Of a stretch of DNA of 64,000 bases, positions 1-64,000 are shown piece by piece (position 1 is the stretch's first letter; the number at the start of each line of letters is the position of its first letter). The position numbers and the translations under genes are program-made. The notes beneath the pieces are model-generated. The model made no database searches and was not told where the DNA came from. It worked only from the letters and a program-made list of their open reading frames with translations. The DNA is taken from positions 1 to 64,000 of the forward strand of contig QQUE01000006.1 in assembly GCA_008501765.1 (NCBI GenBank). Direction: 5' to 3'. This DNA is from Calditrichota bacterium (GTDB taxonomy: Bacteria > Zhuqueibacterota > Zhuqueibacteria > Zhuqueibacterales > Geothermadaptataceae).

Positions 1-92
1 ACATTGAAGTCTTCTATAATCGTGAAAGATTGCATTCTTCACTGGGTTATATGAGTCCTATTGAATTCGCAAAACAAAAAATCGCTGCATAA
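1..92 (+). CDS. IS3-group transposase, C-terminal end (partial)
   Basis: The reading frame from base 3 gives the last 29 residues of an IS3-family OrfB integrase-type transposase, ending in TAA at 90-92. It contains YNRERLHSSLGYMSP, the motif that follows the last catalytic Glu of the DDE domain. The rest of the gene lies left of the window, so whether the element is intact cannot be judged. The typical terminal repeat follows at 101-127. Confidence 0.85.
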   Translation, partial: IEVFYNRERLHSSLGYMSPIEFAKQKIAA

Positions 93-100
93 CTTAACTA

Positions 101-127
101 ATAGTCCGTTTTTCTATTGCAAGATCA
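101..127 (+). mobile_element. Right terminal inverted repeat of the IS3-group element
   Basis: Read on the minus strand from 127, the sequence begins TGATCTTGCAATAG, matching the TGATCTT ends of IS3-group elements. It lies just after the transposase stop, as expected for the right end. The element therefore ends at about 127. The flanking target duplication cannot be checked because the left end is outside the window. Confidence 0.7.
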
Positions 128-128
128 C

Positions 129-306
129 AGCAAAATTAAAACTAAGATTAATAGATAATTTTCCGTTAATTACGCAAATTTTACGATTAAATTATTAGAA
201 ATTCTGGCTCGCTTACTCCAAAAAAATATTCGTGTAAATTCGAGTGATTCTTAGTTTGGCTTTATTAAATAATAAGTTATCCTTGCGGAGTTATCTGGAT
301 AGCCAG
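129..306. repeat. Dispersed ~175-bp repeat, copy A
   Basis: This segment matches 17265-17437 almost throughout. Shared blocks include ATTAATAGATAATT, ATTCGTGTAAA, CGAGTGATT, TAGTTTGGCTTTAT and AGTTATCCTTGCGGAGTTAT. It starts about one base past the IS3 end. No credible reading frame runs through it. Bases 307-422 beyond it are AT-rich, with nothing I can assign. Confidence 0.8.
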
Positions 307-422
307 CAGTGCTTTCCGGTAAATATTTTATTATATTGTGTGAGTATTCTATTTTGCACAAGGTATTAACTGCTATAATCAAAAGATTTTAGTCGGCAGA
401 ATGATTTTTCATTCAAATATTT

Positions 423-797
423 CTACTCTTGTTGAAATGGCAAAATTGTCGTTAATGAAAATGTTCCCGGTTTTCCACGGTCGTTCCAGGATATTTTCAC
501 GGTGATTTTATTTAAACTTGTGCCAACCGGCCATTTGGTTTTAGTGATTTGGTAGTGAAAAGAATCAATATTACCTTCGGTGGCAGCAGAAAAATTGGGT
601 AATTTGGCAAAGGTATTTAATTCTACCTCAGCCATAATTTTTTCAGCAAGTTGCCGTGCGGGAGCAAGTGTATACTCACGGTATTGCAGCGCATGCAGCG
701 TGGTTTTGAGCGCCTGCAAAGCAGCAATAATTCCAATGGATAAAATGAGAATCGAAAAAAGTGCTTCAAGCAAGACATAACCGTTTTCGTTACGCAT
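423..797 (-). CDS. gspI: Type II secretion minor pseudopilin, GspI-like
   Basis: This is a probable minor pseudopilin of the T2SS pseudopilus in the inner membrane and periplasm. Starting at the ATG ending at 797 gives a short leader, MRNENG, then the prepilin peptidase site and the hydrophobic stretch YVLLEALFSILILSIG with Glu at position 5 of the mature protein. A start at 836 would add 13 hydrophilic residues, an unusually long leader. At about 124 residues it fits GspI in size, and it follows gspH as GspI usually does. Unlike the other operon joints, it is separated from gspH by 194 bp containing repeat-like sequence. The family assignment rests on size and order, so a generic prepilin remains possible. 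Confidence 0.65.
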   Translation of the reverse strand: MRNENGYVLLEALFSILILSIGIIAALQALKTTLHALQYREYTLAPARQLAEKIMAEVELNTFAKLPNFSAATEGNIDSFHYQITKTKWPVGTSLNKITVKISWNDRGKPGTFSLTTILPFQQE

Positions 798-991
798 AAT
801 TTTAATTTTTTTGTTAGTGTCCGGCCGAAAACTCATCAGTTCGTTTTAATTCCAACTCACGTTAGTCAGCTTGTTCATCAGTCACCGATAAGCACAGATT
901 TTTCCAGATTGAACGTTGGGCTTTTGTACAGAAAGAATCCGTGTTTGATCTGTGGCTGAAAATTGGCTAAAAAAAATAGACTTTTCAGGCA

Positions 992-1477
992 CTAATTGTT
1001 TTTATTTACTGAATTTGTTACCACAATTCTTGCATCAATTATATTCACTTCACACAGGATACCTGAGCTTGTGTTCAGCGCGAGTTTACCGTCTGGATAG
1101 CGCCCATCCGGGCTCCATTCCAAAGAATAGTCAACCGGATTTAATGTGCTGCCTTTCGCCAAATAGTGCCTCGATTCCGTGTGCCAGTTTGGTTCAACGG
1201 ATACAATTGGTCGATGGTCATAAATTTCCACAAGCTGACGTTCAACAAAAAATCCTTTTCCATCCGGCCAGACTTTAAAACGCCACGGCACACCGGAGAG
1301 CACCGCGCGCCGATTTATCATATAAAGTTGATCCACAATTTCTTGTGTTTCAGTTTTTAATACCAGACTGGAATAAGTTCTTTTCAGGTGCGGCACGGCC
1401 ATGGTCACGATCAATCCAAGAATGAGAACGACAATGCATAATTCCAACAAAGTAATCCCTTTCTCGGCGTCATTCAT
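992..1477 (-). CDS. gspH: Type II secretion minor pseudopilin, GspH-like
   Basis: The start is placed at the ATG ending at 1477, which gives the leader MNDAEKG followed by ITLLELCIVVLILGLIV. This is a type IV prepilin cleavage site with Glu5 and one transmembrane helix. The open frame runs further upstream, but only inside gspG in another frame. The gene overlaps the end of gspG by 8 bp, consistent with translational coupling. The mature protein is about 155 residues and ends in beta-rich sequence, as expected for the GspH/FimT fold. GspH is known as a minor pseudopilin of the growing pseudopilus. Assignment is by leader, size and operon order. Confidence 0.7.
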   Translation of the reverse strand: MNDAEKGITLLELCIVVLILGLIVTMAVPHLKRTYSSLVLKTETQEIVDQLYMINRRAVLSGVPWRFKVWPDGKGFFVERQLVEIYDHRPIVSVEPNWHTESRHYLAKGSTLNPVDYSLEWSPDGRYPDGKLALNTSSGILCEVNIIDARIVVTNSVNKNN

Positions 1478-1919
1478 TAAATTCTTCGTTTTGCCAGTTG
1501 CAGACATCATCCTCGCCTCCGGGTTGTCTGTCGCTTCCTTTCGAAAACAGGTCGTAGGACTCCGGATTATGTTCTCCCGGTGAAATATAAACATAACTCT
1601 CATTCCAGGGATCTTTGGTTGCGCTGCCCTTTTTGAGATAAGGGCCGTTCCACGCCAATGGCAATGGTGGAACATCCGGTTTTTGGTGTAGTGCAGATAG
1701 TCCTTGTTCGGAGGAGGGGTAGGCGCCATTATCCATATAATATAATTCTAGCGCTGTGGCAATGTTGGCGTTAATATCCGCATTGGCTGCCGCTTGCCGG
1801 GCCTGTTCCGTGCGTCCTGAAAATTGCGGCACAACCAGTGCAACTAAAACACCCATTATTATAACGACCAGCATAATTTCTATCAGGGTGAGGCCTTTTT
1901 CATCTTGTTTTAATTTCAT
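1470..1919 (-). CDS. gspG: Type II secretion major pseudopilin GspG
   Basis: This is the main structural subunit of the T2SS pseudopilus. The leader MKLKQDEKG is followed by the cleaved site LTLIEIMLVVIIMGVLVALVV. The globular part has the GspG signatures DNGAYPSSEQGL, NGPYLKK, DPWN and a C-terminal SKGSDRQPGGEDDVCNW. In GspG the last region forms the calcium-binding loop. Length is 149 residues, normal for the family. The start overlaps the stop of the prepilin peptidase gene by 4 bp (ATGA), so translation is probably coupled. Confidence 0.9.
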   Translation of the reverse strand: MKLKQDEKGLTLIEIMLVVIIMGVLVALVVPQFSGRTEQARQAAANADINANIATALELYYMDNGAYPSSEQGLSALHQKPDVPPLPLAWNGPYLKKGSATKDPWNESYVYISPGEHNPESYDLFSKGSDRQPGGEDDVCNWQNEEFNE

Positions 1920-2704
1920 AAAAATACATCTCCAAGTCGTGCGTAATAATAAATGAGAATATCTTCACCGTAAATGAGGCTGGCAACTGCACCGAGAGCC
2001 ATGAACGGACCAAAAGGCAGTTCGCGATAAGTGCGAAATTCGGGCTCAAGCACCAGCTTGACAAAACCGAAAATAATTCCGGTGGAAAGAGCGAGTAAAA
2101 GGGCCAAAAATCCCTGTTCCAGCCCGAGAAATGCGCCAATCATCGCTGCGAGTTTAATATCACCTCCACCCATTGCGTTATCTTTGCGAAAGAGAATTTT
2201 CCCGACAGCGCCGCCTAAATAGAGAAATCCTCCGCAAAAAATCAGTCCGAGCACCGGATATAAAAGAGTGTGCTGGAATGAAAAAACACCTATAACCAAT
2301 CCCAAGATCATTCCGCTATATGTAATTTTATTTGGAATTATCCGGTGTTGCAAATCAGTGAGTACACTGATCAATAGCAGGGATAAAAATATATTGGCTA
2401 CGATAAATCCTTCCAGTTCGCCAGTGAGCCGGTAAAGAAAGACAAAGAAAAATCCCGTGACCAGTTCAATGATCGGGTATGTCCATGGAATTGGCTTTGT
2501 GCAACATGCGCTTTTTCCCTGCAAAAATAGAAAACTCAGCAAGGGAATTTTATTTTTCCACGGAATCTGTCTTGCACAAAAATCACATTTTGAAAAATCG
2601 AAAACAACAGGATTACCACGCGGCAACCGATACGCACAAAGCCCGATAAAACTTCCTGTAAAAGTTCCTGCGATAAAACAAATCACAAATTCCATGGATT
2701 TCAT
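1916..2704 (-). CDS. gspO: Prepilin peptidase / N-methyltransferase (PilD/GspO type)
   Basis: This inner-membrane aspartic peptidase should cleave and N-methylate the pseudopilins encoded just downstream. The N-terminal part has the two-pair cysteine motif (CDFCARQIPW and CC further on) and the typical SFIGLCAYRLPRG start. The two catalytic aspartates lie in LTDLQHRIIPN and GGGDIKL. Length is 262 residues with about seven or eight membrane segments, normal for PilD. It lies inside the operon 8 bp after gspF and overlaps gspG by 4 bp. An alternative start at the fourth codon (Met4) would change little. Confidence 0.92.
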   Translation of the reverse strand: MKSMEFVICFIAGTFTGSFIGLCAYRLPRGNPVVFDFSKCDFCARQIPWKNKIPLLSFLFLQGKSACCTKPIPWTYPIIELVTGFFFVFLYRLTGELEGFIVANIFLSLLLISVLTDLQHRIIPNKITYSGMILGLVIGVFSFQHTLLYPVLGLIFCGGFLYLGGAVGKILFRKDNAMGGGDIKLAAMIGAFLGLEQGFLALLLALSTGIIFGFVKLVLEPEFRTYRELPFGPFMALGAVASLIYGEDILIYYYARLGDVFL

Positions 2705-2712
2705 TTTCCTTT

Positions 2713-3927
2713 TTATTGCACCATAAAATCCATCTGAAAGATTGGCATCATCATCGCGAAAACGATGAAACCGACGATCGCGCCGACAACGACAATCATG
2801 ACGGGCTCAAGCAGGCTGGTAAACATGGCTACCTGTCTTTCAACCTCTTTCTCACTTGTATTTGCGATTCTGCCAAGAACCGTTTCAAGCTGATTTGTAT
2901 CTTCGGCAATCCTGATCATTTGACTTAAAAGGGGTGGGAAAAAACGGTTCTTTCCCAAGCTGGTGCCAATTTTTTCACCGTTTTCAATGGCTTTTGCTGT
3001 AACAGACAACTCGGAACGCACAACAACATTTTTACAGGCAGCAATAACGACTTTAAAGGCATTTTGGATCGGAACACCGTGTTTGACCAAAGCACTCAAT
3101 ATCCGGGCGAATTGTGCAATTTCTCCCTGGATAACCAGGGAACCGAGGTAGGGGAGAGCCAGTTGTGCTTTGTGAATTTTTTTTACAAATGCCGATTGTT
3201 TTTTAGCTGAATTGCAGGCGTAGATTCCACCTGCAACAAGCATTAAAAGCAGTCCCCAATAATTTGCGAACAGGTCTGAAATCGAAATAAGAATTCTTGT
3301 CGCTAATGGAAGTGTCTGGCCAATTTCGTTAAACATGCTGACGATGCGCGGTACAACAAAAGTCAGTAACAATGTAATCGTGATAAAACCCATTCCTAAC
3401 ATAAAAACCGGATAAGCCATAGCTGCCCGAATTTGTTTTCTAATCCCATCCTCTTTTTCCAGGGTATCAGCAAGATGATCGAGAACGAGGGCCAGCATAC
3501 CTCCGGTTTCACCGGCACGGATCATGTTGATATAAAATTCTGAAAATACATCCGGCATTTTAGCGCAGGCTTCCGAAAATCTGTAGCCTTCGTGGAGTTG
3601 CCGGATTAATTTAGTTAGCGTATCCGTCAGCATACTGCCTTGCATTTGTCTCGCTACAAATTGAATGGCTGTGTGCAATGTAACACCAGCATCCAACATG
3701 CTTGCCAGTTGCCGGGTAAATAATACAAACGTCGTTCGCTGATTTTTTTTGAAAAAGGATTTAAAAGTATGACGCTGGCTGCTTTTCTGTTTGTCCTGCA
3801 GAATCGAAAGAGGGAACAAGCCCATTTCGCTTAATTTGGCTGTGATTGAGCTCAAACTTTCTGCCTGCATTTCACCACTGACAATCTCCTCAGGGGATGC
3901 TTTTGCTGTATATTTAAACAAAGGCAT
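2713..3927 (-). CDS. gspF: Type II secretion inner-membrane platform protein GspF
   Basis: GspF is the polytopic platform protein that contacts the ATPase GspE. The 404 residues contain two T2SSF repeats, at about 65-190 and 270-395. The first carries FTRQLASMLDAGV and ETGGMLALVLDHLA; the second carries ARILSALVKHGVPI and SLLEPVMIVVVGAIVGF. Membrane helices sit at about 170-190, 220-240 and the C-terminus. The gene starts directly after the gspE stop with no gap, so the two are surely co-translated. PilC of type IV pili has the same architecture; the GspG/H/I genes downstream favour T2SS. Confidence 0.9.
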   Translation of the reverse strand: MPLFKYTAKASPEEIVSGEMQAESLSSITAKLSEMGLFPLSILQDKQKSSQRHTFKSFFKKNQRTTFVLFTRQLASMLDAGVTLHTAIQFVARQMQGSMLTDTLTKLIRQLHEGYRFSEACAKMPDVFSEFYINMIRAGETGGMLALVLDHLADTLEKEDGIRKQIRAAMAYPVFMLGMGFITITLLLTFVVPRIVSMFNEIGQTLPLATRILISISDLFANYWGLLLMLVAGGIYACNSAKKQSAFVKKIHKAQLALPYLGSLVIQGEIAQFARILSALVKHGVPIQNAFKVVIAACKNVVVRSELSVTAKAIENGEKIGTSLGKNRFFPPLLSQMIRIAEDTNQLETVLGRIANTSEKEVERQVAMFTSLLEPVMIVVVGAIVGFIVFAMMMPIFQMDFMVQ

Positions 3928-5964
3928 TTAAATTTCCCCGACTTCCTGTGTTACTTTTAAAACCTCATCCAATGTCGTTATCCCGCTCTTTATTTTTTCT
4001 ATCCCATCTTGCCTGAGAGAAACCATGCCTTTGCGAATGGCTAGCTCACGCAGTTGAGCTGAAGACGATTTTATAATAATATGCTCACGTATTTCATCAT
4101 CCACCAAAAGAAATTCATAGATTGCCGTCCGGCCCCAATATCCCGTATTATGACAATATTTACAGCCGTGCCCTCGATACAGGGGGGTGTCATCAGGCAC
4201 AATTGTTTGTCCAAGTGCAAGCTTCCCATTTTGTGTATTTTCAGCCGTTTTACAATGGGGACAAATTTTCCTCACTAAACGCTGTGCAATGATACATTCT
4301 ATAGATGAAGCGAGTAAATAAGGCTCGATCCCCATATTGGTTAGCCGGGCAATAGCGCTCGGAGCATCGTTTGTGTGCAGTGTGCTGAAAACCAGGTGCC
4401 CAGTCATGGCAACCTGGATTGTCACCTCGGCCGTTTCCTGATCTCTTATTTCACCCAAAAGCATGATGTCGGGATCATGCCTTAACATCGAGCGCAAACC
4501 CTGGGCAAATGAAAGGCCGATCTTTGGGTTGACCTGGATTTGTGTGATTCCCGACAATTGATATTCGATTGGGTCTTCAACGGTGATTATTTTTCTATCA
4601 GAATCGTTGAGCTTGTTGAGGCATGAATACAAAGTTGTGGTTTTTCCGCTACCGGTCGGACCGGTTACCAGGATGATGCCATGCGGTTTTTTCAGAATTT
4701 TTGAAATTATATTGAGGTCTCTTTGAAAAAGACCAAGCCTTGAAATTTCCAGTTCGATTTCATTGCTGTTTAAAATACGTAAATTTACGGATTCACCGAA
4801 GGGTGTTGGCAGCGTGGAAATCCGTATATCCAATGCGCGTTGTCCTGCTTTCACTTTTATTCGGCCATCCTGTGGCAATCTTTGTTCGGCAATATTCAGA
4901 TTGGCCATAATTTTGATGCGGGATACAATCGATTGGTGCAAATGTTGTAATGATGACGGCACGGGAATTTCATAGAGAATTCCGTCCACCCGGTGCCTGA
5001 TTCTTAATATTTTTTCGAAAGGTTCGATGTGGATATCTGTCGCACGCGACCGCAGTGATTCCAAAAAAAGTTCATTTACAAAGCGAATGATGCTGGCATT
5101 TTCACTCTCTTCATCCAGGTCGGTCGTGAGATGTGCATTTAAATCGACGTATGTTTCATCGCCTTTCCCCCCCAAAATTTGCCCAACTGTTTCAGCGCCG
5201 ACGCCATAAATTATTCGCAACCATTCTTCAATTTTTTTTGGATCAGCTTTTAACGGCTCAACTTCAGCATCCAAAACCCAGCGAATTTCATCGAGAAGCG
5301 TGATATCTTCGGGATCCTCGATTGCTATTTGTATCTGATTTTCAAAATGACCCAGTGGCACGATTTTATAGCGACAGGCATAAGAAACCGGGATTAACGA
5401 TTTGACTTGATCGGAAGAAAGCGAGGTATCGATGTCCGTAGTTTCAGGAAAAGTTTCTTTCTTTGAAAGACTTTTAGTCGGCGATTTCTCCTCCTTCTGG
5501 CTTCCATTTGTCTTTGGCGGCGCAGTGGATGCAGCGCCATTTGTGGATTCCGGACCGGCCAGTTCTCTGGTTTTATCCGGGATTGCACGTAATTTTTTGC
5601 CGTTTATTCCCGCAGAACCGGAAGTGCTAAATGATGGCTCAACCTCCATAATATCAAAATAAATTGATCCTGTTGGTTGGCTCAGTGGGAGTAACTTTTT
5701 ATTTTGCAGCTTTTGGTCTGCCTCTGAATTGGATGGATTCCCGGGATGTTGTTTTTGGGATGGGGCTGAACCGTTTTGATGATTATTATCTTCTTGTATA
5801 TCCCCGGTTTGGATTTTCCCGGATTTATTATTGCGATGGGCCGATTGTTCCTCTTCATACAACTTAATGTCGATCACGGTGTTCACTTTCTTGTTATTGA
5901 ACAGTCGAATTTCTTCAGGAACCAGGAGTAAAGATTTATTATTAAAGTAGTCGCGATTATACAT
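3928..5964 (-). CDS. gspE: Type II secretion ATPase GspE, with long N-terminal extension
   Basis: This is the cytoplasmic AAA-like ATPase that drives pseudopilus assembly. Residues about 190-255 match the GspE/MshE N-terminal domain (KIVPLGHFENQIQIAIEDPED). The ATPase core has Walker A GPTGSGKTTTLYS near residue 435, the Asp box TVEDPIEYQL, Walker B MLLGEIRDQETA and the His box TGHLVFSTLHTND. A zinc-binding pair (CPHC and CKYC) lies at about 566-603. The 678 residues exceed a typical GspE of about 500-570, because residues 1-190 form a hydrophilic region rich in Asn, Gln, Ser and Lys. This is the first gene of the operon, and its promoter must lie in 5965-6269. Confidence 0.9.
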   Translation of the reverse strand: MYNRDYFNNKSLLLVPEEIRLFNNKKVNTVIDIKLYEEEQSAHRNNKSGKIQTGDIQEDNNHQNGSAPSQKQHPGNPSNSEADQKLQNKKLLPLSQPTGSIYFDIMEVEPSFSTSGSAGINGKKLRAIPDKTRELAGPESTNGAASTAPPKTNGSQKEEKSPTKSLSKKETFPETTDIDTSLSSDQVKSLIPVSYACRYKIVPLGHFENQIQIAIEDPEDITLLDEIRWVLDAEVEPLKADPKKIEEWLRIIYGVGAETVGQILGGKGDETYVDLNAHLTTDLDEESENASIIRFVNELFLESLRSRATDIHIEPFEKILRIRHRVDGILYEIPVPSSLQHLHQSIVSRIKIMANLNIAEQRLPQDGRIKVKAGQRALDIRISTLPTPFGESVNLRILNSNEIELEISRLGLFQRDLNIISKILKKPHGIILVTGPTGSGKTTTLYSCLNKLNDSDRKIITVEDPIEYQLSGITQIQVNPKIGLSFAQGLRSMLRHDPDIMLLGEIRDQETAEVTIQVAMTGHLVFSTLHTNDAPSAIARLTNMGIEPYLLASSIECIIAQRLVRKICPHCKTAENTQNGKLALGQTIVPDDTPLYRGHGCKYCHNTGYWGRTAIYEFLLVDDEIREHIIIKSSSAQLRELAIRKGMVSLRQDGIEKIKSGITTLDEVLKVTQEVGEI

Positions 5965-6269
5965 ATTTTTGGTAAGATTCTGACATATTAAGTATACTCC
6001 GTTTAATTTGCATCCGCAAAATTAAAAAACGTTAAGGTTGGGAAGGGGAGGGTAGTTATTTCTTGATTTTCAGAAGGAGTCTGTTTAAATAGAAAGGAAT
6101 AATAGAGATTACAGAATAGTATAGTTAAAAATTATCTTATTGTGATTGCTGCACTTACACAGGATACTGGTGCATCTTTTATACTAAATCGATAATGCAC
6201 TATTTGAGAAAATATGGTTAGTACAAAAATCCCGAATATTTCTGATCACGTCTCCACAATGCGAATTTT
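5965..6269. other. Intergenic gap between gspE and the lone receiver gene
   Basis: These 305 bp carry no credible reading frame. The stretch must include the gspE promoter and the 3' end of the receiver-gene transcript, since both genes run leftward. I see no convincing -35/-10 pair, terminator hairpin or repeat. Confidence 0.5.
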
Positions 6270-6668
6270 TTAATGAACTTCAGGTTGCAACCATTGCTGC
6301 GCTGACATGCATTTCTCAACGATTGTTTTTAGTTTCGATATATAAAATGGTTTTTCAAGAAAATATAAATGACCATTTCCTATTTTTGTGATCGAAATAT
6401 TTTCATCCAAATTTCCTGACATTAGAATAATGCGTGTATTTTTATTTACATCTAATATTTGATTTGCTAATTCCAGGCCGTTAACTTCCGGCATGATGAT
6501 ATCGGTGAGAACGAGATCGATTTCATCCTTATTGTTCGCGAAAATTTGTATAGCTTGTTGTGCGTTTGTGGCTGATAAAACATGGTAACCGAGCAATTTT
6601 AATTGCAGAGAAACTAAATCACGTACTATTTTTTCATCATCAACAACAAGGATGTAGTGTTTTTTCAT
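6270..6668 (-). CDS. Single-domain response regulator (receiver only)
   Basis: This 132-residue protein is a stand-alone CheY-like receiver domain. The acidic pair is at Asp10-Asp11, the phosphoacceptor Asp56 sits in LVLTDIIMPEVNG, the Thr/Ser switch lies in RIILMSGN and the conserved Lys in FLEKPF. There is no output domain, so it probably relays phosphate or acts by protein contact. It is an orphan: the nearest regulator gene is divergent at 7029. Receivers of this kind often pair with PAS-containing kinases, and the window has two such kinases more than 19 kb away. Partnership is unknown. Confidence 0.88.
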   Translation of the reverse strand: MKKHYILVVDDEKIVRDLVSLQLKLLGYHVLSATNAQQAIQIFANNKDEIDLVLTDIIMPEVNGLELANQILDVNKNTRIILMSGNLDENISITKIGNGHLYFLEKPFYISKLKTIVEKCMSAQQWLQPEVH

Positions 6669-7028
6669 GATTGGGCTTCCAGTTTATTAATAATTTCTCA
6701 AGTTATTTTTTATACATAAAATTGTTGAATATCAAAGCACCCCGAATAAAACGTGTGCGCAGGTTTAGTAGCGATGGTCTGTAACAGGGTGGAGAATTTC
6801 CAGGCAGTCGATACGTGTTGTCTAAAATAGATTTTACCCGGGATGCTTTTCAGAAAGCACATTTGTTTGAAGATTTAAAACCTGAATTATGTTAATTCAA
6901 TTTTATGCAAAACCTCGGGAAATCATAATTAATTAGTATTAATTCACGTTAAAATTATTTAACCGTGAATTTGTTTTTTCTAATGATCATTTCTGTCTGA
7001 TGATTCATTTGTAAACCTGGTGCCTATC
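6669..7028. other. Divergent intergenic region between two response-regulator genes
   Basis: About 350 bp separate two divergent regulator genes, so both promoters must lie here. The right half is strongly AT-rich. I see no perfect operator palindrome, terminator or repeat shared with other parts of the window. Confidence 0.45.
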
Positions 7029-7709
7029 ATGAAAACCCTCATTGTTGAAGATGAAACACGCGTGGTCAGTTTTTTAAAAAAAGGACTTAAAAATGCGAAC
7101 TATGAAGTTTTCGTTGCTGAAGATGCTGATTCGGCCGAGAAACTGGTAGCTGAAAATGAGTTCGGATTTATCCTCCTCGATTGGATGTTGCCCGGCAGAA
7201 GCGGATTGGAAATTTGTCAAAGTTGGCGTCAACAAGGTATTGAAGTACCAATAATTGTTTTAACAGCACGAGATACGACCAAAGATATAGTTACAGCCCT
7301 GGATAGTGGGGCCGATGATTATATTGTCAAACCTTTTTCTTTTTCCGAACTCCTGGCGCGAATGCGTGCTCTCCAACGACGATTTTCTGATAAATCTATT
7401 CATAAAGAGCTCAAAATAGAGGATCTTACTTTAAATGTGCAGCGCCGGGAAGCGAAGCGGGGTGATACAATTATATACCTTTCTACAAGAGAATTTTCAC
7501 TGCTTGAATATTTAATGCAGAATACGGGAAACGTAATTTCAAAAGCAAAAATTTCTGAACATGTCTGGGGATTTACATTTGAAACCCGAACCAATCTTAT
7601 CGAGGTGTACATAAATCATTTGCGTAAAAAGCTGGATTGCGGATCAAAAACCCCGCTGATCCACACTATAAAAGGCGCCGGTTACGTAATGAAGAATTTT
7701 AATCTCTGA
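7029..7709 (+). CDS. OmpR/PhoB-family response regulator
   Basis: This is a DNA-binding response regulator. The receiver domain occupies residues 1-115, with acidic pocket VEDE, phosphoacceptor Asp in FILLDWMLPGRSG, switch VLTARD and Lys in IVKPF. The C-terminal winged helix (about 130-225) carries STREFSLLEYLM and HTIKGAGYVM, typical of the OmpR type. A GTG at 7020 would add three residues; I prefer the ATG at 7029, which yields the usual MKTLIVEDE start. The porin gene begins 6 bp after its stop, and a sensor kinase lies at 9630. It probably regulates this cluster. Confidence 0.9.
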   Translation: MKTLIVEDETRVVSFLKKGLKNANYEVFVAEDADSAEKLVAENEFGFILLDWMLPGRSGLEICQSWRQQGIEVPIIVLTARDTTKDIVTALDSGADDYIVKPFSFSELLARMRALQRRFSDKSIHKELKIEDLTLNVQRREAKRGDTIIYLSTREFSLLEYLMQNTGNVISKAKISEHVWGFTFETRTNLIEVYINHLRKKLDCGSKTPLIHTIKGAGYVMKNFNL

Positions 7710-7715
7710 TGAAAC

Positions 7716-8774
7716 ATGAAATTTAAAATAATCTGTGTATTTTTCGTCTTCGTGGAAATTTGTATCGGGCAAGAATTCATTGGCCCGCATGGTTATTTAA
7801 CATTTGAAGCCGAAATCAGCAATAAAGATTCACTTTCCGAGCTGGGGACATTTGATCTGCATCATTTCAATATCATGGGCAATTATTTGCTCAATCCCCG
7901 GGCACGCGTCTTCGGGGAAATTGAGTGGGAGCACGGCACCGATTTACCAAGTGAAGAGAATCTTGGAATGTATGACTCTGAAAATTCATCGGGCTCCCTT
8001 CGCCTGGAAAGGGCCTGGTTTGAATATGCTCTTTCGCCAAAATTGAAATTCCGATTTGGCAAATATTTAACGCCTTATGGCATTTATAACGAAATACACG
8101 ATGCAGCACCGGCCTTTGATACTTCCGTGCTTCCCTATTCCATTTATGGGAAACACCGCAATTTATTAGGACAAGTGCAACGATTTTATTCAAAATTTTC
8201 ACTTGGGATAGTTGCGCTGGGGCGAATCGAAAAAAATATCTATTCTATTGAATATAAGGTGTTTATATCCAATGGTCGTGGAACCAATTCGTTTGAAAAT
8301 GATGATAACAAGGATAAGGGGCTTGGCTCACGTTTATTATTCGAACTGCCCTCCCGGGGATTAAAATTCGGTTATTCTGTTTACACGGATAAAAATGGGC
8401 GTGTTTTTCATAGCCGGCAGACTTCACACTCATTTGATTTACGATTTGAAAAGAAGCGTTGGCGGTTAACTGGTGAATTCGCTCATTCCCGTCTGGGGAA
8501 AGTCGAGAAGACGGCTTATCTGCAGATTGCAAATGCGGCTTATGGCGAGCTTGCTTATTTACTTTTAAAACGACAGACAGTTTTAATCCGCTATGATGTT
8601 TTCGACCCGGACCGCAAATTGAAAAATGATCGAGTCCGCGACATCACAATTGCAACCAATTATCAAATTATCAAAAGATCGCTTATTAAAGCGGAAGTCC
8701 ATTTCTGGCATGATAATTATTCCCAACGGCAAAACTATGTTCAAGCGATAGCTTCGCTTGCTGTTGTTTTTTAA
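7716..8774 (+). CDS. Outer-membrane porin-like beta-barrel protein
   Basis: The 352-residue protein has a signal peptide (MKFKIICVFFVFVEICIGQ, cleavage near 19). The mature sequence alternates polar and hydrophobic residues and ends in Val-Val-Phe, as outer-membrane barrels do. The pattern ARVFGEIEWEHG, RLERAWFEYALSPKLKFRFGKYLTPYG and the terminal strand resemble phosphate-selective porins of the OprO/OprP type. Substrate is not provable from sequence. It sits 6 bp after the response regulator gene and 42 bp before a small phosphate-binding-like protein. That context suggests uptake or sensing of an anion. Confidence 0.72.
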   Translation: MKFKIICVFFVFVEICIGQEFIGPHGYLTFEAEISNKDSLSELGTFDLHHFNIMGNYLLNPRARVFGEIEWEHGTDLPSEENLGMYDSENSSGSLRLERAWFEYALSPKLKFRFGKYLTPYGIYNEIHDAAPAFDTSVLPYSIYGKHRNLLGQVQRFYSKFSLGIVALGRIEKNIYSIEYKVFISNGRGTNSFENDDNKDKGLGSRLLFELPSRGLKFGYSVYTDKNGRVFHSRQTSHSFDLRFEKKRWRLTGEFAHSRLGKVEKTAYLQIANAAYGELAYLLLKRQTVLIRYDVFDPDRKLKNDRVRDITIATNYQIIKRSLIKAEVHFWHDNYSQRQNYVQAIASLAVVF

Positions 8775-8816
8775 AAGTTCAAACAGGATGACAACAAAAA
8801 TACAAGAGTAATATTT

Positions 8817-9284
8817 GTGCGAAATTTTGTACTTATCTTTCTATTTATCTCGCTGGCAACTGCTGGAACGGTTTCGGCTCAGTTCGTTATTGTTGCGCAT
8901 AAAGATTGTGCTATCGATAGCCTTTCACGGAAAGATTTGCATAAATTATTCAAGGGACAGGTAATTAACGCTCCTGCTGCCCAGCCGTTACAGGTCGTTG
9001 AGTTTGAACCTGTCAGTGATCAATTTTATGGTCAATTATATGGAATGAATTCATTCGCTGTCGGGAAGCATTGGTTAAGGTTAATTTTCGCAGGGGAACG
9101 AGTGCTGCCCCCAAAAAATTTTTCTGATTTGCAGAGATTCGTCGATTTTCTCTTAAAGCAAAAACGCGGTGTTGGGTTTTTGCCGCTCGCTACTTTCAAA
9201 CAACTCAAAAGTGATTCGCTAAAAGCGCTGGTGATTGAAAATAAGAGTTATCTGCAAAGAGGATATAGACTTGAACACGATTAA
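8817..9284 (+). CDS. Small periplasmic PstS-like substrate-binding protein
   Basis: The start is a GTG, giving a signal peptide of about 21 residues ending in VSA-Q. The mature part (about 134 residues) begins FVIVAHKDC and carries LSRKDLHKLFKGQ, FAVGKHWLRLIFAG and a late GVGFLP. This matches the short, one-domain relatives of phosphate ABC-transporter binding proteins, where the K-D-L-xx-IF-xG motif is typical. No ABC permease or ATPase is nearby, so it is unlikely to feed a Pst transporter. With the adjacent porin, regulator and kinase it may act as a ligand sensor. Function is inferred from context. Confidence 0.72.
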   Translation: MRNFVLIFLFISLATAGTVSAQFVIVAHKDCAIDSLSRKDLHKLFKGQVINAPAAQPLQVVEFEPVSDQFYGQLYGMNSFAVGKHWLRLIFAGERVLPPKNFSDLQRFVDFLLKQKRGVGFLPLATFKQLKSDSLKALVIENKSYLQRGYRLEHD

Positions 9285-9422
9285 CGCTGGGTTTCATCCT
9301 GTTATTTTTCATCTTCGAATCAAAATAAAAATGTATTGTTCATCAATATATATTGATCCGTAGTACACAATAGTGTGAGTTCCATAGTTTGTTCTAAATT
9401 GTTATTTTTATTCACCAATTTT

Positions 9423-9504
9423 GTCATCCCCGCGAGTTTTTAGCGGGAAAATATCAAGGTTAAAGTAAAAATATAGATTCCGGCATATTGATTGTCGGAA
9501 TGAC
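9423..9504. repeat. Dispersed GTCATYCCCGC-type palindromic repeat, copy 1
   Basis: The element begins GTCATCCCCGC, contains the hairpin CCCGC...GCGGG at its left and ends GGAATGAC, so its outer ends are inverted repeats. The same design recurs at 42569-42645. It fills part of the 345-bp gap between the binding-protein and kinase genes (9285-9629). The rest of that gap is AT-rich with no feature I can support. Confidence 0.6.
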
Positions 9505-9629
9505 TTCAACGCAATATCGCGGAGTCAACTTGTTCGAATTTTGCACAATGCGTTATATATTGAGTTTTAATTTTGTAATTGATAAAATGTCTTTAAGCCA
9601 GATCATTTAGCAATCTACTTAGCTACCAA

Positions 9630-11117
9630 GTGCATCTTATGTCTAATAATCGGCGTTTTTTCTCCATTCGAAAAAAATTTATTTTACCTATGGTCATAGC
9701 CTTGGTATTCATGATCACTTTGAGTTCCTATTATTTTACGAGAGAACATAAGAAGTCGCTTTTACAGGCATTTGAAGGAAGTGCAATTAAAACGGCTGAA
9801 CTAATTTCTTTGGCGATAAGCCGGGCCTTAGAAGAACGCCGATTTGATCTTGTGACAAAAATATTTGAAGGGACACAAATTGATTCAAATGTTGGATTTA
9901 TTGTCTTATTGGATGATAATCAAAATAAATTTGCCGTTTACAATCCCAATTCTATACAAGTTCCAGCCCAATTTTCAGAGACGGATCCTGTTTATTCTAC
10001 CCTGAAAAAGAGTTTTATATTTATTGAAAATGATATTGTCAGCGAAGATAGCAAACGTAACTTTGCGCGGTTGATTTTGGGATATAGTTTGGAATCCTTA
10101 AACACACAACTTTCCAAATTTCGATCCGTTTCTGTCCTGGTATCGATAGTTTCATTTCTGCTTGGATATCTGTTTATTCATATTACTTCAAAACGAATAA
10201 CAAATTCTCTTCATCAACTTCAAAAACGGATGAAAAATATAATTGAAAACGGAAGTTTTTCCGGGAAAGTCGATATTTCATCCAATGATGAAGTTGGGCT
10301 CCTCGCCAGCAATTTTACGGAAATGATGAAGGAGGTGCAGTCAAGGCACAAGCTTCTTAAAGCCTCTGAGTTAAACCTGAAAAAGGCAAATAGTAAACTG
10401 GAAAAAATAAACCACTTGAAAACTGCTTTCGTCACGGATGCATCACACCAATTGCGCACACCATTAACGATAATACGGGGTGAAACTGAAGTTGCTCTCG
10501 GGCATGATAATAAAGAGAAGACTTTCCGGGAAGCCTTGTTAATTATCGCGGAGGAGACAGATCGCCTCTGCAAAACAGTTGATAATTTACTCAGTCTCGC
10601 TCAAGCCGATGCCGGGAACCTCGTCTATCTGCAAAAAGGAATTGATTTCTCCGACATATGCTGGCAGCAAATTGAACTGGCCAAACGGCAAGCGGTGCGT
10701 AAGGAAATTTGTTTGAACCACAAGATTGACGACAATTGTGTACTGACTGGCGATCCAAACAGGCTTATAGAACTTGTTTTTAATCTACTTGACAACGCAA
10801 TCAAATACACACCAAAAAATGGAAGCATTTTCGTTTCATTGGAAAACCACCGGAACCATGCACTATTCACGGTTCGTGACAATGGCCGTGGAATTTTACA
10901 CGAAGATTTGAAAAATATCTTCACACAGTTCTATCGTGGAAAAAATGTAAAGAAATCGGAAAGCGGTTCAGGCCTGGGGCTTGCAATTTGTCGTAGTATC
11001 GTTAAAGCACACAACGGCCAGCTCAAGTTTAGCAGTAAAATTGATACGGGAACAACAGCAAGGGTCTTGTTAAATTTACAAAAAGAAAATTTTATTAATA
11101 CTACTTTGACAGATTAA
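9630..11117 (+). CDS. Membrane sensor histidine kinase (HAMP, HisKA, HATPase)
   Basis: This inner-membrane sensor kinase has helix TM1 at about 16-34, a periplasmic domain of about 130 residues, TM2 at about 167-186, HAMP at about 188-240, the dimerisation domain and a C-terminal ATPase domain. The phosphoacceptor is His273 in DASHQLRTPLT. The N box NLLDNAIKYTP, G1 box DNGRGI and G2 box GSGLGLAI are all intact. The GTG at 9630 or the ATG at 9639 may be the start. It is the likely partner of the OmpR-type regulator at 7029, although the porin, the binding protein and a 345-bp gap lie between. The sensor domain matches no family I recognise. Confidence 0.88.
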   Translation: MHLMSNNRRFFSIRKKFILPMVIALVFMITLSSYYFTREHKKSLLQAFEGSAIKTAELISLAISRALEERRFDLVTKIFEGTQIDSNVGFIVLLDDNQNKFAVYNPNSIQVPAQFSETDPVYSTLKKSFIFIENDIVSEDSKRNFARLILGYSLESLNTQLSKFRSVSVLVSIVSFLLGYLFIHITSKRITNSLHQLQKRMKNIIENGSFSGKVDISSNDEVGLLASNFTEMMKEVQSRHKLLKASELNLKKANSKLEKINHLKTAFVTDASHQLRTPLTIIRGETEVALGHDNKEKTFREALLIIAEETDRLCKTVDNLLSLAQADAGNLVYLQKGIDFSDICWQQIELAKRQAVRKEICLNHKIDDNCVLTGDPNRLIELVFNLLDNAIKYTPKNGSIFVSLENHRNHALFTVRDNGRGILHEDLKNIFTQFYRGKNVKKSESGSGLGLAICRSIVKAHNGQLKFSSKIDTGTTARVLLNLQKENFINTTLTD

Positions 11118-11246
11118 ATGGGACTGGAGCGAGCTTAACCCGGACACGAGGCTACCACTTTCATGGAGAAAATGTGAGACGAAGAACAGTGATGTCGGAC
11201 TACTACAAAGAGGATGGAATAATCTTATTCTGATTAAAACAAATAG

Positions 11247-11341
11247 CGGGAACGTGTGGGAATCGAACCCACCTGCCCGGGCAGAACCAGGACACAACGG
11301 TTTTGAAGACCGCGGCCACCACCAGGTGTGCATGCGCTCCC
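11247..11341 (-). tRNA. selC: tRNA-Sec (selenocysteine, anticodon UCA)
   Basis: The minus strand folds as a selenocysteine tRNA. The anticodon loop CTTCAAA gives UCA, and the anticodon stem pairs CGGT with ACCG. The extra arm is long (TTGTGTCCTGGTTCTGCCCGGGCAG region) and the T arm is GTGGG-TTCGATT-CCCAC. The acceptor stem pairs GGGAGCG with CGTTCCC, with one G-U pair and a C-A mismatch at the eighth position. The discriminator is G and CCA is not encoded. The length of 95 bases is close to bacterial selC. It lies 85 bp after pdxB in the same direction as selB, which strongly supports the call. Confidence 0.92.
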
Positions 11342-11426
11342 GAAGAGTTTTCAATAAACGAAAGTTTGCAAAAAGAGGCAAGGTAAAAGAGTCGTTGAAC
11401 GCGCAAAGTTAATTTTGATGGCGGCT

Positions 11427-12572
11427 TCAATTCTCTACCTGAAACCTAAATGCGTTGAGCATGAGAGCTAGGTTGATATCCATCGGTTCCAGCCGGAGAT
11501 GATAGTTGAAAAATTCCCGGCGCAGGGCATAATTCTTTCGTAATGCATGAAAATAGTCTGCTCGTTGATCCGGATTTTCCATTTCAATTTTTCTAAGCGC
11601 TGCATCATCCTGCAGTAAGTTGTAAGTTGCACCGCAACTTTGTGCCAGAGCAGATTCGATACCGGCATCACCCCGTACCACAATTGTCCCTGAGTTAAGC
11701 GCAGGCAGTCGCGGCTGCCAGTTTGCCTGGATATCAAAATGCCGGCAAAATTCCTGGTAAATAATCGCGGTTCCGTTTGCTTTCCCCTCCATAGAATATC
11801 CGGCAATGTGCGGAGTAGCAATTTCGGTGGTGCTGAGTAAATCCAATGCAATGTCCGGTTCATCTTCCCAAACATCAAGAATTAAAGCAGCGTTTGTGTT
11901 CTCCTTTTTCCAGGCTAAAAGCGCCTGATTGTCAATCACGGCACCGCGCGCAGCGTTTATCAAAACAACATCTTCAGACAATTTTTCCAATTGATTTGCT
12001 TCAAACAAATGCCATGTTTTATCCCCGCCATCCATAGTTAGGGGGACGTGCAGTGTTACGATATCAGCTTGCATGAGTTCTTCGAGTTCAACAAAGTCGT
12101 GGTTTTCTGATTGCCGTGCCAACGGGGGATCATTTTGCAACACGCGCAGTCCGCATGCTTTTGCCAGGCGAACAACGCGACTGCCTACATGGCCGACACC
12201 AACAACGCCAAGCGTGCATTCTGAAAGTTGCATGCCTCTTTTTACTGCCAAATGCGAAAGTGCTGTAAACACATACTCCGCAACCGCGTTGGCATTGCAC
12301 CCGGCGGCGCTTGCAAAAGCGATCCCAGCCTCGTTTAAATAAGTTTCGTCGACGTGGTCGGTGCCAATTGTGGCGGTGCCGACAAACTTTACCGGGCTAT
12401 TGCAAAGTAATTTTTCATCGATTCGGACAGTTGATCGCACGATGAGTGCATCGGTTTTTTGCAGCGTGGCCGGTGTTATTTCGTGGGCAGATACAAGCTG
12501 AATTTCTCCCAATTCACCGAAGGCTTCAGCGGCGTGGGAGATGTTTTCATCGATTGCTATTTTTAACATCAT
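11427..12572 (-). CDS. pdxB: Erythronate-4-phosphate dehydrogenase
   Basis: PdxB oxidises 4-phosphoerythronate in the DXP-dependent route to pyridoxal 5'-phosphate. The 381 residues show the D-2-hydroxyacid dehydrogenase fold. The NAD-binding loop is GVVGVGHVGSRV, the catalytic Arg lies in INAARGAVID, Glu in DVWEDEPD and His in TPHIAGYS. The C-terminal extension of about 90 residues beyond the fold is the PdxB dimerisation region. Either of the first two Met codons could be the start. The gene sits between a membrane protein of the selB unit and tRNA-Sec. This is notable because selenocysteine synthase needs PLP. Confidence 0.9.
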   Translation of the reverse strand: MMLKIAIDENISHAAEAFGELGEIQLVSAHEITPATLQKTDALIVRSTVRIDEKLLCNSPVKFVGTATIGTDHVDETYLNEAGIAFASAAGCNANAVAEYVFTALSHLAVKRGMQLSECTLGVVGVGHVGSRVVRLAKACGLRVLQNDPPLARQSENHDFVELEELMQADIVTLHVPLTMDGGDKTWHLFEANQLEKLSEDVVLINAARGAVIDNQALLAWKKENTNAALILDVWEDEPDIALDLLSTTEIATPHIAGYSMEGKANGTAIIYQEFCRHFDIQANWQPRLPALNSGTIVVRGDAGIESALAQSCGATYNLLQDDAALRKIEMENPDQRADYFHALRKNYALRREFFNYHLRLEPMDINLALMLNAFRFQVEN

Positions 12573-12612
12573 TTTTACTCATATGAAGCACGAAGGCAGG
12601 TCGTGAAAAATA

Positions 12613-13317
12613 TTATGCCTGTTTTTTGTGCAGTGAAATTTTATGGTCTCTCGCGATGATCCAGTAGCCCAGCCAAATACATATAAGCCCGATAAATTCT
12701 GTGATATAGAGTATTTCAACAAAATCAGCACGGGCAGAAGCACCGCCAATCCCGGGGAGTAATCCACCGATTGCAATAAAAACATTGCCGCTGAAACGGT
12801 TTTTAAATTTATCGCCCAATTTCCAATATTTCCAGGCTGACCAGGCAGCGCCACCGACGAGGAAAATGAAGGCGAAGCCATTGATAAATGGTGAAAATAA
12901 CCGGACCCATTGCCACTGCAACACTTTGCCGGAGAGCCGCGTCATTTCAACCTGCTCATATAAAATTGGGGATAAACTGACGCAAATGCTGGCGATAATA
13001 ATCAGTGATATCACGGCGACCATCCAGCGGTGGGCGGCTGAATCGTTCATCAATAAATAAACAGTCCCGAGGGCCAATGGTGCCCCACCGAGTAATGCAC
13101 CGCTGATGTACCACATTTTGAAAACAATAACATTCCAGCCAAACAGTGTTGTGAGACTTTCTACTAAGGTCCCGAGGCCAAAGGCGACGACACCGATAAA
13201 CCACCAAAATAAGTAAAGCGCCTCCGGTTTTTGCCGCCAGTGTTTCCACATTTTCAGGCTGAAAAAGACTGCGATTATAGTTGTAAAAATAGGGATGTAA
13301 TGGATAGGGTTGTTCAT
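12613..13317 (-). CDS. Seven-helix membrane protein of unknown function
   Basis: The 234 residues contain about seven hydrophobic helices, at approximately 7-22, 38-56, 67-89, 98-117, 144-162, 177-196 and 205-223. The tail is short and Lys-rich (KISLHKKQA). I recognise no catalytic motif or family. The start codon overlaps the selB stop by 4 bp, so it is probably translationally coupled to selB. pdxB follows 40 bp later. Co-location with selB and tRNA-Sec is the only hint of a role, and it is weak. Confidence 0.75.
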   Translation of the reverse strand: MNNPIHYIPIFTTIIAVFFSLKMWKHWRQKPEALYLFWWFIGVVAFGLGTLVESLTTLFGWNVIVFKMWYISGALLGGAPLALGTVYLLMNDSAAHRWMVAVISLIIIASICVSLSPILYEQVEMTRLSGKVLQWQWVRLFSPFINGFAFIFLVGGAAWSAWKYWKLGDKFKNRFSGNVFIAIGGLLPGIGGASARADFVEILYITEFIGLICIWLGYWIIARDHKISLHKKQA

Positions 13318-15233
13318 TCTTCAGCTCCAATTCCAGGGTAGCGAACGTCGCCATCGCGGCTGGTCACTTCAATTGAATCAAAATAATTGAGCAGTGGCAG
13401 GGCATATTTACGGGTGGCATCGTCGATTAATGTTTTAAATTCAGAAATAGTAATTTTATCGTTTTTTTGAAAATAGTGGATTAAATTTTCTTTGGCGATT
13501 GCAACGGGTTTTTGGTGAAAATAAAAATCATTGCTGAGGCGCAGCACAGTCTTTTCAACCACGAGGAGATTCAACAGGGCCGCAACCGCTTCCGGTTTGA
13601 TATTGAAATGACCCGCTAATTCATCCACTGATGATGGGCTAAACCGGTCTTGCAGGAGTTTGGTGGCAATCTCATTCTTTAAATCTTTCTGTTGATCTGA
13701 AAGTGAAATTTCGAATGCGGCCAGGGCGATAAATCCGGCTCTTTCGCGCACTTTGTTCTCTGCAACCATTTTTTCGATGGCGAATTGGGTGAATTGCGGT
13801 GATAAATTTTTATCCAGTTTTTGCGCTAATTCGGCTTTGCTATAGCCGATCTGAATAGGATTTTTCTCGTGAAATTCAAGCAGGAGCTGGTTAATCCGCT
13901 GCCAGGATTGCTGGTAGCGAACCGTGTGCGCCAATCCTTTTTTGCTAATTCGCAGGAGAATCTGCTGCTTCTCCAATGTGGCTATCGCATCGGCGACTAT
14001 ATTTTCTGCCAACCCTGTTCTCGAAACAACTTCCTGATTGGTCATTATTCCGGAAGCAACGCGTAAAAATTGTTCTTGGACAAGTTCGGCCGGATCTTCT
14101 TTTTCCAGAGATTGCAGGCGTTGCATCGTTTCACTGAGATGTTTTTTCTGCAGCAATCCCGGTTGTGTATCGAGAATGACGCCCCCACCAATGGTGAACA
14201 TCGGTGAGTATTGGCGCACGACAAATAAATCGAGCCGCCGTGCTGCAATTGGTTTTTCCAGTGTTATCTGCACAAAACAGGTGGCTCCCGCCGTAATTTT
14301 GTGCCCCTGCAATGGCCGAATCCGGCCCATAATTTCAGCCGTGCCAAGGTGAATGCGCACGCGGGCATTGGATTTCAAGTCGGGACTGCTTTTAAGCAGC
14401 GTCACTTTGCCCTGAATTTTTTTTGATGCTTTGAACAGGGCTGGCGCCGCAAGCACATCGCCCCGTGCGATTTCGTCTTTCGTTAAGCCATGCAAGTTGA
14501 TCGCCGCCCGGTCACCACTTTTTGCATTTTCTACTGCAGAACTGTGTTTTTGGATGCCACGAACACGGCTTTTTTTGCCTTGTGGCAGGAGTTCGATTTC
14601 ATCTCCCGTGTGTAAAACGCCGGAAAGAATGGACCCGGTAACCACCGTCCCAAAACCTTTCATTGAAAAACTGCGATCGACCGGCATCCAGAAAACGCCG
14701 CGGTCGTGGCGCGGTGGTAATTTTTCCAATGTTGTATCAATTGTTTTTTTCAGCTCGGGAATGCCATTGCCGGAAATGGATGAAACCCGCAACAGCGGGG
14801 CTTTTTCGAGGCAGGTGCCGATCAGCAGATTTTTGACATCATCTTCCACTAACTCGATCCAGTCGGACTCAACGAGATCTGTTTTATTTATAACTACGAT
14901 GCCTTTGCGGATTTGCAAAATATTGAGAATATCCAAATGTTCCCGGGTTTGCGGCATCACGCCGTCGTCGGCTGCGATAACGAATAGCACCAGGTCGATG
15001 GTTGAGACGCCGGCAACCATATTTTTCACGAATTTTTCGTGCCCGGGCACATCGATGATTGTGGCATTTTCTCCGTAATGCGCGAAACCAATATCGATTG
15101 TCAAACCGCGGGCTTGCTCTTCTTTTAAGCGGTCGGTGTTGGTTCCGGTGAGCGCTTTTACGAGCGCCGTTTTGCCGTGGTCGATATGCCCGGCCGTTCC
15201 GATGATGAAATGCTGTTTTGTATCACCAGCCAC
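13314..15233 (-). CDS. selB: Selenocysteine-specific elongation factor SelB
   Basis: SelB delivers Sec-tRNA to UGA codons that carry a SECIS hairpin. The GTPase domain has G1 [14 protein letters not shown]3 [11 protein letters not shown]4 VINKTDLV and a Ser-rich G5 (SSISGNG). Domains II and III include the typical [15 protein letters not shown]. The C-terminal third (about 380-639) is built from winged helices that bind the SECIS element. Length is 639 residues, normal for bacterial SelB. With tRNA-Sec at 11247-11341 it shows the organism decodes UGA as selenocysteine. selA and selD are not in the window. Confidence 0.95.
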
Positions 15234-15344
15234 AAAAAATCCTCCGGTTCGAATATTTTAATTTTGGAAGAAGAATATAATGTTTCAGGAATGGATATCC
15301 AAATAATTGTTCAGAAAAGAAAATGAGGGAAGGAGGTGGGAAAA

Positions 15345-15381
15345 AGGCAGAGCCTGCCTCCATTGATAAAATAAAGGCAGG
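15345..15381 (-). terminator. Probable terminator after the beta-barrel gene
   Basis: On the minus strand the 7-bp stem CCTGCCT...AGGCAGG is followed a few bases later by a short run of T. It starts 8 bp beyond the stop of the outer-membrane protein gene at 15390. The loop is 15 bases, so its strength is uncertain. Confidence 0.5.
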
Positions 15382-15389
15382 ATGCAATT

Positions 15390-16109
15390 TTAAAACCGAA
15401 ATACGAAGCCAAAATGGTAGGTTATCATTTCTGTTCGCGATCGATTGACGTCAAAAGTCACCTTGCCGTTTTCGCGACGGATCGATCCCTGTTTCAGATA
15501 TTCCGCCTCGCCGCTGTTTAAATAACGGGCTTTAAAGTCGAATAGAATTTCCATCGGGCGTTGGTATTCAGCATTTTTATTCATCGAACCGCTGTATAAT
15601 AAAACCGAAGTGCCAAAATCTCCGCCATAACTGAAGGTAAAATCATCGAAATTTGTTGTGCTGGCAATATCCTCCATGTCATCAAAATCATCATCTTTAA
15701 TCGAAGTTTCGGTATAAAAATAGCTAAATCCAATAGAACCTGCGACGTAGGGACGAAAAAAGCCGTGCTGTGGCTGCAGTCTCAGAAACAGGCTGGAAAG
15801 GACAGCATTGTTGTCGGTATTTACTTGAACAGTGACATCCGGAATTGTGGTACTGAAGGGTTCGTCACGGGATTCGTGGCCGTAGTTGAGAATGCCAATT
15901 TCGACACCTGCCGCAAAAGGACTGTTGGGCAAATGTCCCATAAAAAATAAACTCCCGCCGTAACCGTTGCGGTCGATATTTTTTTCGAAATCACCTTGCG
16001 GTTTTCCGAGTGTAAAGTTGAGACCGGTGGTAAAATGTTGTGCAATTAACAGCGATGGCAAAATAAATAACATCACAACCAGAGCGAATTGGCTGCAGTT
16101 TTTCTTCAT
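15390..16109 (-). CDS. Outer-membrane beta-barrel protein, OmpA/OmpW size class
   Basis: The 239 residues begin with a clear signal peptide (LVVMLFILPSLLIAQ, cleavage near 23) and end in Phe-Arg-Phe, the terminal aromatic typical of outer-membrane barrels. Between them run alternating strands such as HFTTGLNFTLG, GSLFFMGHLP, FRPYVAGSIGFSYFY and MITYHFGFVFRF. This suggests an 8- or 10-strand barrel. No specific family is certain. An acidic insert (KDDDFDDMEDIA) probably forms an extracellular loop. The gene stands alone, with a terminator-like hairpin behind it. Confidence 0.75.
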   Translation of the reverse strand: MKKNCSQFALVVMLFILPSLLIAQHFTTGLNFTLGKPQGDFEKNIDRNGYGGSLFFMGHLPNSPFAAGVEIGILNYGHESRDEPFSTTIPDVTVQVNTDNNAVLSSLFLRLQPQHGFFRPYVAGSIGFSYFYTETSIKDDDFDDMEDIASTTNFDDFTFSYGGDFGTSVLLYSGSMNKNAEYQRPMEILFDFKARYLNSGEAEYLKQGSIRRENGKVTFDVNRSRTEMITYHFGFVFRF

Positions 16110-16414
16110 CTCTCCTCCTCATAATATTGATTGTTTTTTACCCGAAAATAAAACCTGGTTACATGTTTTTCTGATGTTTCTGCGATATAATTGACAATTT
16201 ATGGAAACACAAAATTTGTACCAAAGTTTCAAACGTTTAGATTGTGCTGGTTTAGCAGCCCCGCGATTGCGTTACGGAAAGAGTGATCGAAAGTTCTATC
16301 AAAATTGAGGTCGTGCATAAAGAATTCTGCACATAAATTTTTTATAAAAATTATTAAATCAGACAAAGAGTAATTGCCGGCACAAATCCTTCAATTGAAG
16401 GATGATTCACTCTG
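16110..16414. other. Intergenic gap with an 18-bp perfect palindrome
   Basis: These 305 bp hold no credible gene. The one feature is the perfect palindrome ATCCTTCAATTGAAGGAT at 16386-16403, 12 bp past the stop of the methyltransferase gene. It has no loop and no T run, so it is a poor terminator. It could be a dyad protein site. Confidence 0.5.
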
Positions 16415-17155
16415 TCAAATATCAATTTCAGCAATCAAAGCCATGCTCGATTTTGTCCACTCGGCTTTCTTAAAATCACCGTAAAATTTTGTTTTTCTGC
16501 ATCCAAGTGATAGAAAGATATCTTCCAGCTCCTGCTTTAATAACGGATAGAGCTCAACTCTGTTTTCAATTTGCATATCTTGATTTTTGACGGTCAAATA
16601 TGTTTTGAACTCGATTTTATTGCGATCGGCGTGGTAGAGGTAATTGCGTTCAAATCGGATAATATCATTTTCAATCATTGGCAATACTTCAATGTTTTGT
16701 TGCAGAATTCGGTCATAATTTACAATTTGAATAAAAAACTTTCCCGATGGAGTGAGGCATTGTTGCACTTGCTGGATAAAACGTTTTATTTCTGCAAGTG
16801 AACGCAAATGTACCATGGTGTTGCCAAAACAGATGATTGCATCAAATTTAGTTTTGCTGAATTTTTGACCAATCCCGAGCATGTCCAGCTCATAGAAATC
16901 GATTTTATTTTTAAAGTGAGGAGCTTTTTCAGCGGCTTTTTGTAGCATCTGTGCATCGAGGTCGATGGCTGTAACCTTGTTAAAAAATGTTGATAGTTGC
17001 CAGCAAAGATTGCCGGTGCCACAACCAATTTCCAATAAATGTTTATCCAGGCCGTGGTTGTGCATTTGCGCAACGATAAATTCCGCCTGATTCGAGCTCG
17101 ACGAAAAGATGTGGTCGTAATAGTCAGCGATACTTTGGTAGAATTTCTTTTTCAT
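16415..17155 (-). CDS. Class I SAM-dependent methyltransferase
   Basis: The 246 residues show a Rossmann-type methyltransferase fold. Motif I is LLEIGCGTGNLCWQL at about 40-54, the acidic motif II is TAIDLDAQML, motif III/IV is FDAIICFGNTMVHL and the later motif is LTPSGKFFIQIVNYD. The arrangement resembles small-molecule methyltransferases of the UbiE/glycine-methylating group. The C-terminal part is a beta-rich substrate region. The gene has no close neighbours on its strand, so the substrate cannot be inferred. Confidence 0.82.
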   Translation of the reverse strand: MKKKFYQSIADYYDHIFSSSSNQAEFIVAQMHNHGLDKHLLEIGCGTGNLCWQLSTFFNKVTAIDLDAQMLQKAAEKAPHFKNKIDFYELDMLGIGQKFSKTKFDAIICFGNTMVHLRSLAEIKRFIQQVQQCLTPSGKFFIQIVNYDRILQQNIEVLPMIENDIIRFERNYLYHADRNKIEFKTYLTVKNQDMQIENRVELYPLLKQELEDIFLSLGCRKTKFYGDFKKAEWTKSSMALIAEIDI

Positions 17156-17264
17156 AATTATTACTTTTGGTTCTTCAAGTTAAAAATGTGGATGGTTCAT
17201 TTTAATATTGAGCCTGCTTTATTCTTATATATTTGAAAAAATATTCTGGTTATCCAAATAAGTC

Positions 17265-17437
17265 AGCAAACTTAAAATTATGATTAATAGATAATTGTCC
17301 GCTAATTTCGCAAATATTACGAATAAAAATAATTGAAAATACAGGCCCGTTAAAAAAAATTCGTGTAAACTCGAGTGATTTGTAGTTTGGCTTTATAAAA
17401 TAGTAAGTTATCCTTGCGGAGTTATTTGGATAGTCAG
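17265..17437. repeat. Dispersed ~175-bp repeat, copy B
   Basis: This is the second copy of the repeat at 129-306, in the same orientation and matching over its full length with scattered substitutions. It lies in the 920-bp gene-free stretch 17156-18075, which also holds two palindromic elements listed separately. A short piece near 17522-17545 (GAAGCCACAGAGCCCACA) reappears inverted near 36510-36533. Confidence 0.8.
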
Positions 17438-17564
17438 AATAAAATATTCTTAACCTATTGATAATTCGATATTTGAGATAAAATGTTTAGAAAAACTAAA
17501 TTTTCCATTAAAATTATCTCTTACGAAGCCACAGAGCCCACAAAATTAAGTTTTAAAAGTATTT

Positions 17565-17729
17565 AACGTGAGTTCGATGTAAGCTGTAACATTCTTTGCC
17601 CAGCATAATTATAATAGAGCGAAGGCGTCTCGCCGAGCGTTTCGTGCGTTATCCTCGGCGGGACGCCTTCGGACTATATCCTATAATTAATTCGTTTTGT
17701 CCCAATTCTTCTTATACCGAACTCACGTT
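17565..17729. mobile_element. MITE-like element with long imperfect inverted repeats
   Basis: The 165 bp begin AACGTGAGTTCGATGTAAG and end CCGAACTCACGTT, forming terminal inverted repeats that continue inward with mismatches. Outer arms include TAATTATA near 17607 and TATAATTA near 17681. The centre is a strong hairpin, GAAGGCGTCTCGCCGAG (17621-17637) against CTCGGCGGGACGCCTTC (17654-17670), with one mismatch. ATTT occurs directly on both sides (17561-17564 and 17730-17733), a possible target duplication. There is no coding capacity. Confidence 0.65.
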
Positions 17730-17796
17730 ATTTAAATATTTTCTTTGCGGACTTAGTGCCTTTGCGTGAGAATTTTTCAGGTTGGAGCATGAGCTG

Positions 17797-17854
17797 GTAG
17801 TTCAGAGCGTGCGCTGTTTGCAGATGTGTATTTTCAGAGCACGCGCTGAACTAC
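17797..17854. repeat. Inverted-repeat hairpin element
   Basis: The left arm GTAGTTCAGAGCGTGCGCTG pairs with the right arm CAGAGCACGCGCTGAACTAC at 18 of 20 positions around an 18-base loop. It is GC-rich against AT-rich surroundings, like REP-type intergenic palindromes. It lies between two minus-strand genes, about 220 bp past the stop of the lipoprotein gene that ends at 18076. It has no T run, so a terminator role is unlikely. Confidence 0.6.
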
Positions 17855-18075
17855 GAACTTTTTCGCCTAATTAAAAAGTGCGTGCATTGCTAAGCAACTC
17901 ACAAAATTAAGCTTGAAGCTCCACAATAGCGCTTTTATAATTTTTAGTGCACGATTTTGTTGATTTTTGCTTTGTGAAAGGTGAAAATGGCCTGGATTTC
18001 CGGGGTAAAAATAGGTTGAGAAAATCCATGCGAAAAACAAGTTACGCATGGATTTTATATTCGAAAAAATTTTCT

Positions 18076-18789
18076 TTAATTTCCTGATTGCAGTTGCGCA
18101 TCTTCCATAATTATTTCATAGAAATACCCGGCACCAAAATCTTTATTGAGGGTTATTTTGCCTGCAAAAGTCACATTTGCGCCTACGTTGACTTTGTCGG
18201 CAGTTGTGATGGAAAGGTCAAGATTCTTACCATCATCCCCTTTGGTTTGAATGTGCAGGAAGTTTTTACCCATTATTTCGGGCAAAAATTTAGTGACTTC
18301 TCCAGATACCGTCACCCTTTTATTTTCGTATTTTTTCATGTCACCAAATAACTCACTCAGCGATATTTCGCCTTCAACTGTCCCAACGGCTGCACTGCTT
18401 TGCATCTGCATTTTATTGCCGGGCTGCGGTGAATTCATCACCATGCCGGGATTGGCTGCTTGCGGTTGCCGGCTGATGGATTGGATGAAATAAATTTTAT
18501 CAAAAGTTCTGTCCAGTTCTTTACTACGGAAATCCCGCATTTCCAGACCCTGGGTATGATAAATAACTTCCCCTTTTGACACCTCAGTTTTTGCGCAAGC
18601 CAACCAGTAGCTCGCTGCCGGGGATTTAACTTGTAAATATGTGTATGATTTTGCCTGTATGACTTCCTCCACCGTAACTTGCTGTGGACCGGAAGTGTTA
18701 GCTCCTTGTTTCTGAACCGGTTCATTTTGTTCACAGGCGAACATTATCGCTAAAAATGTCATTGCAATGAATGATAACTTGTACTTCAT
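18076..18789 (-). CDS. Lipoprotein with an OB-fold-like C-terminal domain
   Basis: The 237 residues start with a lipoprotein signal; the lipobox LAIMFAC makes Cys19 the acylated residue. After a short linker, a first module (about 40-105) reads SYTYLQVKS...YWLACAKTEV...FRSKELDRTFDKIYFI. A Pro/Gln/Met-rich linker leads to a second module (about 140-235) with VTVSGEVTKFLPEIMGKNFLHIQ split by short loops. Both resemble the OB-fold modules of small periplasmic proteins often found near cytochromes or copper proteins. I cannot name a specific family. The gene appears monocistronic. Confidence 0.7.
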   Translation of the reverse strand: MKYKLSFIAMTFLAIMFACEQNEPVQKQGANTSGPQQVTVEEVIQAKSYTYLQVKSPAASYWLACAKTEVSKGEVIYHTQGLEMRDFRSKELDRTFDKIYFIQSISRQPQAANPGMVMNSPQPGNKMQMQSSAAVGTVEGEISLSELFGDMKKYENKRVTVSGEVTKFLPEIMGKNFLHIQTKGDDGKNLDLSITTADKVNVGANVTFAGKITLNKDFGAGYFYEIIMEDAQLQSGN

Positions 18790-18995
18790 TGGATTTTCCT
18801 CTTATAAAATTAATATTGTGTGCTGTCTCTCAATATAATAAAAAAACATTGATTTCGAAATTTTTTTGTCGAAAAAGGCTATTTCCCGAAATTTAATTGA
18901 GTCCTGCTGAAATAACCATACATTATTTTGATCGTGGATGCGAACCAGAATATTTTTTTCTTATTTGGACATATTTAATCATTGTTACGAATCGT

Positions 18996-20750
18996 CTATC
19001 TCAATAAAATAACACCCTGTTTTTCATATGCATCGCTTTTATTTTTGGAATAGGCTTTGTGTCCATTTATAAATACATATTCCGGCTCATTCACTTTAAG
19101 GCCCGATTGGGATTTATCCAATTTGTAAACAACCAGGTCCGCGAAATCATTAATTCGAATCCGTCCCCGTCCCAACAGTCCTTTTTTGAGAAAAAGTTGG
19201 GAATGCTTTGTCGTGTCATATTCGTTGAGTAAATCGGCCCAATTTTTTTCGGCCAGAATGGCTTTTGCACAGAATTGTGGCCGGTGAAGCCAATGGACAA
19301 TTTTTTCTGTCAGCGGGTGGTATTGCGAATGAGTATTTTCATGCAAAAGCACTGCGATGGCACCATCAGCCAGAGCGTCACCCAACACGGTAGCTTGTTC
19401 ATTTAAGGAGATATCGGCTAAGGTATCCATCGACACTACGAATGCAATATTGATCCTCAATGCTTGGTTGGCGAGCCTGTCCATTTTCGTTTTCAGGCGT
19501 TTATTTGGTTGCAGATCATATTCTACCAGTAGTGTCGTGTATCCACGTTGCAAATATTCATTGACAAAATTATCATCAAGAAAACAATCTCCACAATCAG
19601 CGGGAAGCAATCCGATTAATCCGGGTACCACAAGCAGATCGGCGCCATCGATTTCTTTTTTTGCTGTAAATGAGTGCATGTCGCCAAGGTCCGTAAAAAC
19701 ACCCTGTTGTTTGACCTCTCCGTTGTGCGTGGATTCGACAAAATTAACACCTAAATCACACTTAAAAGGATCCGGATTGATTCCATCGATGATTTTTGCC
19801 CCTTTTATCAACAAATCAAAAAGCTCTTTGTCATACAACGGCAGGGCATCATATAAACCAGGATTGGCTTGTTTGTAAGTTTCGGTAGCGATGGCATGGC
19901 AGGCTTCAAGAATCGCAATAAAATTGAGTTTGACCAAAAATTCCGGCCCTTCATCATACCACCCGCCCGTTTCAAGCAGAACGGTTCGCATGCCCCACGA
20001 TTGAAAATTATCACCAAATGCCGCCGGCATAAAATCCGCGTCGTAACGGGAAATATGCTCATAAATATACGGTGATAAAGCCTGTTGCATTACTGAAGCA
20101 ATGCGTTTGGCTTCGATTCGGCTGGGGCTGTTGTTGTCATTTTCGTCAAAGGGCGGTACCATGAGCGCGATTGCAATTAATTTATTGGTGCCGTCAATTG
20201 TGCGGCGGCCATTCATATCGTGCAAATTGAATCCAAAATCCGGTCGCAATCGATCATGCAAAGATTTTAAAATGCGGCTCTCCGGTGTGGCCAGTTCCCG
20301 CGCATCACGATTGAGATCGAGCCCTTGTGCGTTGCGCCGCAAGAAAACTTCGGCGCCATCGGGATTGAGCATGGGTATAAAATGAATAGTGACACCTTGC
20401 AGAATTTCCTGGACAAAAGGGTGTTCTTTTTCCTGGAGAAGAAAATTGAAAATGTCAACCAGCGCGTTCGTGGCCGTCGGTTCGTTCCCGTGCATTTGCG
20501 ACCACATCATAATTGAGCGTGTCCCGGTGCCCATCGTTACGTGGTAAATACTGCGGTTCTCAACAGATTCCCCCAGAAAATCGAGCTTAAAATCATTGGG
20601 ATAATCCTGGGCAAATTTCTGTAGATAATTGATTAATTGTTTATGTTTAAGGGTGTGCGGTTTCTCTGGAGAAATTTTATATTTATTAAAAAAACCGGAA
20701 AGTTCTGCATGGTAGAAGTCAATTCGGTTTGGAATTGCAATTGGATTCAT
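18996..20750 (-). CDS. M14 zinc carboxypeptidase fused to a degenerate amidohydrolase-like half
   Basis: Residues 1-300 are an M14 metallocarboxypeptidase. Zinc ligands are His87 and Glu90 in QMHGNEPT and His177 in NLHDMNG, and the catalytic Glu260 lies in LLETGGW. Residues about 310-584 are not part of M14. They start FDLLIKGAKIIDG (311-323) and end with GRGRIRINDFADLVVY followed by VFINGHKAY. These match the first and last segments of the amidohydrolase encoded just upstream. Where that enzyme has GFIDIHGH, this protein has GLIGLLPA, so the HxH metal site is missing, and the barrel part is much shorter than normal. No signal peptide is seen. The gene starts 51 bp after the deacylase gene and is probably cotranscribed. 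Confidence 0.85.
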   Translation of the reverse strand: MNPIAIPNRIDFYHAELSGFFNKYKISPEKPHTLKHKQLINYLQKFAQDYPNDFKLDFLGESVENRSIYHVTMGTGTRSIMMWSQMHGNEPTATNALVDIFNFLLQEKEHPFVQEILQGVTIHFIPMLNPDGAEVFLRRNAQGLDLNRDARELATPESRILKSLHDRLRPDFGFNLHDMNGRRTIDGTNKLIAIALMVPPFDENDNNSPSRIEAKRIASVMQQALSPYIYEHISRYDADFMPAAFGDNFQSWGMRTVLLETGGWYDEGPEFLVKLNFIAILEACHAIATETYKQANPGLYDALPLYDKELFDLLIKGAKIIDGINPDPFKCDLGVNFVESTHNGEVKQQGVFTDLGDMHSFTAKKEIDGADLLVVPGLIGLLPADCGDCFLDDNFVNEYLQRGYTTLLVEYDLQPNKRLKTKMDRLANQALRINIAFVVSMDTLADISLNEQATVLGDALADGAIAVLLHENTHSQYHPLTEKIVHWLHRPQFCAKAILAEKNWADLLNEYDTTKHSQLFLKKGLLGRGRIRINDFADLVVYKLDKSQSGLKVNEPEYVFINGHKAYSKNKSDAYEKQGVILLR

Positions 20751-20801
20751 TTTATTCTATTTCCTGTGATCAAGCTCAATTTTTGCATAAATAGGCCCTG
20801 T

Positions 20802-22454
20802 TTAAAGAATGACACCGGGTTTCGTGCCCAGGTGTTCATCATTTTCCAAAACGGGAATGCCATTGACAAGAACAAGTTTGAAGCCTTCACTGAATTGTTT
20901 TGGCTGGGCGAAAGTGGCCTTGTCTTTAACTTTATCGGGATCAAAAACCACGATGTCGGCCCACATACCCGGTTTAATTCTGCCTCGGTCTTCGCAGCCT
21001 AAAATATCGGCAGGCAATGCGGTCATTTTGCGAATGGCTTCTGATAAATTTATAATGTTTTTATCGCGGGTATAATGGCCAAGAACACGGGCAAAAGTCC
21101 CAAAATTTCTGGGGTGAGGATTGCCTTCTGCCAACGGTCCTTTTTCAGCCAGGGCAGAACCATCCGAGGCGATTACTGTGAAGGGATATTGTAAAATCGC
21201 CGCCGTATTTTCTTCGCTCATCCCAAATCCCACCATGCCGCCGCGGCCGCCTTCATCAATCATCAAATTCAACAAGAATTCAAAGGGCGGCTTCCCGGAT
21301 TCCTCTGCCAAATCTCCGAGTCTTTTTCCAACGAAGGCTGTGTTTTTTCCCAGAGAAGATATTTGCACGGCATTCCAGCTCCCAAGGGAGGCGATTTTTT
21401 CATCAACTGCGCTACGGATTTGTGTTTGCAGACCTTGATTTTGCAGGCGTTTGATAAATTCCTCACGCCCACCCTCGCGTGACCACAAGGGAAATAAATT
21501 GGTCAAGCCTGTGCTGTACGCGACGTATGGGTAGCGATCGCAGGTAACATGCAATCCCCGATTTCTGGTTGCATCGAGAAGGTGGATGATTTCCTCCAGT
21601 TTGTGCCAATTGCGCTCACCCTGCACCTTGAGATGGCTGATGTGAAGTCGCACGCCTCCTTTTTCAGCTATTGCTATCGCCTCGCGGATCGCTTCCACAA
21701 CACGATCGTCCTCGTTTCGCATGTGGGTGGCATAAATCCCATTGGGCTGCATCACGGAAACGAGTTGCGCCAGTTCGTCTTCTGAGGCAAAGCTGCCTGG
21801 CGTATATTCGAGTCCGGTGGAAATATGCCGGGCGCCCTGTTGCAGGGCTTCGGCAAAAAGGTGCTGCATTTGGCTCAATTCATCGGCGGTAGCGGGTCTG
21901 TCTGCCATGCCAATAACATTTTCTCGCAATGTGCCGGCGCCAACCATGCTGGCGAGATTCATCGAAATTCCACGTTGTTTCAGAACGGAAAAATACCCGG
22001 AAAAATCGCTCCACATCGCCTCCAAACCATACCGCTCTTTATAGTATTTTTCCCGGGCTTCAATCATGGCATTGTTGAGGGGTGCCATGGATCCGCCATC
22101 CTGACCAACCACTTCAGTTGTAACACCCTGGTGGATTTTCGAAAGGGCCCGCCCGTCAACGAGTAAATCATCATCGCTGTGTCCGTGAATATCGATGAAA
22201 CCGGGACAAACGACACGGTTTTTAGCATCGATCTGGCGTCTGGCGCTCTTATTTTTTAACATTCCGATTGCGGTTATTTTACCATCTTTTACGCCCAAAT
22301 CAGCGTTGACAGGATTCGCAGAAAAACCATCGTAGAGCAATCCGTTTTGAATTATAATATCAAAATCATAGTGTCGGTTACACGCAATCGCTGTTGGCAG
22401 CGTTGCTGCAAATGAAACCACTGCGCTCTTTTTGATAAATGATCTTCTGTCCAC
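20802..22454 (-). CDS. N-acyl-D-amino-acid deacylase-like amidohydrolase, exported
   Basis: This 550-residue metal-dependent hydrolase belongs to the D-aminoacylase group, which removes acyl groups from N-acyl-D-amino acids. It carries the N-terminal composite domain, the HxH motif in GFIDIHGHSDDD, HMRNED, HISHLKVQG, the catalytic Asp in IASDGSAL and the C-terminal GRIKPGMWADIVVFDPD. The N-terminus (DRRSFIKKSAVVSF...TAIAC) has a twin-arginine motif followed by a lipobox-like Cys. It is therefore probably exported folded and possibly lipid-anchored. Together with the adjacent M14 protein it suggests breakdown of peptidoglycan-type or D-residue peptides. Confidence 0.88.
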   Translation of the reverse strand: MDRRSFIKKSAVVSFAATLPTAIACNRHYDFDIIIQNGLLYDGFSANPVNADLGVKDGKITAIGMLKNKSARRQIDAKNRVVCPGFIDIHGHSDDDLLVDGRALSKIHQGVTTEVVGQDGGSMAPLNNAMIEAREKYYKERYGLEAMWSDFSGYFSVLKQRGISMNLASMVGAGTLRENVIGMADRPATADELSQMQHLFAEALQQGARHISTGLEYTPGSFASEDELAQLVSVMQPNGIYATHMRNEDDRVVEAIREAIAIAEKGGVRLHISHLKVQGERNWHKLEEIIHLLDATRNRGLHVTCDRYPYVAYSTGLTNLFPLWSREGGREEFIKRLQNQGLQTQIRSAVDEKIASLGSWNAVQISSLGKNTAFVGKRLGDLAEESGKPPFEFLLNLMIDEGGRGGMVGFGMSEENTAAILQYPFTVIASDGSALAEKGPLAEGNPHPRNFGTFARVLGHYTRDKNIINLSEAIRKMTALPADILGCEDRGRIKPGMWADIVVFDPDKVKDKATFAQPKQFSEGFKLVLVNGIPVLENDEHLGTKPGVIL

Positions 22455-22628
22455 GAAACCTCCATAAATATCACTATTTTTCGGGTTAATTAACTTAAAA
22501 AATAAATCAGGAAGTGCAAAATTTTTTTATGATACCATGCTGATTTTTAAATTTATTTTCCAAGCCAAAAGAAATTGGCCATGGCCAAACTTAAAACGAT
22601 AATTCACACATTATTTTCGGGAAAAGGA

Positions 22629-23675
22629 TTATTTCTGCTGATAGTTCCACACATTTTTACTATTCACTGATCGAATTATTTCACCTTTTTCGACCAGATA
22701 GTTGAGGTGCGCCAGGGCTTCGCCAACTGCAAAAAAGACATGTTGCAGGCCTACTTCCCCGCCAAGCATGGCCGCGGCAACCTCCGAGGCTGTTTGCGGT
22801 TTTTTGCAGGAATTGTAAATAATTTCCAGGCGTTCATCATGATGGTGGGCGAGCTGCCTCAGCCGCTGTGGAATATTTTTAGTCGGATATCCATGTGAGG
22901 GAAGCATAGTTACGTCGGCATTGAAATACTCAAAATCTTTGAGCGAATCGAGATAATGCTGCAAGGGATTGCCAAAGGGCTCTTCCGGCCAGACGCTAAT
23001 ATTGGGGCTGATGTGCGGTAATATTTGATCGGCGGCAATGAGCAGCGCGTGTTCCTGATTGTAAAGCGTTAGTTGTGCAGGGGAGTGACCAGAGCTGCAT
23101 TCTGTGAACCAATTGGATTCTGTTAAATGCAATTTTTGGTGTTTCTCAATCCGCCTGAAGTTGTGTGGAATTGCCGAAATTGAGTGTGCGTAAGTATTTC
23201 CACCTTTGTTGGCATAGTCGAGAAATTCGCTTTCACAGCCGCACCGGCGGTAAAAATCGACCATAATTTCTCCCAGCGTGGTATCCGGCAAAAGATAGAG
23301 TGCACGGGCGTAAAGCCATTCTGGCTGTGGCATTAAAAGGTGCACTTGAAATTTTTGCACAAACCAGCCAGCCAGCCCTATATGATCCGGGTGGAAATGG
23401 GAAATTATGAGCCTTTTCAGGGGTTTTTCTGTGCATTGCTTTCTTAAAATACTCTCCCAGATTTTTTTTGTTTTGGAATTATTAACTCCGGTATCGATGA
23501 GCGTAAAGCCATCTTCTGCTTCGAGCAGCCAGCAATTGATGAAGGCAGGCAGGAAGGGCAAAGGCATGCAAATCCAGTTCACGCCGGGTGCGATTTCAAG
23601 TGAATCACCGGGTTCGGGCAGTTTATTATACAATGTTTTAAGTCTTGTTTTTAAGGGCATCAGGAATCCTTGCAT
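22629..23675 (-). CDS. Metallo-beta-lactamase-fold hydrolase
   Basis: The 348 residues carry the metal motif SHFHPDHIG, with His93, His95, Asp97 and His98, and the upstream LIDTGVNN strand. Later metal ligands are in CSSGHSPAQL, IAADQILP and LPSHGYPT. The C-terminal 80 residues form a helical winged-helix-like part (VGEALAHLNYLVEKGEI), as in the LACTB2/glyoxalase-II-like group. Substrate is unknown. Met1 or Met6 could be the start. It lies 174 bp upstream of the deacylase gene on the same strand and may belong to the same unit. Confidence 0.85.
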   Translation of the reverse strand: MQGFLMPLKTRLKTLYNKLPEPGDSLEIAPGVNWICMPLPFLPAFINCWLLEAEDGFTLIDTGVNNSKTKKIWESILRKQCTEKPLKRLIISHFHPDHIGLAGWFVQKFQVHLLMPQPEWLYARALYLLPDTTLGEIMVDFYRRCGCESEFLDYANKGGNTYAHSISAIPHNFRRIEKHQKLHLTESNWFTECSSGHSPAQLTLYNQEHALLIAADQILPHISPNISVWPEEPFGNPLQHYLDSLKDFEYFNADVTMLPSHGYPTKNIPQRLRQLAHHHDERLEIIYNSCKKPQTASEVAAAMLGGEVGLQHVFFAVGEALAHLNYLVEKGEIIRSVNSKNVWNYQQK

Positions 23676-23798
23676 TTATATTTCCGGGCAGCTAAAATAC
23701 GAGATAAGCGCTGCAAAAGCAAGCAAGGAAATGGGGCGGGAACTGTGCTGATGATTTAATCGGCAGGTGGTTCGTTTTTAATTCAATCCCGGTTGGTT

Positions 23799-24284
23799 TT
23801 ATTTTCGCTGTTTGGCCTGCAAATAGTTGAGTGGAAGGACGGATGATTCTTTCGCACTGGAAAGCACGACCATTGTACGTGTATCTTTAACACCACCCCA
23901 TGAATGAATAAGGTAGATCAATCTTTCCAATGTTTCTGTATCTTTGGTCCTGATTTTAAGCACGTGCGAACCTTCCCCGGTGATGGAATGGCATTCTAAA
24001 ATTTCAGGGTGCTCCAGCGCTTTGCCAACAAAGTCTGCATTTTTTTTCGAAGAATCAGCTTGAATCAGGATAAATGCAGTGACACTCAATCCAACTTTTT
24101 TTGCGTTGACAACGGCATAATATCCTTCCAGAACATCGTTTTCTTCAAGTTTCCGAAGCCGCTCACTGATGGATGGGATGGATAAACTGACGGCTTCAGC
24201 GAGTTCGTTCCTTTTGGTTCTACCCTGGCGCTGCAAAATTTCGAGTATTTTAACATCAATTTCATCGAGTTTGTCATTATGCAT
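23799..24284 (-). CDS. Lrp/AsnC-family transcriptional regulator
   Basis: This is a feast/famine regulator of 161 residues. The N-terminal helix-turn-helix (about 5-55) reads DEIDVKILEILQRQGR...LAEAVSLSIPSISERLRKLEE. The C-terminal RAM domain (about 70-145) binds amino-acid-type ligands and drives octamer formation; it carries ECHSITGEGSHVLKIRT. It lies upstream of the MBL, deacylase and M14 genes on the same strand, 123 bp before the next gene. That makes local control of amino-acid or peptide use plausible but unproven. Confidence 0.9.
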   Translation of the reverse strand: MHNDKLDEIDVKILEILQRQGRTKRNELAEAVSLSIPSISERLRKLEENDVLEGYYAVVNAKKVGLSVTAFILIQADSSKKNADFVGKALEHPEILECHSITGEGSHVLKIRTKDTETLERLIYLIHSWGGVKDTRTMVVLSSAKESSVLPLNYLQAKQRK

Positions 24285-24845
24285 TGGATAGTCCTTTTTT
24301 GAAGGATGGAATTTTTAAGGAAGAGAGGTTTTTTATGCTCAATTTTATTCGAACTACAATACTAATAAAGGTAAAATTCAGTGAGAGTCAAGTAGAATTT
24401 ATGCAAGTCCACTTAATTTTTAAACTTATTCGTTTGTTTATTTAAATCAATTTAATAGGAGTATGATTTTCCTAATAAAATAAGCCGACATCTATGGGCG
24501 TCCTTTGCAATATATTGTGATATTTCAATATGTGATTTAATCTCAGATTGCTATATTCACGATTGAAAAAAATTTCGACTGGACGGATTAATTCAACCGG
24601 TTATCTGCCCTCGATCAATCATGATCTGGAGAACAGATGCCGCGCACTTATTGGCTTTTTGTCAAATCCGCGAAATATTATGAGCTTCACAATTATAACA
24701 AAATCAAATAAGTGCGCGGCATCTCACATGATAATTATGAAGGAAATTGGATGGCCGGTGATCAAAAAAAATGCGTCCTTTTTGAGTTTTCGCGTCTATA
24801 GAATCAAACAGCAAAACACATTTATTTTTAAAATGGAGTTACACA
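24285..24845. other. Divergent intergenic region between the Lrp and arsM genes
   Basis: About 560 bp separate the divergent regulator and arsM genes. The stretch contains a REP/BIME-like element at 24635-24724, listed separately. An open frame runs 24548-24862, but it contains that repeat and lacks any recognisable protein features. I see no clear ArsR-type operator. Confidence 0.5.
24635..24724. repeat. REP/BIME-like palindromic element, copy 1
   Basis: A perfect 16-bp inverted repeat, AGATGCCGCGCACTTA and TAAGTGCGCGGCATCT, bounds a 90-bp unit. In this copy the arm core ATGC-CGC-GCACT is partly self-complementary; in other copies it is AGTGC-CGC-GCACT, a small hairpin of its own. Three further copies lie at 34680-34765, 36130-36637 and 36666-36755. 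Confidence 0.8.
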
Positions 24846-25628
24846 ATGGCGAACGAAAATAAACAAAAAATTCTGACCGTCGTACGCGAGAATTATGCTG
24901 AAATTGCAAAAGCTGAAGGAAGCGGTTGTTGCGGTGGTGGTCAAAATAAAGTCGATCCAATCCAGATTTCCAAAAATCTGGGGTATTCGCAGGCCGAAGT
25001 TGACGCCATCCCGGAAGGCGCGAATATGGGCCTTGGTTGCGGAAATCCGCAAGCGATCGCCTCTTTGAAAACCGGTGAAACTGTGCTCGATCTTGGCTGT
25101 GGCGGCGGATTTGATTGTTTTCTCGCTGCCCAATCTGTCGGCGAAACAGGCACCGTTATCGGTGTCGATATGACGCCGGAAATGATCGCAAAATCGCGTG
25201 CCAACGCGGAAAAAGCGGGCTCAAATCAGGTTCAATTTCGATTGGGTGAAATAGAGCACTTGCCGGTTGCGGACAATTCCATCGACGTAATTATGTCCAA
25301 TTGCGTCATTAATTTATCCCCGGACAAGCAGCAAGTTTACAACGAAGCCTTGCGCGTTCTCAAGCCGGGCGGGCGGCTGGCTATTTCTGATATTGTTGCA
25401 ACCGTCGAGCTTCCGGAAGAAGTCCGTGAAAATATGGATCTCTATTCGGCGTGTATCGCCGGGGCCTCTTTGCTTGATGATTTATCTGCGATGTTGAAAA
25501 ATGCTGGATTTATCGATATTCGGATCGAACCGCAGGAAGCCAGCAGGGAATTTATCAAAGAATGGGTGCCGGGGAGCAGCGTCGATGATTATTTGGTATC
25601 TGCGAGCATTCAGGCGACGAAACCCTGA
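24846..25628 (+). CDS. arsM: Arsenite S-adenosylmethyltransferase
   Basis: ArsM methylates trivalent arsenic with SAM, a detoxification step in the cytoplasm. The 260 residues carry motif I VLDLGCGGGFDCFLA and VIGVDMTPEM. The three arsenic-binding cysteines of the family are present as Cys65 (GLGCGNP), Cys153 (MSNCVINL) and Cys203 (YSACIAGA). An N-terminal SGCCGGG is common in bacterial ArsM. A good ribosome site (GGAG) precedes the ATG. No arsR, arsB or arsC is adjacent, so regulation is not visible. Confidence 0.93.
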   Translation: MANENKQKILTVVRENYAEIAKAEGSGCCGGGQNKVDPIQISKNLGYSQAEVDAIPEGANMGLGCGNPQAIASLKTGETVLDLGCGGGFDCFLAAQSVGETGTVIGVDMTPEMIAKSRANAEKAGSNQVQFRLGEIEHLPVADNSIDVIMSNCVINLSPDKQQVYNEALRVLKPGGRLAISDIVATVELPEEVRENMDLYSACIAGASLLDDLSAMLKNAGFIDIRIEPQEASREFIKEWVPGSSVDDYLVSASIQATKP

Positions 25629-25765
25629 TTCAGAATTTTGAGCGGCGATTAAGCTGATAGATCAACTTTTTGTGGATTAGGAAGCTCAATTGACGCTCAA
25701 AACTCGATTAATTTGGGTGCGGTAATTCGTGTCTTTTATGGAAAATAAGGGGAAGTTTGGCTGAT

Positions 25766-27859
25766 CTACTGCAATACATGCCTGATGGTCTCACCAACAT
25801 CGCTTAGTTCGAAGGGTTTTTTAAGCAAGGCCTGGACTCCAAATTGTGCAATCGTGTCGGGGGTGACCTTCTCGCTGTACCCGGTCGTCAGAATAATTGG
25901 GATACCGGAACGAATTTTATGCGCCTTTTTTACCAACTCAATCCCTGTCAGTTTTGGCATTGTCTGATCGGTGATAATAATATCGAAATTATTTGGACGC
26001 TGGCGAAAAGCATCGATGGCTTTAAGGCTGTCGGAAAAGGAGGTGACCTGATATCCCAGGTGTTCGAGCATGCGCTGAAGTATGTTAATGACTGAGATTT
26101 CATCGTCAACGATCAGCACATTTTCTTTCCCGCGATACAAGTCGGAGTTATCTTTTAATTTTACATTATTTGTATTTTCTTGGGCGCTTTCCGGTTTGGC
26201 GATCGGGAGAAAAACGGTAAAAGTGGAACCCTGACCCGGTTCACTTTCGACGGTAATTCGCCCCTTATGGCTGGTGACAATTCCTTGTACGACGGCAAGC
26301 CCGAGTCCGGTGCCCTCCCCAACTTCCCTCGTGGTAAAAAATGGATCAAAAATCCGATTAATATTCTCTTTTTCAATTCCAATGCCGCTGTCTTTCACTC
26401 GCAAGCGCACATGCAGTCCCGGCTCGAGGTGTTTGACAAATTTTACATCGGTTTCATTCAATTCAATCTCGTCGAGATGAACCTCTAAAATACCGCCAGT
26501 TTCCTGCATTGCAGCGCAGCCATTAACACATAAATTGGTAAATACCTGGTGAATTTGTGTCGGATCTGCAGTTACTTTGCTGCATTGAACATCGATAAAT
26601 TCACGAATTTCAATCGTTGATGGAATCGATGCTTTTAAAAATTTTAATGCTTCTTTTAAAATAACGTGAACAAAAACGGGTTTGTTTACCTGATCGCCTT
26701 TGTAGCTAAAAAGTAAAATTTGCTGTACCAATTCACGGGCACGTTCGGCAGCATTTATCACCTGGCTTAAATCGTATTTGGCTTCGCTCTCATTTTCGAG
26801 TTGTTTCATTGCCAGTTCGGTGTAGCCGATAATCGGAACCAAAACGTTGTTAAAATCGTGGGCAATGCCTCCAGCGAGTGTTCCAATGGTTTCCATCTTC
26901 TGGGCGTGGCGTAATTGGTCTTCCAACTGTTTGCGTTCGGAAATATCGGAAAGGGCACAAACACAACCGAGCAATTGTGCATTTTCGTCGCGTTTATAAG
27001 TCCAATCAACCTGAATTTCAACAACCAAACCGTCTTTTTTTTGAATCTGCGCCAGATAGGGTTGGGGTTCCGGCTGCTCTGTTATCAATTTTTTAAGGAA
27101 TTGTGAATGGGTTTCCTTAGCGAGATCGGGAACAAAGAAGTCGCAAATGTGCATCTGTAAAATTTCATCTTTGCCAAAGCCGGTGATCTGTGACAGGGTG
27201 GAGTTGGATTGCGTTATGGCGCCTGCTGTATCGCATTCGAAAACACCAAGCGGCACTGTTTCGATAAGAGTGCGCAGTTTATTCTGACTTTCCCGGACGT
27301 CTTTTTCAGCTTTTTTGCGTACGGCAATTTCTTTTCGCAGGGTTTTGTTTATCGAAGATAATTCAGCTGTACGTTGGCTTACATCCATTTCCAGGGCAAC
27401 GCTGTACTGGGTTAAATGGTGGTGAAATGCACGATGAACATAGGATAACAAATCACGAACATCGCCCATTTTTTTCACAAAGGCAAAAGCCTCTTCATTC
27501 ACAGCCGTCATTGCCGAATCCAGTGTTGCAAAAGCTGTATTAATAATCGCCCTGAGCTGAGGATTTTTCTTTTTTAGCTTTTTTAGCAATTCAAGACCGT
27601 TGTCGTCCGGCAAACGCAAATCTAAAATAGCCACATTGATATCATAAGAATCCATTGCCTTCAGGGCTTCTTGTGCTGATTTGCAGCAAATGGGCTCAAG
27701 CTTCTCGTCCTTTAGAATATCCTCAAGGGTTATTAATTGCGATACATCATCATCCACAACCAATACGAAATTGTTGTCGCTATGCCGGCGTACCATTTTC
27801 TGTTTCTCTCGGTTTCTCAAGAATATCCTGCAAGGTTTGACACATTCCTTTATGGTCAT
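25766..27859 (-). CDS. Hybrid sensor histidine kinase: REC-PAS-HisKA-HATPase-REC
   Basis: The 697-residue cytoplasmic hybrid kinase starts with a receiver domain (about 30-145, Asp in VAILDLRLPDDNG). A coiled-coil linker and a PAS domain (about 205-320) follow, then the kinase core with phosphoacceptor His in GGIAHDFNNVL, N box and G boxes (DSGIGI, GEGTGLGLAVV). A C-terminal receiver (about 575-697, Asp in DIIITDQTMP) ends the protein. No membrane helix is seen. The first 21 residues look non-native, and the Met at 27796 is an attractive alternative start. The next kinase gene upstream lies 560 bp away. It may take phosphate signals through its N-terminal receiver. Confidence 0.9.
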   Translation of the reverse strand: MTIKECVKPCRIFLRNREKQKMVRRHSDNNFVLVVDDDVSQLITLEDILKDEKLEPICCKSAQEALKAMDSYDINVAILDLRLPDDNGLELLKKLKKKNPQLRAIINTAFATLDSAMTAVNEEAFAFVKKMGDVRDLLSYVHRAFHHHLTQYSVALEMDVSQRTAELSSINKTLRKEIAVRKKAEKDVRESQNKLRTLIETVPLGVFECDTAGAITQSNSTLSQITGFGKDEILQMHICDFFVPDLAKETHSQFLKKLITEQPEPQPYLAQIQKKDGLVVEIQVDWTYKRDENAQLLGCVCALSDISERKQLEDQLRHAQKMETIGTLAGGIAHDFNNVLVPIIGYTELAMKQLENESEAKYDLSQVINAAERARELVQQILLFSYKGDQVNKPVFVHVILKEALKFLKASIPSTIEIREFIDVQCSKVTADPTQIHQVFTNLCVNGCAAMQETGGILEVHLDEIELNETDVKFVKHLEPGLHVRLRVKDSGIGIEKENINRIFDPFFTTREVGEGTGLGLAVVQGIVTSHKGRITVESEPGQGSTFTVFLPIAKPESAQENTNNVKLKDNSDLYRGKENVLIVDDEISVINILQRMLEHLGYQVTSFSDSLKAIDAFRQRPNNFDIIITDQTMPKLTGIELVKKAHKIRSGIPIILTTGYSEKVTPDTIAQFGVQALLKKPFELSDVGETIRHVLQ

Positions 27860-28419
27860 CGACGATTGGAATTTTCAGGCCAGAATCCATTTGATCTTTT
27901 TCACTAATTTATTGATCTATTAATCATTCATTCAATGAGATGACAAAATAAAGAATTGATATGCAAGCCGGTTCCACTAAATCTGTTACCAACTTAATAG
28001 CTATTCTGTTGTAAAAAGTCGCCATAAAAAAGTGATTTCAACCCAGCATAACCAGAGCAGACAAATTTGGGCACAATTGCTGAACACTGCCCAGTTGGAT
28101 TTTTTGATTTATTAAACTGATTATTTGCAATCGATTGCACGTATTAAAAACTACCTATCGCAAAAATTGACTTTGCTAAAAATCCTTCAAAGACTGTCTG
28201 GTTTCCCATGAAATTAATTGCTTTGCAATTGGAATATGGAGATTGGGGCATCCTGCCAACCATCGTGTTTTGTTCGGATTCCGGAATTAACCGAACATTT
28301 CTTCCTTCTTGAAAAGTGCGTCGAATATATGAAATATAATAATGCAATAAAACAGGATTTTTTATTATTGCGAAATAATAAAGTATTAAGGAATAATGTA
28401 ATTTTTTACCTGCTTTGCA
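27860..28419. other. Intergenic region with a LacI-operator-like palindrome
   Basis: The 560 bp between two kinase genes, both read leftward, hold no supported gene. One perfect 14-bp palindrome, TGCAATCGATTGCA, lies at 28126-28139. It fits the general TGNAANCGNTNNCA shape of LacI-family operators. No LacI-type regulator gene is in the window, so this is only a candidate site, about 270 bp upstream of the hybrid kinase gene. Confidence 0.4.
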
Positions 28420-31400
28420 TTATTTTAATGGTAAAATGATCGTAACTGTAACTCCTTCGCCGGGTTTGCTTTGCAAACTTATTTTGCCTTCATGATTTTC
28501 AATTATTTGTTTACAAATGCTTAAACCCAGGCCGGTTCCTTTTGCTTTGGTAGTAAATAATGGCTCGAAGGCGCTGCTCAACGCTTTTTCAGTCATGCCG
28601 GGTCCGTCATCAGAAATTTTAATCTTTACAGCGTCCTTCTTTTTAGTTTCCAATACTTTTATAGTTATTGTGCCGCCGCGTTCGAGGGCTTGGCGGGAGT
28701 TGGTAATTAAATTGAAAAATACCTGATGCAGTTGCAATGGGTCCGCTAAAACGGTTGCAATTTTTGCCGGGATTTCCTTCTGGATAGAAATATTTTTATT
28801 GAGTGCACAGCGTTTTATGATTTCATCAAGAAAAGTTGGGAGGTTTATTTTTTCTTTTGTGACTGTTTTTACACGTGTCATTTCCATTAAATCATCGATA
28901 ACTTTTCCGGCGGTGGCGAGTTCGTCATCAATCAGGTTCAGGTGTTTCTGAATTTTTGGCGGTGATTCTTCCATTTTCCGTTTAAGGAAAAATATGGATT
29001 GCCGGATCGCACCGAGGGGGTTCCGCAGCTCATGCGCAATACTACCGGAGACTTTTCCGATGGTTGCCAATTTTTCCTGGCGGATCATCTTCTCCATCAA
29101 ATTTTCCATTTCTTGTCGCGCGTTTTTTACAGCCTTTTCTAAAATAATATTCTGATTTTTAATTTGTTCGGCTGCTCTTTTTTGTTCGGTTATGTCATTC
29201 CCTGAGACGAGAGCCACATACTTCGTGCTGTTTTCCGAATAATTTTTACTGACGATAAAACGCAAATCGATGCTCAGCATATCGCCTTGCAGTGATCTGA
29301 TTTCCGTTGGGCTTTCAAAATATTTCTCCCTGTTCGCCAAAACGATCATCTCTTTTTTAAAAGTTTCGAATGATTTTTGAGTGAACGTATTGACCATAGT
29401 GCCCAGCAGTTCTTCTTTTGCATTCGCCTTAAATAATTCCACGGCGGCTTTGTTGACGTTTGTAATTTGTAGCAGCCGTGCACATTCGAGCACCGATTCG
29501 GGGTGGTCTTCAAAATGTTTGGTAAAATCTGTGACACCATCGGCGCTTAACTGGTCAAAATATAAAAGAACATCGTCAATTTCTTCTTCCCACAAGCCAA
29601 TTGGTGCATCTTCGAATAATTGCCGGAAGCGGCGCTCGCTATTTTGCAATGCTTTTTCTGCTTTCTTTCGCTCTGTAATATCGCGAACGATGGCCTGGAT
29701 ATATATTTTATCATTCAATGTGAGTTGATTGAGCGTAACTTCTGCGTCAAACGGGCTTTTATCAACGCGGCAGTGTTGCCAGTAGAATCGTTGGGGTTCG
29801 CCTGCAACGGCATTGCGAATTTTCTCCGCCGCACTTTCAGCAGAATTACGCCCGTCCGGTTGCACCGGGGGAGATAGTTCAGAGGGCATTTTATTGAGCA
29901 ATTCTTCCCGGCTGCCATTAAAAAGTTCCTGCGCTTGCGAATTGCAATCTACAAAAAGCAGCTCATTTTTATAAATATCACAGAGAAAATTGGCATCTCC
30001 GGAGGTTTCAAAAAGTATTCTGTATCGTTCCTCGCTTTGCTGTAAGGCTTCCTTTGTTTTCTGCTGCTCTGTAATATCAAAAAAAGCGCCTTCAATACGA
30101 ACAGGTCTGCCAGAATTGTCGTTCACAAAGTGAGCGCTGATCATTAAAGTTAAGGGTTCACCATTCTGCTTATTTACTTTAATTGGAGAGTTTTTAATAC
30201 GCCCGGTCCGAGTTAATTCTTCCATGTAGATATCCCGGTCTTTGATATCTTGCCAGTACTCTGCAAGCAATATTCCCCTGGAGTCTTTTTCTTCATCGAT
30301 TCCTAAAATGCGGTTGAATGCAACATTATGTTCCAGTAAAACGCCATCCAGAGTTACGCTATAAAACGCTTCATCCAAATCGAGGATGATTCGGCGGAAT
30401 TTTTCTTCGCTTTCACGCAGGGCATCCTCAGCACTTTTCCTCTCAGAAATATCCCGTATCGTGGCGCAAAGCATTTTCCTTCCCCCAAGTTCAAAATAAC
30501 GGGCGGAAATTTCGACCGGGAAAATTGTCCCATCTTTTTTGCGGTGATAGCGCAACGGAATTTTTACGATTTGACCTGTTTTTCCTTTCTCCAGATATTT
30601 TTCCGGTTTGTCTTTTTCGGCAGAGATATTCAAAAGATCGCTTGATAAAAACTCTTCTTTAGTATAGCCATAAAGTTTTAATGCCGAGTCGTTGGTTTCA
30701 ATGCGTTTGCCCTTATCCAGGTCAATTATGAAGATTGCATCCGGTTCCGCGAGGAAAAGTGACCGGTATTTCTCCTCACTTTCTCGCAGCGCGCGCTCCG
30801 CTTTTTCACTTTGCTGTTGCCGCAGTTGAATCTGGCCGAGCATTTTGTTGAATCCTTCGTATAATTTACCCAATTCATCTTTGCCTTTTTGGGCCACGCG
30901 CTGGCTATAATCTGCACTGATTGAGATATTTTCTGTGACGCCTGCCAGTGTTAAGATTGGACCTGAAATGTAACTTTGTAACCACAGCGCAAGAAGATAG
31001 GCTAAAATGATTATAGCGGCAGCTAAAATAACCATGATTTTAACATGAGCGATCGCTTGATTTTTTAAATCTACTAATGAGACAAATAAGTTTACATGGC
31101 CATAACTCACATTTTTATATTCGACCCGCACTTTTAAAATCAAGTAATCTTCAACAAATATGACCTGATCGTATCTGCCTGCGGCATGGTGTTTATCAGT
31201 TTTTTTGTCCGATCCGTAGGCTGCAAAATGATGGTCCGATGTATCATGAATGCAGGCATATTCAACAGATGGAAAATTCTCAAAACTTTGCAGAATGTTC
31301 TGCGCGCCTTTTTCATCTCTAAAAAGAATAGCAGGCGCGATGTTATCAGCCACAACCCTGGCTGTAACGCGGGACACATTGATTAATTCCCGCCGGAATT

Positions 31401-31515
31401 CACGAATATCCTGCAGGATAAAAAGGATGGCCAATAAAATGACGGAACTGAGAACGATGGATAGAATTATCAGCAGCAGTTTGTTTTTGATAGACAGATT
31501 ACTTAAGTACCTCAC
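28420..31515 (-). CDS. Membrane sensor kinase: CHASE8-like, HAMP, four PAS, HisKA, HATPase
   Basis: The 1031-residue kinase has TM1 at about 12-34 and a periplasmic domain of about 125 residues resembling the CHASE8 sensor of YfiN (VTARVVADNIAPAILF, VEYACIHD). TM2 is at about 160-182 and HAMP follows to about 235. Four PAS modules come next (about 245-365, 370-490, 495-620 and 625-780), then a coiled coil, the HisKA domain with HELRNPLGAIRQ, and the ATPase domain ending ILPLK. There is no GGDEF or receiver domain. The start overlaps the yfiR-like gene by 4 bp, so the pair is surely coexpressed. This is a kinase version of the YfiR-YfiN pair. Confidence 0.88.
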   Translation of the reverse strand: MRYLSNLSIKNKLLLIILSIVLSSVILLAILFILQDIREFRRELINVSRVTARVVADNIAPAILFRDEKGAQNILQSFENFPSVEYACIHDTSDHHFAAYGSDKKTDKHHAAGRYDQVIFVEDYLILKVRVEYKNVSYGHVNLFVSLVDLKNQAIAHVKIMVILAAAIIILAYLLALWLQSYISGPILTLAGVTENISISADYSQRVAQKGKDELGKLYEGFNKMLGQIQLRQQQSEKAERALRESEEKYRSLFLAEPDAIFIIDLDKGKRIETNDSALKLYGYTKEEFLSSDLLNISAEKDKPEKYLEKGKTGQIVKIPLRYHRKKDGTIFPVEISARYFELGGRKMLCATIRDISERKSAEDALRESEEKFRRIILDLDEAFYSVTLDGVLLEHNVAFNRILGIDEEKDSRGILLAEYWQDIKDRDIYMEELTRTGRIKNSPIKVNKQNGEPLTLMISAHFVNDNSGRPVRIEGAFFDITEQQKTKEALQQSEERYRILFETSGDANFLCDIYKNELLFVDCNSQAQELFNGSREELLNKMPSELSPPVQPDGRNSAESAAEKIRNAVAGEPQRFYWQHCRVDKSPFDAEVTLNQLTLNDKIYIQAIVRDITERKKAEKALQNSERRFRQLFEDAPIGLWEEEIDDVLLYFDQLSADGVTDFTKHFEDHPESVLECARLLQITNVNKAAVELFKANAKEELLGTMVNTFTQKSFETFKKEMIVLANREKYFESPTEIRSLQGDMLSIDLRFIVSKNYSENSTKYVALVSGNDITEQKRAAEQIKNQNIILEKAVKNARQEMENLMEKMIRQEKLATIGKVSGSIAHELRNPLGAIRQSIFFLKRKMEESPPKIQKHLNLIDDELATAGKVIDDLMEMTRVKTVTKEKINLPTFLDEIIKRCALNKNISIQKEIPAKIATVLADPLQLHQVFFNLITNSRQALERGGTITIKVLETKKKDAVKIKISDDGPGMTEKALSSAFEPLFTTKAKGTGLGLSICKQIIENHEGKISLQSKPGEGVTVTIILPLK

Positions 31516-32108
31516 GGGATTCCCCCTTCCGTGCCGACAATTCGTGCTAATTTCAGAAGCTGAAAACTGGCTTGTAATTGCGACCCGCGCATCGCCTCCG
31601 GATTTATTTCAAACTGAATTGAAGTCCCGGAAAAATAGAAATTGATATGCACTCCCTGCGCTGCATAATCCTCAGAATCGCCCACTGTTAATATCGGTTT
31701 ATCGGCAATCCTGGTGATTATTTTTGCAAGCGAGCGCTTTTTAGAACGGGAAATAAAAAGTAAGTCAGTATCCTGTATGTCATTGATTTTATTGATATAT
31801 CTGATACGAACATATTTATTTTTGACACGATGGTTGTCATAAATATCACCCAGTAGTGTGTTAAAAGGATTTTGTCCGATCACAGTAATGGTAAAGGGTT
31901 TTTCCGGATCGGCAACTGAAGAACTCCCGGGCCATTCGATAAAGCGGGTAAATCGTTCTAAAAAGGCTGCTTTAAGTGTATATTCATCCGTTTGCGCGGC
32001 AAGCGGCAGATTACAAATCGGCGAAATCGTCAGCAGAAAAACGAGAAATTTCAGGTGGTTGAGAAAAAAGGTGTGGCGCGACTGATTCATTCTTTGCCAA
32101 ACTTTCAA
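31512..32108 (-). CDS. YfiR-family periplasmic protein (DUF4154)
   Basis: The 198 residues begin with a signal sequence (LKFLVFLLTISPICNLPLAAQ). They carry the YfiR core: YTLKAAFLERFTRFIEWP, ITVIGQNPF, DLLFISRSKK, ILTVGD and the late INPEAMRGSQLQASFQLLKLARIV. In the YfiBNR system, YfiR is a periplasmic repressor that binds the sensor domain of YfiN. Here the next gene, overlapping by 4 bp, encodes a kinase with a YfiN-like sensor, so the same contact is likely. A TonB-dependent receptor gene lies 89 bp upstream. Confidence 0.87.
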   Translation of the reverse strand: MKVWQRMNQSRHTFFLNHLKFLVFLLTISPICNLPLAAQTDEYTLKAAFLERFTRFIEWPGSSSVADPEKPFTITVIGQNPFNTLLGDIYDNHRVKNKYVRIRYINKINDIQDTDLLFISRSKKRSLAKIITRIADKPILTVGDSEDYAAQGVHINFYFSGTSIQFEINPEAMRGSQLQASFQLLKLARIVGTEGGIP

Positions 32109-32197
32109 TTTATGTATAAATGTCTGTTTTATAAGCGAATCTTTATAAATACTAACGTCAATATTAGGTCTGTAAAATGATCAAAATACAGGAATTG

Positions 32198-34189
32198 TTA
32201 AAACACGCCTTGCCGGTATCCAATATGTGCTGAATAAATTACCCGGCGGCCAAAGCCAGTTGTCGGAATTGAGTTGATATTTGGCGTTTGCCGGATATAT
32301 TCGGCTATCAGCATATCACTATCATTTATGTTTTTGATACTAAGCGTATGCCGGATCTGAAGCAGACCGGCCTCATGGGCAAATCCAACGTGGCCGTCGA
32401 GAATGAATTGGGGATCGATAATGTCCAAATTTCCTTCAACTTTAGAAACGGCTTTACTAACGAGTGAAACATAGCCTTGTCCAAATCTCCGGCTCAATCC
32501 CAAATCTATGATGTGATCCGGGACATACCGGTAGTTGTTATCTGTTTTATTATCAACATTTTGCACGTAGGAATAATTTAAAAACAAATCACAGACACCA
32601 GGATTATCATACTTCAGCTCCAGTTCAGCACCGTATCCTTCAATTTTTTCAATATTTATGTACTGACTTGGTAAATTTTTATCCGGCTTGATTCGTTGAA
32701 TCAGGTTTTCATATTCGCCGTAAAAACCCAGAGCCTGAAAGAAAAAATTGTTAAAACTGGTCAGGTAAGCAAATTCATGTGAGGTGCTGGTCTCAGGTTT
32801 CAAATCCCGTGAACCGACGACGGTTTCATGGTCAAAATACAACTCAAACATGGTCGGCACGCGAAAAGACTGGCCCCAAATCAGCTTAAAGCTGTTTTTC
32901 TTGTTTAATTTGAAAACACTGGTTACACGCGATGATATATTTCTGCCAAAGTTGTTATTATGCGTGTAGCGACTGCCCAACAAAATATTCAACTTGCGGT
33001 AATCGAAATATACCTGGCTAAATATTGAACCTTCGTGGACATCAGCATCCTTTACAAGGTTGTGGCGAATTAATGTGTCCTGCAATGCGTCGCGCGTATC
33101 ATGTCCGTGGCTTCTTCTGGTTTCGATGACCGCGCCCATTTCAAATTTAATATTTTTTGCGGCTTTATAGTTCAAATTTAAATCTCCGCTTATCCGGTCT
33201 CCAGCAAGTCGAATGATTGAATCACGGTCGGCTGTCACAGGGAAGGAACGTTCGAATGAATCGAAGGTAAAATTACTTCGCAGCCGTGTTTTCCCCTTAA
33301 CCTGCCTGGTGTAGCGATAATTTAAAAGCGATCCCTGGTTTATCATTTTTGTCCCGGCACCAGTGGAAAAGGAAGGGTGGACCCCTAAAAATGTGTGCAT
33401 ATTCTGAAAGTAATTGACCAGCAAAGAATGGGATTGATGATTTACATTCAGGGTGAAATTGTTGTTTTGGTATCCCTCCTGAAAAAGGAAAACCGAATCC
33501 GCCGCATAGGGGTGATCACGCGCGCTCCTCATTTGGTAGGGATTCCGCCGCTCCGAACTATTATTGACTGCGAATGACAGTTTGAAGTCTTCTTTCTGGA
33601 AATGAACGCGCGTACTGCTGCTATTGATGTGCGGTGCGCCGATCTGAACTTTCGTTCCTGCGGCCGTCTTTTTCACTTCTTTGAGAACGAGGTTGATAAC
33701 ACCCGTGTACGCGTTGCTGCCATAGAGCACGGATGCCGGGCCTTTTAAAATCTCAATTCTTTCGATATCATGAATATCAAAGCGCTCCAAATATCCTTCC
33801 CCGTAAATTGGTTGCCAGGTTGGAATTTGATTGACCATGAGTAAAATTTTATTGGCATAAAAATTTTGTAAAATGCCACGCGAAGTCGCCACATTGCGAT
33901 CCATAATTGTCTGATAAACCTCCATTCCCGCAACAGAACGCACTGCTTCAGCGATATCCTGGAAATGATAGCGTTGCAGCATTTCTTTATCGAGTATTGT
34001 TACGGAGGATGGTGTATTAAATAGGGTGGCTGGTTTTGTCGATGAAACTTTGACCTGCACTTTCATGAGGTCTTCCATCGACATGTTGAATAGCTCATCC
34101 GGATTGATTTGAGATTGGCTGAATGCTGGATCAGCGGGGCTGAAAAAAGTTAAAATAATACCTGCTAAAAGGGCTGTTAATATACGCAT
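32198..34189 (-). CDS. TonB-dependent outer-membrane receptor
   Basis: This 663-residue receptor has a signal peptide (LTALLAGIILTFFSPADPAFSQ), then a plug domain at about 45-165 with TPSSVTILDKEML, VRSVAGMEVYQ and RIEILKGPASVLYGSNA. The rest is a 22-strand barrel with the final strand ending near FGRRVIYSAHIGYRQGVF. The sequence after the signal (NPDELFNMSMEDLMKVQVK) matches plug starts seen in receptors linked to signalling genes. The ligand is unknown. It is the first gene of a unit with the YfiR-like protein and the sensor kinase, so it may sense or import the ligand that controls them. Confidence 0.9.
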   Translation of the reverse strand: MRILTALLAGIILTFFSPADPAFSQSQINPDELFNMSMEDLMKVQVKVSSTKPATLFNTPSSVTILDKEMLQRYHFQDIAEAVRSVAGMEVYQTIMDRNVATSRGILQNFYANKILLMVNQIPTWQPIYGEGYLERFDIHDIERIEILKGPASVLYGSNAYTGVINLVLKEVKKTAAGTKVQIGAPHINSSSTRVHFQKEDFKLSFAVNNSSERRNPYQMRSARDHPYAADSVFLFQEGYQNNNFTLNVNHQSHSLLVNYFQNMHTFLGVHPSFSTGAGTKMINQGSLLNYRYTRQVKGKTRLRSNFTFDSFERSFPVTADRDSIIRLAGDRISGDLNLNYKAAKNIKFEMGAVIETRRSHGHDTRDALQDTLIRHNLVKDADVHEGSIFSQVYFDYRKLNILLGSRYTHNNNFGRNISSRVTSVFKLNKKNSFKLIWGQSFRVPTMFELYFDHETVVGSRDLKPETSTSHEFAYLTSFNNFFFQALGFYGEYENLIQRIKPDKNLPSQYINIEKIEGYGAELELKYDNPGVCDLFLNYSYVQNVDNKTDNNYRYVPDHIIDLGLSRRFGQGYVSLVSKAVSKVEGNLDIIDPQFILDGHVGFAHEAGLLQIRHTLSIKNINDSDMLIAEYIRQTPNINSIPTTGFGRRVIYSAHIGYRQGVF

Positions 34190-34679
34190 TTCGATCCCGG
34201 ATTTTGTGATTTATCCCATCGTGGTCGGCCAATTATATTGTGCATTTTGATTCTCAATAATTATAAAAAAAGACTGTGATACCAATAAGTGTTGATTTCA
34301 GTGAATCGCAATTGAGTTGTTTTCAGGAATTAGCAAAGCGTTAAATGAAGCATTCGTGAATAATTTTGATAAAGACTGGTGGTATGGTTAAATATTTCTA
34401 ACGGTCATGAAATTCAGGGTTGTAAGTTGCTTTTAATATTGCATTTGTTGCAAAAAAATGGAGTCAACAATAAAACCTATAATTTGAGTAGGTGCAAGTA
34501 AAAAGATTGTAACACCGTTTTACAAATTTTTACATGCAACTGGAGTTCGTTTGTGGGGAGATTGGAATTTTAAAAGTAGGTTTTTACAGGTTAATCGATG
34601 GCGAGAAACATCACTGGATTCATCAAAAAAGGCCGGGGAAATTCATCACACTTTTCCAAGCATTTTTTTAAACTAAAAT
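34190..34679. other. AT-rich intergenic region upstream of the TonB receptor gene
   Basis: About 490 bp without a credible gene. It should hold the promoter of the TonB receptor unit, since that unit starts at 34189 and runs leftward. I see no clear promoter pair or hairpin. A REP/BIME-like element begins at 34680. Confidence 0.4.
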
Positions 34680-34765
34680 GTGCCGCACACTTTTCTAATT
34701 ATATTAAAATTGAGCGGTAAAAAATAATTCTCGATCTTGACAAAATACTATTGAGTGCGCGGCAC
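34680..34765. repeat. REP/BIME-like palindromic element, copy 2
   Basis: The left arm GTGCCGCACACT and right arm AGTGCGCGGCAC pair at 11 of 12 positions and enclose an 86-bp unit. The right arm is followed by CTCACAT, as in copy 1. It ends 10 bp from the stop of the fucosidase gene. Confidence 0.75.
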
Positions 34766-34775
34766 CTCACATAAT

Positions 34776-36101
34776 TTAATCTACATGTTCCACCACGACA
34801 ACGGCGGCAATTGGATCCGGTGCTTTTTCAGGGAGAAAGAGGCGCAGGCCCTCTGTAGTCGATTCCCATTTCAGCTCATTTTTACTTTTATCAGATAAAA
34901 AATATGCCTTGCGAAATTGTAAATCACTCACCGGAATTGTTAAAGTGGCATTGTTCGGCCAATCGAAAACATGCAGGTAGATTTTCCCGGGTTTCTTCGT
35001 ATAGCGCCCCCACTCCGGTTTGCCAAAAGGACTTGCGGAGGTCCCGTAAATTGCTTCGCCATTGATTTTTAACCACCGGCCCATAGCTGCGAGTCGCTTC
35101 ACGCTCGGCTCCGGAATGAGCCCCTCCGAAGTTGGCCCGACATTCAGCAGAAAATTGCCCCCTTTTGAAGCGATATCTATCAATTTGTGGATGAGGTCTT
35201 TTTCCGATTTCCAGTCGTGATCAAATGATTTAAATCCCCAGGTTTTGTTCATCGTCATGCACGATTCCCAGTCAATTCCCGGCAATCCGGTGGCAGGAAT
35301 TTTTTGCTCAGGTGTGCCGAAATCACCGGCAAATCCGTCGCCTTCGTTCATGTCTTTTCTCCCCTGGCTGACACGGTTGTTGATTATCAAGTCTGGTTTC
35401 ATTTGCCGCAACATGGCGTACAACGCTTTGCCTTGCTCCTCCGACCATTCAGGAATCCAGTCGCCGTCGAACCAGAGAACACCGATATCCCCATAGCCTG
35501 AGAGAAGTTCTTTTAGCTGTGGAATCATGTATTCATCGCGGTATTTTGACCAGTTTTCGCTGTTCGCATGCGGGTGATGCCAGTCCATCGTCGAATAATA
35601 AAAACAAAGACGAATCCCTTTTTTTTCACAGGCGGCAGCGAGCTCTTTCAAAATATCACGCTTGAAAGGCGAGAAATCAATAATATCGTAATCCGAAATT
35701 TTGGAATCCCAGAGACAGAAACCATCGTGGTGTTTTGAAGTAATGACGATGTATTTCATTCCAGCATCAGCAGCGATTTGCACCCACGCATCAGCATCGA
35801 ATTTGACGGGATTGAACTGACCAGCGTACTTTTCATATTCGGGAATGGGGATTTTGGCTCGATCCATTATCCATTCACCAATCCCCTCGATCTGTTCGCC
35901 TTTGTAAACTCCTGCTGGAACTGAATAAATGCCCCAGTGAATGAACATGCCGAACCGGGCGTCGCGCCACCATTGTATGCGTGAATTGCGTTCTTCCATC
36001 GTTTCTTTCGCCTGCTTTTTTTCTCCACTTTTGGCTTTAATCGGATAAAATGAGCACAAAATAAGCGTGAGAATTGTGAGAATCTTCATCTTGTTTTTCA
36101 T
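34776..36101 (-). CDS. Alpha-L-fucosidase, glycoside hydrolase family 29
   Basis: The enzyme removes terminal alpha-L-fucose by a retaining mechanism. A signal peptide (ILTILTLILCSFYPIKA) indicates export to the periplasm or beyond. The catalytic barrel (about 38-340) has WWRDARFGMFIHWGIYS, the HHD motif at 124-126 and the nucleophile Asp212 in GVLWFDGDW. NNRVSQGR and GNFLLNVGPTSEG are also typical. A C-terminal beta domain follows. Length, 441 residues, is normal for bacterial GH29. It stands alone rather than in a sugar-use operon. REP-like elements lie about 10 bp past its stop and 29 bp before its start. Confidence 0.92.
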   Translation of the reverse strand: MKNKMKILTILTLILCSFYPIKAKSGEKKQAKETMEERNSRIQWWRDARFGMFIHWGIYSVPAGVYKGEQIEGIGEWIMDRAKIPIPEYEKYAGQFNPVKFDADAWVQIAADAGMKYIVITSKHHDGFCLWDSKISDYDIIDFSPFKRDILKELAAACEKKGIRLCFYYSTMDWHHPHANSENWSKYRDEYMIPQLKELLSGYGDIGVLWFDGDWIPEWSEEQGKALYAMLRQMKPDLIINNRVSQGRKDMNEGDGFAGDFGTPEQKIPATGLPGIDWESCMTMNKTWGFKSFDHDWKSEKDLIHKLIDIASKGGNFLLNVGPTSEGLIPEPSVKRLAAMGRWLKINGEAIYGTSASPFGKPEWGRYTKKPGKIYLHVFDWPNNATLTIPVSDLQFRKAYFLSDKSKNELKWESTTEGLRLFLPEKAPDPIAAVVVVEHVD

Positions 36102-36194
36102 CCATTCCTCCAGTTTGAGATATCAACCAAAGTGCCGCGCACTTATTCTGAATTTATTTATTTTGCGAAATTAAGTTGAAGTCTGATTTTTTAG

Positions 36195-36600
36195 GCTCTC
36201 TTTAAATAACAAGTTGATTATTATACTGTCTCCAGTCAGGTCATATACCAAGCCATTTGAAGCGTGAAGCGCTTTTGCAATTCCCATCCTTGAAAAAGGA
36301 GGGGACAGATTTTGGAGCGTTCAGCGGAAAAATCAGGGGTGGTTTTATGCGATCAGCTACTTTTTTATCAATTTCCAGGCTCATCTCAGCAACCACCCAT
36401 CCAACCTTCGCTTAACGCTCCGGTTGATTTCCCCTCCTTTTCAAGGATGGGAATTTAGAAGCGATCGCTGGATAATTCATACCGTTCCTTTAACAGAGCG
36501 AAATAAAACTCTGTGAGCTCCGTGGCTTTGTGCGAGTTGTTGCCTGAATAATATTTCATTCCAAGCTGTTGGATAATTCATACCGCTTCTTAAACAGAGC
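36195..36600. mobile_element. MITE-like insertion inside a REP element, 9-bp direct flanks
   Basis: The segment is flanked by the 9-bp direct repeat GATTTTTTA at 36185-36193 and 36601-36609. Its ends read GCTCTCTTTAAATAA at the left and, on the other strand, GCTCTGTTTAAGAAG at the right, so they are terminal inverted repeats. It codes for nothing. Inside are a 23-24 bp inverted repeat (36281-36453) and a partial second copy of the right end (36467-36501 versus 36565-36601). This fits a non-autonomous transposable element of about 406 bp. Confidence 0.62.
36281..36453. repeat. Long inverted repeat within the MITE-like insertion
   Basis: The left arm TTCCCATCCTTGAAAAAGGA plus GGGG pairs with CCCCTCCTTTTCAAGGATGG plus GAA, differing by one T. 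Inner pairs GGAGCGTT and AACGCTCC extend the pairing, so the 173 bp can fold as one long imperfect hairpin. Confidence 0.7.
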
Positions 36601-36665
36601 GATTTTTTATAAAAGGCATTTTAAGTGCGCGGCACTTTACTGCGGATGTAGAAAGTATCAAAAGA

Positions 36666-36755
36666 AGTGCCGTGCACTTATCTGATTTTATTTAATTTGA
36701 GAAGTTGAATTGAAAACTCATTTTTAACAAATAGTATTTCAAGTGCGCGGCACTT
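36666..36755. repeat. REP/BIME-like palindromic element, copy 4
   Basis: The left arm AAGTGCCGTGCACTTA and right arm AAGTGCGCGGCACTT enclose a 90-bp unit. The left arm differs from the family consensus by one base and becomes a perfect palindrome AAGTGC...GCACTT. It ends 21 bp from the stop of the M50-like gene and starts about 30 bp after copy 3. Confidence 0.8.
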
Positions 36756-36776
36756 TATCGCGTGATAAAATTGATT

Positions 36777-37562
36777 TTATGAACCCAATCCAAACACCAA
36801 CAGGCGGTTTATCGCAATGCAAAATAAAATGAGAATCAGCAATGAAACAGAAATTTTGTTTTCGAGGTTCGATTTTTCAGGCAACCGATTTTCGGTTTTT
36901 AAAATCACACCATAAGAACTCAGGACGACATACGAACTTGTGAGGGGATACAAAACGCTCAAAAACACGGGAATTGGAAAAGCGAGCAGCGCATTAATTA
37001 GACTTCCAACAATGATGGGAAATAAAATCAGCGAATTTACATACTTTGATTTTTCGGGAGCCTGGGTTTCACGGGGGATAAAATTCGCAAAGTATTTCCC
37101 CATTTTGAGGACGATAAAAATGATTGTTCCAAGTCCAATGACCGCAATAAAAATTCTGTAAAAATAAGGAACTGCAAGTATTTCAGCGACTTTGCCGGTA
37201 TCCCCTTTGGTGGAAAGTGGTGTCAACATGAGATAGCCGAAAAAATTGATAAATCCCAGCAGGCTCATCCACAGAAAAAGCAGAAAACGAACTGAGTTCT
37301 CATGAATTTTAGCAACGATTACTGCGAAAAGGATTCCCTGAAACAGGCTCACGAAAGGGCCTGCCAAAGCGGAGGTAATTTGAACAAAATTACGCAAGCC
37401 GTCACCAGGAGTAGAAACAAAATTATGATATAAAGTCGGATGGGCGCCAAAGATTAAATAAGAGAAAAAATGCCCCAATTCGTGCAGCAATGTCGTTAAA
37501 ATGAAAGCAGAAATAAATACAAGCAAGGAATTGATAAAAACAAATCTGTGCGCGTTCAGCAT
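36777..37562 (-). CDS. M50-like membrane metalloprotease or relative
   Basis: The 261 residues form six or seven membrane helices. The zinc-binding motif HELGH lies at residues 27-31 within the first helix (TTLLHELGHFFSYLIFG), as in M50-type intramembrane proteases. The usual second motif (NxxPxxxLDG) is not clear; GDTGK near 120 could supply an acidic ligand, but this is uncertain. Proteolytic activity is therefore not assured. The gene is alone between REP-like elements and a short hairpin-rich spacer. Substrate unknown. Confidence 0.65.
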   Translation of the reverse strand: MLNAHRFVFINSLLVFISAFILTTLLHELGHFFSYLIFGAHPTLYHNFVSTPGDGLRNFVQITSALAGPFVSLFQGILFAVIVAKIHENSVRFLLFLWMSLLGFINFFGYLMLTPLSTKGDTGKVAEILAVPYFYRIFIAVIGLGTIIFIVLKMGKYFANFIPRETQAPEKSKYVNSLILFPIIVGSLINALLAFPIPVFLSVLYPLTSSYVVLSSYGVILKTENRLPEKSNLENKISVSLLILILFCIAINRLLVFGLGS

Positions 37563-37670
37563 GATTTTCTCTTTCCTGTTATTTTTCCTGGATATTTTTA
37601 ACCACTAAAAATAGCTCATAGCCCTGCGTCGAACATCCCACTGATTTATGCTCTGGACGAGCACAAATCG

Positions 37671-37715
37671 TCTCCCTTCAAAGGGAGATTTAAATGTCCC
37701 CCTTTGAAGAGGGAT
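37671..37715. repeat. Paired short hairpins downstream of the NmrA-like gene
   Basis: TCTCCCTT and AAGGGAGA form a tight 8-bp hairpin with a 2-base loop at 37671-37688. It is followed by TCCCCCTTTGAAGAGGGA, an imperfect second hairpin. Such CCCTTTGAAGGGG motifs are frequent intergenic repeats. A clear T run is lacking, so I do not call a terminator. Confidence 0.45.
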
Positions 37716-37806
37716 ATTAAATTTTACCTCAATACAAGTCAGCCACAAGTGCAATTGGCACGAATTCAACAATTTATTTAAATCAAAAAAATCTTCAGTA
37801 TATCTC

Positions 37807-38553
37807 TCACCAGCAAATTCCGACCGCTGCCCCAATATTGGAATCATCCGTGAGCTGATCGAGCATGAACGCAGCCACATCAGCACGTGAAATATTGACT
37901 GTTGTTATAAAATTGCCAATATCAGCACCGTGGCGAATTTTAATCCTTTTTTTTCGGTTTGTCAACACACCCGGCCGCACGATGACCCAATCGGCGGCGC
38001 TTTCTGCAATCAATTTTTCCTGCCGTGTTTTATCCCAAAAATAGAATGGCAATATGACCGGAATGGTGAAAAATGTATAGTAAAGTCCCATCCGTCCTGC
38101 GCTGCTGCCGATGCCGAGCGACGTCTCACAAACGAAGCGTTTGACGTTGTGTTTTTCCATGGCCTGCAGGATGGTGCGGGTGCCTTCGGAAAGAATGCGC
38201 GTTGGGCGGAAAAATTGCTTGTGGCCGAGGGCAGAAACCACCGCGTCCTGGCCTTGCACGGCCGCATCGACCGTGGCCGAATCGAGGACATTCCCTTGCA
38301 AAATTTTAAGCTGTGGATGTTCGATATCCATTTTTGCCGTATTGCGCACCAGCACCGTCACTGAAAAACCACGCTCAAGCGCCTGCGCAACGAGCTGCCG
38401 CCCGGTTCCACCAGTCGCGCCGATAATGAGAATATTTTGGGGCTGAATAGCGGATTTTTCCACAGCAATTTTGGAAGGTGACCGCACCCCATTACGCCAA
38501 AGTGCGACAGAAAGAACAACGGCATAGAGTAAAAAAAGAATAAGATAGATCAT
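37807..38553 (-). CDS. NmrA/SDR-type NAD(P)-binding protein with membrane anchor
   Basis: The start is set at the ATG ending at 38553, preceded by GGGGAGCGGG; the longer open frame adds 50 residues without recognisable features. The protein then begins with a single helix (MIYLILFLLYAVVLSVALW). The Rossmann fold opens NILIIGATGGTGRQLV (GxxGxxG). Further atypical-SDR motifs are LQGNVLDSATV, QDAVVSALG and DWVIVRPGVLTN. About 248 residues fit the NmrA/SDR-a5 group, which bind NAD(P) and act as reductases or redox sensors. The substrate cannot be read from sequence. Confidence 0.82.
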   Translation of the reverse strand: MIYLILFLLYAVVLSVALWRNGVRSPSKIAVEKSAIQPQNILIIGATGGTGRQLVAQALERGFSVTVLVRNTAKMDIEHPQLKILQGNVLDSATVDAAVQGQDAVVSALGHKQFFRPTRILSEGTRTILQAMEKHNVKRFVCETSLGIGSSAGRMGLYYTFFTIPVILPFYFWDKTRQEKLIAESAADWVIVRPGVLTNRKKRIKIRHGADIGNFITTVNISRADVAAFMLDQLTDDSNIGAAVGICW

Positions 38554-38796
38554 CGGTTTGCCCGCTCCCCGGAATGGTATTTTGCATTTATAAAAATATA
38601 CGCAGATTAAATCGCGTGTGCAAGCTCCGAATGTGGAAGCTGAAAGGGGGCTATTTTTTTTGTCATTCAGCAGGAATCTTTTTCGGTTTGGCTTAATTAT
38701 CACCCCTTGTGCTGAATTCGATGGAATTCAGATTGAGAGATTTATTATTCCATCCGGCAGATTTTTAGCCGAAATGAAGTTTTGCGCGAGAATCGC

Positions 38797-39112
38797 GAAG
38801 CGGCAGGCCACTCGGGATGCTTTGTGTGGAAGTCGGGTTTTTCGGCAAGCTCAATGTCCGGCGTTTTTTCATTTCTGCAGGTTCAATGCGGGTGTCCGCC
38901 CCCTCGGTACGTCCTGTCTTGGAAGCGGCAGGACACTCGGGATGCTTTGTGTGGAAGTCGGGTTTTTCGGCAAGCTCAATGAGCGGCATTTTTTCATTTC
39001 TACAGGATCGATGCTGGTGTCCGCCCCCTCGGTACATCCTGCCTGGGAAGCGGCAGGATAATCGGGATGCTTTGTGTGGAAGTCGGGCATTTCGACAAGC
39101 TCAATGAGCGGT
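38797..39112. repeat. 125-bp tandem repeat array, two full units and one partial
   Basis: Units begin GAAGCGGCAGG at 38797, 38922 and 39047, exactly 125 bp apart, and share TCGGGATGCTTTGTGTGGAAG and TTTCGRCAAGCTCAATG. The third unit stops near 39112. A hairpin sits at each of the two internal junctions. Since 125 is not a multiple of three, open frames across the array change frame in each unit and are unlikely to be coding. The wider gap 38554-39268 shows nothing else. Confidence 0.85.
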
Positions 39113-39268
39113 GTTGGGATGCCTCGATTGGTTGTTATAAATATATTTTGATATTGTACCCACAATTCTTATTCTTTTCTGTATTATTTAATAAACATTT
39201 TTCATCTTTGCCCGTCCTTCATTTATTGTCTATCAAAAAACTCATCATAACCAGAAGGAGAATTTTTT

Positions 39269-42200
39269 ATGAAATGGCGTTGGTTGGTCTTCGCTTTAAT
39301 TTTAATTGGTTCTTTTGCCCAGGCTGAGGAGGCCCGCTTGTTGCGCTTTCCGGCCACAAATGACGATCAAATTGTATTCACTTTTGCCGGCGATTTGTAC
39401 ACAGTCAATATCGACGGCGGCGTGGCGCGCAAGCTGACTAACCACGATGGTTACGAAATGTTCGCCCGCTTTTCGCCGGATGGCAAAACGCTGGCTTTCA
39501 CCGGACAATACGACGGCAACACCGAAGTTTTTACCATGCCGGCAAGCGGCGGCTCGCCGCAACGTTTGACGTTCACCGCTACCCTCGGCCGCGACGATAT
39601 CGCCGACCGTATGGGGCCGAACAATATTGTTATGGCGTGGAAAAATGACGGCTCGCAAATCGCGTTTCGTTCGCGCATGCGTTCGTTCAACTCGTTTAAT
39701 GGCTCACTCTATCTCGTCGATTTAAAAGGCAATCTGCCGCAGGAAATTCCCGTCATGCGCGGTGGTTTTCTCTCCTTTTCACCGGACGATAAAAAGATGG
39801 CTTACAACCGCATCTTCCGTGAATTTCGTACCTGGAAAAGATACCGCGGCGGCATGGCTGACGAAGTGTGGGTCTTCGATTTTGCAACGAAAAAGATTGA
39901 AAATATTTCCAAGAACGAGGCGCAAGACATCATCCCAATGTGGATCGGCGACAAAATTTATTTTCTCTCCGACCGCGACAAGCGCTTCAACCTCTACGTT
40001 TACGATACAACGACCAAAACCACAACCAAGCTCACCAATTATACCGAATTCGATATCAAGTTTCCTTCCGCAGGCAAGGAAAATATCGTTTATGAAAACG
40101 GTGGTTTTATCTACAAATTTAATCTGGCCAGCGGCCAGGCTACCAAAGTAAATATTACAATTGCTGAAGACATGTTGAGCAGCCGCAGGGCCATTCTCAA
40201 AGCCAAAGAAAATATCACCAATTTCGAAATTGCACCCGATGGTAAACGCGCGCTTTTCGGCGCCCGTGGCGATGTTTTCACCGTGCCGGCAAAAGAAGGT
40301 TTGACCTACAATCTCACACAAACACCGGCGGTGCACGAGCGCAATTCCAAATGGTCGCCGGACGGGCAATGGATTGCTTATATTTCCGACCAAACTGGTG
40401 AAGATGAGATTTTTATGCGCAAAGCCGACGGCTCCGATAAACCTGTGCAGGTGACGAAAAATGCAGAAACTTACAAGTATCAAATGTATTGGTCGCCCGA
40501 CAGCAAAAAATTGCTCTGGGCTGATCGCAAGCAGCGCTTGCGTTTCATCGATGTCGCCTCGAAGACAGTGACCGAAGTTGTGCAGGCAACAGCGTGGGAA
40601 GTCCGCAATTACACCTGGTCGCCAGACAGCAAGTGGATTGCCTACACATTTCCCGAAGAAGAGGTGATGAACCGAATTTATATGTACTCAGTCGCCTCCG
40701 GAAAATCAACTCCTGTTACCGACGGCTGGTATTCTTCCGGCAATGCAGCTTTCAGCTCGGATGGAAAATACCTGCTTTTCACCTCCAACCGCGATTTTTC
40801 CCCATCGTACAGTTGGACGGAGTGGAACCATTCGTACCAGGATATGGCAAAGGTCTATCTCGTAACGCTCGACAAAAACACACCTTCGCCATTCGCGCCT
40901 GAAAATGACACCGTGGCTGTGAAAAAAGACGAGAAAAAAGCGGATGCCAAATCTAAAAAAGAAGAGAAGAAAAAGGAAACGCCCAAAATCACAAAGGTTG
41001 ATTTGGACGGAATTCTCGATCGCATCGTCGTGTTGCCTGTCGAAGCATCGCGCTATTTTAACCTGGGCGCTGTCGGATCGAAGGTGTATTACAACCGCAA
41101 TGGTTCCGACGATAAAAAAACAGTGCTGATGTTATATGATCTCGAAAAAGAGAAAGAAACCGAGCTGGGAAATATCAACGGCTACGAATTTTCGGCTGAT
41201 TTTAAGAAAATGCTGGTGGTTGCAAATGGCAGTTATGCAATTATCGATTTGCCCTCCGGAACTATAAAAATGGATGAAAAACTCGACGTCTCAAATATGG
41301 AGTACGTGGCAGATTATCAGGCCGAATGGCAGCAGATTTTCACTGAATCCTGGCGGCAAATGCGCGAATTTTTCTACGTCCCCAATATGCACGGTTTAGA
41401 CTGGGAAGCTGTTCGGGTTAAATATCAGCCGCTGGTAAAATATGCGCACCATCGCAATGATTTGACCTACATTATTGGTGAAATGATTGGTGAATTGAAC
41501 GTCGGGCACGCCTACGTTGGCGGCGGTGATCGACCGAAACCCGCCCGCATACAAACTGGATTGCTGGGCGCTGAATTGGCAAAAGACGGCTCCGGGTATT
41601 TTAAAATTACCAGGATTCTTAAAGGTGAAAATTGGACCGGAAACCGGAAATCGCCACTGACGGCAATCGGCGTTAACGCGAAAGAGGGCGAATATATTGT
41701 CGCAGTCAATGGTGTTTCGACTAAAAATATGGCCAATTTATTCATAGCGCTGGTTGGAAAAGCCGGAAAATCCGTGGAGTTGAGCCTGAATAGTCAGGCC
41801 GCCGAAGCCGGCAGCCGTAAAGTATTGGTTCAACCCATCGCAGACGAATCCGGGCTTTACTATTACAATTGGGTCAACGAGAATATTGCCAAAGTGAATA
41901 AAGCCACTGGCGGCAAAGTGGGTTACTTGCATATCCCCGATATGGGGCCGGGTGGATTGAATGAATTTGTAAAACGATTTTACCCGCAATTGCGCAAAAA
42001 AGCGTTGATCGTCGATGTGCGCGGCAATGGCGGCGGCAATGTTTCGCCGATGATTATCGAACGTCTGCGCCGGGAAGCGGTGATGATAAACGTCGCCAGA
42101 AACGCCTCGCCGGGTGTCAATCCAGGCTCGACGATTTACGGCCCGATTATTTGTCTCGCCGATGAATTCTCTGCCTCTGACGGCGATATTTTTGCATATC

Positions 42201-42517
42201 GCTTTAAAGAACACAAGCTCGGAAAAGTCGTTGGCAAGCGCACGTGGGGCGGGGTTGTCGGTATTCGTGGCTCACTGCCGTTCATCGACGGCGGCGATTT
42301 GCGCAAGCCTGAATTTTCCCGTTACGATCTCGAAGGCCAGAAATGGTTGATGGAAGGGTATGGCGTTGAACCGGATATTTTCGTCGATAATGATCCGCAC
42401 AAAGAATATCTCGGCGAAGACGAGCAACTCAACCGTGCCATCAGCGAGATTCTGCAAGATTTGGCAAATGAGGAGAAACAAATTCCTGGCAGGCCAGCGG
42501 CTCCAGATAAGAAATAA
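39269..42517 (+). CDS. Tricorn-type S41 serine protease
   Basis: The 1082-residue protein matches the tricorn protease architecture. A signal peptide (LVFALILIGSFAQA) is followed by two beta-propellers (about 25-310 and 315-570) with repeated FSPDGK and WSPDSK blades. A Lys/Glu-rich linker, helical C1 domain, PDZ domain (about 770-860) and C2 protease domain come next. The nucleophile is Ser970 in DEFSASDGDIF, close to Ser965 of the archaeal enzyme; GKRTWGGVVGIRG follows. Tricorn enzymes degrade peptides of about 6-12 residues to smaller products. A strong ribosome site AGAAGGAG lies 8 bp before the ATG. The signal peptide places this enzyme in the periplasm. Confidence 0.93.
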   Translation: MKWRWLVFALILIGSFAQAEEARLLRFPATNDDQIVFTFAGDLYTVNIDGGVARKLTNHDGYEMFARFSPDGKTLAFTGQYDGNTEVFTMPASGGSPQRLTFTATLGRDDIADRMGPNNIVMAWKNDGSQIAFRSRMRSFNSFNGSLYLVDLKGNLPQEIPVMRGGFLSFSPDDKKMAYNRIFREFRTWKRYRGGMADEVWVFDFATKKIENISKNEAQDIIPMWIGDKIYFLSDRDKRFNLYVYDTTTKTTTKLTNYTEFDIKFPSAGKENIVYENGGFIYKFNLASGQATKVNITIAEDMLSSRRAILKAKENITNFEIAPDGKRALFGARGDVFTVPAKEGLTYNLTQTPAVHERNSKWSPDGQWIAYISDQTGEDEIFMRKADGSDKPVQVTKNAETYKYQMYWSPDSKKLLWADRKQRLRFIDVASKTVTEVVQATAWEVRNYTWSPDSKWIAYTFPEEEVMNRIYMYSVASGKSTPVTDGWYSSGNAAFSSDGKYLLFTSNRDFSPSYSWTEWNHSYQDMAKVYLVTLDKNTPSPFAPENDTVAVKKDEKKADAKSKKEEKKKETPKITKVDLDGILDRIVVLPVEASRYFNLGAVGSKVYYNRNGSDDKKTVLMLYDLEKEKETELGNINGYEFSADFKKMLVVANGSYAIIDLPSGTIKMDEKLDVSNMEYVADYQAEWQQIFTESWRQMREFFYVPNMHGLDWEAVRVKYQPLVKYAHHRNDLTYIIGEMIGELNVGHAYVGGGDRPKPARIQTGLLGAELAKDGSGYFKITRILKGENWTGNRKSPLTAIGVNAKEGEYIVAVNGVSTKNMANLFIALVGKAGKSVELSLNSQAAEAGSRKVLVQPIADESGLYYYNWVNENIAKVNKATGGKVGYLHIPDMGPGGLNEFVKRFYPQLRKKALIVDVRGNGGGNVSPMIIERLRREAVMINVARNASPGVNPGSTIYGPIICLADEFSASDGDIFAYRFKEHKLGKVVGKRTWGGVVGIRGSLPFIDGGDLRKPEFSRYDLEGQKWLMEGYGVEPDIFVDNDPHKEYLGEDEQLNRAISEILQDLANEEKQIPGRPAAPDKK

Positions 42518-42568
42518 TAAATCGTTGTGTAAAATTGATTTTCATTACCTTTTTCGTCTCCTCGACCT

Positions 42569-42645
42569 GTCATTCCCGCTAGCATTTAGCGGGAATCCAT
42601 AATTGAACATGCACTGGATCCCCGATAAAAGCATACGGGGATGAC
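42569..42645. repeat. Dispersed GTCATYCCCGC-type palindromic repeat, copy 2
   Basis: It starts GTCATTCCCGC and ends GGGGATGAC. Two hairpins lie inside: CCCGCTA...TTAGCGGG and ATCCCCG...CGGGGAT. It is related to 9423-9504. It lies between two convergent genes. Confidence 0.65.
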
Positions 42646-42713
42646 AAAATTTGGAAATTTTAAGTAGATTTCTTTAATTTTGCACAACGGGTATAATATA
42701 ATTTGTTGATGTC

Positions 42714-42738
42714 AAAGCCCGGCCTAAACCGGGCTTTT
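42714..42738. terminator. Bidirectional terminator between convergent genes
   Basis: The hairpin AAAGCCCGG-CCTAAA-CCGGGCTTT has a 9-bp stem with A and T runs at its feet. It sits between the tricorn gene (plus) and the ABC exporter gene (minus), touching the latter's stop codon. It should work in both directions. Confidence 0.8.
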
Positions 42739-44488
42739 ATATCCGTGCCTGATAAGTATAAAGCTGAAAATAACGCCCTTCTTTTTTAATCAGTTCATCG
42801 TGTTTGCCGCGTTCGACAATCTCTCCATCTTCGATCACTAAAATTTGATCGGCTTTGCGGATAGTGCTCAGCCTGTGCGCGATTACGAATGTCGTGCGTC
42901 CGCCCATGAGTCCATCGAGACTGCTCTGAATATAGCGCTCACTTTCGGTGTCGAGATTGGAAGTGGCTTCGTCCAAAATAAGAATTTTCGGATCTGCTAA
43001 AATCGCACGGGCGATGGCGACGCGCTGGCGTTGTCCGCCGGAAAGTTTGATGCCGCGCTCGCCGATGCGCGTTTCCAATCCGTCGTCAAACCGGTCGGTA
43101 AATTCTTTCACGTGGGCGGCGGCCACGGCTTCCAGAACTTCGCTCTCGCTGGCATCGGGGCGGCCGAAAAGAATGTTTTCACGAATAGTGCCTTCGAATA
43201 AAAAATCATCCTGCAAAACAACACCAAGATGCTGACGGTAATCGTTGATTTTAACGGTTGCGAGGTCAACGCCATCGATTTTGACAGTGCCTTTTTCCGG
43301 TGTGAGAAAGGAAGCCGCCAATCCGGCGATGGTGGTTTTTCCCGAACCGGAGCTGCCGACAAGAGCTGTTACCGATCCCGGTGGTGCGCTAAAACTGATA
43401 TTTCTTAAAACTTCTTTCCCTTCCTCATAGGAAAATACAACATTTTCGAAATCAACATGGCCCGTGAGTTTTCCCAAGTTTTCTGTTCGATTGGGATCGT
43501 CTTCCTCTTTGTTTAAGGTGAGAATTTCTTCCATGCGGTCGAGCCCGGCAAATGCTTCCGTGAGCTGGCTGCCGATGTTGCTCATTTGCACGATTGGCGC
43601 GATGAGAAAACCGAGATAGAGGGTAAAAGCGAAGAAATCACCCACGGTCATTTCACCTTTCATAATCATACTGCCACCGACGCCCATAATTGTGATGCTG
43701 GCAATGCCCATGAGCAGGGTTGCCAAACTCGTCACAAAACTGGTTGTGGTCAGGGTTGTTTTAACATTTTGAAAAACGCGGTCAACGCCTTGAGCAAAAG
43801 TATTGATTTCGTGTTTTTCGGCGTTAAAGCCTTTGATGACCCGGATACCCGCGAGAGATTCTGTCAGCCGGCCGGTGACTTCAGCGTTGATTTGGCCTCG
43901 GTTTCGAAAAATAGGCCGGATGTAACCAAAAGCTTTTAATGAAATTACAGCGAAAATAAGTAGCGGCACAATTGTATAAAGCGTCATCATCGGGCTGATG
44001 CTGATAAGTAAAAAGAGCGATGCAATGGCTGTTAAAACGCCACCAAAAAGCTGCACTAAGCCGGTGCCGACCAGATTGCGTACACCTTCCACATCCGACA
44101 TAATTCGTGAAACCAGCTCGCCGGATTTTGTATTGTCGAAAAAGCGCAAGGGGAGATAAATTATATGCTGCTGCATTTGTGACCGTAAGACAGAGATGAG
44201 ATGTTGCGCCTCGACGCTGAGCAAGCGGGTCAGCGAAAAGGAGGTGACGGATTGAATGAGCAAAGCAATGCCAACGATAATCACCAGCCATTTCAGCATG
44301 TTCATATTGCTTTCGGCGATAACATTATCGATTAAATATTTGGTCGATCCCGGCAAAACGAGTCCGGCGGCGCGGTTAAATAAAATCAGTACGATTCCGA
44401 TAAACACAAGTTTTTTGCGCGGCCAGATAATATTTTTGAAAGCATGTTTTACGCTTCCAAGTGACATTTTCTTTTTTGGTTTTGACAT
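42737..44488 (-). CDS. MsbA-like ABC exporter, fused membrane and ATPase domains
   Basis: This half-transporter of 583 residues acts as a homodimer in the inner membrane. Six helices lie within about 25-315, and the ATPase domain fills about 345-583. Walker A is GSSGSGKTT, the signature is LSGGQRQRVAIARA, Walker B is ILILDEATSNLD and the switch His is in FVIAHRLSTI. The type matches MsbA/lipid and drug exporters. It diverges from the polysaccharide locus that starts 400 bp away. A role in lipid-linked glycan or lipid A export is possible but not shown. Confidence 0.9.
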   Translation of the reverse strand: MSKPKKKMSLGSVKHAFKNIIWPRKKLVFIGIVLILFNRAAGLVLPGSTKYLIDNVIAESNMNMLKWLVIIVGIALLIQSVTSFSLTRLLSVEAQHLISVLRSQMQQHIIYLPLRFFDNTKSGELVSRIMSDVEGVRNLVGTGLVQLFGGVLTAIASLFLLISISPMMTLYTIVPLLIFAVISLKAFGYIRPIFRNRGQINAEVTGRLTESLAGIRVIKGFNAEKHEINTFAQGVDRVFQNVKTTLTTTSFVTSLATLLMGIASITIMGVGGSMIMKGEMTVGDFFAFTLYLGFLIAPIVQMSNIGSQLTEAFAGLDRMEEILTLNKEEDDPNRTENLGKLTGHVDFENVVFSYEEGKEVLRNISFSAPPGSVTALVGSSGSGKTTIAGLAASFLTPEKGTVKIDGVDLATVKINDYRQHLGVVLQDDFLFEGTIRENILFGRPDASESEVLEAVAAAHVKEFTDRFDDGLETRIGERGIKLSGGQRQRVAIARAILADPKILILDEATSNLDTESERYIQSSLDGLMGGRTTFVIAHRLSTIRKADQILVIEDGEIVERGKHDELIKKEGRYFQLYTYQARI

Positions 44489-44811
44489 GGTTTCCCTGTG
44501 CGATGAGCACGTATAATTTTTGGGGTCGTGTTATTAATGAAGTTTAAAGGTCTGTAAACGGAATGGTCGCGTATTTTATTTCAGTATTAAATTGTTAGTG
44601 GATTCCAATGGAGGCGGCATCATGCTGAATAGCTAAATCCTGGAGCTTTGTCACAACAAAAATGCTTTCCGCATCTCAGGCAAACGGTCTGTAAAAAGTT
44701 GATTTAAATTAGCAGCACTGTATTTACAAAAAACCGGCACACATCGTAGCAATTCCTTAATTACTTTATTATTGGCTGCTTAAAAGCCGATAATTCAGAA
44801 GTACGAAATAA

Positions 44812-44840
44812 TTGACTTTCCATTGTTAATTACCTATATT
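44812..44840 (+). promoter_or_regulatory. Candidate sigma-70 promoter of the polysaccharide locus
   Basis: TTGACT at 44812-44817 and TATATT at 44835-44840 are separated by 17 bp, near the sigma-70 ideal. The predicted transcript starts about 45 bp before the rfbB ATG. The rest of the 404-bp gap (44489-44892) shows no gene, and I found no ops/JUMPstart motif. Confidence 0.55.
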
Positions 44841-44892
44841 TTACGCTTCGCTCGACAGCGTTCGCTAAAATTTTTAGTTGGAGAAAACAAGA

Positions 44893-45891
44893 ATGAAGAA
44901 GTACCTCGTCACAGGCGGTGCAGGATTTATCGGCAGCAACTATGTCCGGAATCTCCTCGAAAAAGAGCAGGACGTCTCGATTACAAATCTCGATAAATTA
45001 ACTTATGCGGGTAACCTCGATAATCTAAAAGATCTTGAAGGAAATTCCAGACATAAATTTATAAAAGGGGATATCGGCGACGAATCGCTGGTGGATGAAC
45101 TTGTGCGCGAAGCAGATATTGTTATAAATTTTGCTGCCGAAAGCCACGTTGACCGCTCCATTGGCAGCCCGGATGATTTTATAACGACAGATATATTTGG
45201 CACTTTTGTTCTGCTTGAAGCATCACGGAAACATGGCGTTGAAAAATTTATCCAAATCAGCACAGACGAAGTTTACGGCAGCACGGAAGGCGCGTCGTTC
45301 GTTGAAAATGATCCGTTGATGCCCTCGAGCCCATATTCAGCATCAAAAGCTGGCGCTGACCGTCTGGCTTATTCCTATTTCGTTACTTATGACGTACCGG
45401 TGATAATTACCCGCTGTTCCAATAATTACGGCCCATTTCAGTATCCGGAAAAATTAATTCCACTCTTCGTTACCAACGCGATGGACGACAAACAACTGCC
45501 AATTTACGGGGATGGCCTGAATGTCCGTGACTGGATTCATGTTGTCGACCACAACGACGCCGTTGATTTTCTGATTGAAAAAGGCACGCTTGGTGAAGTT
45601 TATAATATTGGCGGTGGTAACGAGCGCACGAATTTGGATATCACAGCAATCATTCTGGAGAAACTTGGAAAGCCTGAGTCGCTGAAGAATTACGTTGAAG
45701 ACCGCCTTGGTCACGATCGTCGTTACTCGGTCAATTGCAGTAAAATCAATGCTCTTGGTTGGCAGCCAAAACATGAGTTTACCGAAGGAATTCGCGAAAC
45801 CATTCAATGGTACGAAGACAACCGCTGGTGGTGGGAACGCATTAAAAGCGGCGAGTATCTTGAATATTACAAAGCTCAATACGAAAAATAA
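44893..45891 (+). CDS. rfbB: dTDP-glucose 4,6-dehydratase
   Basis: RfbB converts dTDP-glucose to the 4-keto-6-deoxy sugar, the entry to rhamnose and other deoxysugars. The extended-SDR motifs are GGAGFIGSNYVRN, the characteristic AAESHVDRSI, STDEVYG and the catalytic YSASK. RCSNNYGPFQYPEKLIP is the typical dehydratase segment. A TTG at 44878 is open, but the ATG at 44893 has GGAG 9 bp upstream and gives the normal MKKYLVTGGAG start. No rmlA, rmlC or rmlD follows, so the later steps must be encoded elsewhere or lead to another sugar. It is the first gene of the locus. Confidence 0.92.
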   Translation: MKKYLVTGGAGFIGSNYVRNLLEKEQDVSITNLDKLTYAGNLDNLKDLEGNSRHKFIKGDIGDESLVDELVREADIVINFAAESHVDRSIGSPDDFITTDIFGTFVLLEASRKHGVEKFIQISTDEVYGSTEGASFVENDPLMPSSPYSASKAGADRLAYSYFVTYDVPVIITRCSNNYGPFQYPEKLIPLFVTNAMDDKQLPIYGDGLNVRDWIHVVDHNDAVDFLIEKGTLGEVYNIGGGNERTNLDITAIILEKLGKPESLKNYVEDRLGHDRRYSVNCSKINALGWQPKHEFTEGIRETIQWYEDNRWWWERIKSGEYLEYYKAQYEK

Positions 45892-45981
45892 ATTTGTATC
45901 AATAAATTATAAAAGCTATCGGATTTGGAATTTTGGGGAGTTATCCTGTGATAAGTCCCAATATAAATTAGGAGATGAAGG

Positions 45982-47334
45982 ATGAGTTTAGAGTCGAAGA
46001 TTTCACAAAAAACCGCGCGGATTGGTGTTGTCGGTTTGGGGTATGTTGGATTGCCTCTCGCTGTGGAATATGCAAAAGCCGGGTTTGATGTACTCGGAAT
46101 TGACAATGATACTGAAAAAGTTAAAAAACTTACTGCCGGGGAAAATTACATAGACGACGTGAATTCGGATGAATTGGCCACTGTGGTAAAAAACGGCAAG
46201 TTTAGCTCGGAAGCCAACTATGAAAATATATCTTCAGCGGATGTGATTTATATTTGTGTTCCCACGCCATTTACGCCCAATAAAGAACCCGATGTGACTT
46301 TTATAGAAGATGCTGCGAAAGGAATTCTTGACGGTTTACGTAAGGGGCAGTTGATAATTCTTAAAAGCACAACATACCCTGAAACCACTGAAAAATTATT
46401 GCAACCAATTTTAGAATCAACGGGATTGAAAGTGGGAAAAGATATTTTTCTCGCTTTCTCTCCCGAAAGGATCGATCCGGGAAATAAAACATTTACCACG
46501 GCCAATACACCGGTTGTCGTCGGTGGGATTAGCCAAAAATGTACAGATTTAACGGTGCTGGTATCCAAAGCAATAATCAACAACGTAGTCCCGCTTTCAA
46601 GCCCGAAAGCGGCTGAGATGACAAAATTACTCGAAAATATTTTCCGCAGTGTCAATATCGCGCTGATGAATGAGCTCGCTCAACTTTGCGATCGCATGGG
46701 CGGCATCGATATTTGGGAAGTTGTTGAAGCCGCGGCCACGAAACCATTCGGTTTTATGCCGTTTTATCCAGGGCCGGGTATCGGCGGACACTGTATTTTG
46801 GTCGACCCATACTATCTCGCCTGGAAAGCCAAGGAATTTGATTTTCATACAAATTTTATCGAACTGGCTGCAGAAACAAACGAAAACATGCCGTACTATG
46901 TTCTCGATTTGATTATCCGCTCGCTTTCGATGAACGGTGGCGCTATCGCCAATGCCAAGTTTTTGCTCCTCGGTGCATCGTTTAAAAAGAATGTCGATGA
47001 TATTCGTAATTCACCTGCACTCAAACTTATGGATTTATTAAAGATGCGAGGCGCTGAAAATCTGATTTATAACGATCCGTGGGTCCCGACACTCACGCGC
47101 AATGGTACTGTTTTGCACTCTACAGAATTGAGCCAGGGATTATTGCAGAGCATGGATTGCGTAATAATTGCCACTGACCACGACGATTACGATATGGATT
47201 TTATCGCAAAACATTCAAAGCTGATAATCGATACCCGCAATGCAACGAAAAATGTCGGCAAGCAATTTAAGGATAAAATCCAGCGCCTTGGTTGCGGCAC
47301 CAATCCTTACTATCCCTCGCGTGACGAACATTAA
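45982..47334 (+). CDS. UDP-N-acetylhexosamine 6-dehydrogenase (WbpA/WecC type)
   Basis: This NAD-dependent enzyme oxidises C6 of a UDP-sugar in two steps to a uronic acid. The Rossmann motif is GVVGLGYVGLPLAVEYAKAG. The catalytic Cys lies in GPGIGGHCI, followed by VDPYYLAWKAKEF. The sequence AFSPERIDPGN matches the N-acetylhexosamine dehydrogenases more than UDP-glucose dehydrogenase. Length is 450 residues. GGAG precedes the ATG by 7 bp. It likely supplies an aminouronic acid for the repeat unit. GlcNAc versus ManNAc specificity cannot be decided here. Confidence 0.88.
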   Translation: MSLESKISQKTARIGVVGLGYVGLPLAVEYAKAGFDVLGIDNDTEKVKKLTAGENYIDDVNSDELATVVKNGKFSSEANYENISSADVIYICVPTPFTPNKEPDVTFIEDAAKGILDGLRKGQLIILKSTTYPETTEKLLQPILESTGLKVGKDIFLAFSPERIDPGNKTFTTANTPVVVGGISQKCTDLTVLVSKAIINNVVPLSSPKAAEMTKLLENIFRSVNIALMNELAQLCDRMGGIDIWEVVEAAATKPFGFMPFYPGPGIGGHCILVDPYYLAWKAKEFDFHTNFIELAAETNENMPYYVLDLIIRSLSMNGGAIANAKFLLLGASFKKNVDDIRNSPALKLMDLLKMRGAENLIYNDPWVPTLTRNGTVLHSTELSQGLLQSMDCVIIATDHDDYDMDFIAKHSKLIIDTRNATKNVGKQFKDKIQRLGCGTNPYYPSRDEH

Positions 47335-47362
47335 TTTTCATTTTACTGTTTTCCGTGTTCTG

Positions 47363-47407
47363 GTTTTTGTACTCGTAATCGTTTTCATCGATTACGAGTA
47401 CAAAAAC
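47363..47407. repeat. Perfect 19-bp hairpin in the polysaccharide locus
   Basis: GTTTTTGTACTCGTAATCG pairs exactly with CGATTACGAGTACAAAAAC around the 7-base loop TTTTCAT. It lies 29 bp after the dehydrogenase stop, in a 218-bp spacer. The A and T runs at its feet could allow Rho-independent pausing in either direction, but the stem is not GC-rich. Confidence 0.75.
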
Positions 47408-47552
47408 GGGTTTGACAAAGCACATTAAAACCAACCTTGACTTTAACTCTACCGATAGTTACTTTTATCATTTGCAAAAAAAACATCTCCCGGTTTCAGG
47501 CAGAATTACCCTGAAGAAATTCCATCACAACTACATGATTTATTAGCACCAT

Positions 47553-49808
47553 ATGAAAATTCAAATTCCGGATCCACCGGTCATTTCAGCGAAAAGTGGA
47601 ATAAAAAAACCTGAAGTTTCCATCGCAATAATCACCTGGGAAGCGCGTGAAGATTTGCGGACATGTCTCAACTCGCTTTATGAGACTGTTACAGCGTTTC
47701 CATTCGAAGTAATTGTCGTTGATAACCACTCTCGTGATGGCAGCGGCGAGTTGGTGGAATCGAGTTATCCGGATATTCATCTCATTCGAAACAAGAAAAA
47801 TATTGGCGTGGCGCGGGCTCGAAATCAGGCTATTGATGCAGCCAAAGGCCGTTATATTCTTCTGCTCGATGTAGATACGAAAGTGCAAGCAGGAGCGATC
47901 GACAAACTTGTCGAGTTTGCGAATGAAAATCAAGATGCGGGAATAATCGGCTCAAAACTCGTTGACGGGGAAGATAATCTGCAGCATACCTGCCGGCAAT
48001 TCCCTTCAATTTTAACCTATATTTTCAAGAAACTCAATTTTATGCCATTTTTTGAGCAGAGCCGGCGACTGCGCGAACATATTATGGCAGATTGGGATCA
48101 CAGCCAGGTTCGGGAGGTTGATTATGTTGTCGGCGCTTGTCAGCTTATTCGCCGGGAAGTGATAAAGGACGTTGGCCAACTGGATGAACGGTTTTTCTAC
48201 GGGCCGGAAGACGTGGATTTTTGCCTGCGGGCGCATTTGCATGGCTGGAAAATCTATTATTTTCCCCACGCGACGGTTGTTCACTACAGCAATAACAAAC
48301 ATAAAAAACCATTTAGCAAACAGACTTTTAAGCACTTGTGGGGCCTGTTTTATTTTTTCCAAAAACACGGCTATCTGTTTCATGTAAAAAGCCAGGATTA
48401 TGCAGTAATTATGCCGCGTGGTCTGGAAACAACACTGCTGGTTCTTGTCGATTTTGCTGCAATAGTTTTCGTGTTTTTCGTGTGGTCAGCCTTGCGCGGG
48501 ATGCTGGGTGTTTTTACTTTAAGTGAGCCTGTGCCGCTCCTTGTTACAAGTTTGTTCGTTTTTATTTATTGGTTTTTGCTCTTTTTCTTTTTTGGACTGT
48601 ATCGCGCCTGGTACGCTTATTCCCGATTTGATGAGGTGTTGACTGTTTTTAAAGCAGTAACGATTGGTGCCCTGATAATTTTTTTTGTAACCGCAAATCC
48701 AAGCGATCTTTCTTCAGCTCCCAAATTTAGCCGGTTGCTCATAGTTACTTATTGGTTTCTTATGAGCGCTGTTGCGGCAAGCGCACGCTCTGTTTTACGC
48801 ACAGTACAACGTCGTCTGCTCGAGGCTGGCATCGGATTACGCCGTACAATAATTGTTGGATCAGGCAAAGAAACACGGGAATTATTTGATAAAGTCGCGC
48901 ATTTCCCTGCATTGGGCTATCGCGTGGTTGGGTTTGTTTCAAATCGCCCGGTGACCGCAAAGAAAGCTTATAAAGGTGTTCCAGTACTTGGAAATATTCT
49001 GCAACTCAGCCGGCTGATTGATATAGAGCGAATCGAAGATGTCTTGATCGCCCTAAATTATGGGGATCAAAAACATGTAATGGAAGTATTAAATCAATGC
49101 GCTGATAAAGAAGTTAAATTGAAAATTACGCCCGATTTGTACGGCACGATCATGGGGCGGGCACGGACGAATCAGATTTACGGCACAACGCTTATCGAGA
49201 TTTTGCCGCAGCACATGCAGGCGTGGGAACAAAAAATGAAGCGATTGCTGGACATCGTCGTTTCTGCGTCAATTCTTCTCGTGGGATTGCCGGTGTGGCT
49301 GCTGGTGGCAATAATAATTCGACTTGAAACGCCGGGGCACCCGCTCTACAGCCAGGAACGAACCGGCTTGCGCGGCAAAGCCTTTAAGATATATAAATTC
49401 CGTAGCATGGTCAGCGATGCTGAAAAGAAAAGCGGCCCGACCTGGGCACAAAAAGACGATATGCGTGTAACGCGTGTCGGCAAGTTCATCCGCCAGACAC
49501 GGCTCGATGAAATTCCACAATTTTGGAATGTATTGCGAGGTGATATGAGCCTGATCGGTCCACGGCCGGAGCGGCCATTTTTCGTGGAACAACTACGACA
49601 GAAATTCCCGCTCTATTCCCGTCGCCTGCGCATCCGCCCCGGAATCACCGGCTGGGCACAGGTCAAAGGCGATTACGATACAACAATCGAAAACGTGCAG
49701 CAGAAAATCCAGTTCGATTTATTCTACCTGGAAAACATGTCCCTGCGCATGGATTTTAAGATAATGCTGATGACAGTATACGTTATTCTTGCCCGCAAGG
49801 GGCAGTAA
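47553..49808 (+). CDS. Fused GT2 glycosyltransferase and polyprenyl-phosphate sugar phosphotransferase
   Basis: Two enzymes share one 751-residue chain. Residues 20-285 are a family 2 glycosyltransferase with VVDNHSRDGS, the DxD at 106-108 (LLLDVDTK) and the acceptor-base motif FYGPEDVDFC. Residues 290-415 hold four membrane helices, and 430-550 a Rossmann-like domain (TIIVGSGKETRELF). Then comes a phosphoglycosyltransferase core: helix at 566-590, KFRSM at 615-619, the Asp-Glu pair at 652-653 and GPRPERP. This is the WbaP/ExoY family that loads the first sugar on undecaprenyl phosphate. The fusion could couple the first and second sugar additions. No frame break is seen between the halves. 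Confidence 0.9.
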   Translation: MKIQIPDPPVISAKSGIKKPEVSIAIITWEAREDLRTCLNSLYETVTAFPFEVIVVDNHSRDGSGELVESSYPDIHLIRNKKNIGVARARNQAIDAAKGRYILLLDVDTKVQAGAIDKLVEFANENQDAGIIGSKLVDGEDNLQHTCRQFPSILTYIFKKLNFMPFFEQSRRLREHIMADWDHSQVREVDYVVGACQLIRREVIKDVGQLDERFFYGPEDVDFCLRAHLHGWKIYYFPHATVVHYSNNKHKKPFSKQTFKHLWGLFYFFQKHGYLFHVKSQDYAVIMPRGLETTLLVLVDFAAIVFVFFVWSALRGMLGVFTLSEPVPLLVTSLFVFIYWFLLFFFFGLYRAWYAYSRFDEVLTVFKAVTIGALIIFFVTANPSDLSSAPKFSRLLIVTYWFLMSAVAASARSVLRTVQRRLLEAGIGLRRTIIVGSGKETRELFDKVAHFPALGYRVVGFVSNRPVTAKKAYKGVPVLGNILQLSRLIDIERIEDVLIALNYGDQKHVMEVLNQCADKEVKLKITPDLYGTIMGRARTNQIYGTTLIEILPQHMQAWEQKMKRLLDIVVSASILLVGLPVWLLVAIIIRLETPGHPLYSQERTGLRGKAFKIYKFRSMVSDAEKKSGPTWAQKDDMRVTRVGKFIRQTRLDEIPQFWNVLRGDMSLIGPRPERPFFVEQLRQKFPLYSRRLRIRPGITGWAQVKGDYDTTIENVQQKIQFDLFYLENMSLRMDFKIMLMTVYVILARKGQ

Positions 49809-49874
49809 GAGAAATTGATTTGAAAGTAATATTCAAAAGAAAATTTAATTTAAAATTATCTGAAAGCAAAAAGT

Positions 49875-51182
49875 ATGGGCTTAGGAAAAAATATTTTACT
49901 CTTCTTTATTTATCTTTTATTTTTACCACTTGGCTATTCTGTAATTTATGCACAAGAAACGCAAAGCAGGACAGAATTGACAAGATTAAAATCAGCCAAA
50001 GAAATTGAAGAAGAAAAAAAACAAGAACAGTTGCAATTAAGGCGAAATACATTCTCAACATATTCAAAGCAGACCTTAATTGATCGTTTTGTTCAGGGCC
50101 GATCGCAAACGAACTCATTTGATGAACAATTTCAATCTGAGCCTATAAATCCTGAAAAATATATTGTTGGACCAGGTGATGTTTTACAATTTATGTTTTG
50201 GGGGGAGGTCGAAGAAACTTATGTTGTGCCTGTCTTGCCAGAAGGCCTCATCTCGATTCCTTCAGTTGGTAATATCGATATTTCGGGCATCTCTTTTGTA
50301 AATGCCAGAAAAGTCATCCATAAAAGGATGGCGACGAGTTACAAGGAAGTTAGTTATAGTGTTGACATTATTAAAATGCGAAAATTTCGTATATTTATCA
50401 CCGGTGAAGTTCAAAATCCTGGTACATATTTCATCACACCTCAAGACAGAATATCTGATGTATTTGAGCTTGCTGGTGGTCATACAGATTGGGCTGATTT
50501 AATACGAGTACAACTCATTAAAATGGATTCAACAACTTCAACTTTCAATTTAAGGGATTATTATTATCACGGAATTCTTAGTCAAAATCCTTTTTTAAAT
50601 GACGGTGAAATTATTAGAATAAATCCGGTCTCATCAAAAAATTCACATGTTTTTGTTGACTCGGAACTTGAAAGTTTTGGTATGTACTCAATTAATGGTG
50701 ATGAGAAATTAAATGAGTTTATACAGAGTAACCAACTCTTAAGCCGAGATTCTGATTTGAAAAATGTGAAAGTACTTAGAAATGGTCATGTGGTTTTTCA
50801 AAATCTGATAAAAGTAAAAAGCGATAAAGATGATTTTCATTTAGAATCGGGCGATCGCATTTCAATATCGAAAATTACCAACAACGTGTATGTTGAAGGT
50901 GCCGTTTATCAGCCGGGTCCCCAGCTTTATGTTCCGGGAATGAAAGCCCTGGATTACGCCGGACTTGCCGGGATAACAAGTAAAGCACGGAATCGACAAA
51001 AAATAAAAGTGCAAAGGTATTCTACAGGGAAAATTGAATCTGGACCGAACGTAATCGTAAATCGAGGGGATCTGGTTATTGTTCCGGTGAGTTGGACAGA
51101 ACGATCGAAGGAGCTTTTTCAAATATTAGGCATTGTGGCGTCTACATTAGTATCTTATACTCTTGTTAAAAGGGACTTTTGA
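49875..51182 (+). CDS. Polysaccharide export protein, Wza-like (SLBB domains)
   Basis: The 435-residue protein has an N-terminal signal (LLFFIYLLFLPLGYSVIYAQ), a polysaccharide-export domain (about 85-165, starting KYIVGPGDVLQFMFWG) and SLBB-type modules (ITGEVQNPGTYFI, VEGAVYQPGPQLYVPG). A final hydrophobic segment lies near 410-428. No lipobox Cys is evident, unlike E. coli Wza. Wza-type proteins form the outer-membrane channel for capsule or exopolysaccharide. From here to about 58.2 kb the DNA is notably AT-rich. There is no clear ribosome site before the ATG. Confidence 0.87.
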   Translation: MGLGKNILLFFIYLLFLPLGYSVIYAQETQSRTELTRLKSAKEIEEEKKQEQLQLRRNTFSTYSKQTLIDRFVQGRSQTNSFDEQFQSEPINPEKYIVGPGDVLQFMFWGEVEETYVVPVLPEGLISIPSVGNIDISGISFVNARKVIHKRMATSYKEVSYSVDIIKMRKFRIFITGEVQNPGTYFITPQDRISDVFELAGGHTDWADLIRVQLIKMDSTTSTFNLRDYYYHGILSQNPFLNDGEIIRINPVSSKNSHVFVDSELESFGMYSINGDEKLNEFIQSNQLLSRDSDLKNVKVLRNGHVVFQNLIKVKSDKDDFHLESGDRISISKITNNVYVEGAVYQPGPQLYVPGMKALDYAGLAGITSKARNRQKIKVQRYSTGKIESGPNVIVNRGDLVIVPVSWTERSKELFQILGIVASTLVSYTLVKRDF

Positions 51183-51209
51183 TCTTAAAAGTGGAGATAG
51201 GCATATAGA

Positions 51210-52409
51210 ATGGAACAAAAAGAATTTAATACATTAGATTATGTTCTTGTTTTTCTTAAATGGAGAAAACTAATAATTTGGAATTTTTTCATTGTAAGTA
51301 TTCTTGCAGTGATAATAAGTTTTCTTCTTCCAAAATATTACAAATCAACAGCAGTGTTTTTGCCGCCTTCCCAAAGCTCAGGTTTAACAGCGCTAATACA
51401 AAATTTTTCAGTCGATGTATTGGGAACAAGTGATGTGACAGGGGATGCTTTTATAACAATCCTGAATAGCCGTAACTTAAGAGAGCAGATCATTTCAAAG
51501 TATGATTTGATGAATCTCTACGAGCGTGACTATATTGAACACACTCTAAAGGATTTAGAAAATAATGTGGTTATTGAGCCTGAATATCAGGTCGGCATCG
51601 GAATGTCCAACATTAACTCCATCGCAATAAGTGTTATTGATAAAAGCCCCCAAAGAGCTCAAAATATGGCAACAGATTTTTTAAACTTATTGGAGGAGCG
51701 GATTATTGATCTCAACACGAGAAAGGCTAAAAATAACCGTATATTCCTTGAACTTCGGGTTGCTGAAATTAAAAATGAAATGAAAAAGACACAATACGCG
51801 ATGCGAAATTTTCAAGAAGAATATGGCGCTGTGGAAATTACTTCGCAATCGAAGGTCACTATTGAAGCCGCTGCCCAGCTTAAAGCCGAAATATTAGCAT
51901 TGGAAGTCGAACGAGATATTCTTGCTAAGAACGCTTTGGCAAAGAACATGAATTTAAAACGGATAAATACCCGGCTGGAAATCATGAAAAATAAATTTAA
52001 TGACATGTACACAGGTGACGGATACACTGATGAACTCGGCAATGTTTTGCTCCCAATTAGTAAGATTCCAACATTGAGCTTACAGTATTTTGATCTCTAC
52101 CGTAATGCCGAAATTCAAAATAAGTTATTCGAAATGCTTGTTCCTCTTTTAGAACAAGCTAAAATTCAGGAAGCTAAGAATATTCCGGTTCTCAAAATTG
52201 TTGATTCACCATCATTAGCAACATACAAATATAAACCCAAACGCCTTTTTATTGTTATTGGTATAGTCTTGGTGAGCCAGCTTTTCTGTTTTCTTTTTAT
52301 TTTCTGGAAAGAATATTTGTCCCGCGTGGAAGAGGTAGACAAAGACCAATTTGAAAAAATAAGTCAAGTTAAAAGCTACTTCACAAGAAGCAAAAATAAA
52401 GCTAAATGA
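51210..52409 (+). CDS. Wzz-type polysaccharide chain-length regulator
   Basis: The 399 residues have membrane helices at about 24-44 and 345-366 that frame a large periplasmic coiled-coil part. The N-terminal Wzz domain begins TLDYVLVFLKWRKLIIWNFF and contains KYYKSTAVFLPPS. Near the second helix, the Pro-rich VDSPSLATYKYKPKRL matches the GNVR/Wzz C-terminal motif. No tyrosine kinase domain is attached. It should set chain length together with the Wzy-like protein next door, whose start overlaps this stop by 4 bp. Confidence 0.87.
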   Translation: MEQKEFNTLDYVLVFLKWRKLIIWNFFIVSILAVIISFLLPKYYKSTAVFLPPSQSSGLTALIQNFSVDVLGTSDVTGDAFITILNSRNLREQIISKYDLMNLYERDYIEHTLKDLENNVVIEPEYQVGIGMSNINSIAISVIDKSPQRAQNMATDFLNLLEERIIDLNTRKAKNNRIFLELRVAEIKNEMKKTQYAMRNFQEEYGAVEITSQSKVTIEAAAQLKAEILALEVERDILAKNALAKNMNLKRINTRLEIMKNKFNDMYTGDGYTDELGNVLLPISKIPTLSLQYFDLYRNAEIQNKLFEMLVPLLEQAKIQEAKNIPVLKIVDSPSLATYKYKPKRLFIVIGIVLVSQLFCFLFIFWKEYLSRVEEVDKDQFEKISQVKSYFTRSKNKAK

Positions 52410-53812
52410 TCGCTGTAGCCCGACAACATGATCGGACTTTGGATAAAAAAAGTCTGGCTCTCTTTATTGTCTTCAATGCATGCTTTCTCGCCTCGTTTTT
52501 TATAGTACCAAATGCTTTTGCCCTTCTTTTGGCTATGACAGGATTGCTGGGTATAAGCTTTTTTGTTTTAGCGATTGAGAATTTTGTTGAGTCGATACTC
52601 TTGCTAACTTATGTTTTTTCCCTTGGATTAGTTTATACCCACCTCGGTTTGTTCCCATTGCTTGGGGGCTTGTTTTTAATAACAATGGTATCCGTAATCC
52701 GATCGTTGGCTCAAGGTGTTTTGCATTGGAAGCATATAAGCTTTGCAGTTAGCTTATCACTTTTTATTTTTATGGCAGGATTATCCCTCTTTTGGGGCTC
52801 TCCATTTATGGGAGGATACCGCCTGTTCGGCTTAAATTTAATTGGCGGTCTCTTCATCTTTCTGATTGCTCATTTTTCTGTGGTTTCCTTCAGATCACTA
52901 AGTTTTTTAACAATTTTCGTTATTTTTATTATAACAATGAACGGTATTTACGGCATCTATGATCATTTGACTGTCGGTGGTAGAGCGGTGAGCTTTATAG
53001 CAAACACCCCGACTTATTCAGGCCATTTTTTTGTGCAGGGGATCGCGTTAATTGCTTGTGTTTCAAAATTGCCTGAGATGAAAAAAGCCCGTGGTCTGTT
53101 TGGATTGGCCTTTCTAATATTAGTAATTGCCCTGTTTTTTACTCTCACTCGAGCAGCTTGGCTGGCAATTATTTTTTATTTTTTCATTCATACTCTTTTC
53201 TTTAAAATAAGATTGCACAAGGTTTTCATAGCAACAGCTCTTTTCATTGTTGTAATTATTACAATTTTTATGGTGTTGGGATCGCAAGCTTTTACTGCTA
53301 TGTTGTTTCAAAGACTCCTGGTAGATTATCAACATGTAGGCCAAAGTTATGGAAGCATTGCTTTTCGATTACTACTTTGGCAGTCAGCCTGGTTTATTTT
53401 TAAGACCAATCCTGTTTTAGGAGTTGGATTTGATAATTTTGTATCAGCCAATTCCGGAACACCAAATTACGCCATCATTCAAGGATTGGGAGGTGATAAT
53501 TTATACGCCCACAATGTCTATTTGCAAATTATGGCCGAAATGGGTTTAATTGGAATAAGTGTTTTCACATTCTTTTTATATTCAATTTATAAAAAATGCC
53601 GCAGCATTTTATTAACAATGAAGACACATAAATACCGGCCCCTTGCTGTTGGCTACATTTCTGTGCTTCTTTTATGGCTTTTTATGGCATTATCGGAAGC
53701 AGCGCTTTATACACCATTAACATCTGCATTTTTCTTTTTTATTTTAGGAATAGTTAGTGGGATTAATAAAAATTTGGAATTTAACAATCAAAACGAAATA
53801 GTTTTTGTGTAA
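52406..53812 (+). CDS. O-antigen polymerase/ligase-like membrane protein (Wzy candidate)
   Basis: About eleven or twelve membrane helices span 468 residues. The large periplasmic loop near 300-385 ends with the Wzy/WaaL-type motif NLYAHNVYLQIMAEMGLIG, and RAAWLAI lies before it. Wzy and WaaL cannot be told apart by motif alone. Position between wzz and glycosyltransferase genes and in front of a flippase makes polymerase more likely. It overlaps wzz by 4 bp. Confidence 0.82.
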   Translation: MIAVARQHDRTLDKKSLALFIVFNACFLASFFIVPNAFALLLAMTGLLGISFFVLAIENFVESILLLTYVFSLGLVYTHLGLFPLLGGLFLITMVSVIRSLAQGVLHWKHISFAVSLSLFIFMAGLSLFWGSPFMGGYRLFGLNLIGGLFIFLIAHFSVVSFRSLSFLTIFVIFIITMNGIYGIYDHLTVGGRAVSFIANTPTYSGHFFVQGIALIACVSKLPEMKKARGLFGLAFLILVIALFFTLTRAAWLAIIFYFFIHTLFFKIRLHKVFIATALFIVVIITIFMVLGSQAFTAMLFQRLLVDYQHVGQSYGSIAFRLLLWQSAWFIFKTNPVLGVGFDNFVSANSGTPNYAIIQGLGGDNLYAHNVYLQIMAEMGLIGISVFTFFLYSIYKKCRSILLTMKTHKYRPLAVGYISVLLLWLFMALSEAALYTPLTSAFFFFILGIVSGINKNLEFNNQNEIVFV

Positions 53813-53815
53813 AAT

Positions 53816-54913
53816 ATGAATATTGCGATTGACGCACGATGCCTTGAAGGCAATAAAACAGGTGTAGGTCGGTATCTTGGGAACATAATTCAAAATTTCC
53901 CAAATAGTGAAAAGGATACTAATTTACAACTGTATTGCACGGTTGATTTTTCTTTGACAGCCGATGTAAATTTACAAAAAAAAATAGTAAAAGGGCATCC
54001 GTTATTATGGAAACAATTTTTGGTTCCATTACATCAGTTGATTGACAAACCGGATGTGTTTTTTGTGCCTTCATATAGCACACCAATATTTAATCCAATC
54101 CCAACTGTTGTCACTATACATGACCTCATTTTTACAAAATTTCCGGAATGGACAGATAGAAAACAAAGATGGCGGTTTAAAAATATTGTAACCCGTTCCG
54201 CAAAATATGCGAGCAAAATCATTGCTGTATCCGAAAGCACAAGAAAAGATATTATCAATCTGACAGATGTTAAATCTGAAAAAGTAGAAGTTGTTTATGA
54301 AGGAATAGATTCAAAGTTTGAAGTGCTCTCGAAAAGTAGGGCAATTAAATTAATTAAAAACCTGGATATCCAATCAGATTTTATTTTGTATGTGGGATCA
54401 ATGCATCCACGGAGGAATTTGCATCGCTTATTGCATGCATTTAAAGGCATTCTTCATAAAGGGATGAATAACTATAAACTCATGTTGTGTGGTTTAAATC
54501 TTTATACAAAATCAGATGTCAATAACTGGATTGATGAGTTGGGATTGAAAGATTATGTACGGATTTTGGGGTATGTGACAGAAGAGGAGCTCCTCGGGTT
54601 ATATAATATGGCTACAGTCTTTGTTTATCCATCTTTGTATGAAGGATTTGGCTTGCCTATACTGGAATCAATGGCCTGTGGCACACCTGTTTTGACGAGT
54701 AATGTTTCGGCCATTCCTGAAGTTGCGGCAGATGCTGCCCTTCTTGTTGATCCATACAGTATAGATGAATTGTCTTCTGGGTTGCAGTCATTGCTCAAAT
54801 CAGAAAAACTGCGGAAGGAATTTATTGAACGAGGCCATGCGCGAAAGCAATTATTCAGTTGGGAAAATACAGCGAAACAAACAAGTGAGATTTTGAAATC
54901 TGTAGTAAGGTAG
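53816..54913 (+). CDS. Family 4 glycosyltransferase
   Basis: This GT-B enzyme of 365 residues opens with NIAIDARCLEGNKTGVGRYL, the mannosyltransferase-like N-terminal signature. The C-terminal nucleotide-sugar site has ILYVGSMHPRRNLHRLL and the E-x7-E segment in YEGFGLPILESMACGTPV. The gene follows wzy by 3 bp and precedes the flippase gene by 10 bp, so it belongs to the same transcript. Donor and acceptor sugars are not readable from sequence. Confidence 0.88.
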   Translation: MNIAIDARCLEGNKTGVGRYLGNIIQNFPNSEKDTNLQLYCTVDFSLTADVNLQKKIVKGHPLLWKQFLVPLHQLIDKPDVFFVPSYSTPIFNPIPTVVTIHDLIFTKFPEWTDRKQRWRFKNIVTRSAKYASKIIAVSESTRKDIINLTDVKSEKVEVVYEGIDSKFEVLSKSRAIKLIKNLDIQSDFILYVGSMHPRRNLHRLLHAFKGILHKGMNNYKLMLCGLNLYTKSDVNNWIDELGLKDYVRILGYVTEEELLGLYNMATVFVYPSLYEGFGLPILESMACGTPVLTSNVSAIPEVAADAALLVDPYSIDELSSGLQSLLKSEKLRKEFIERGHARKQLFSWENTAKQTSEILKSVVR

Positions 54914-54923
54914 AATTGAATTT

Positions 54924-56129
54924 ATGTCTCTGTCTCATATATTTTATAATACATGGAAGGTTTTTATACTCAATGGATTAGCCCTTGCATGCGGATTGGG
55001 AAAGAACATAATTCTTGGACGCCTGTTAACTGAAACTGAGCTTGGAATTTATTCCCTTGTATTGACCATCGTTGGATTTGTTTATCCACTGAGCCTTGTT
55101 GGCCAACAAACGGCGCTTGTTCGTTTTTTAAATGATAAAACTGTAGATGAATTTGCACTTCGTTCATATTTAGTAAAAGTATTTGCCATTTCCATAAGTA
55201 TCAATGTGTTAGGAGCTTTTGCCGGTTTTGAAATTTATGCAATAACTTTTACTGCCTTGTTCTTTGTCCTCTTTGTTTCTTTTTCAAGTGCTGCTAATGA
55301 TATCATTCCAGCAATTTTACGAGTCAAAGGCTATTTCGCGACCTCGATGTTTATTTTTCGTGGTGTGAACTATTTTTTAATGCTTTACGTTCTCTTTTTA
55401 TACTACCACGAAAGCGTTGAAATAAATACCGTTCTGATTGGGTTTATTTGCATTTTTCTTCTTTTTACTTTTACCATAGTTTATTTTTCAAGAAATATAA
55501 TTGCCGCCGGGAAAACTAAAATTCCTCCAATTGTTTGGCATGATGGATTCATTTTTTTAGGTACCGATTTATCTCTTTTGGTCATTACATCAATTGATCG
55601 GTTAATTATTCCAAAAATAATATCGCTGGAAGCTTTGGGGCTCTATTTTGCCATAAATGCCATTTTAAGAATTTTTGATTTACTTTTCCAATCGATTGAA
55701 TTTGTCTTGATTCCACAAATTCAGAAAATTCGGAAAAAACAGATTATCCTAATTTCAGCGATCACATTTATCGCCGGAGCTGCCTTATTTTTAATTTATA
55801 TTTTTCTGGGCCCGCTCATGGTCGATTTGGCGTATAACGGAAAATACAATGCTGGTTTTTATCTAATTCCTTTGTTGTGCATCAGCCGATTCATCCGGTT
55901 ATTATATAGCATTCCCTATAGTATAATAAGTGGAAAATTAGGCACGCATCGGTTAAAACAGTTGTTCAATTCGAATATTGTGACAATGGTGGTAAGTATC
56001 ATCGTCAGCATCATACTAATTCATTCCTATGGCCTAATGGGAGCAGCTATTTCAACTGCATTTGTGTGGGGAATTAGATTGCTTTTTTTAGCTATAATTC
56101 TTTGGATGGAGAAGAATACGAGAGGGTAG
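54924..56129 (+). CDS. Wzx-like oligosaccharide flippase
   Basis: The 401 residues contain about twelve helices and few charges, fitting the polysaccharide-transport (MOP) superfamily. The N-terminal NGLALACGLGKNIILGRLLTETELGIYSL is the usual Wzx opening, and GLMGAAISTAFVWGIR near the end is the usual closing helix pair. It would flip the lipid-linked repeat unit to the periplasm. The gene follows the GT4 gene by 10 bp and is inside the AT-rich block. Confidence 0.85.
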   Translation: MSLSHIFYNTWKVFILNGLALACGLGKNIILGRLLTETELGIYSLVLTIVGFVYPLSLVGQQTALVRFLNDKTVDEFALRSYLVKVFAISISINVLGAFAGFEIYAITFTALFFVLFVSFSSAANDIIPAILRVKGYFATSMFIFRGVNYFLMLYVLFLYYHESVEINTVLIGFICIFLLFTFTIVYFSRNIIAAGKTKIPPIVWHDGFIFLGTDLSLLVITSIDRLIIPKIISLEALGLYFAINAILRIFDLLFQSIEFVLIPQIQKIRKKQIILISAITFIAGAALFLIYIFLGPLMVDLAYNGKYNAGFYLIPLLCISRFIRLLYSIPYSIISGKLGTHRLKQLFNSNIVTMVVSIIVSIILIHSYGLMGAAISTAFVWGIRLLFLAIILWMEKNTRG

Positions 56130-56142
56130 TTTACATAGCACG

Positions 56143-57069
56143 ATGACTTGTTCTATTATTATTGTTAATTACAATACAAAGCAATTGCTCGATGATTTGT
56201 TGCAATCAATAGTAATCTATTTGACTGATGTTACATTCGAAGTGATTATTATTGATAATGCATCATCGGATGAAAGTCACAAACTTTTCGAAAAGTACAA
56301 TGACAAATTCAAACTGAAATGGATTCAAAATAGCGCTAACTATGGATTTGCACGCGCAAATAATCAGGGGATAGTCGTTGCGAGAGGAAATATCTTATTG
56401 CTTTTAAATAGCGATACCTTACTAATCGATGATTCGTTGAATAAGATTTTTAATGCCTTTGAAAAGGATACTAGGTATTCGATTGTTGGATGCCAGCTAT
56501 TAAATTCTGATTTGAGTATCCAGCAATCTTGTGGCTTACGTCCCAATTTACAAACTGAGTTTTTAAACAAGCTCATGATTGATCGATTATTGATAAAACT
56601 TGGGCTTTCAACAGGACTAAAATATTCCAGAAAACAACTTCAAACAACCCGTGAACCCGATTGGGTAACCGGCGCTTTTCTAATGATGAAAAAAGATGTC
56701 ATTTCACAAATTGGCCTGTTAGATGAACAAATCCATATGTTTTATGAAGATATAGATTTTTGTGTTCGTGCAAAAAACATCGGTCTAAAAATACAATACA
56801 ATCCGCTGGCAAGAATTCTTCACTTCCATGGCGGAAGCTGGAAGAAATGGCGTGCGAAAAGTATAGTAGATGACGCAGAAAGTTGCCTTTATTTTCATCG
56901 TAAGCATTCAGGATTACTCACAGTAGCTATTGTAAGATTCTTATTAATTCTGCAAAATTCTTTCAGATTATTATATTTATTTGCAACCATAACTAAAACA
57001 AACAGCACCGAAATACAGGCCAAACGAAAAGGTTATTGGGAAGCATTAAAAGTGAGCTTCAAAAAATAA
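56143..57069 (+). CDS. Family 2 glycosyltransferase (rhamnosyltransferase-like)
   Basis: The 308 residues form a GT-A enzyme. It has SIIIVNYNTKQLLDDLL, VIIIDNASSDESH, the metal site LLLNSDTLLI, WVTGAFLMMKKDV and the base motif FYEDIDFCVRAK. These are typical of bacterial dTDP-rhamnosyltransferases of the GT2 group. That would suit the RfbB product only if the remaining rml genes exist elsewhere. It is closely packed with its neighbours. Confidence 0.87.
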   Translation: MTCSIIIVNYNTKQLLDDLLQSIVIYLTDVTFEVIIIDNASSDESHKLFEKYNDKFKLKWIQNSANYGFARANNQGIVVARGNILLLLNSDTLLIDDSLNKIFNAFEKDTRYSIVGCQLLNSDLSIQQSCGLRPNLQTEFLNKLMIDRLLIKLGLSTGLKYSRKQLQTTREPDWVTGAFLMMKKDVISQIGLLDEQIHMFYEDIDFCVRAKNIGLKIQYNPLARILHFHGGSWKKWRAKSIVDDAESCLYFHRKHSGLLTVAIVRFLLILQNSFRLLYLFATITKTNSTEIQAKRKGYWEALKVSFKK

Positions 57070-57082
57070 TTTGAGCAAATTT

Positions 57083-58168
57083 ATGAAAATTTTATTTTTA
57101 ACACCATACCCTATCGAAGGTCCAAGCACACGTCATCGAGTTTTTCAATTTTTACCGTATTTAAATGAGGCAAATATTGGGTATGAGTTGGAGTCCTTCT
57201 TGACTTCTAATGATTACTCAAAAGTGTTTTTGCAGAAAGCAACGTTCTTATTGAAAGTGTTCATCTATCTAAAAAGTTTTTTGAGAAGATTATTATTAAT
57301 TTTATCAGAAAACCATACATATGATATTATATTTATTCAATTAAACGTTAGTCCAATATTTTCGAATTTTTTCAATAGAATTATATTGGCATCAAAATCA
57401 AAAATTATTTTTGATTTTGATGATGCTCAACATATTCGTCACTCAAATGCACAGACTATAATTGCCGATTTTTTTCGAAATATAAATCAAACGAAATTTA
57501 TTCTTGAAAAATCTGATTTGGCCATTGTCGGAAATGATTTTTTAAAAGAGTTTGCAGAGCAATATTGTAAGGAAGTAATAGTTATTCCAACAACAATCGA
57601 GACAAGAAATGTGGAGACAAGAACATATATTCAATCTGAGAAAGTCATCCTTGGATGGATGGGAAGTAGCGCAAGTTCACGGTACCTCGATATTGTTAAG
57701 GATGTTTTTTTGCAATTACTCCAAGCAAATAACAATTTAGAAATTCAAATCGTTGGTTCAAAAGGATTTAAACTGAGACACCAGAGAATAAATTTCATGC
57801 CTTGGCAGTTGCATTCCGAATATGATCTTTTACGGCGTTTTGATATTGGCATTATGCCATTAGCCGATGATGAATACTCGAAGGGAAAATGTGGCTTTAA
57901 AGCACTACAATATATGATAGTTGGGACTCCAGTGGTTGTTAGTCCTGTTGGTGTAAATAAACAAATTGTACAACATGGGATAAATGGCTATCATGCATAT
58001 GTAGAAAACGATTGGATTGGATATATCCAAAAATTAATTGATAATCATTTGATGCGGATTGAAATGGGGCAGAAAGGCCGTAAATTCGTGATAAGCAAAT
58101 ATTCAACGAGCGTGTATGCTCCAAATTTTATTTCGTCTATTAACAAGATAGCTAAAATTCCTAAATAA
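57083..58168 (+). CDS. Glycosyltransferase of GT-B (family 4-like) type
   Basis: I place the start at the ATG at 57083; a TTG at 57071 would add four residues. The protein begins MKILFLTPYPIEGPSTRHRV, typical of GT4 enzymes. Its C-terminal half has WMGSSASSRYLDIV, FDIGIMPLADDEYSKGKCGFKALQYMIVGTPVV split by short turns, and GINGYHAY. The E-x7-E motif is altered, with KCGFKALQ where the first Glu normally stands. This variant is known in some GT4-like proteins. The gene is the most AT-rich in the locus and ends exactly where the broken glycosyltransferase begins. Confidence 0.82.
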   Translation: MKILFLTPYPIEGPSTRHRVFQFLPYLNEANIGYELESFLTSNDYSKVFLQKATFLLKVFIYLKSFLRRLLLILSENHTYDIIFIQLNVSPIFSNFFNRIILASKSKIIFDFDDAQHIRHSNAQTIIADFFRNINQTKFILEKSDLAIVGNDFLKEFAEQYCKEVIVIPTTIETRNVETRTYIQSEKVILGWMGSSASSRYLDIVKDVFLQLLQANNNLEIQIVGSKGFKLRHQRINFMPWQLHSEYDLLRRFDIGIMPLADDEYSKGKCGFKALQYMIVGTPVVVSPVGVNKQIVQHGINGYHAYVENDWIGYIQKLIDNHLMRIEMGQKGRKFVISKYSTSVYAPNFISSINKIAKIPK

Positions 58169-58608
58169 TTGGCCGGCATCAAACATTCGAATAATTATGA
58201 ATACACAGACTCTGTGAAAAACTTAGCAAAGAGCTTGAACTTGAGCAAGAAATTACTTTTCTTGACTTTGTGCCAAATGAAATGCTGCCGGCACTGTACA
58301 AAGAGGCCGCAGTTTTTATCATGCCATCATTTTACGAAGGTTTTGGTTTGCCACTTTTGGAGGCGATGGTTTATGGAACTCCGGTGATTGGATCGAATGT
58401 GAGCTCGATCCCCGAGGTAGTCGGTGATGCAGGTCTCTTGTGTGACCCGGCGGATCCGCGTGACATTGCTGCAAAGATGCGGTTCTTGATTGCCGATAAA
58501 GATGAGATGCAGAAATATAGCCAGTTGGGTTACTTACGCGTTGAAAAATTTAGCTGGAAATCCATGGCTGAAAAGACGATAAATGTTTACAAAAAATGTT
58601 TAGCATAG
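58169..58608 (+). pseudogene. Beheaded and frameshifted family 4 glycosyltransferase remnant
   Basis: Only the C-terminal 145 or so residues of a GT4 enzyme remain. The first part reads AGIKHSNNYEYTDSVKNLAK in one frame. The continuation LDFVPNEMLPALYKEA and FIMPSFYEGFGLPLLEAMVYGTPV lies in another, with a shift near 58233-58245. A stop at 58198 closes the second frame upstream. The N-terminal domain, about 200 residues, is absent; the previous gene ends at 58168 and is itself complete. An ATG at 58270 could still give a 112-residue fragment. Base use changes here from AT-rich to the more balanced downstream style. Confidence 0.85.
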
Positions 58609-58609
58609 T

Positions 58610-59857
58610 ATGAGACGAAAAAAAATTAAAGTAATCCACATCATTACCCACTTGCACGTCGGCGGCGCACAAGATAATACTTTGCTGACGGTTGAACGGC
58701 ATGATCGAAAAAAAATCGACGTCACACTTATGTGTGCTCCGGATGGTTACTGGGTAGAGCGTGCTCAAAAAATTCCGGATTTGCGCCTCGTCTTTATTGA
58801 CAAGCTTACGCGGCCAATTCACCCCATCTCCGATATTTCAGCATTTTTTCAGATTTACAGCCATCTCAAAAAAGAAGGCTATGACATCGTTCACACCCAC
58901 AGCTCAAAGCCGGGTTTCCTTGGCCGAATTGCAGCAAAAATGGCCAAAGTCCCAATTGTAGTGCATACCATCCATGGATTCCCATTTCATGATTTTATGT
59001 CGCCTGTTCTCCGGCGATTTTTTACTTATTTGGAAAAACAGTGTGCGAAATTGAGCGATAAAATGATCACTGTATCGAATCTCAATTTGAAAAAAGCAGT
59101 CCAACTCCAAATTGCCCCGGCAGAGAAATTTACCAATATTTATAGCGGCATCGATTTTTGTAATTTCGATAAAAAAGTGGATTGTAATAAAAAACGGGCT
59201 GAGCTTGGTATTCCGGATGACCACTTTATTGTTGGCATGATTGGCCGTCAGTCAAAGCAAAAATCCCCCTGGAATTTGATCAAAGCTGCGCCTGCGATTC
59301 TCAAAGCACATCCAAAAACTTGTTTCGTCAGCGTCGGTAGCGGTGAGCTTTTCAAAGATATGCAAAAATTAGTGAACACCATGAACCTGTCTGAAAAATT
59401 CATATTTCTCGGCCAACGCCATGATATTGCTGAGCTGCTGCAGATATTTGATGTTTACACATTGCCCTCGCAGTGGGAGGGACTGGGCAGATCACTGACA
59501 GAGGCGATGTATTTGAAAAAAGCGATCGTTGCGTCGGATGTTGAAGGGGTGCCGGAATTGGTTGAAGATGGAAAAACGGGGTTGTTGGTTCCGCCGAATA
59601 ATCCGGCACTTCTCGCCGAAAGCATCATAAGCTTGTTAGCTAATCAAAAAAAACGAGAGCAATTGGGGGCGAATGCGCATAATCGAGTTAAAGAAGATTT
59701 TCAGGCAGCAAAAATGGTTGATGATATTGAAAATTTGTACGAAGAATGTCTGCACGGCAGCCAGGGCCAGGCAGTGAAAATTGATAAATCAAACGTGAAT
59801 GGTTCCAATTCCAAAGGGAAAATAATTCCTAAAACAGACAGGATCGTTTCCCAATAG
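58610..59857 (+). CDS. Family 4 glycosyltransferase
   Basis: The 415-residue GT-B enzyme has the N-terminal Gly loop IITHLHVGGAQDNTLL and IVHTHSSKPGFLGRI. The donor site has IVGMIGRQSKQKSPWNLI and the segment WEGLGRSLTEAMYLKKAIVASDVEGVPEL, split here as two motifs (WEGLGRSLTEAMYLKK and VEGVPELVEDGKTG). The C-terminal 25 residues are hydrophilic and probably disordered. It starts 1 bp after the broken glycosyltransferase and appears to be the last gene of the locus. Its base composition matches the flanking chromosome. Confidence 0.88.
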   Translation: MRRKKIKVIHIITHLHVGGAQDNTLLTVERHDRKKIDVTLMCAPDGYWVERAQKIPDLRLVFIDKLTRPIHPISDISAFFQIYSHLKKEGYDIVHTHSSKPGFLGRIAAKMAKVPIVVHTIHGFPFHDFMSPVLRRFFTYLEKQCAKLSDKMITVSNLNLKKAVQLQIAPAEKFTNIYSGIDFCNFDKKVDCNKKRAELGIPDDHFIVGMIGRQSKQKSPWNLIKAAPAILKAHPKTCFVSVGSGELFKDMQKLVNTMNLSEKFIFLGQRHDIAELLQIFDVYTLPSQWEGLGRSLTEAMYLKKAIVASDVEGVPELVEDGKTGLLVPPNNPALLAESIISLLANQKKREQLGANAHNRVKEDFQAAKMVDDIENLYEECLHGSQGQAVKIDKSNVNGSNSKGKIIPKTDRIVSQ

Positions 59858-60157
59858 CTCGAATGCATTATTTCGTATAAATATCCCTTTTCTCGCAAAA
59901 GTATTCCATCCTTGCATATTTTCCTCAAATTCTATCTTGCTCTAAAACCTGAAATTTCTTATTTTTACCAAGCCGTGATTTTTACGATTAAAAGCTAATT
60001 GGCGTTTTAAAAAAATCCTATTGTCTGTCTGCTGTCAGTTCACCAGGGCAAAACAATTTATTGTTGTTAAATTTTAGAATATGCTTGTTGTTATTGGCTA
60101 CAATTCTTAATTTCACCGTTAAAATTTTTATCATCTTAATATAAAAAATAGAAAAAT

Positions 60158-60898
60158 ATGATAATTGTTGGCAATGATATAGTCGATCTGCAATCGGAAA
60201 GCGCAAGCGGAAAAAGCTCGGACTTGCGATTTATGCGGCGGGTTTTTACCGCCAGTGAGCGCAAAAGTATAGAAAATCACAAAAATCCGGACAAGGCGTT
60301 GTGGCTGCACTGGGCCTCAAAAGAGGCCGCATACAAAGTTGTTTGTAAATTGCAGAAACCACGCCCAGTCTTTTCCCATGCGCAATTCGTGGTCGATTTA
60401 AAAAAATCTGTGGAATTAGGCTTGTTTTCAAATATCGTGCATGCAACGGTTAAATTTCGCGCCATAACTTTGGAAGTGCAATTCGAAGCGGGCCCGGATT
60501 TCATTCATGCTATTGCCTATTGGCCCTTTGGCTCCGGTTTGGATGAATTCGAAATTCATTCCGGTAGCCGCGCCACCTCCAGCGCTGATTTGTCGCTGTG
60601 GTCGGACAGAGGCTGGCTGGAATCTAATTTTACTGAAGATGAACTGTTGTCCTGTGTGCGTTCAGAGTCGGCATTGGTGCGCTATTTCAGTAAAAAATCC
60701 ATCGCAGATCAGATAAAATACAACGAATCTCGCATCCAGATTATTCGGCCGCAGATTCCGGATAATTACCAACCCCCTTATTTATTGGTGGATGGCCGAC
60801 GTTCGGAAGTCGATGTGAGTCTTTCCCACCATGGGCGGTTTGTGGCATGGGCATACAGCACTCGCCGGCCTGATTCAATAAATGTGATGCGTTTTTAA
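60158..60898 (+). CDS. 4'-phosphopantetheinyl transferase superfamily protein
   Basis: The enzyme would transfer phosphopantetheine from CoA to a Ser of carrier proteins. The 246 residues carry GNDIVDLQ at the N-terminus and the magnesium and catalytic motif LHWASKEAAYKVV at about 48-60. A late DVSLSHHGRFVAWAYS follows. The order and size suggest a variant of the AcpS/Sfp superfamily. No carrier-protein or synthase gene is adjacent. About 300 bp of AT-rich DNA (59858-60157) precede it, with nothing I can assign. Confidence 0.82.
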   Translation: MIIVGNDIVDLQSESASGKSSDLRFMRRVFTASERKSIENHKNPDKALWLHWASKEAAYKVVCKLQKPRPVFSHAQFVVDLKKSVELGLFSNIVHATVKFRAITLEVQFEAGPDFIHAIAYWPFGSGLDEFEIHSGSRATSSADLSLWSDRGWLESNFTEDELLSCVRSESALVRYFSKKSIADQIKYNESRIQIIRPQIPDNYQPPYLLVDGRRSEVDVSLSHHGRFVAWAYSTRRPDSINVMRF

Positions 60899-61008
60899 TG
60901 GATTTGGACATTCTGTAGCGGCCGTCTTGGGGAATCCGCCAACTATCCAACTTCAAATTAGATGATTCAAGGAATGCAATTTTTTAATTAATTATTATCC
61001 ATAGATAA

Positions 61009-62289
<1,281 letters not shown>

Positions 62290-62313
62290 ATTTTCAGGTT
62301 TGATAAAATATTT

Positions 62314-62352
62314 AGCCGCGTGAATTCCGTTTTATCACGTGGCTTTTTTTTT
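62314..62352 (+). terminator. Rho-independent terminator of serS
   Basis: The stem AGCCGCGTGA pairs with TCACGTGGCT (one G-U pair) around an 11-base loop and is followed by a run of eight or nine T. It lies 25 bp after the serS stop. Confidence 0.88.
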
Positions 62353-62383
62353 CAGCGTCGGAATTGATTTGTAGGGAGGAACG

Positions 62384-63862
62384 ATGGAGCATTACGGCTG
62401 GCTTTCGATTTTGCCACCAATTATGGCTATTGCTTTGGCGATCAAAACTCGCCAGGTATTTATTTCTTTGCTTTTCGGGATTTGGCTGGGCTGGGTCATT
62501 TTAAAGGGCTGGAGTTTTTTCGATGGAACAATTGCCACAATCCAGGCGCTGGTTGACGTTTTTCAGGATGCCGGCAATACCCGAACAATCATGTTTAGCG
62601 CTCTCGTGGGAGCACTCATCGCTTTTATCCAGCGCTCCGGAGGGGTCGAAGGATTTATTCTCAAAGTAAATTCATTTTTGCAGCGGCGTGGGGGCAACAG
62701 TCGCCGGCTGGTGCAAATTTTAGCCTGGCTCACCGGATTCTCAATTTTTGTCGAATCAAGCATTAATGTACTCACAGTCGGCGCCATTTTTCGCCCGATT
62801 TTTGATAAACTGAAAATCCCTCGCGAAAAACTGGCCTATATTGCAGATTCCATCTCAGCGCCAACTTGTATTTTGATTCCTCTCAATGCCTGGGGTGCTT
62901 ATATAATGGGGCTGCTGTTGGCGCAGGGAATTTCCGAACCGCTGACAACGATGATCAAAGCATATCCCTTAAATTTTTATCCGATTTTAGCGATGCTGGC
63001 CGTTGTTCTGGTTATCGTTCTGCAAAAAGATTTTGGTCCGATGAAAAAGGCGGAAGAACGGGCACAAAAAGAAGGCAAAGTTATCGCGGATAACGCCACA
63101 CCAATGATTTCCTCTGAGGTCATTGCATTAGAGAAAAAAGAAGGAGTCACACCAAAAGCGCGAAATATGCTCATCCCTATTTTTGTCATGGTTTTCATGA
63201 TGCCCATCGGTCTGGTTTTTTCAGGCTGGGAGGTGGCGAGCCAATCCGTGGATTTGAGCTTTCTGCAGAAAGTTTTTACCGCATTGGGCAACGGCTCCGG
63301 ATCGAAAGCGGTCTTGTGGGCTGTTCTAACCTCAATTCTGGTGGCGATGATTTTGTATCGCTCGCAAAAAATATTTAATTTGCAGGAATTGCTGGATTTG
63401 ATTTTTAAGGGCGTCGGTGGGCTGATTCCTCTGGCATTATTAATGATGCTGGCCTTTGCAATCGGAAAAGTCTGCAAGGATTTGGGCGCAGGATTTTTCA
63501 TCGCTGAGGTTGCCGGGCAGTGGCTCAGTCCAGTTTTGGTGCCGGCCATTCTTTTCGCGGTGAGTGGATTTATCGCATTTTCAACGGGAACTTCCTGGGG
63601 AACTTTTGCCATAATGGTGCCGATCGGAATTCCCATGGCAGCAACACTGGGAGTTTATCCACCATTGGCAGTTGCTGCCGTTTTGGGGGGTGGCGTTTTT
63701 GGCGATCACTGTTCGCCGATCTCTGACACCACTATAATTTCGTCGATGGCATCAGCGAGTGATCACATTGATCATGTTAAAACACAGCTTCCCTATGCTT
63801 TGGCGGCCGGCGGCTTGGCTCTGGTCTTTTATTTAATTGCAGGAATAGTCTTTTCAATTTAA
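62384..63862 (+). CDS. NhaC-family Na+/H+ antiporter
   Basis: The 492-residue inner-membrane protein has about eleven or twelve helices. Diagnostic NhaC-family motifs are FISLLFGIWLGWV, GGVEGF, ISAPTCILIPLNAWGAY, FSTGTSWGTFAIMVPIG and GDHCSPISDTTIISSMAS. Members exchange sodium, and sometimes amino or organic acids, for protons. A ribosome site GGAGG lies 5 bp before the ATG. It stands alone after the serS terminator, so it must have its own promoter or depend on read-through. Confidence 0.88.
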   Translation: MEHYGWLSILPPIMAIALAIKTRQVFISLLFGIWLGWVILKGWSFFDGTIATIQALVDVFQDAGNTRTIMFSALVGALIAFIQRSGGVEGFILKVNSFLQRRGGNSRRLVQILAWLTGFSIFVESSINVLTVGAIFRPIFDKLKIPREKLAYIADSISAPTCILIPLNAWGAYIMGLLLAQGISEPLTTMIKAYPLNFYPILAMLAVVLVIVLQKDFGPMKKAEERAQKEGKVIADNATPMISSEVIALEKKEGVTPKARNMLIPIFVMVFMMPIGLVFSGWEVASQSVDLSFLQKVFTALGNGSGSKAVLWAVLTSILVAMILYRSQKIFNLQELLDLIFKGVGGLIPLALLMMLAFAIGKVCKDLGAGFFIAEVAGQWLSPVLVPAILFAVSGFIAFSTGTSWGTFAIMVPIGIPMAATLGVYPPLAVAAVLGGGVFGDHCSPISDTTIISSMASASDHIDHVKTQLPYALAAGGLALVFYLIAGIVFSI

Positions 63863-63942
63863 GCGTTTTTAATAACTGAAATAAAATACTTTTGTATATT
63901 CCACTACCTGCAATTCTACCATATTGATAGCGGAGCCTGCGG

Positions 63943-64000
63943 TTGCGATTAAATTCTTCGTTTAAAAAGATAGGGAGCATCTTATTAATTTTAGTTGTAG
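63943..64000 (+). CDS. Possible start of an exported or membrane protein (partial)
   Basis: A TTG at 63943, with GGAG 7 bp upstream, opens a frame to the window end. It reads (M)RLNSSFKKIGSILLILVV, a charged start followed by a hydrophobic stretch, like a signal peptide. Only 19 codons are visible, so this is a tentative call. Confidence 0.35.
   Translation, partial: MRLNSSFKKIGSILLILVV

Follow-up and report, generated by a model that had tools for sequence, protein, structure and literature searches.

Amidohydrolases that have lost catalysis and are reused as scaffolds are known from the CRMP/DPYSL proteins and the pseudo-dihydroorotases, in which an amidohydrolase fold without metal site has a non-catalytic role and the whole barrel is kept. 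The active enzymes closest to the case described here are those of subtype V, i.e., D-aminoacylases, N-acyl-D-glutamate deacylase and PpOngB, all with a beta-domain made of two parts. In PpOngB this domain comprises residues 7–62 and 416–482 and the barrel residues 63–415; the metal ligands Cys97, His222 and His252 and the catalytic Asp368 are in the barrel, and the metal ligands and the substrate-contact residues all fall within the barrel or its insertion domain, 63–415 (PMC12017989). On the peptidase side, the M14 carboxypeptidases of the N/E type (for example domain II of carboxypeptidase D, 1qmu) carry a beta-rich, transthyretin-like domain directly after the M14 domain. Another M14 enzyme is MpaA, a murein tripeptide amidase. 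In the recycling of muropeptides by E. coli the tripeptides are made by LdcA, an S66 enzyme (PMC6448482), and to judge from titles referenced in the same paper they are cut by MpaA. Here we describe a protein that joins an M14 domain to an amidohydrolase tail in which, unlike in the CRMP/DPYSL proteins and pseudo-dihydroorotases, the barrel is mostly gone and the beta-domain has been retained.

The gene, P0001, is located at 18996..20750 on the minus strand of the window (the whole stretch of 64,000 nucleotides analysed, from a Calditrichota contig) and codes for 584 amino acids plus the stop. It is a genuine ORF, with the same architecture in orthologues of congeneric genomes at 73–77% identity, and the fusion is single copy in its own genome. 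The M14 peptidase domain (residues ~36–290, 19881..20645, minus strand) was detected by Pfam (PF00246, residues 40–149, E = 2.7e-20, 73.6 bits against a gathering threshold of 21.6), by phmmer against the PDB (carboxypeptidases D/N) and by Foldseek with the full-length AF2 model (pLDDT 80.8), which matched M14 structures with E-values down to 1e-15. The zinc ligands H87 and E90 of the HxxE motif (20481..20492), the third zinc ligand H177 (20220..20222) and the catalytic glutamate E260 (19971..19973), all on the minus strand, were invariant in a first alignment of 13 sequences, and the corresponding HxxE, His and Glu motifs were present in 87 of the 87 family members checked. P0001 is apparently an active M14 zinc carboxypeptidase. 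It has in common with the N/E-type carboxypeptidases the M14 fold, the catalytic residues and a beta domain placed directly after M14, and the best Foldseek matches to these enzymes reach beyond the M14 domain (409 columns). However, the beta domain of P0001 is of amidohydrolase origin and interrupted by a barrel remnant instead of being transthyretin-like, and the orientation of the domains differs (rmsd ~21 Å over the joint alignment). The only NCBIfam match in the M14 region was MpaA (NF007897), at 20.1 bits far under the equivalog cut-off of 157, and the MpaA model, of 237 amino acids, has no tail of the P0001 type.

The tail (residues 298–584, ~287 residues) is homologous to D-aminoacylase-type amidohydrolases. 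The N-terminal half of its beta-domain (residues 305–376, 19623..19838, minus strand) was delimited by BLASTP to P0002, the neighbouring deacylase gene, by searching the PDB with a profile of the tail and by the AF2 strands, and the C-terminal half (ADLVVY...VFINGHKAY, residues 536–584, 18999..19145, minus strand) by BLASTP and by the match of the profile to PpOngB 402–471. Between them is a shrunken barrel remnant of ~4–5 beta-alpha units, as seen in the AF2 secondary structure (residues 377–535, 19146..19622, minus strand). The alignment with the neighbouring deacylase that had been proposed by eye in a sequence-only reading of this DNA was recovered by BLASTP as two colinear blocks, tail 311–412 against P0002 31–119 (26% identity, E = 1e-8) and tail 524–582 against P0002 486–550 (E = 0.004). 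The profile, built from 11 long-type tails, matched PpOngB (8.8e-17), D-aminoacylases (4.7e-16) and N-acyl-D-glutamate deacylase (3gip, 4.3e-10) in the PDB. Weaker matches were to ureases, allantoinases and further proteins of amidohydrolase type, and all of the 60 matches listed were of this kind. In PpOngB it covered residues 10–95 and 402–471, that is, both beta halves plus beta1-beta2. In single-sequence Pfam searches the P0001 tail had no amidohydrolase match, and 5 of 11 orthologous tails matched Amidohydro_3 (best 1.2e-7). The model of the tail alone (pLDDT 73.5, pTM 0.76), built without P0002, showed like the full-length one a beta-domain interrupted by 4–5 beta-alpha units, and its best 50 Foldseek matches all belonged to the amidohydrolase superfamily, with a probability of 1.00 for the best (PpOngB 4.7e-9, dihydroorotase 5.3e-9, D-aminoacylase 1.7e-7). 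Both the fold comparison and the profile search that the sequence-only reading had named as possible refutations gave amidohydrolase matches, so neither an unrelated fold nor the lack of a significant profile match was found; as judged from profiles and predicted structure, the tail is an amidohydrolase homologue. The middle of the barrel remnant had no significant sequence match to amidohydrolases, only beta1-beta2 (to residue ~410) being aligned, and the rest is assigned to the barrel because of its position and predicted structure.

With the subtype V enzymes the tail shares the two-part beta-domain, beta1-beta2 of the barrel and their colinear order; unlike them, it keeps ~40% of the barrel, has lost HxH as well as the Cys/His/His/Asp set and sits behind an M14 domain. 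In the alignment with P0002 the motif PGFIDIHGH of the neighbour, which contains HxH, corresponds to PGLIGLLPA in P0001 (residues 376–384, 19599..19625, minus strand), confirming the replacement of GFIDIHGH by GLIGLLPA noticed earlier. The barrel cut to about half its length had also been anticipated: counted on the sequences using the P0001-P0002 BLASTP alignment, the GDM/GML and ADL/ADI strands are 179 residues apart in P0001 and 433 in P0002 (~41%). A complete (beta/alpha)8 barrel is absent from the tail, which has ~160 residues and 4–5 beta-alpha units there in the model. The Cys of the subtype V metal site is missing from the tail segment GYTTLLVEYD, and the later His-bearing strands have no aligned counterpart. 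We looked for an intact M14-amidohydrolase ancestor among the 87 members; a motif search found none with HxH at the beta1 site, and the sole HxH in any tail (SRHDHS, in L115) was located away from it. Since in PpOngB the ligands and substrate contacts are in residues 63–415, it is the catalytic part that has been lost and the beta-domain that has been kept. The view of P0001 as an M14 carboxypeptidase fused to a shrunken, metal-less amidohydrolase part is upheld by the Pfam match and by the profile and fold matches of the tail; that an M14 domain with an intact site is joined here to a dead scaffold is also confirmed, by the conserved M14 motifs and the disappearance of the metal ligands of the tail.

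A scan of genome contigs found the fusion in Calditrichota, Marinimicrobia, Ignavibacteriales and Bacteroidota. It was present in 10 of the 82 genomes of the window's phylum, in 5 of 199 Marinimicrobia genomes and in 121 of the 395 Bacteroidota genomes sampled (~30%). The family has no Pfam or NCBIfam name beyond M14, and a literature search limited to papers outside subscription gave no relevant description of an M14-amidohydrolase fusion; apparently, it is a widespread, undescribed protein family of Bacteroidota and their relatives. The distance between the two beta-halves is 166–178 residues in the long forms (Calditrichota, Marinimicrobia), ~82 in the mid forms of Bacteroidota (proteins of ~490 residues) and ~27 in the shortest forms still having both halves, while some members keep the front half only. 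The front of the beta-domain (the D, N and DxGDL columns) is conserved across phyla, including the shortest forms, and no member without any tail was found in the survey. A mid-type tail of Bacteroidota alone matched in the PDB just PpOngB, marginally (E = 0.034), so that it is recognised as a homologue by profile-profile comparison with the long tails (E = 1e-18 for mid, 6e-17 for short forms). In an M14-domain tree made by a quick method, with no bootstrap, the long forms group with the window's clade and the short state requires nine changes, at least seven of them forced by starred branches, L009 being counted as short solely because its contig ends. The direction is taken to be loss, since it would be implausible for pieces of a barrel to be gained time and again. 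On comparison of the sequences, the shrinkage of the barrel is a matter of repeated independent losses across the family. Two kinds of unusual members were also observed. In Marinimicrobia, L067:4139-5859 (minus strand) has the M14-tail gene in two overlapping frames (249 + 431 aa), by frameshift or sequencing error, and two Bacteroidota proteins of 575–613 aa (L102, L103) have a long low-complexity insert rich in Ser, Thr and Asp within the beta-domain.

The genes next to the fusion give some indication of its substrate. In one clade, five of the eight members have an upstream Amidase_2 gene that abuts the fusion or lies no more than 75 bp away, and in another an S66 LD-carboxypeptidase gene abuts it upstream in all three members (raw counts); this pathway context is a likeness to MpaA, and each association with a peptidoglycan gene is confined to one clade. 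In two Marinimicrobia (L006, L007) a GHL10 domain (PF02638, E ~1e-62), absent from P0001, is in the same ORF as the M14-tail unit. The denuded-glycan hydrolase DigH presumably belongs to this GHL10 family. Two genes downstream of the GHL10-M14-tail protein of L006 (L006:4354-7623), L006:9587-11485 has a similar N-terminal sequence. Other neighbours are neutral with regard to the substrate. By eye, sigma/anti-sigma-like genes were next to many Bacteroidota members and an Lrp-like gene was beside those of Flavobacteriaceae. In the Bacteroidota clade of L075, L087, L088 and L115 the start of the fusion gene is overlapped or directly adjoined by a gene for a dihydroorotase-like amidohydrolase, which makes two kinds of amidohydrolase partner for M14-tail genes. 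The window's own operon contains no peptidoglycan gene, except possibly P0002. It is the neighbourhoods and fusions of the relatives, and not this operon, that suggest, with moderate weight, that the family cuts cell-wall stem peptides, possibly in the recycling of cell-wall peptides. Elsewhere the window has a selenocysteine decoding system, with a tRNA-Sec (11246-11341, minus strand) and a SelB above its NCBIfam cut-off (13314-15233, minus strand). An arsenite methyltransferase-like gene (24846-25628, plus strand) is above the PRK11873 cut-off and has ArsM selenoprotein models as next matches, of interest beside the Sec system; at 39269-42517 (plus strand) there is a 1082-aa protein with matches to a TolB-like propeller and a C-terminal processing peptidase.

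P0002 (20802..22454, minus strand), outside the fusion and 51 bp upstream of it, is a D-aminoacylase-type amidohydrolase with a full-length match to D-aminoacylase 1m7j (E = 7e-82). It has an Asp where the zinc-ligand Cys is expected after beta2 (VVGQDGGS vs. VVTGNCGIS in D-aminoacylase) and keeps the His ligands and the catalytic Asp, so it is a possible metal-site variant. Its N-terminus resembles a twin-arginine lipoprotein signal (RRSFIKK...TAIAC), whereas by eye no signal peptide is present in P0001 and its relatives in the window's own family (f1), in contrast to most of the other long and mid relatives; because of this difference the two proteins are probably in different compartments. 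Derivation from this neighbour, on which the sequence-only reading had based a binding or regulatory role, was rejected as the default reading; P0002 is only slightly closer to the tail than unrelated solved D-aminoacylases. A module duplicated from the neighbouring gene and working with its product would account for the homology of the tail to P0002, for P0002 being the best amidohydrolase of its own genome against the tail profile (46.5 + 26 bits vs. 31 + 28 for a paralogue) and for the strict adjacency in f1 (all six genomes in which the flank was long enough). However, the solved D-aminoacylases score 62–64 bits, the predicted compartments differ and the residues that contact the substrate in the ancestral fold belong to the lost barrel. 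The survey of whether the fusion always adjoins a deacylase gene also answers in the negative. The fusion occurs widely with no deacylase gene beside it, an adjacent P0002 orthologue was found only in f1, and no D-aminoacylase gene was beside the fusion in the Bacteroidota loci examined. In G007 a relative is ~5 kb away, in f3 (G020, G021) the two genes are on separate contigs, and P0002-like genes occur in 51 of the phylum's 82 genomes, 41 of these having no fusion. We consider a duplication from the neighbour very improbable.

The reading to which we lean, with confidence only a little above even, is that of a putatively active M14 carboxypeptidase with a dead, eroding D-aminoacylase-type tail as structural module and murein stem peptide as likely substrate. 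A D-aminoacylase-type amidohydrolase would have been fused to M14 early in the history of the family; the tail has lost its metal site and its barrel is shrinking, as comparison of the sequences shows. The retained beta-domain would most likely be structural, packing against or positioning the M14 domain in a way analogous to the transthyretin-like domain that follows M14 in the N/E-type carboxypeptidases, and the likely substrate would be free peptidoglycan stem peptide, cleaved, in the manner of MpaA, at its meso-DAP end. Weighing against it are the window's operon, P0002 possibly excepted, the MpaA score far under the cut-off, the unmatched middle of the remnant and the restriction of each neighbour association to one clade, many members being located by sigma-factor or regulator genes. 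The same murein-recycling neighbours, the adjacency of a D-aminoacylase in f1 and the action of the tail's relatives on N-acyl-D-amino acids (3gip included) would also fit a bifunctional origin, with M14 freeing meso-DAP from the murein tripeptide, the D-aminoacylase splitting L-Ala-D-Glu and, after the decay of this second activity, P0002-like enzymes providing it in trans wherever it is required. No M14 fusion with an intact HxH barrel was found among the 87 members, though, so that the bifunctional ancestor is hypothetical, and P0001 and P0002 are probably separated; we find this origin unlikely. Erosion in length and poor conservation of the barrel remnant could indicate a functionless relic, a dead domain that is merely tolerated, but conservation of the beta-domain front extends across phyla and to the shortest forms, and no surveyed member is entirely tail-less, which makes a relic quite improbable. 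Likewise very improbable, and the least probable of all, is that the remodelled half-barrel of the long forms has a new catalytic or ligand site of its own. The ~160 residues of predicted beta-alpha units and the invariant P79 G80, G106 T108 and A240 D241 columns of the long-tail alignment would be in its favor, but these columns are structural and common to amidohydrolases, the same alignment has no conserved cluster of His, Cys or Glu in the remnant, and L008, of the same clade, has lost most of it.

The fusion brings known families together in a new domain architecture and is notable for the repeated loss of the barrel. In the neighbours of some relatives there are also hints of a peptidase for murein-peptide recycling in bacteria in which little of the recycling route has been mapped. 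A broader idea, that we put forward tentatively and regard as rather doubtful, is that this broad, undescribed family of the FCB group had as its ancestor a murein-peptide enzyme with two activities (M14 plus D-aminoacylase) in which the second site was lost and the barrel was repeatedly excised down to a bare beta-domain, recruited as accessory to M14. If this were true, the family would be a natural series of stepwise and parallel dismantling of a TIM barrel within living proteins. TIM barrels are usually retained or lost entire, whereas here there are graded intermediates (~175, 80 and 25 residues), reached several times independently, which makes the dismantling of a barrel and the re-use of domains testable.
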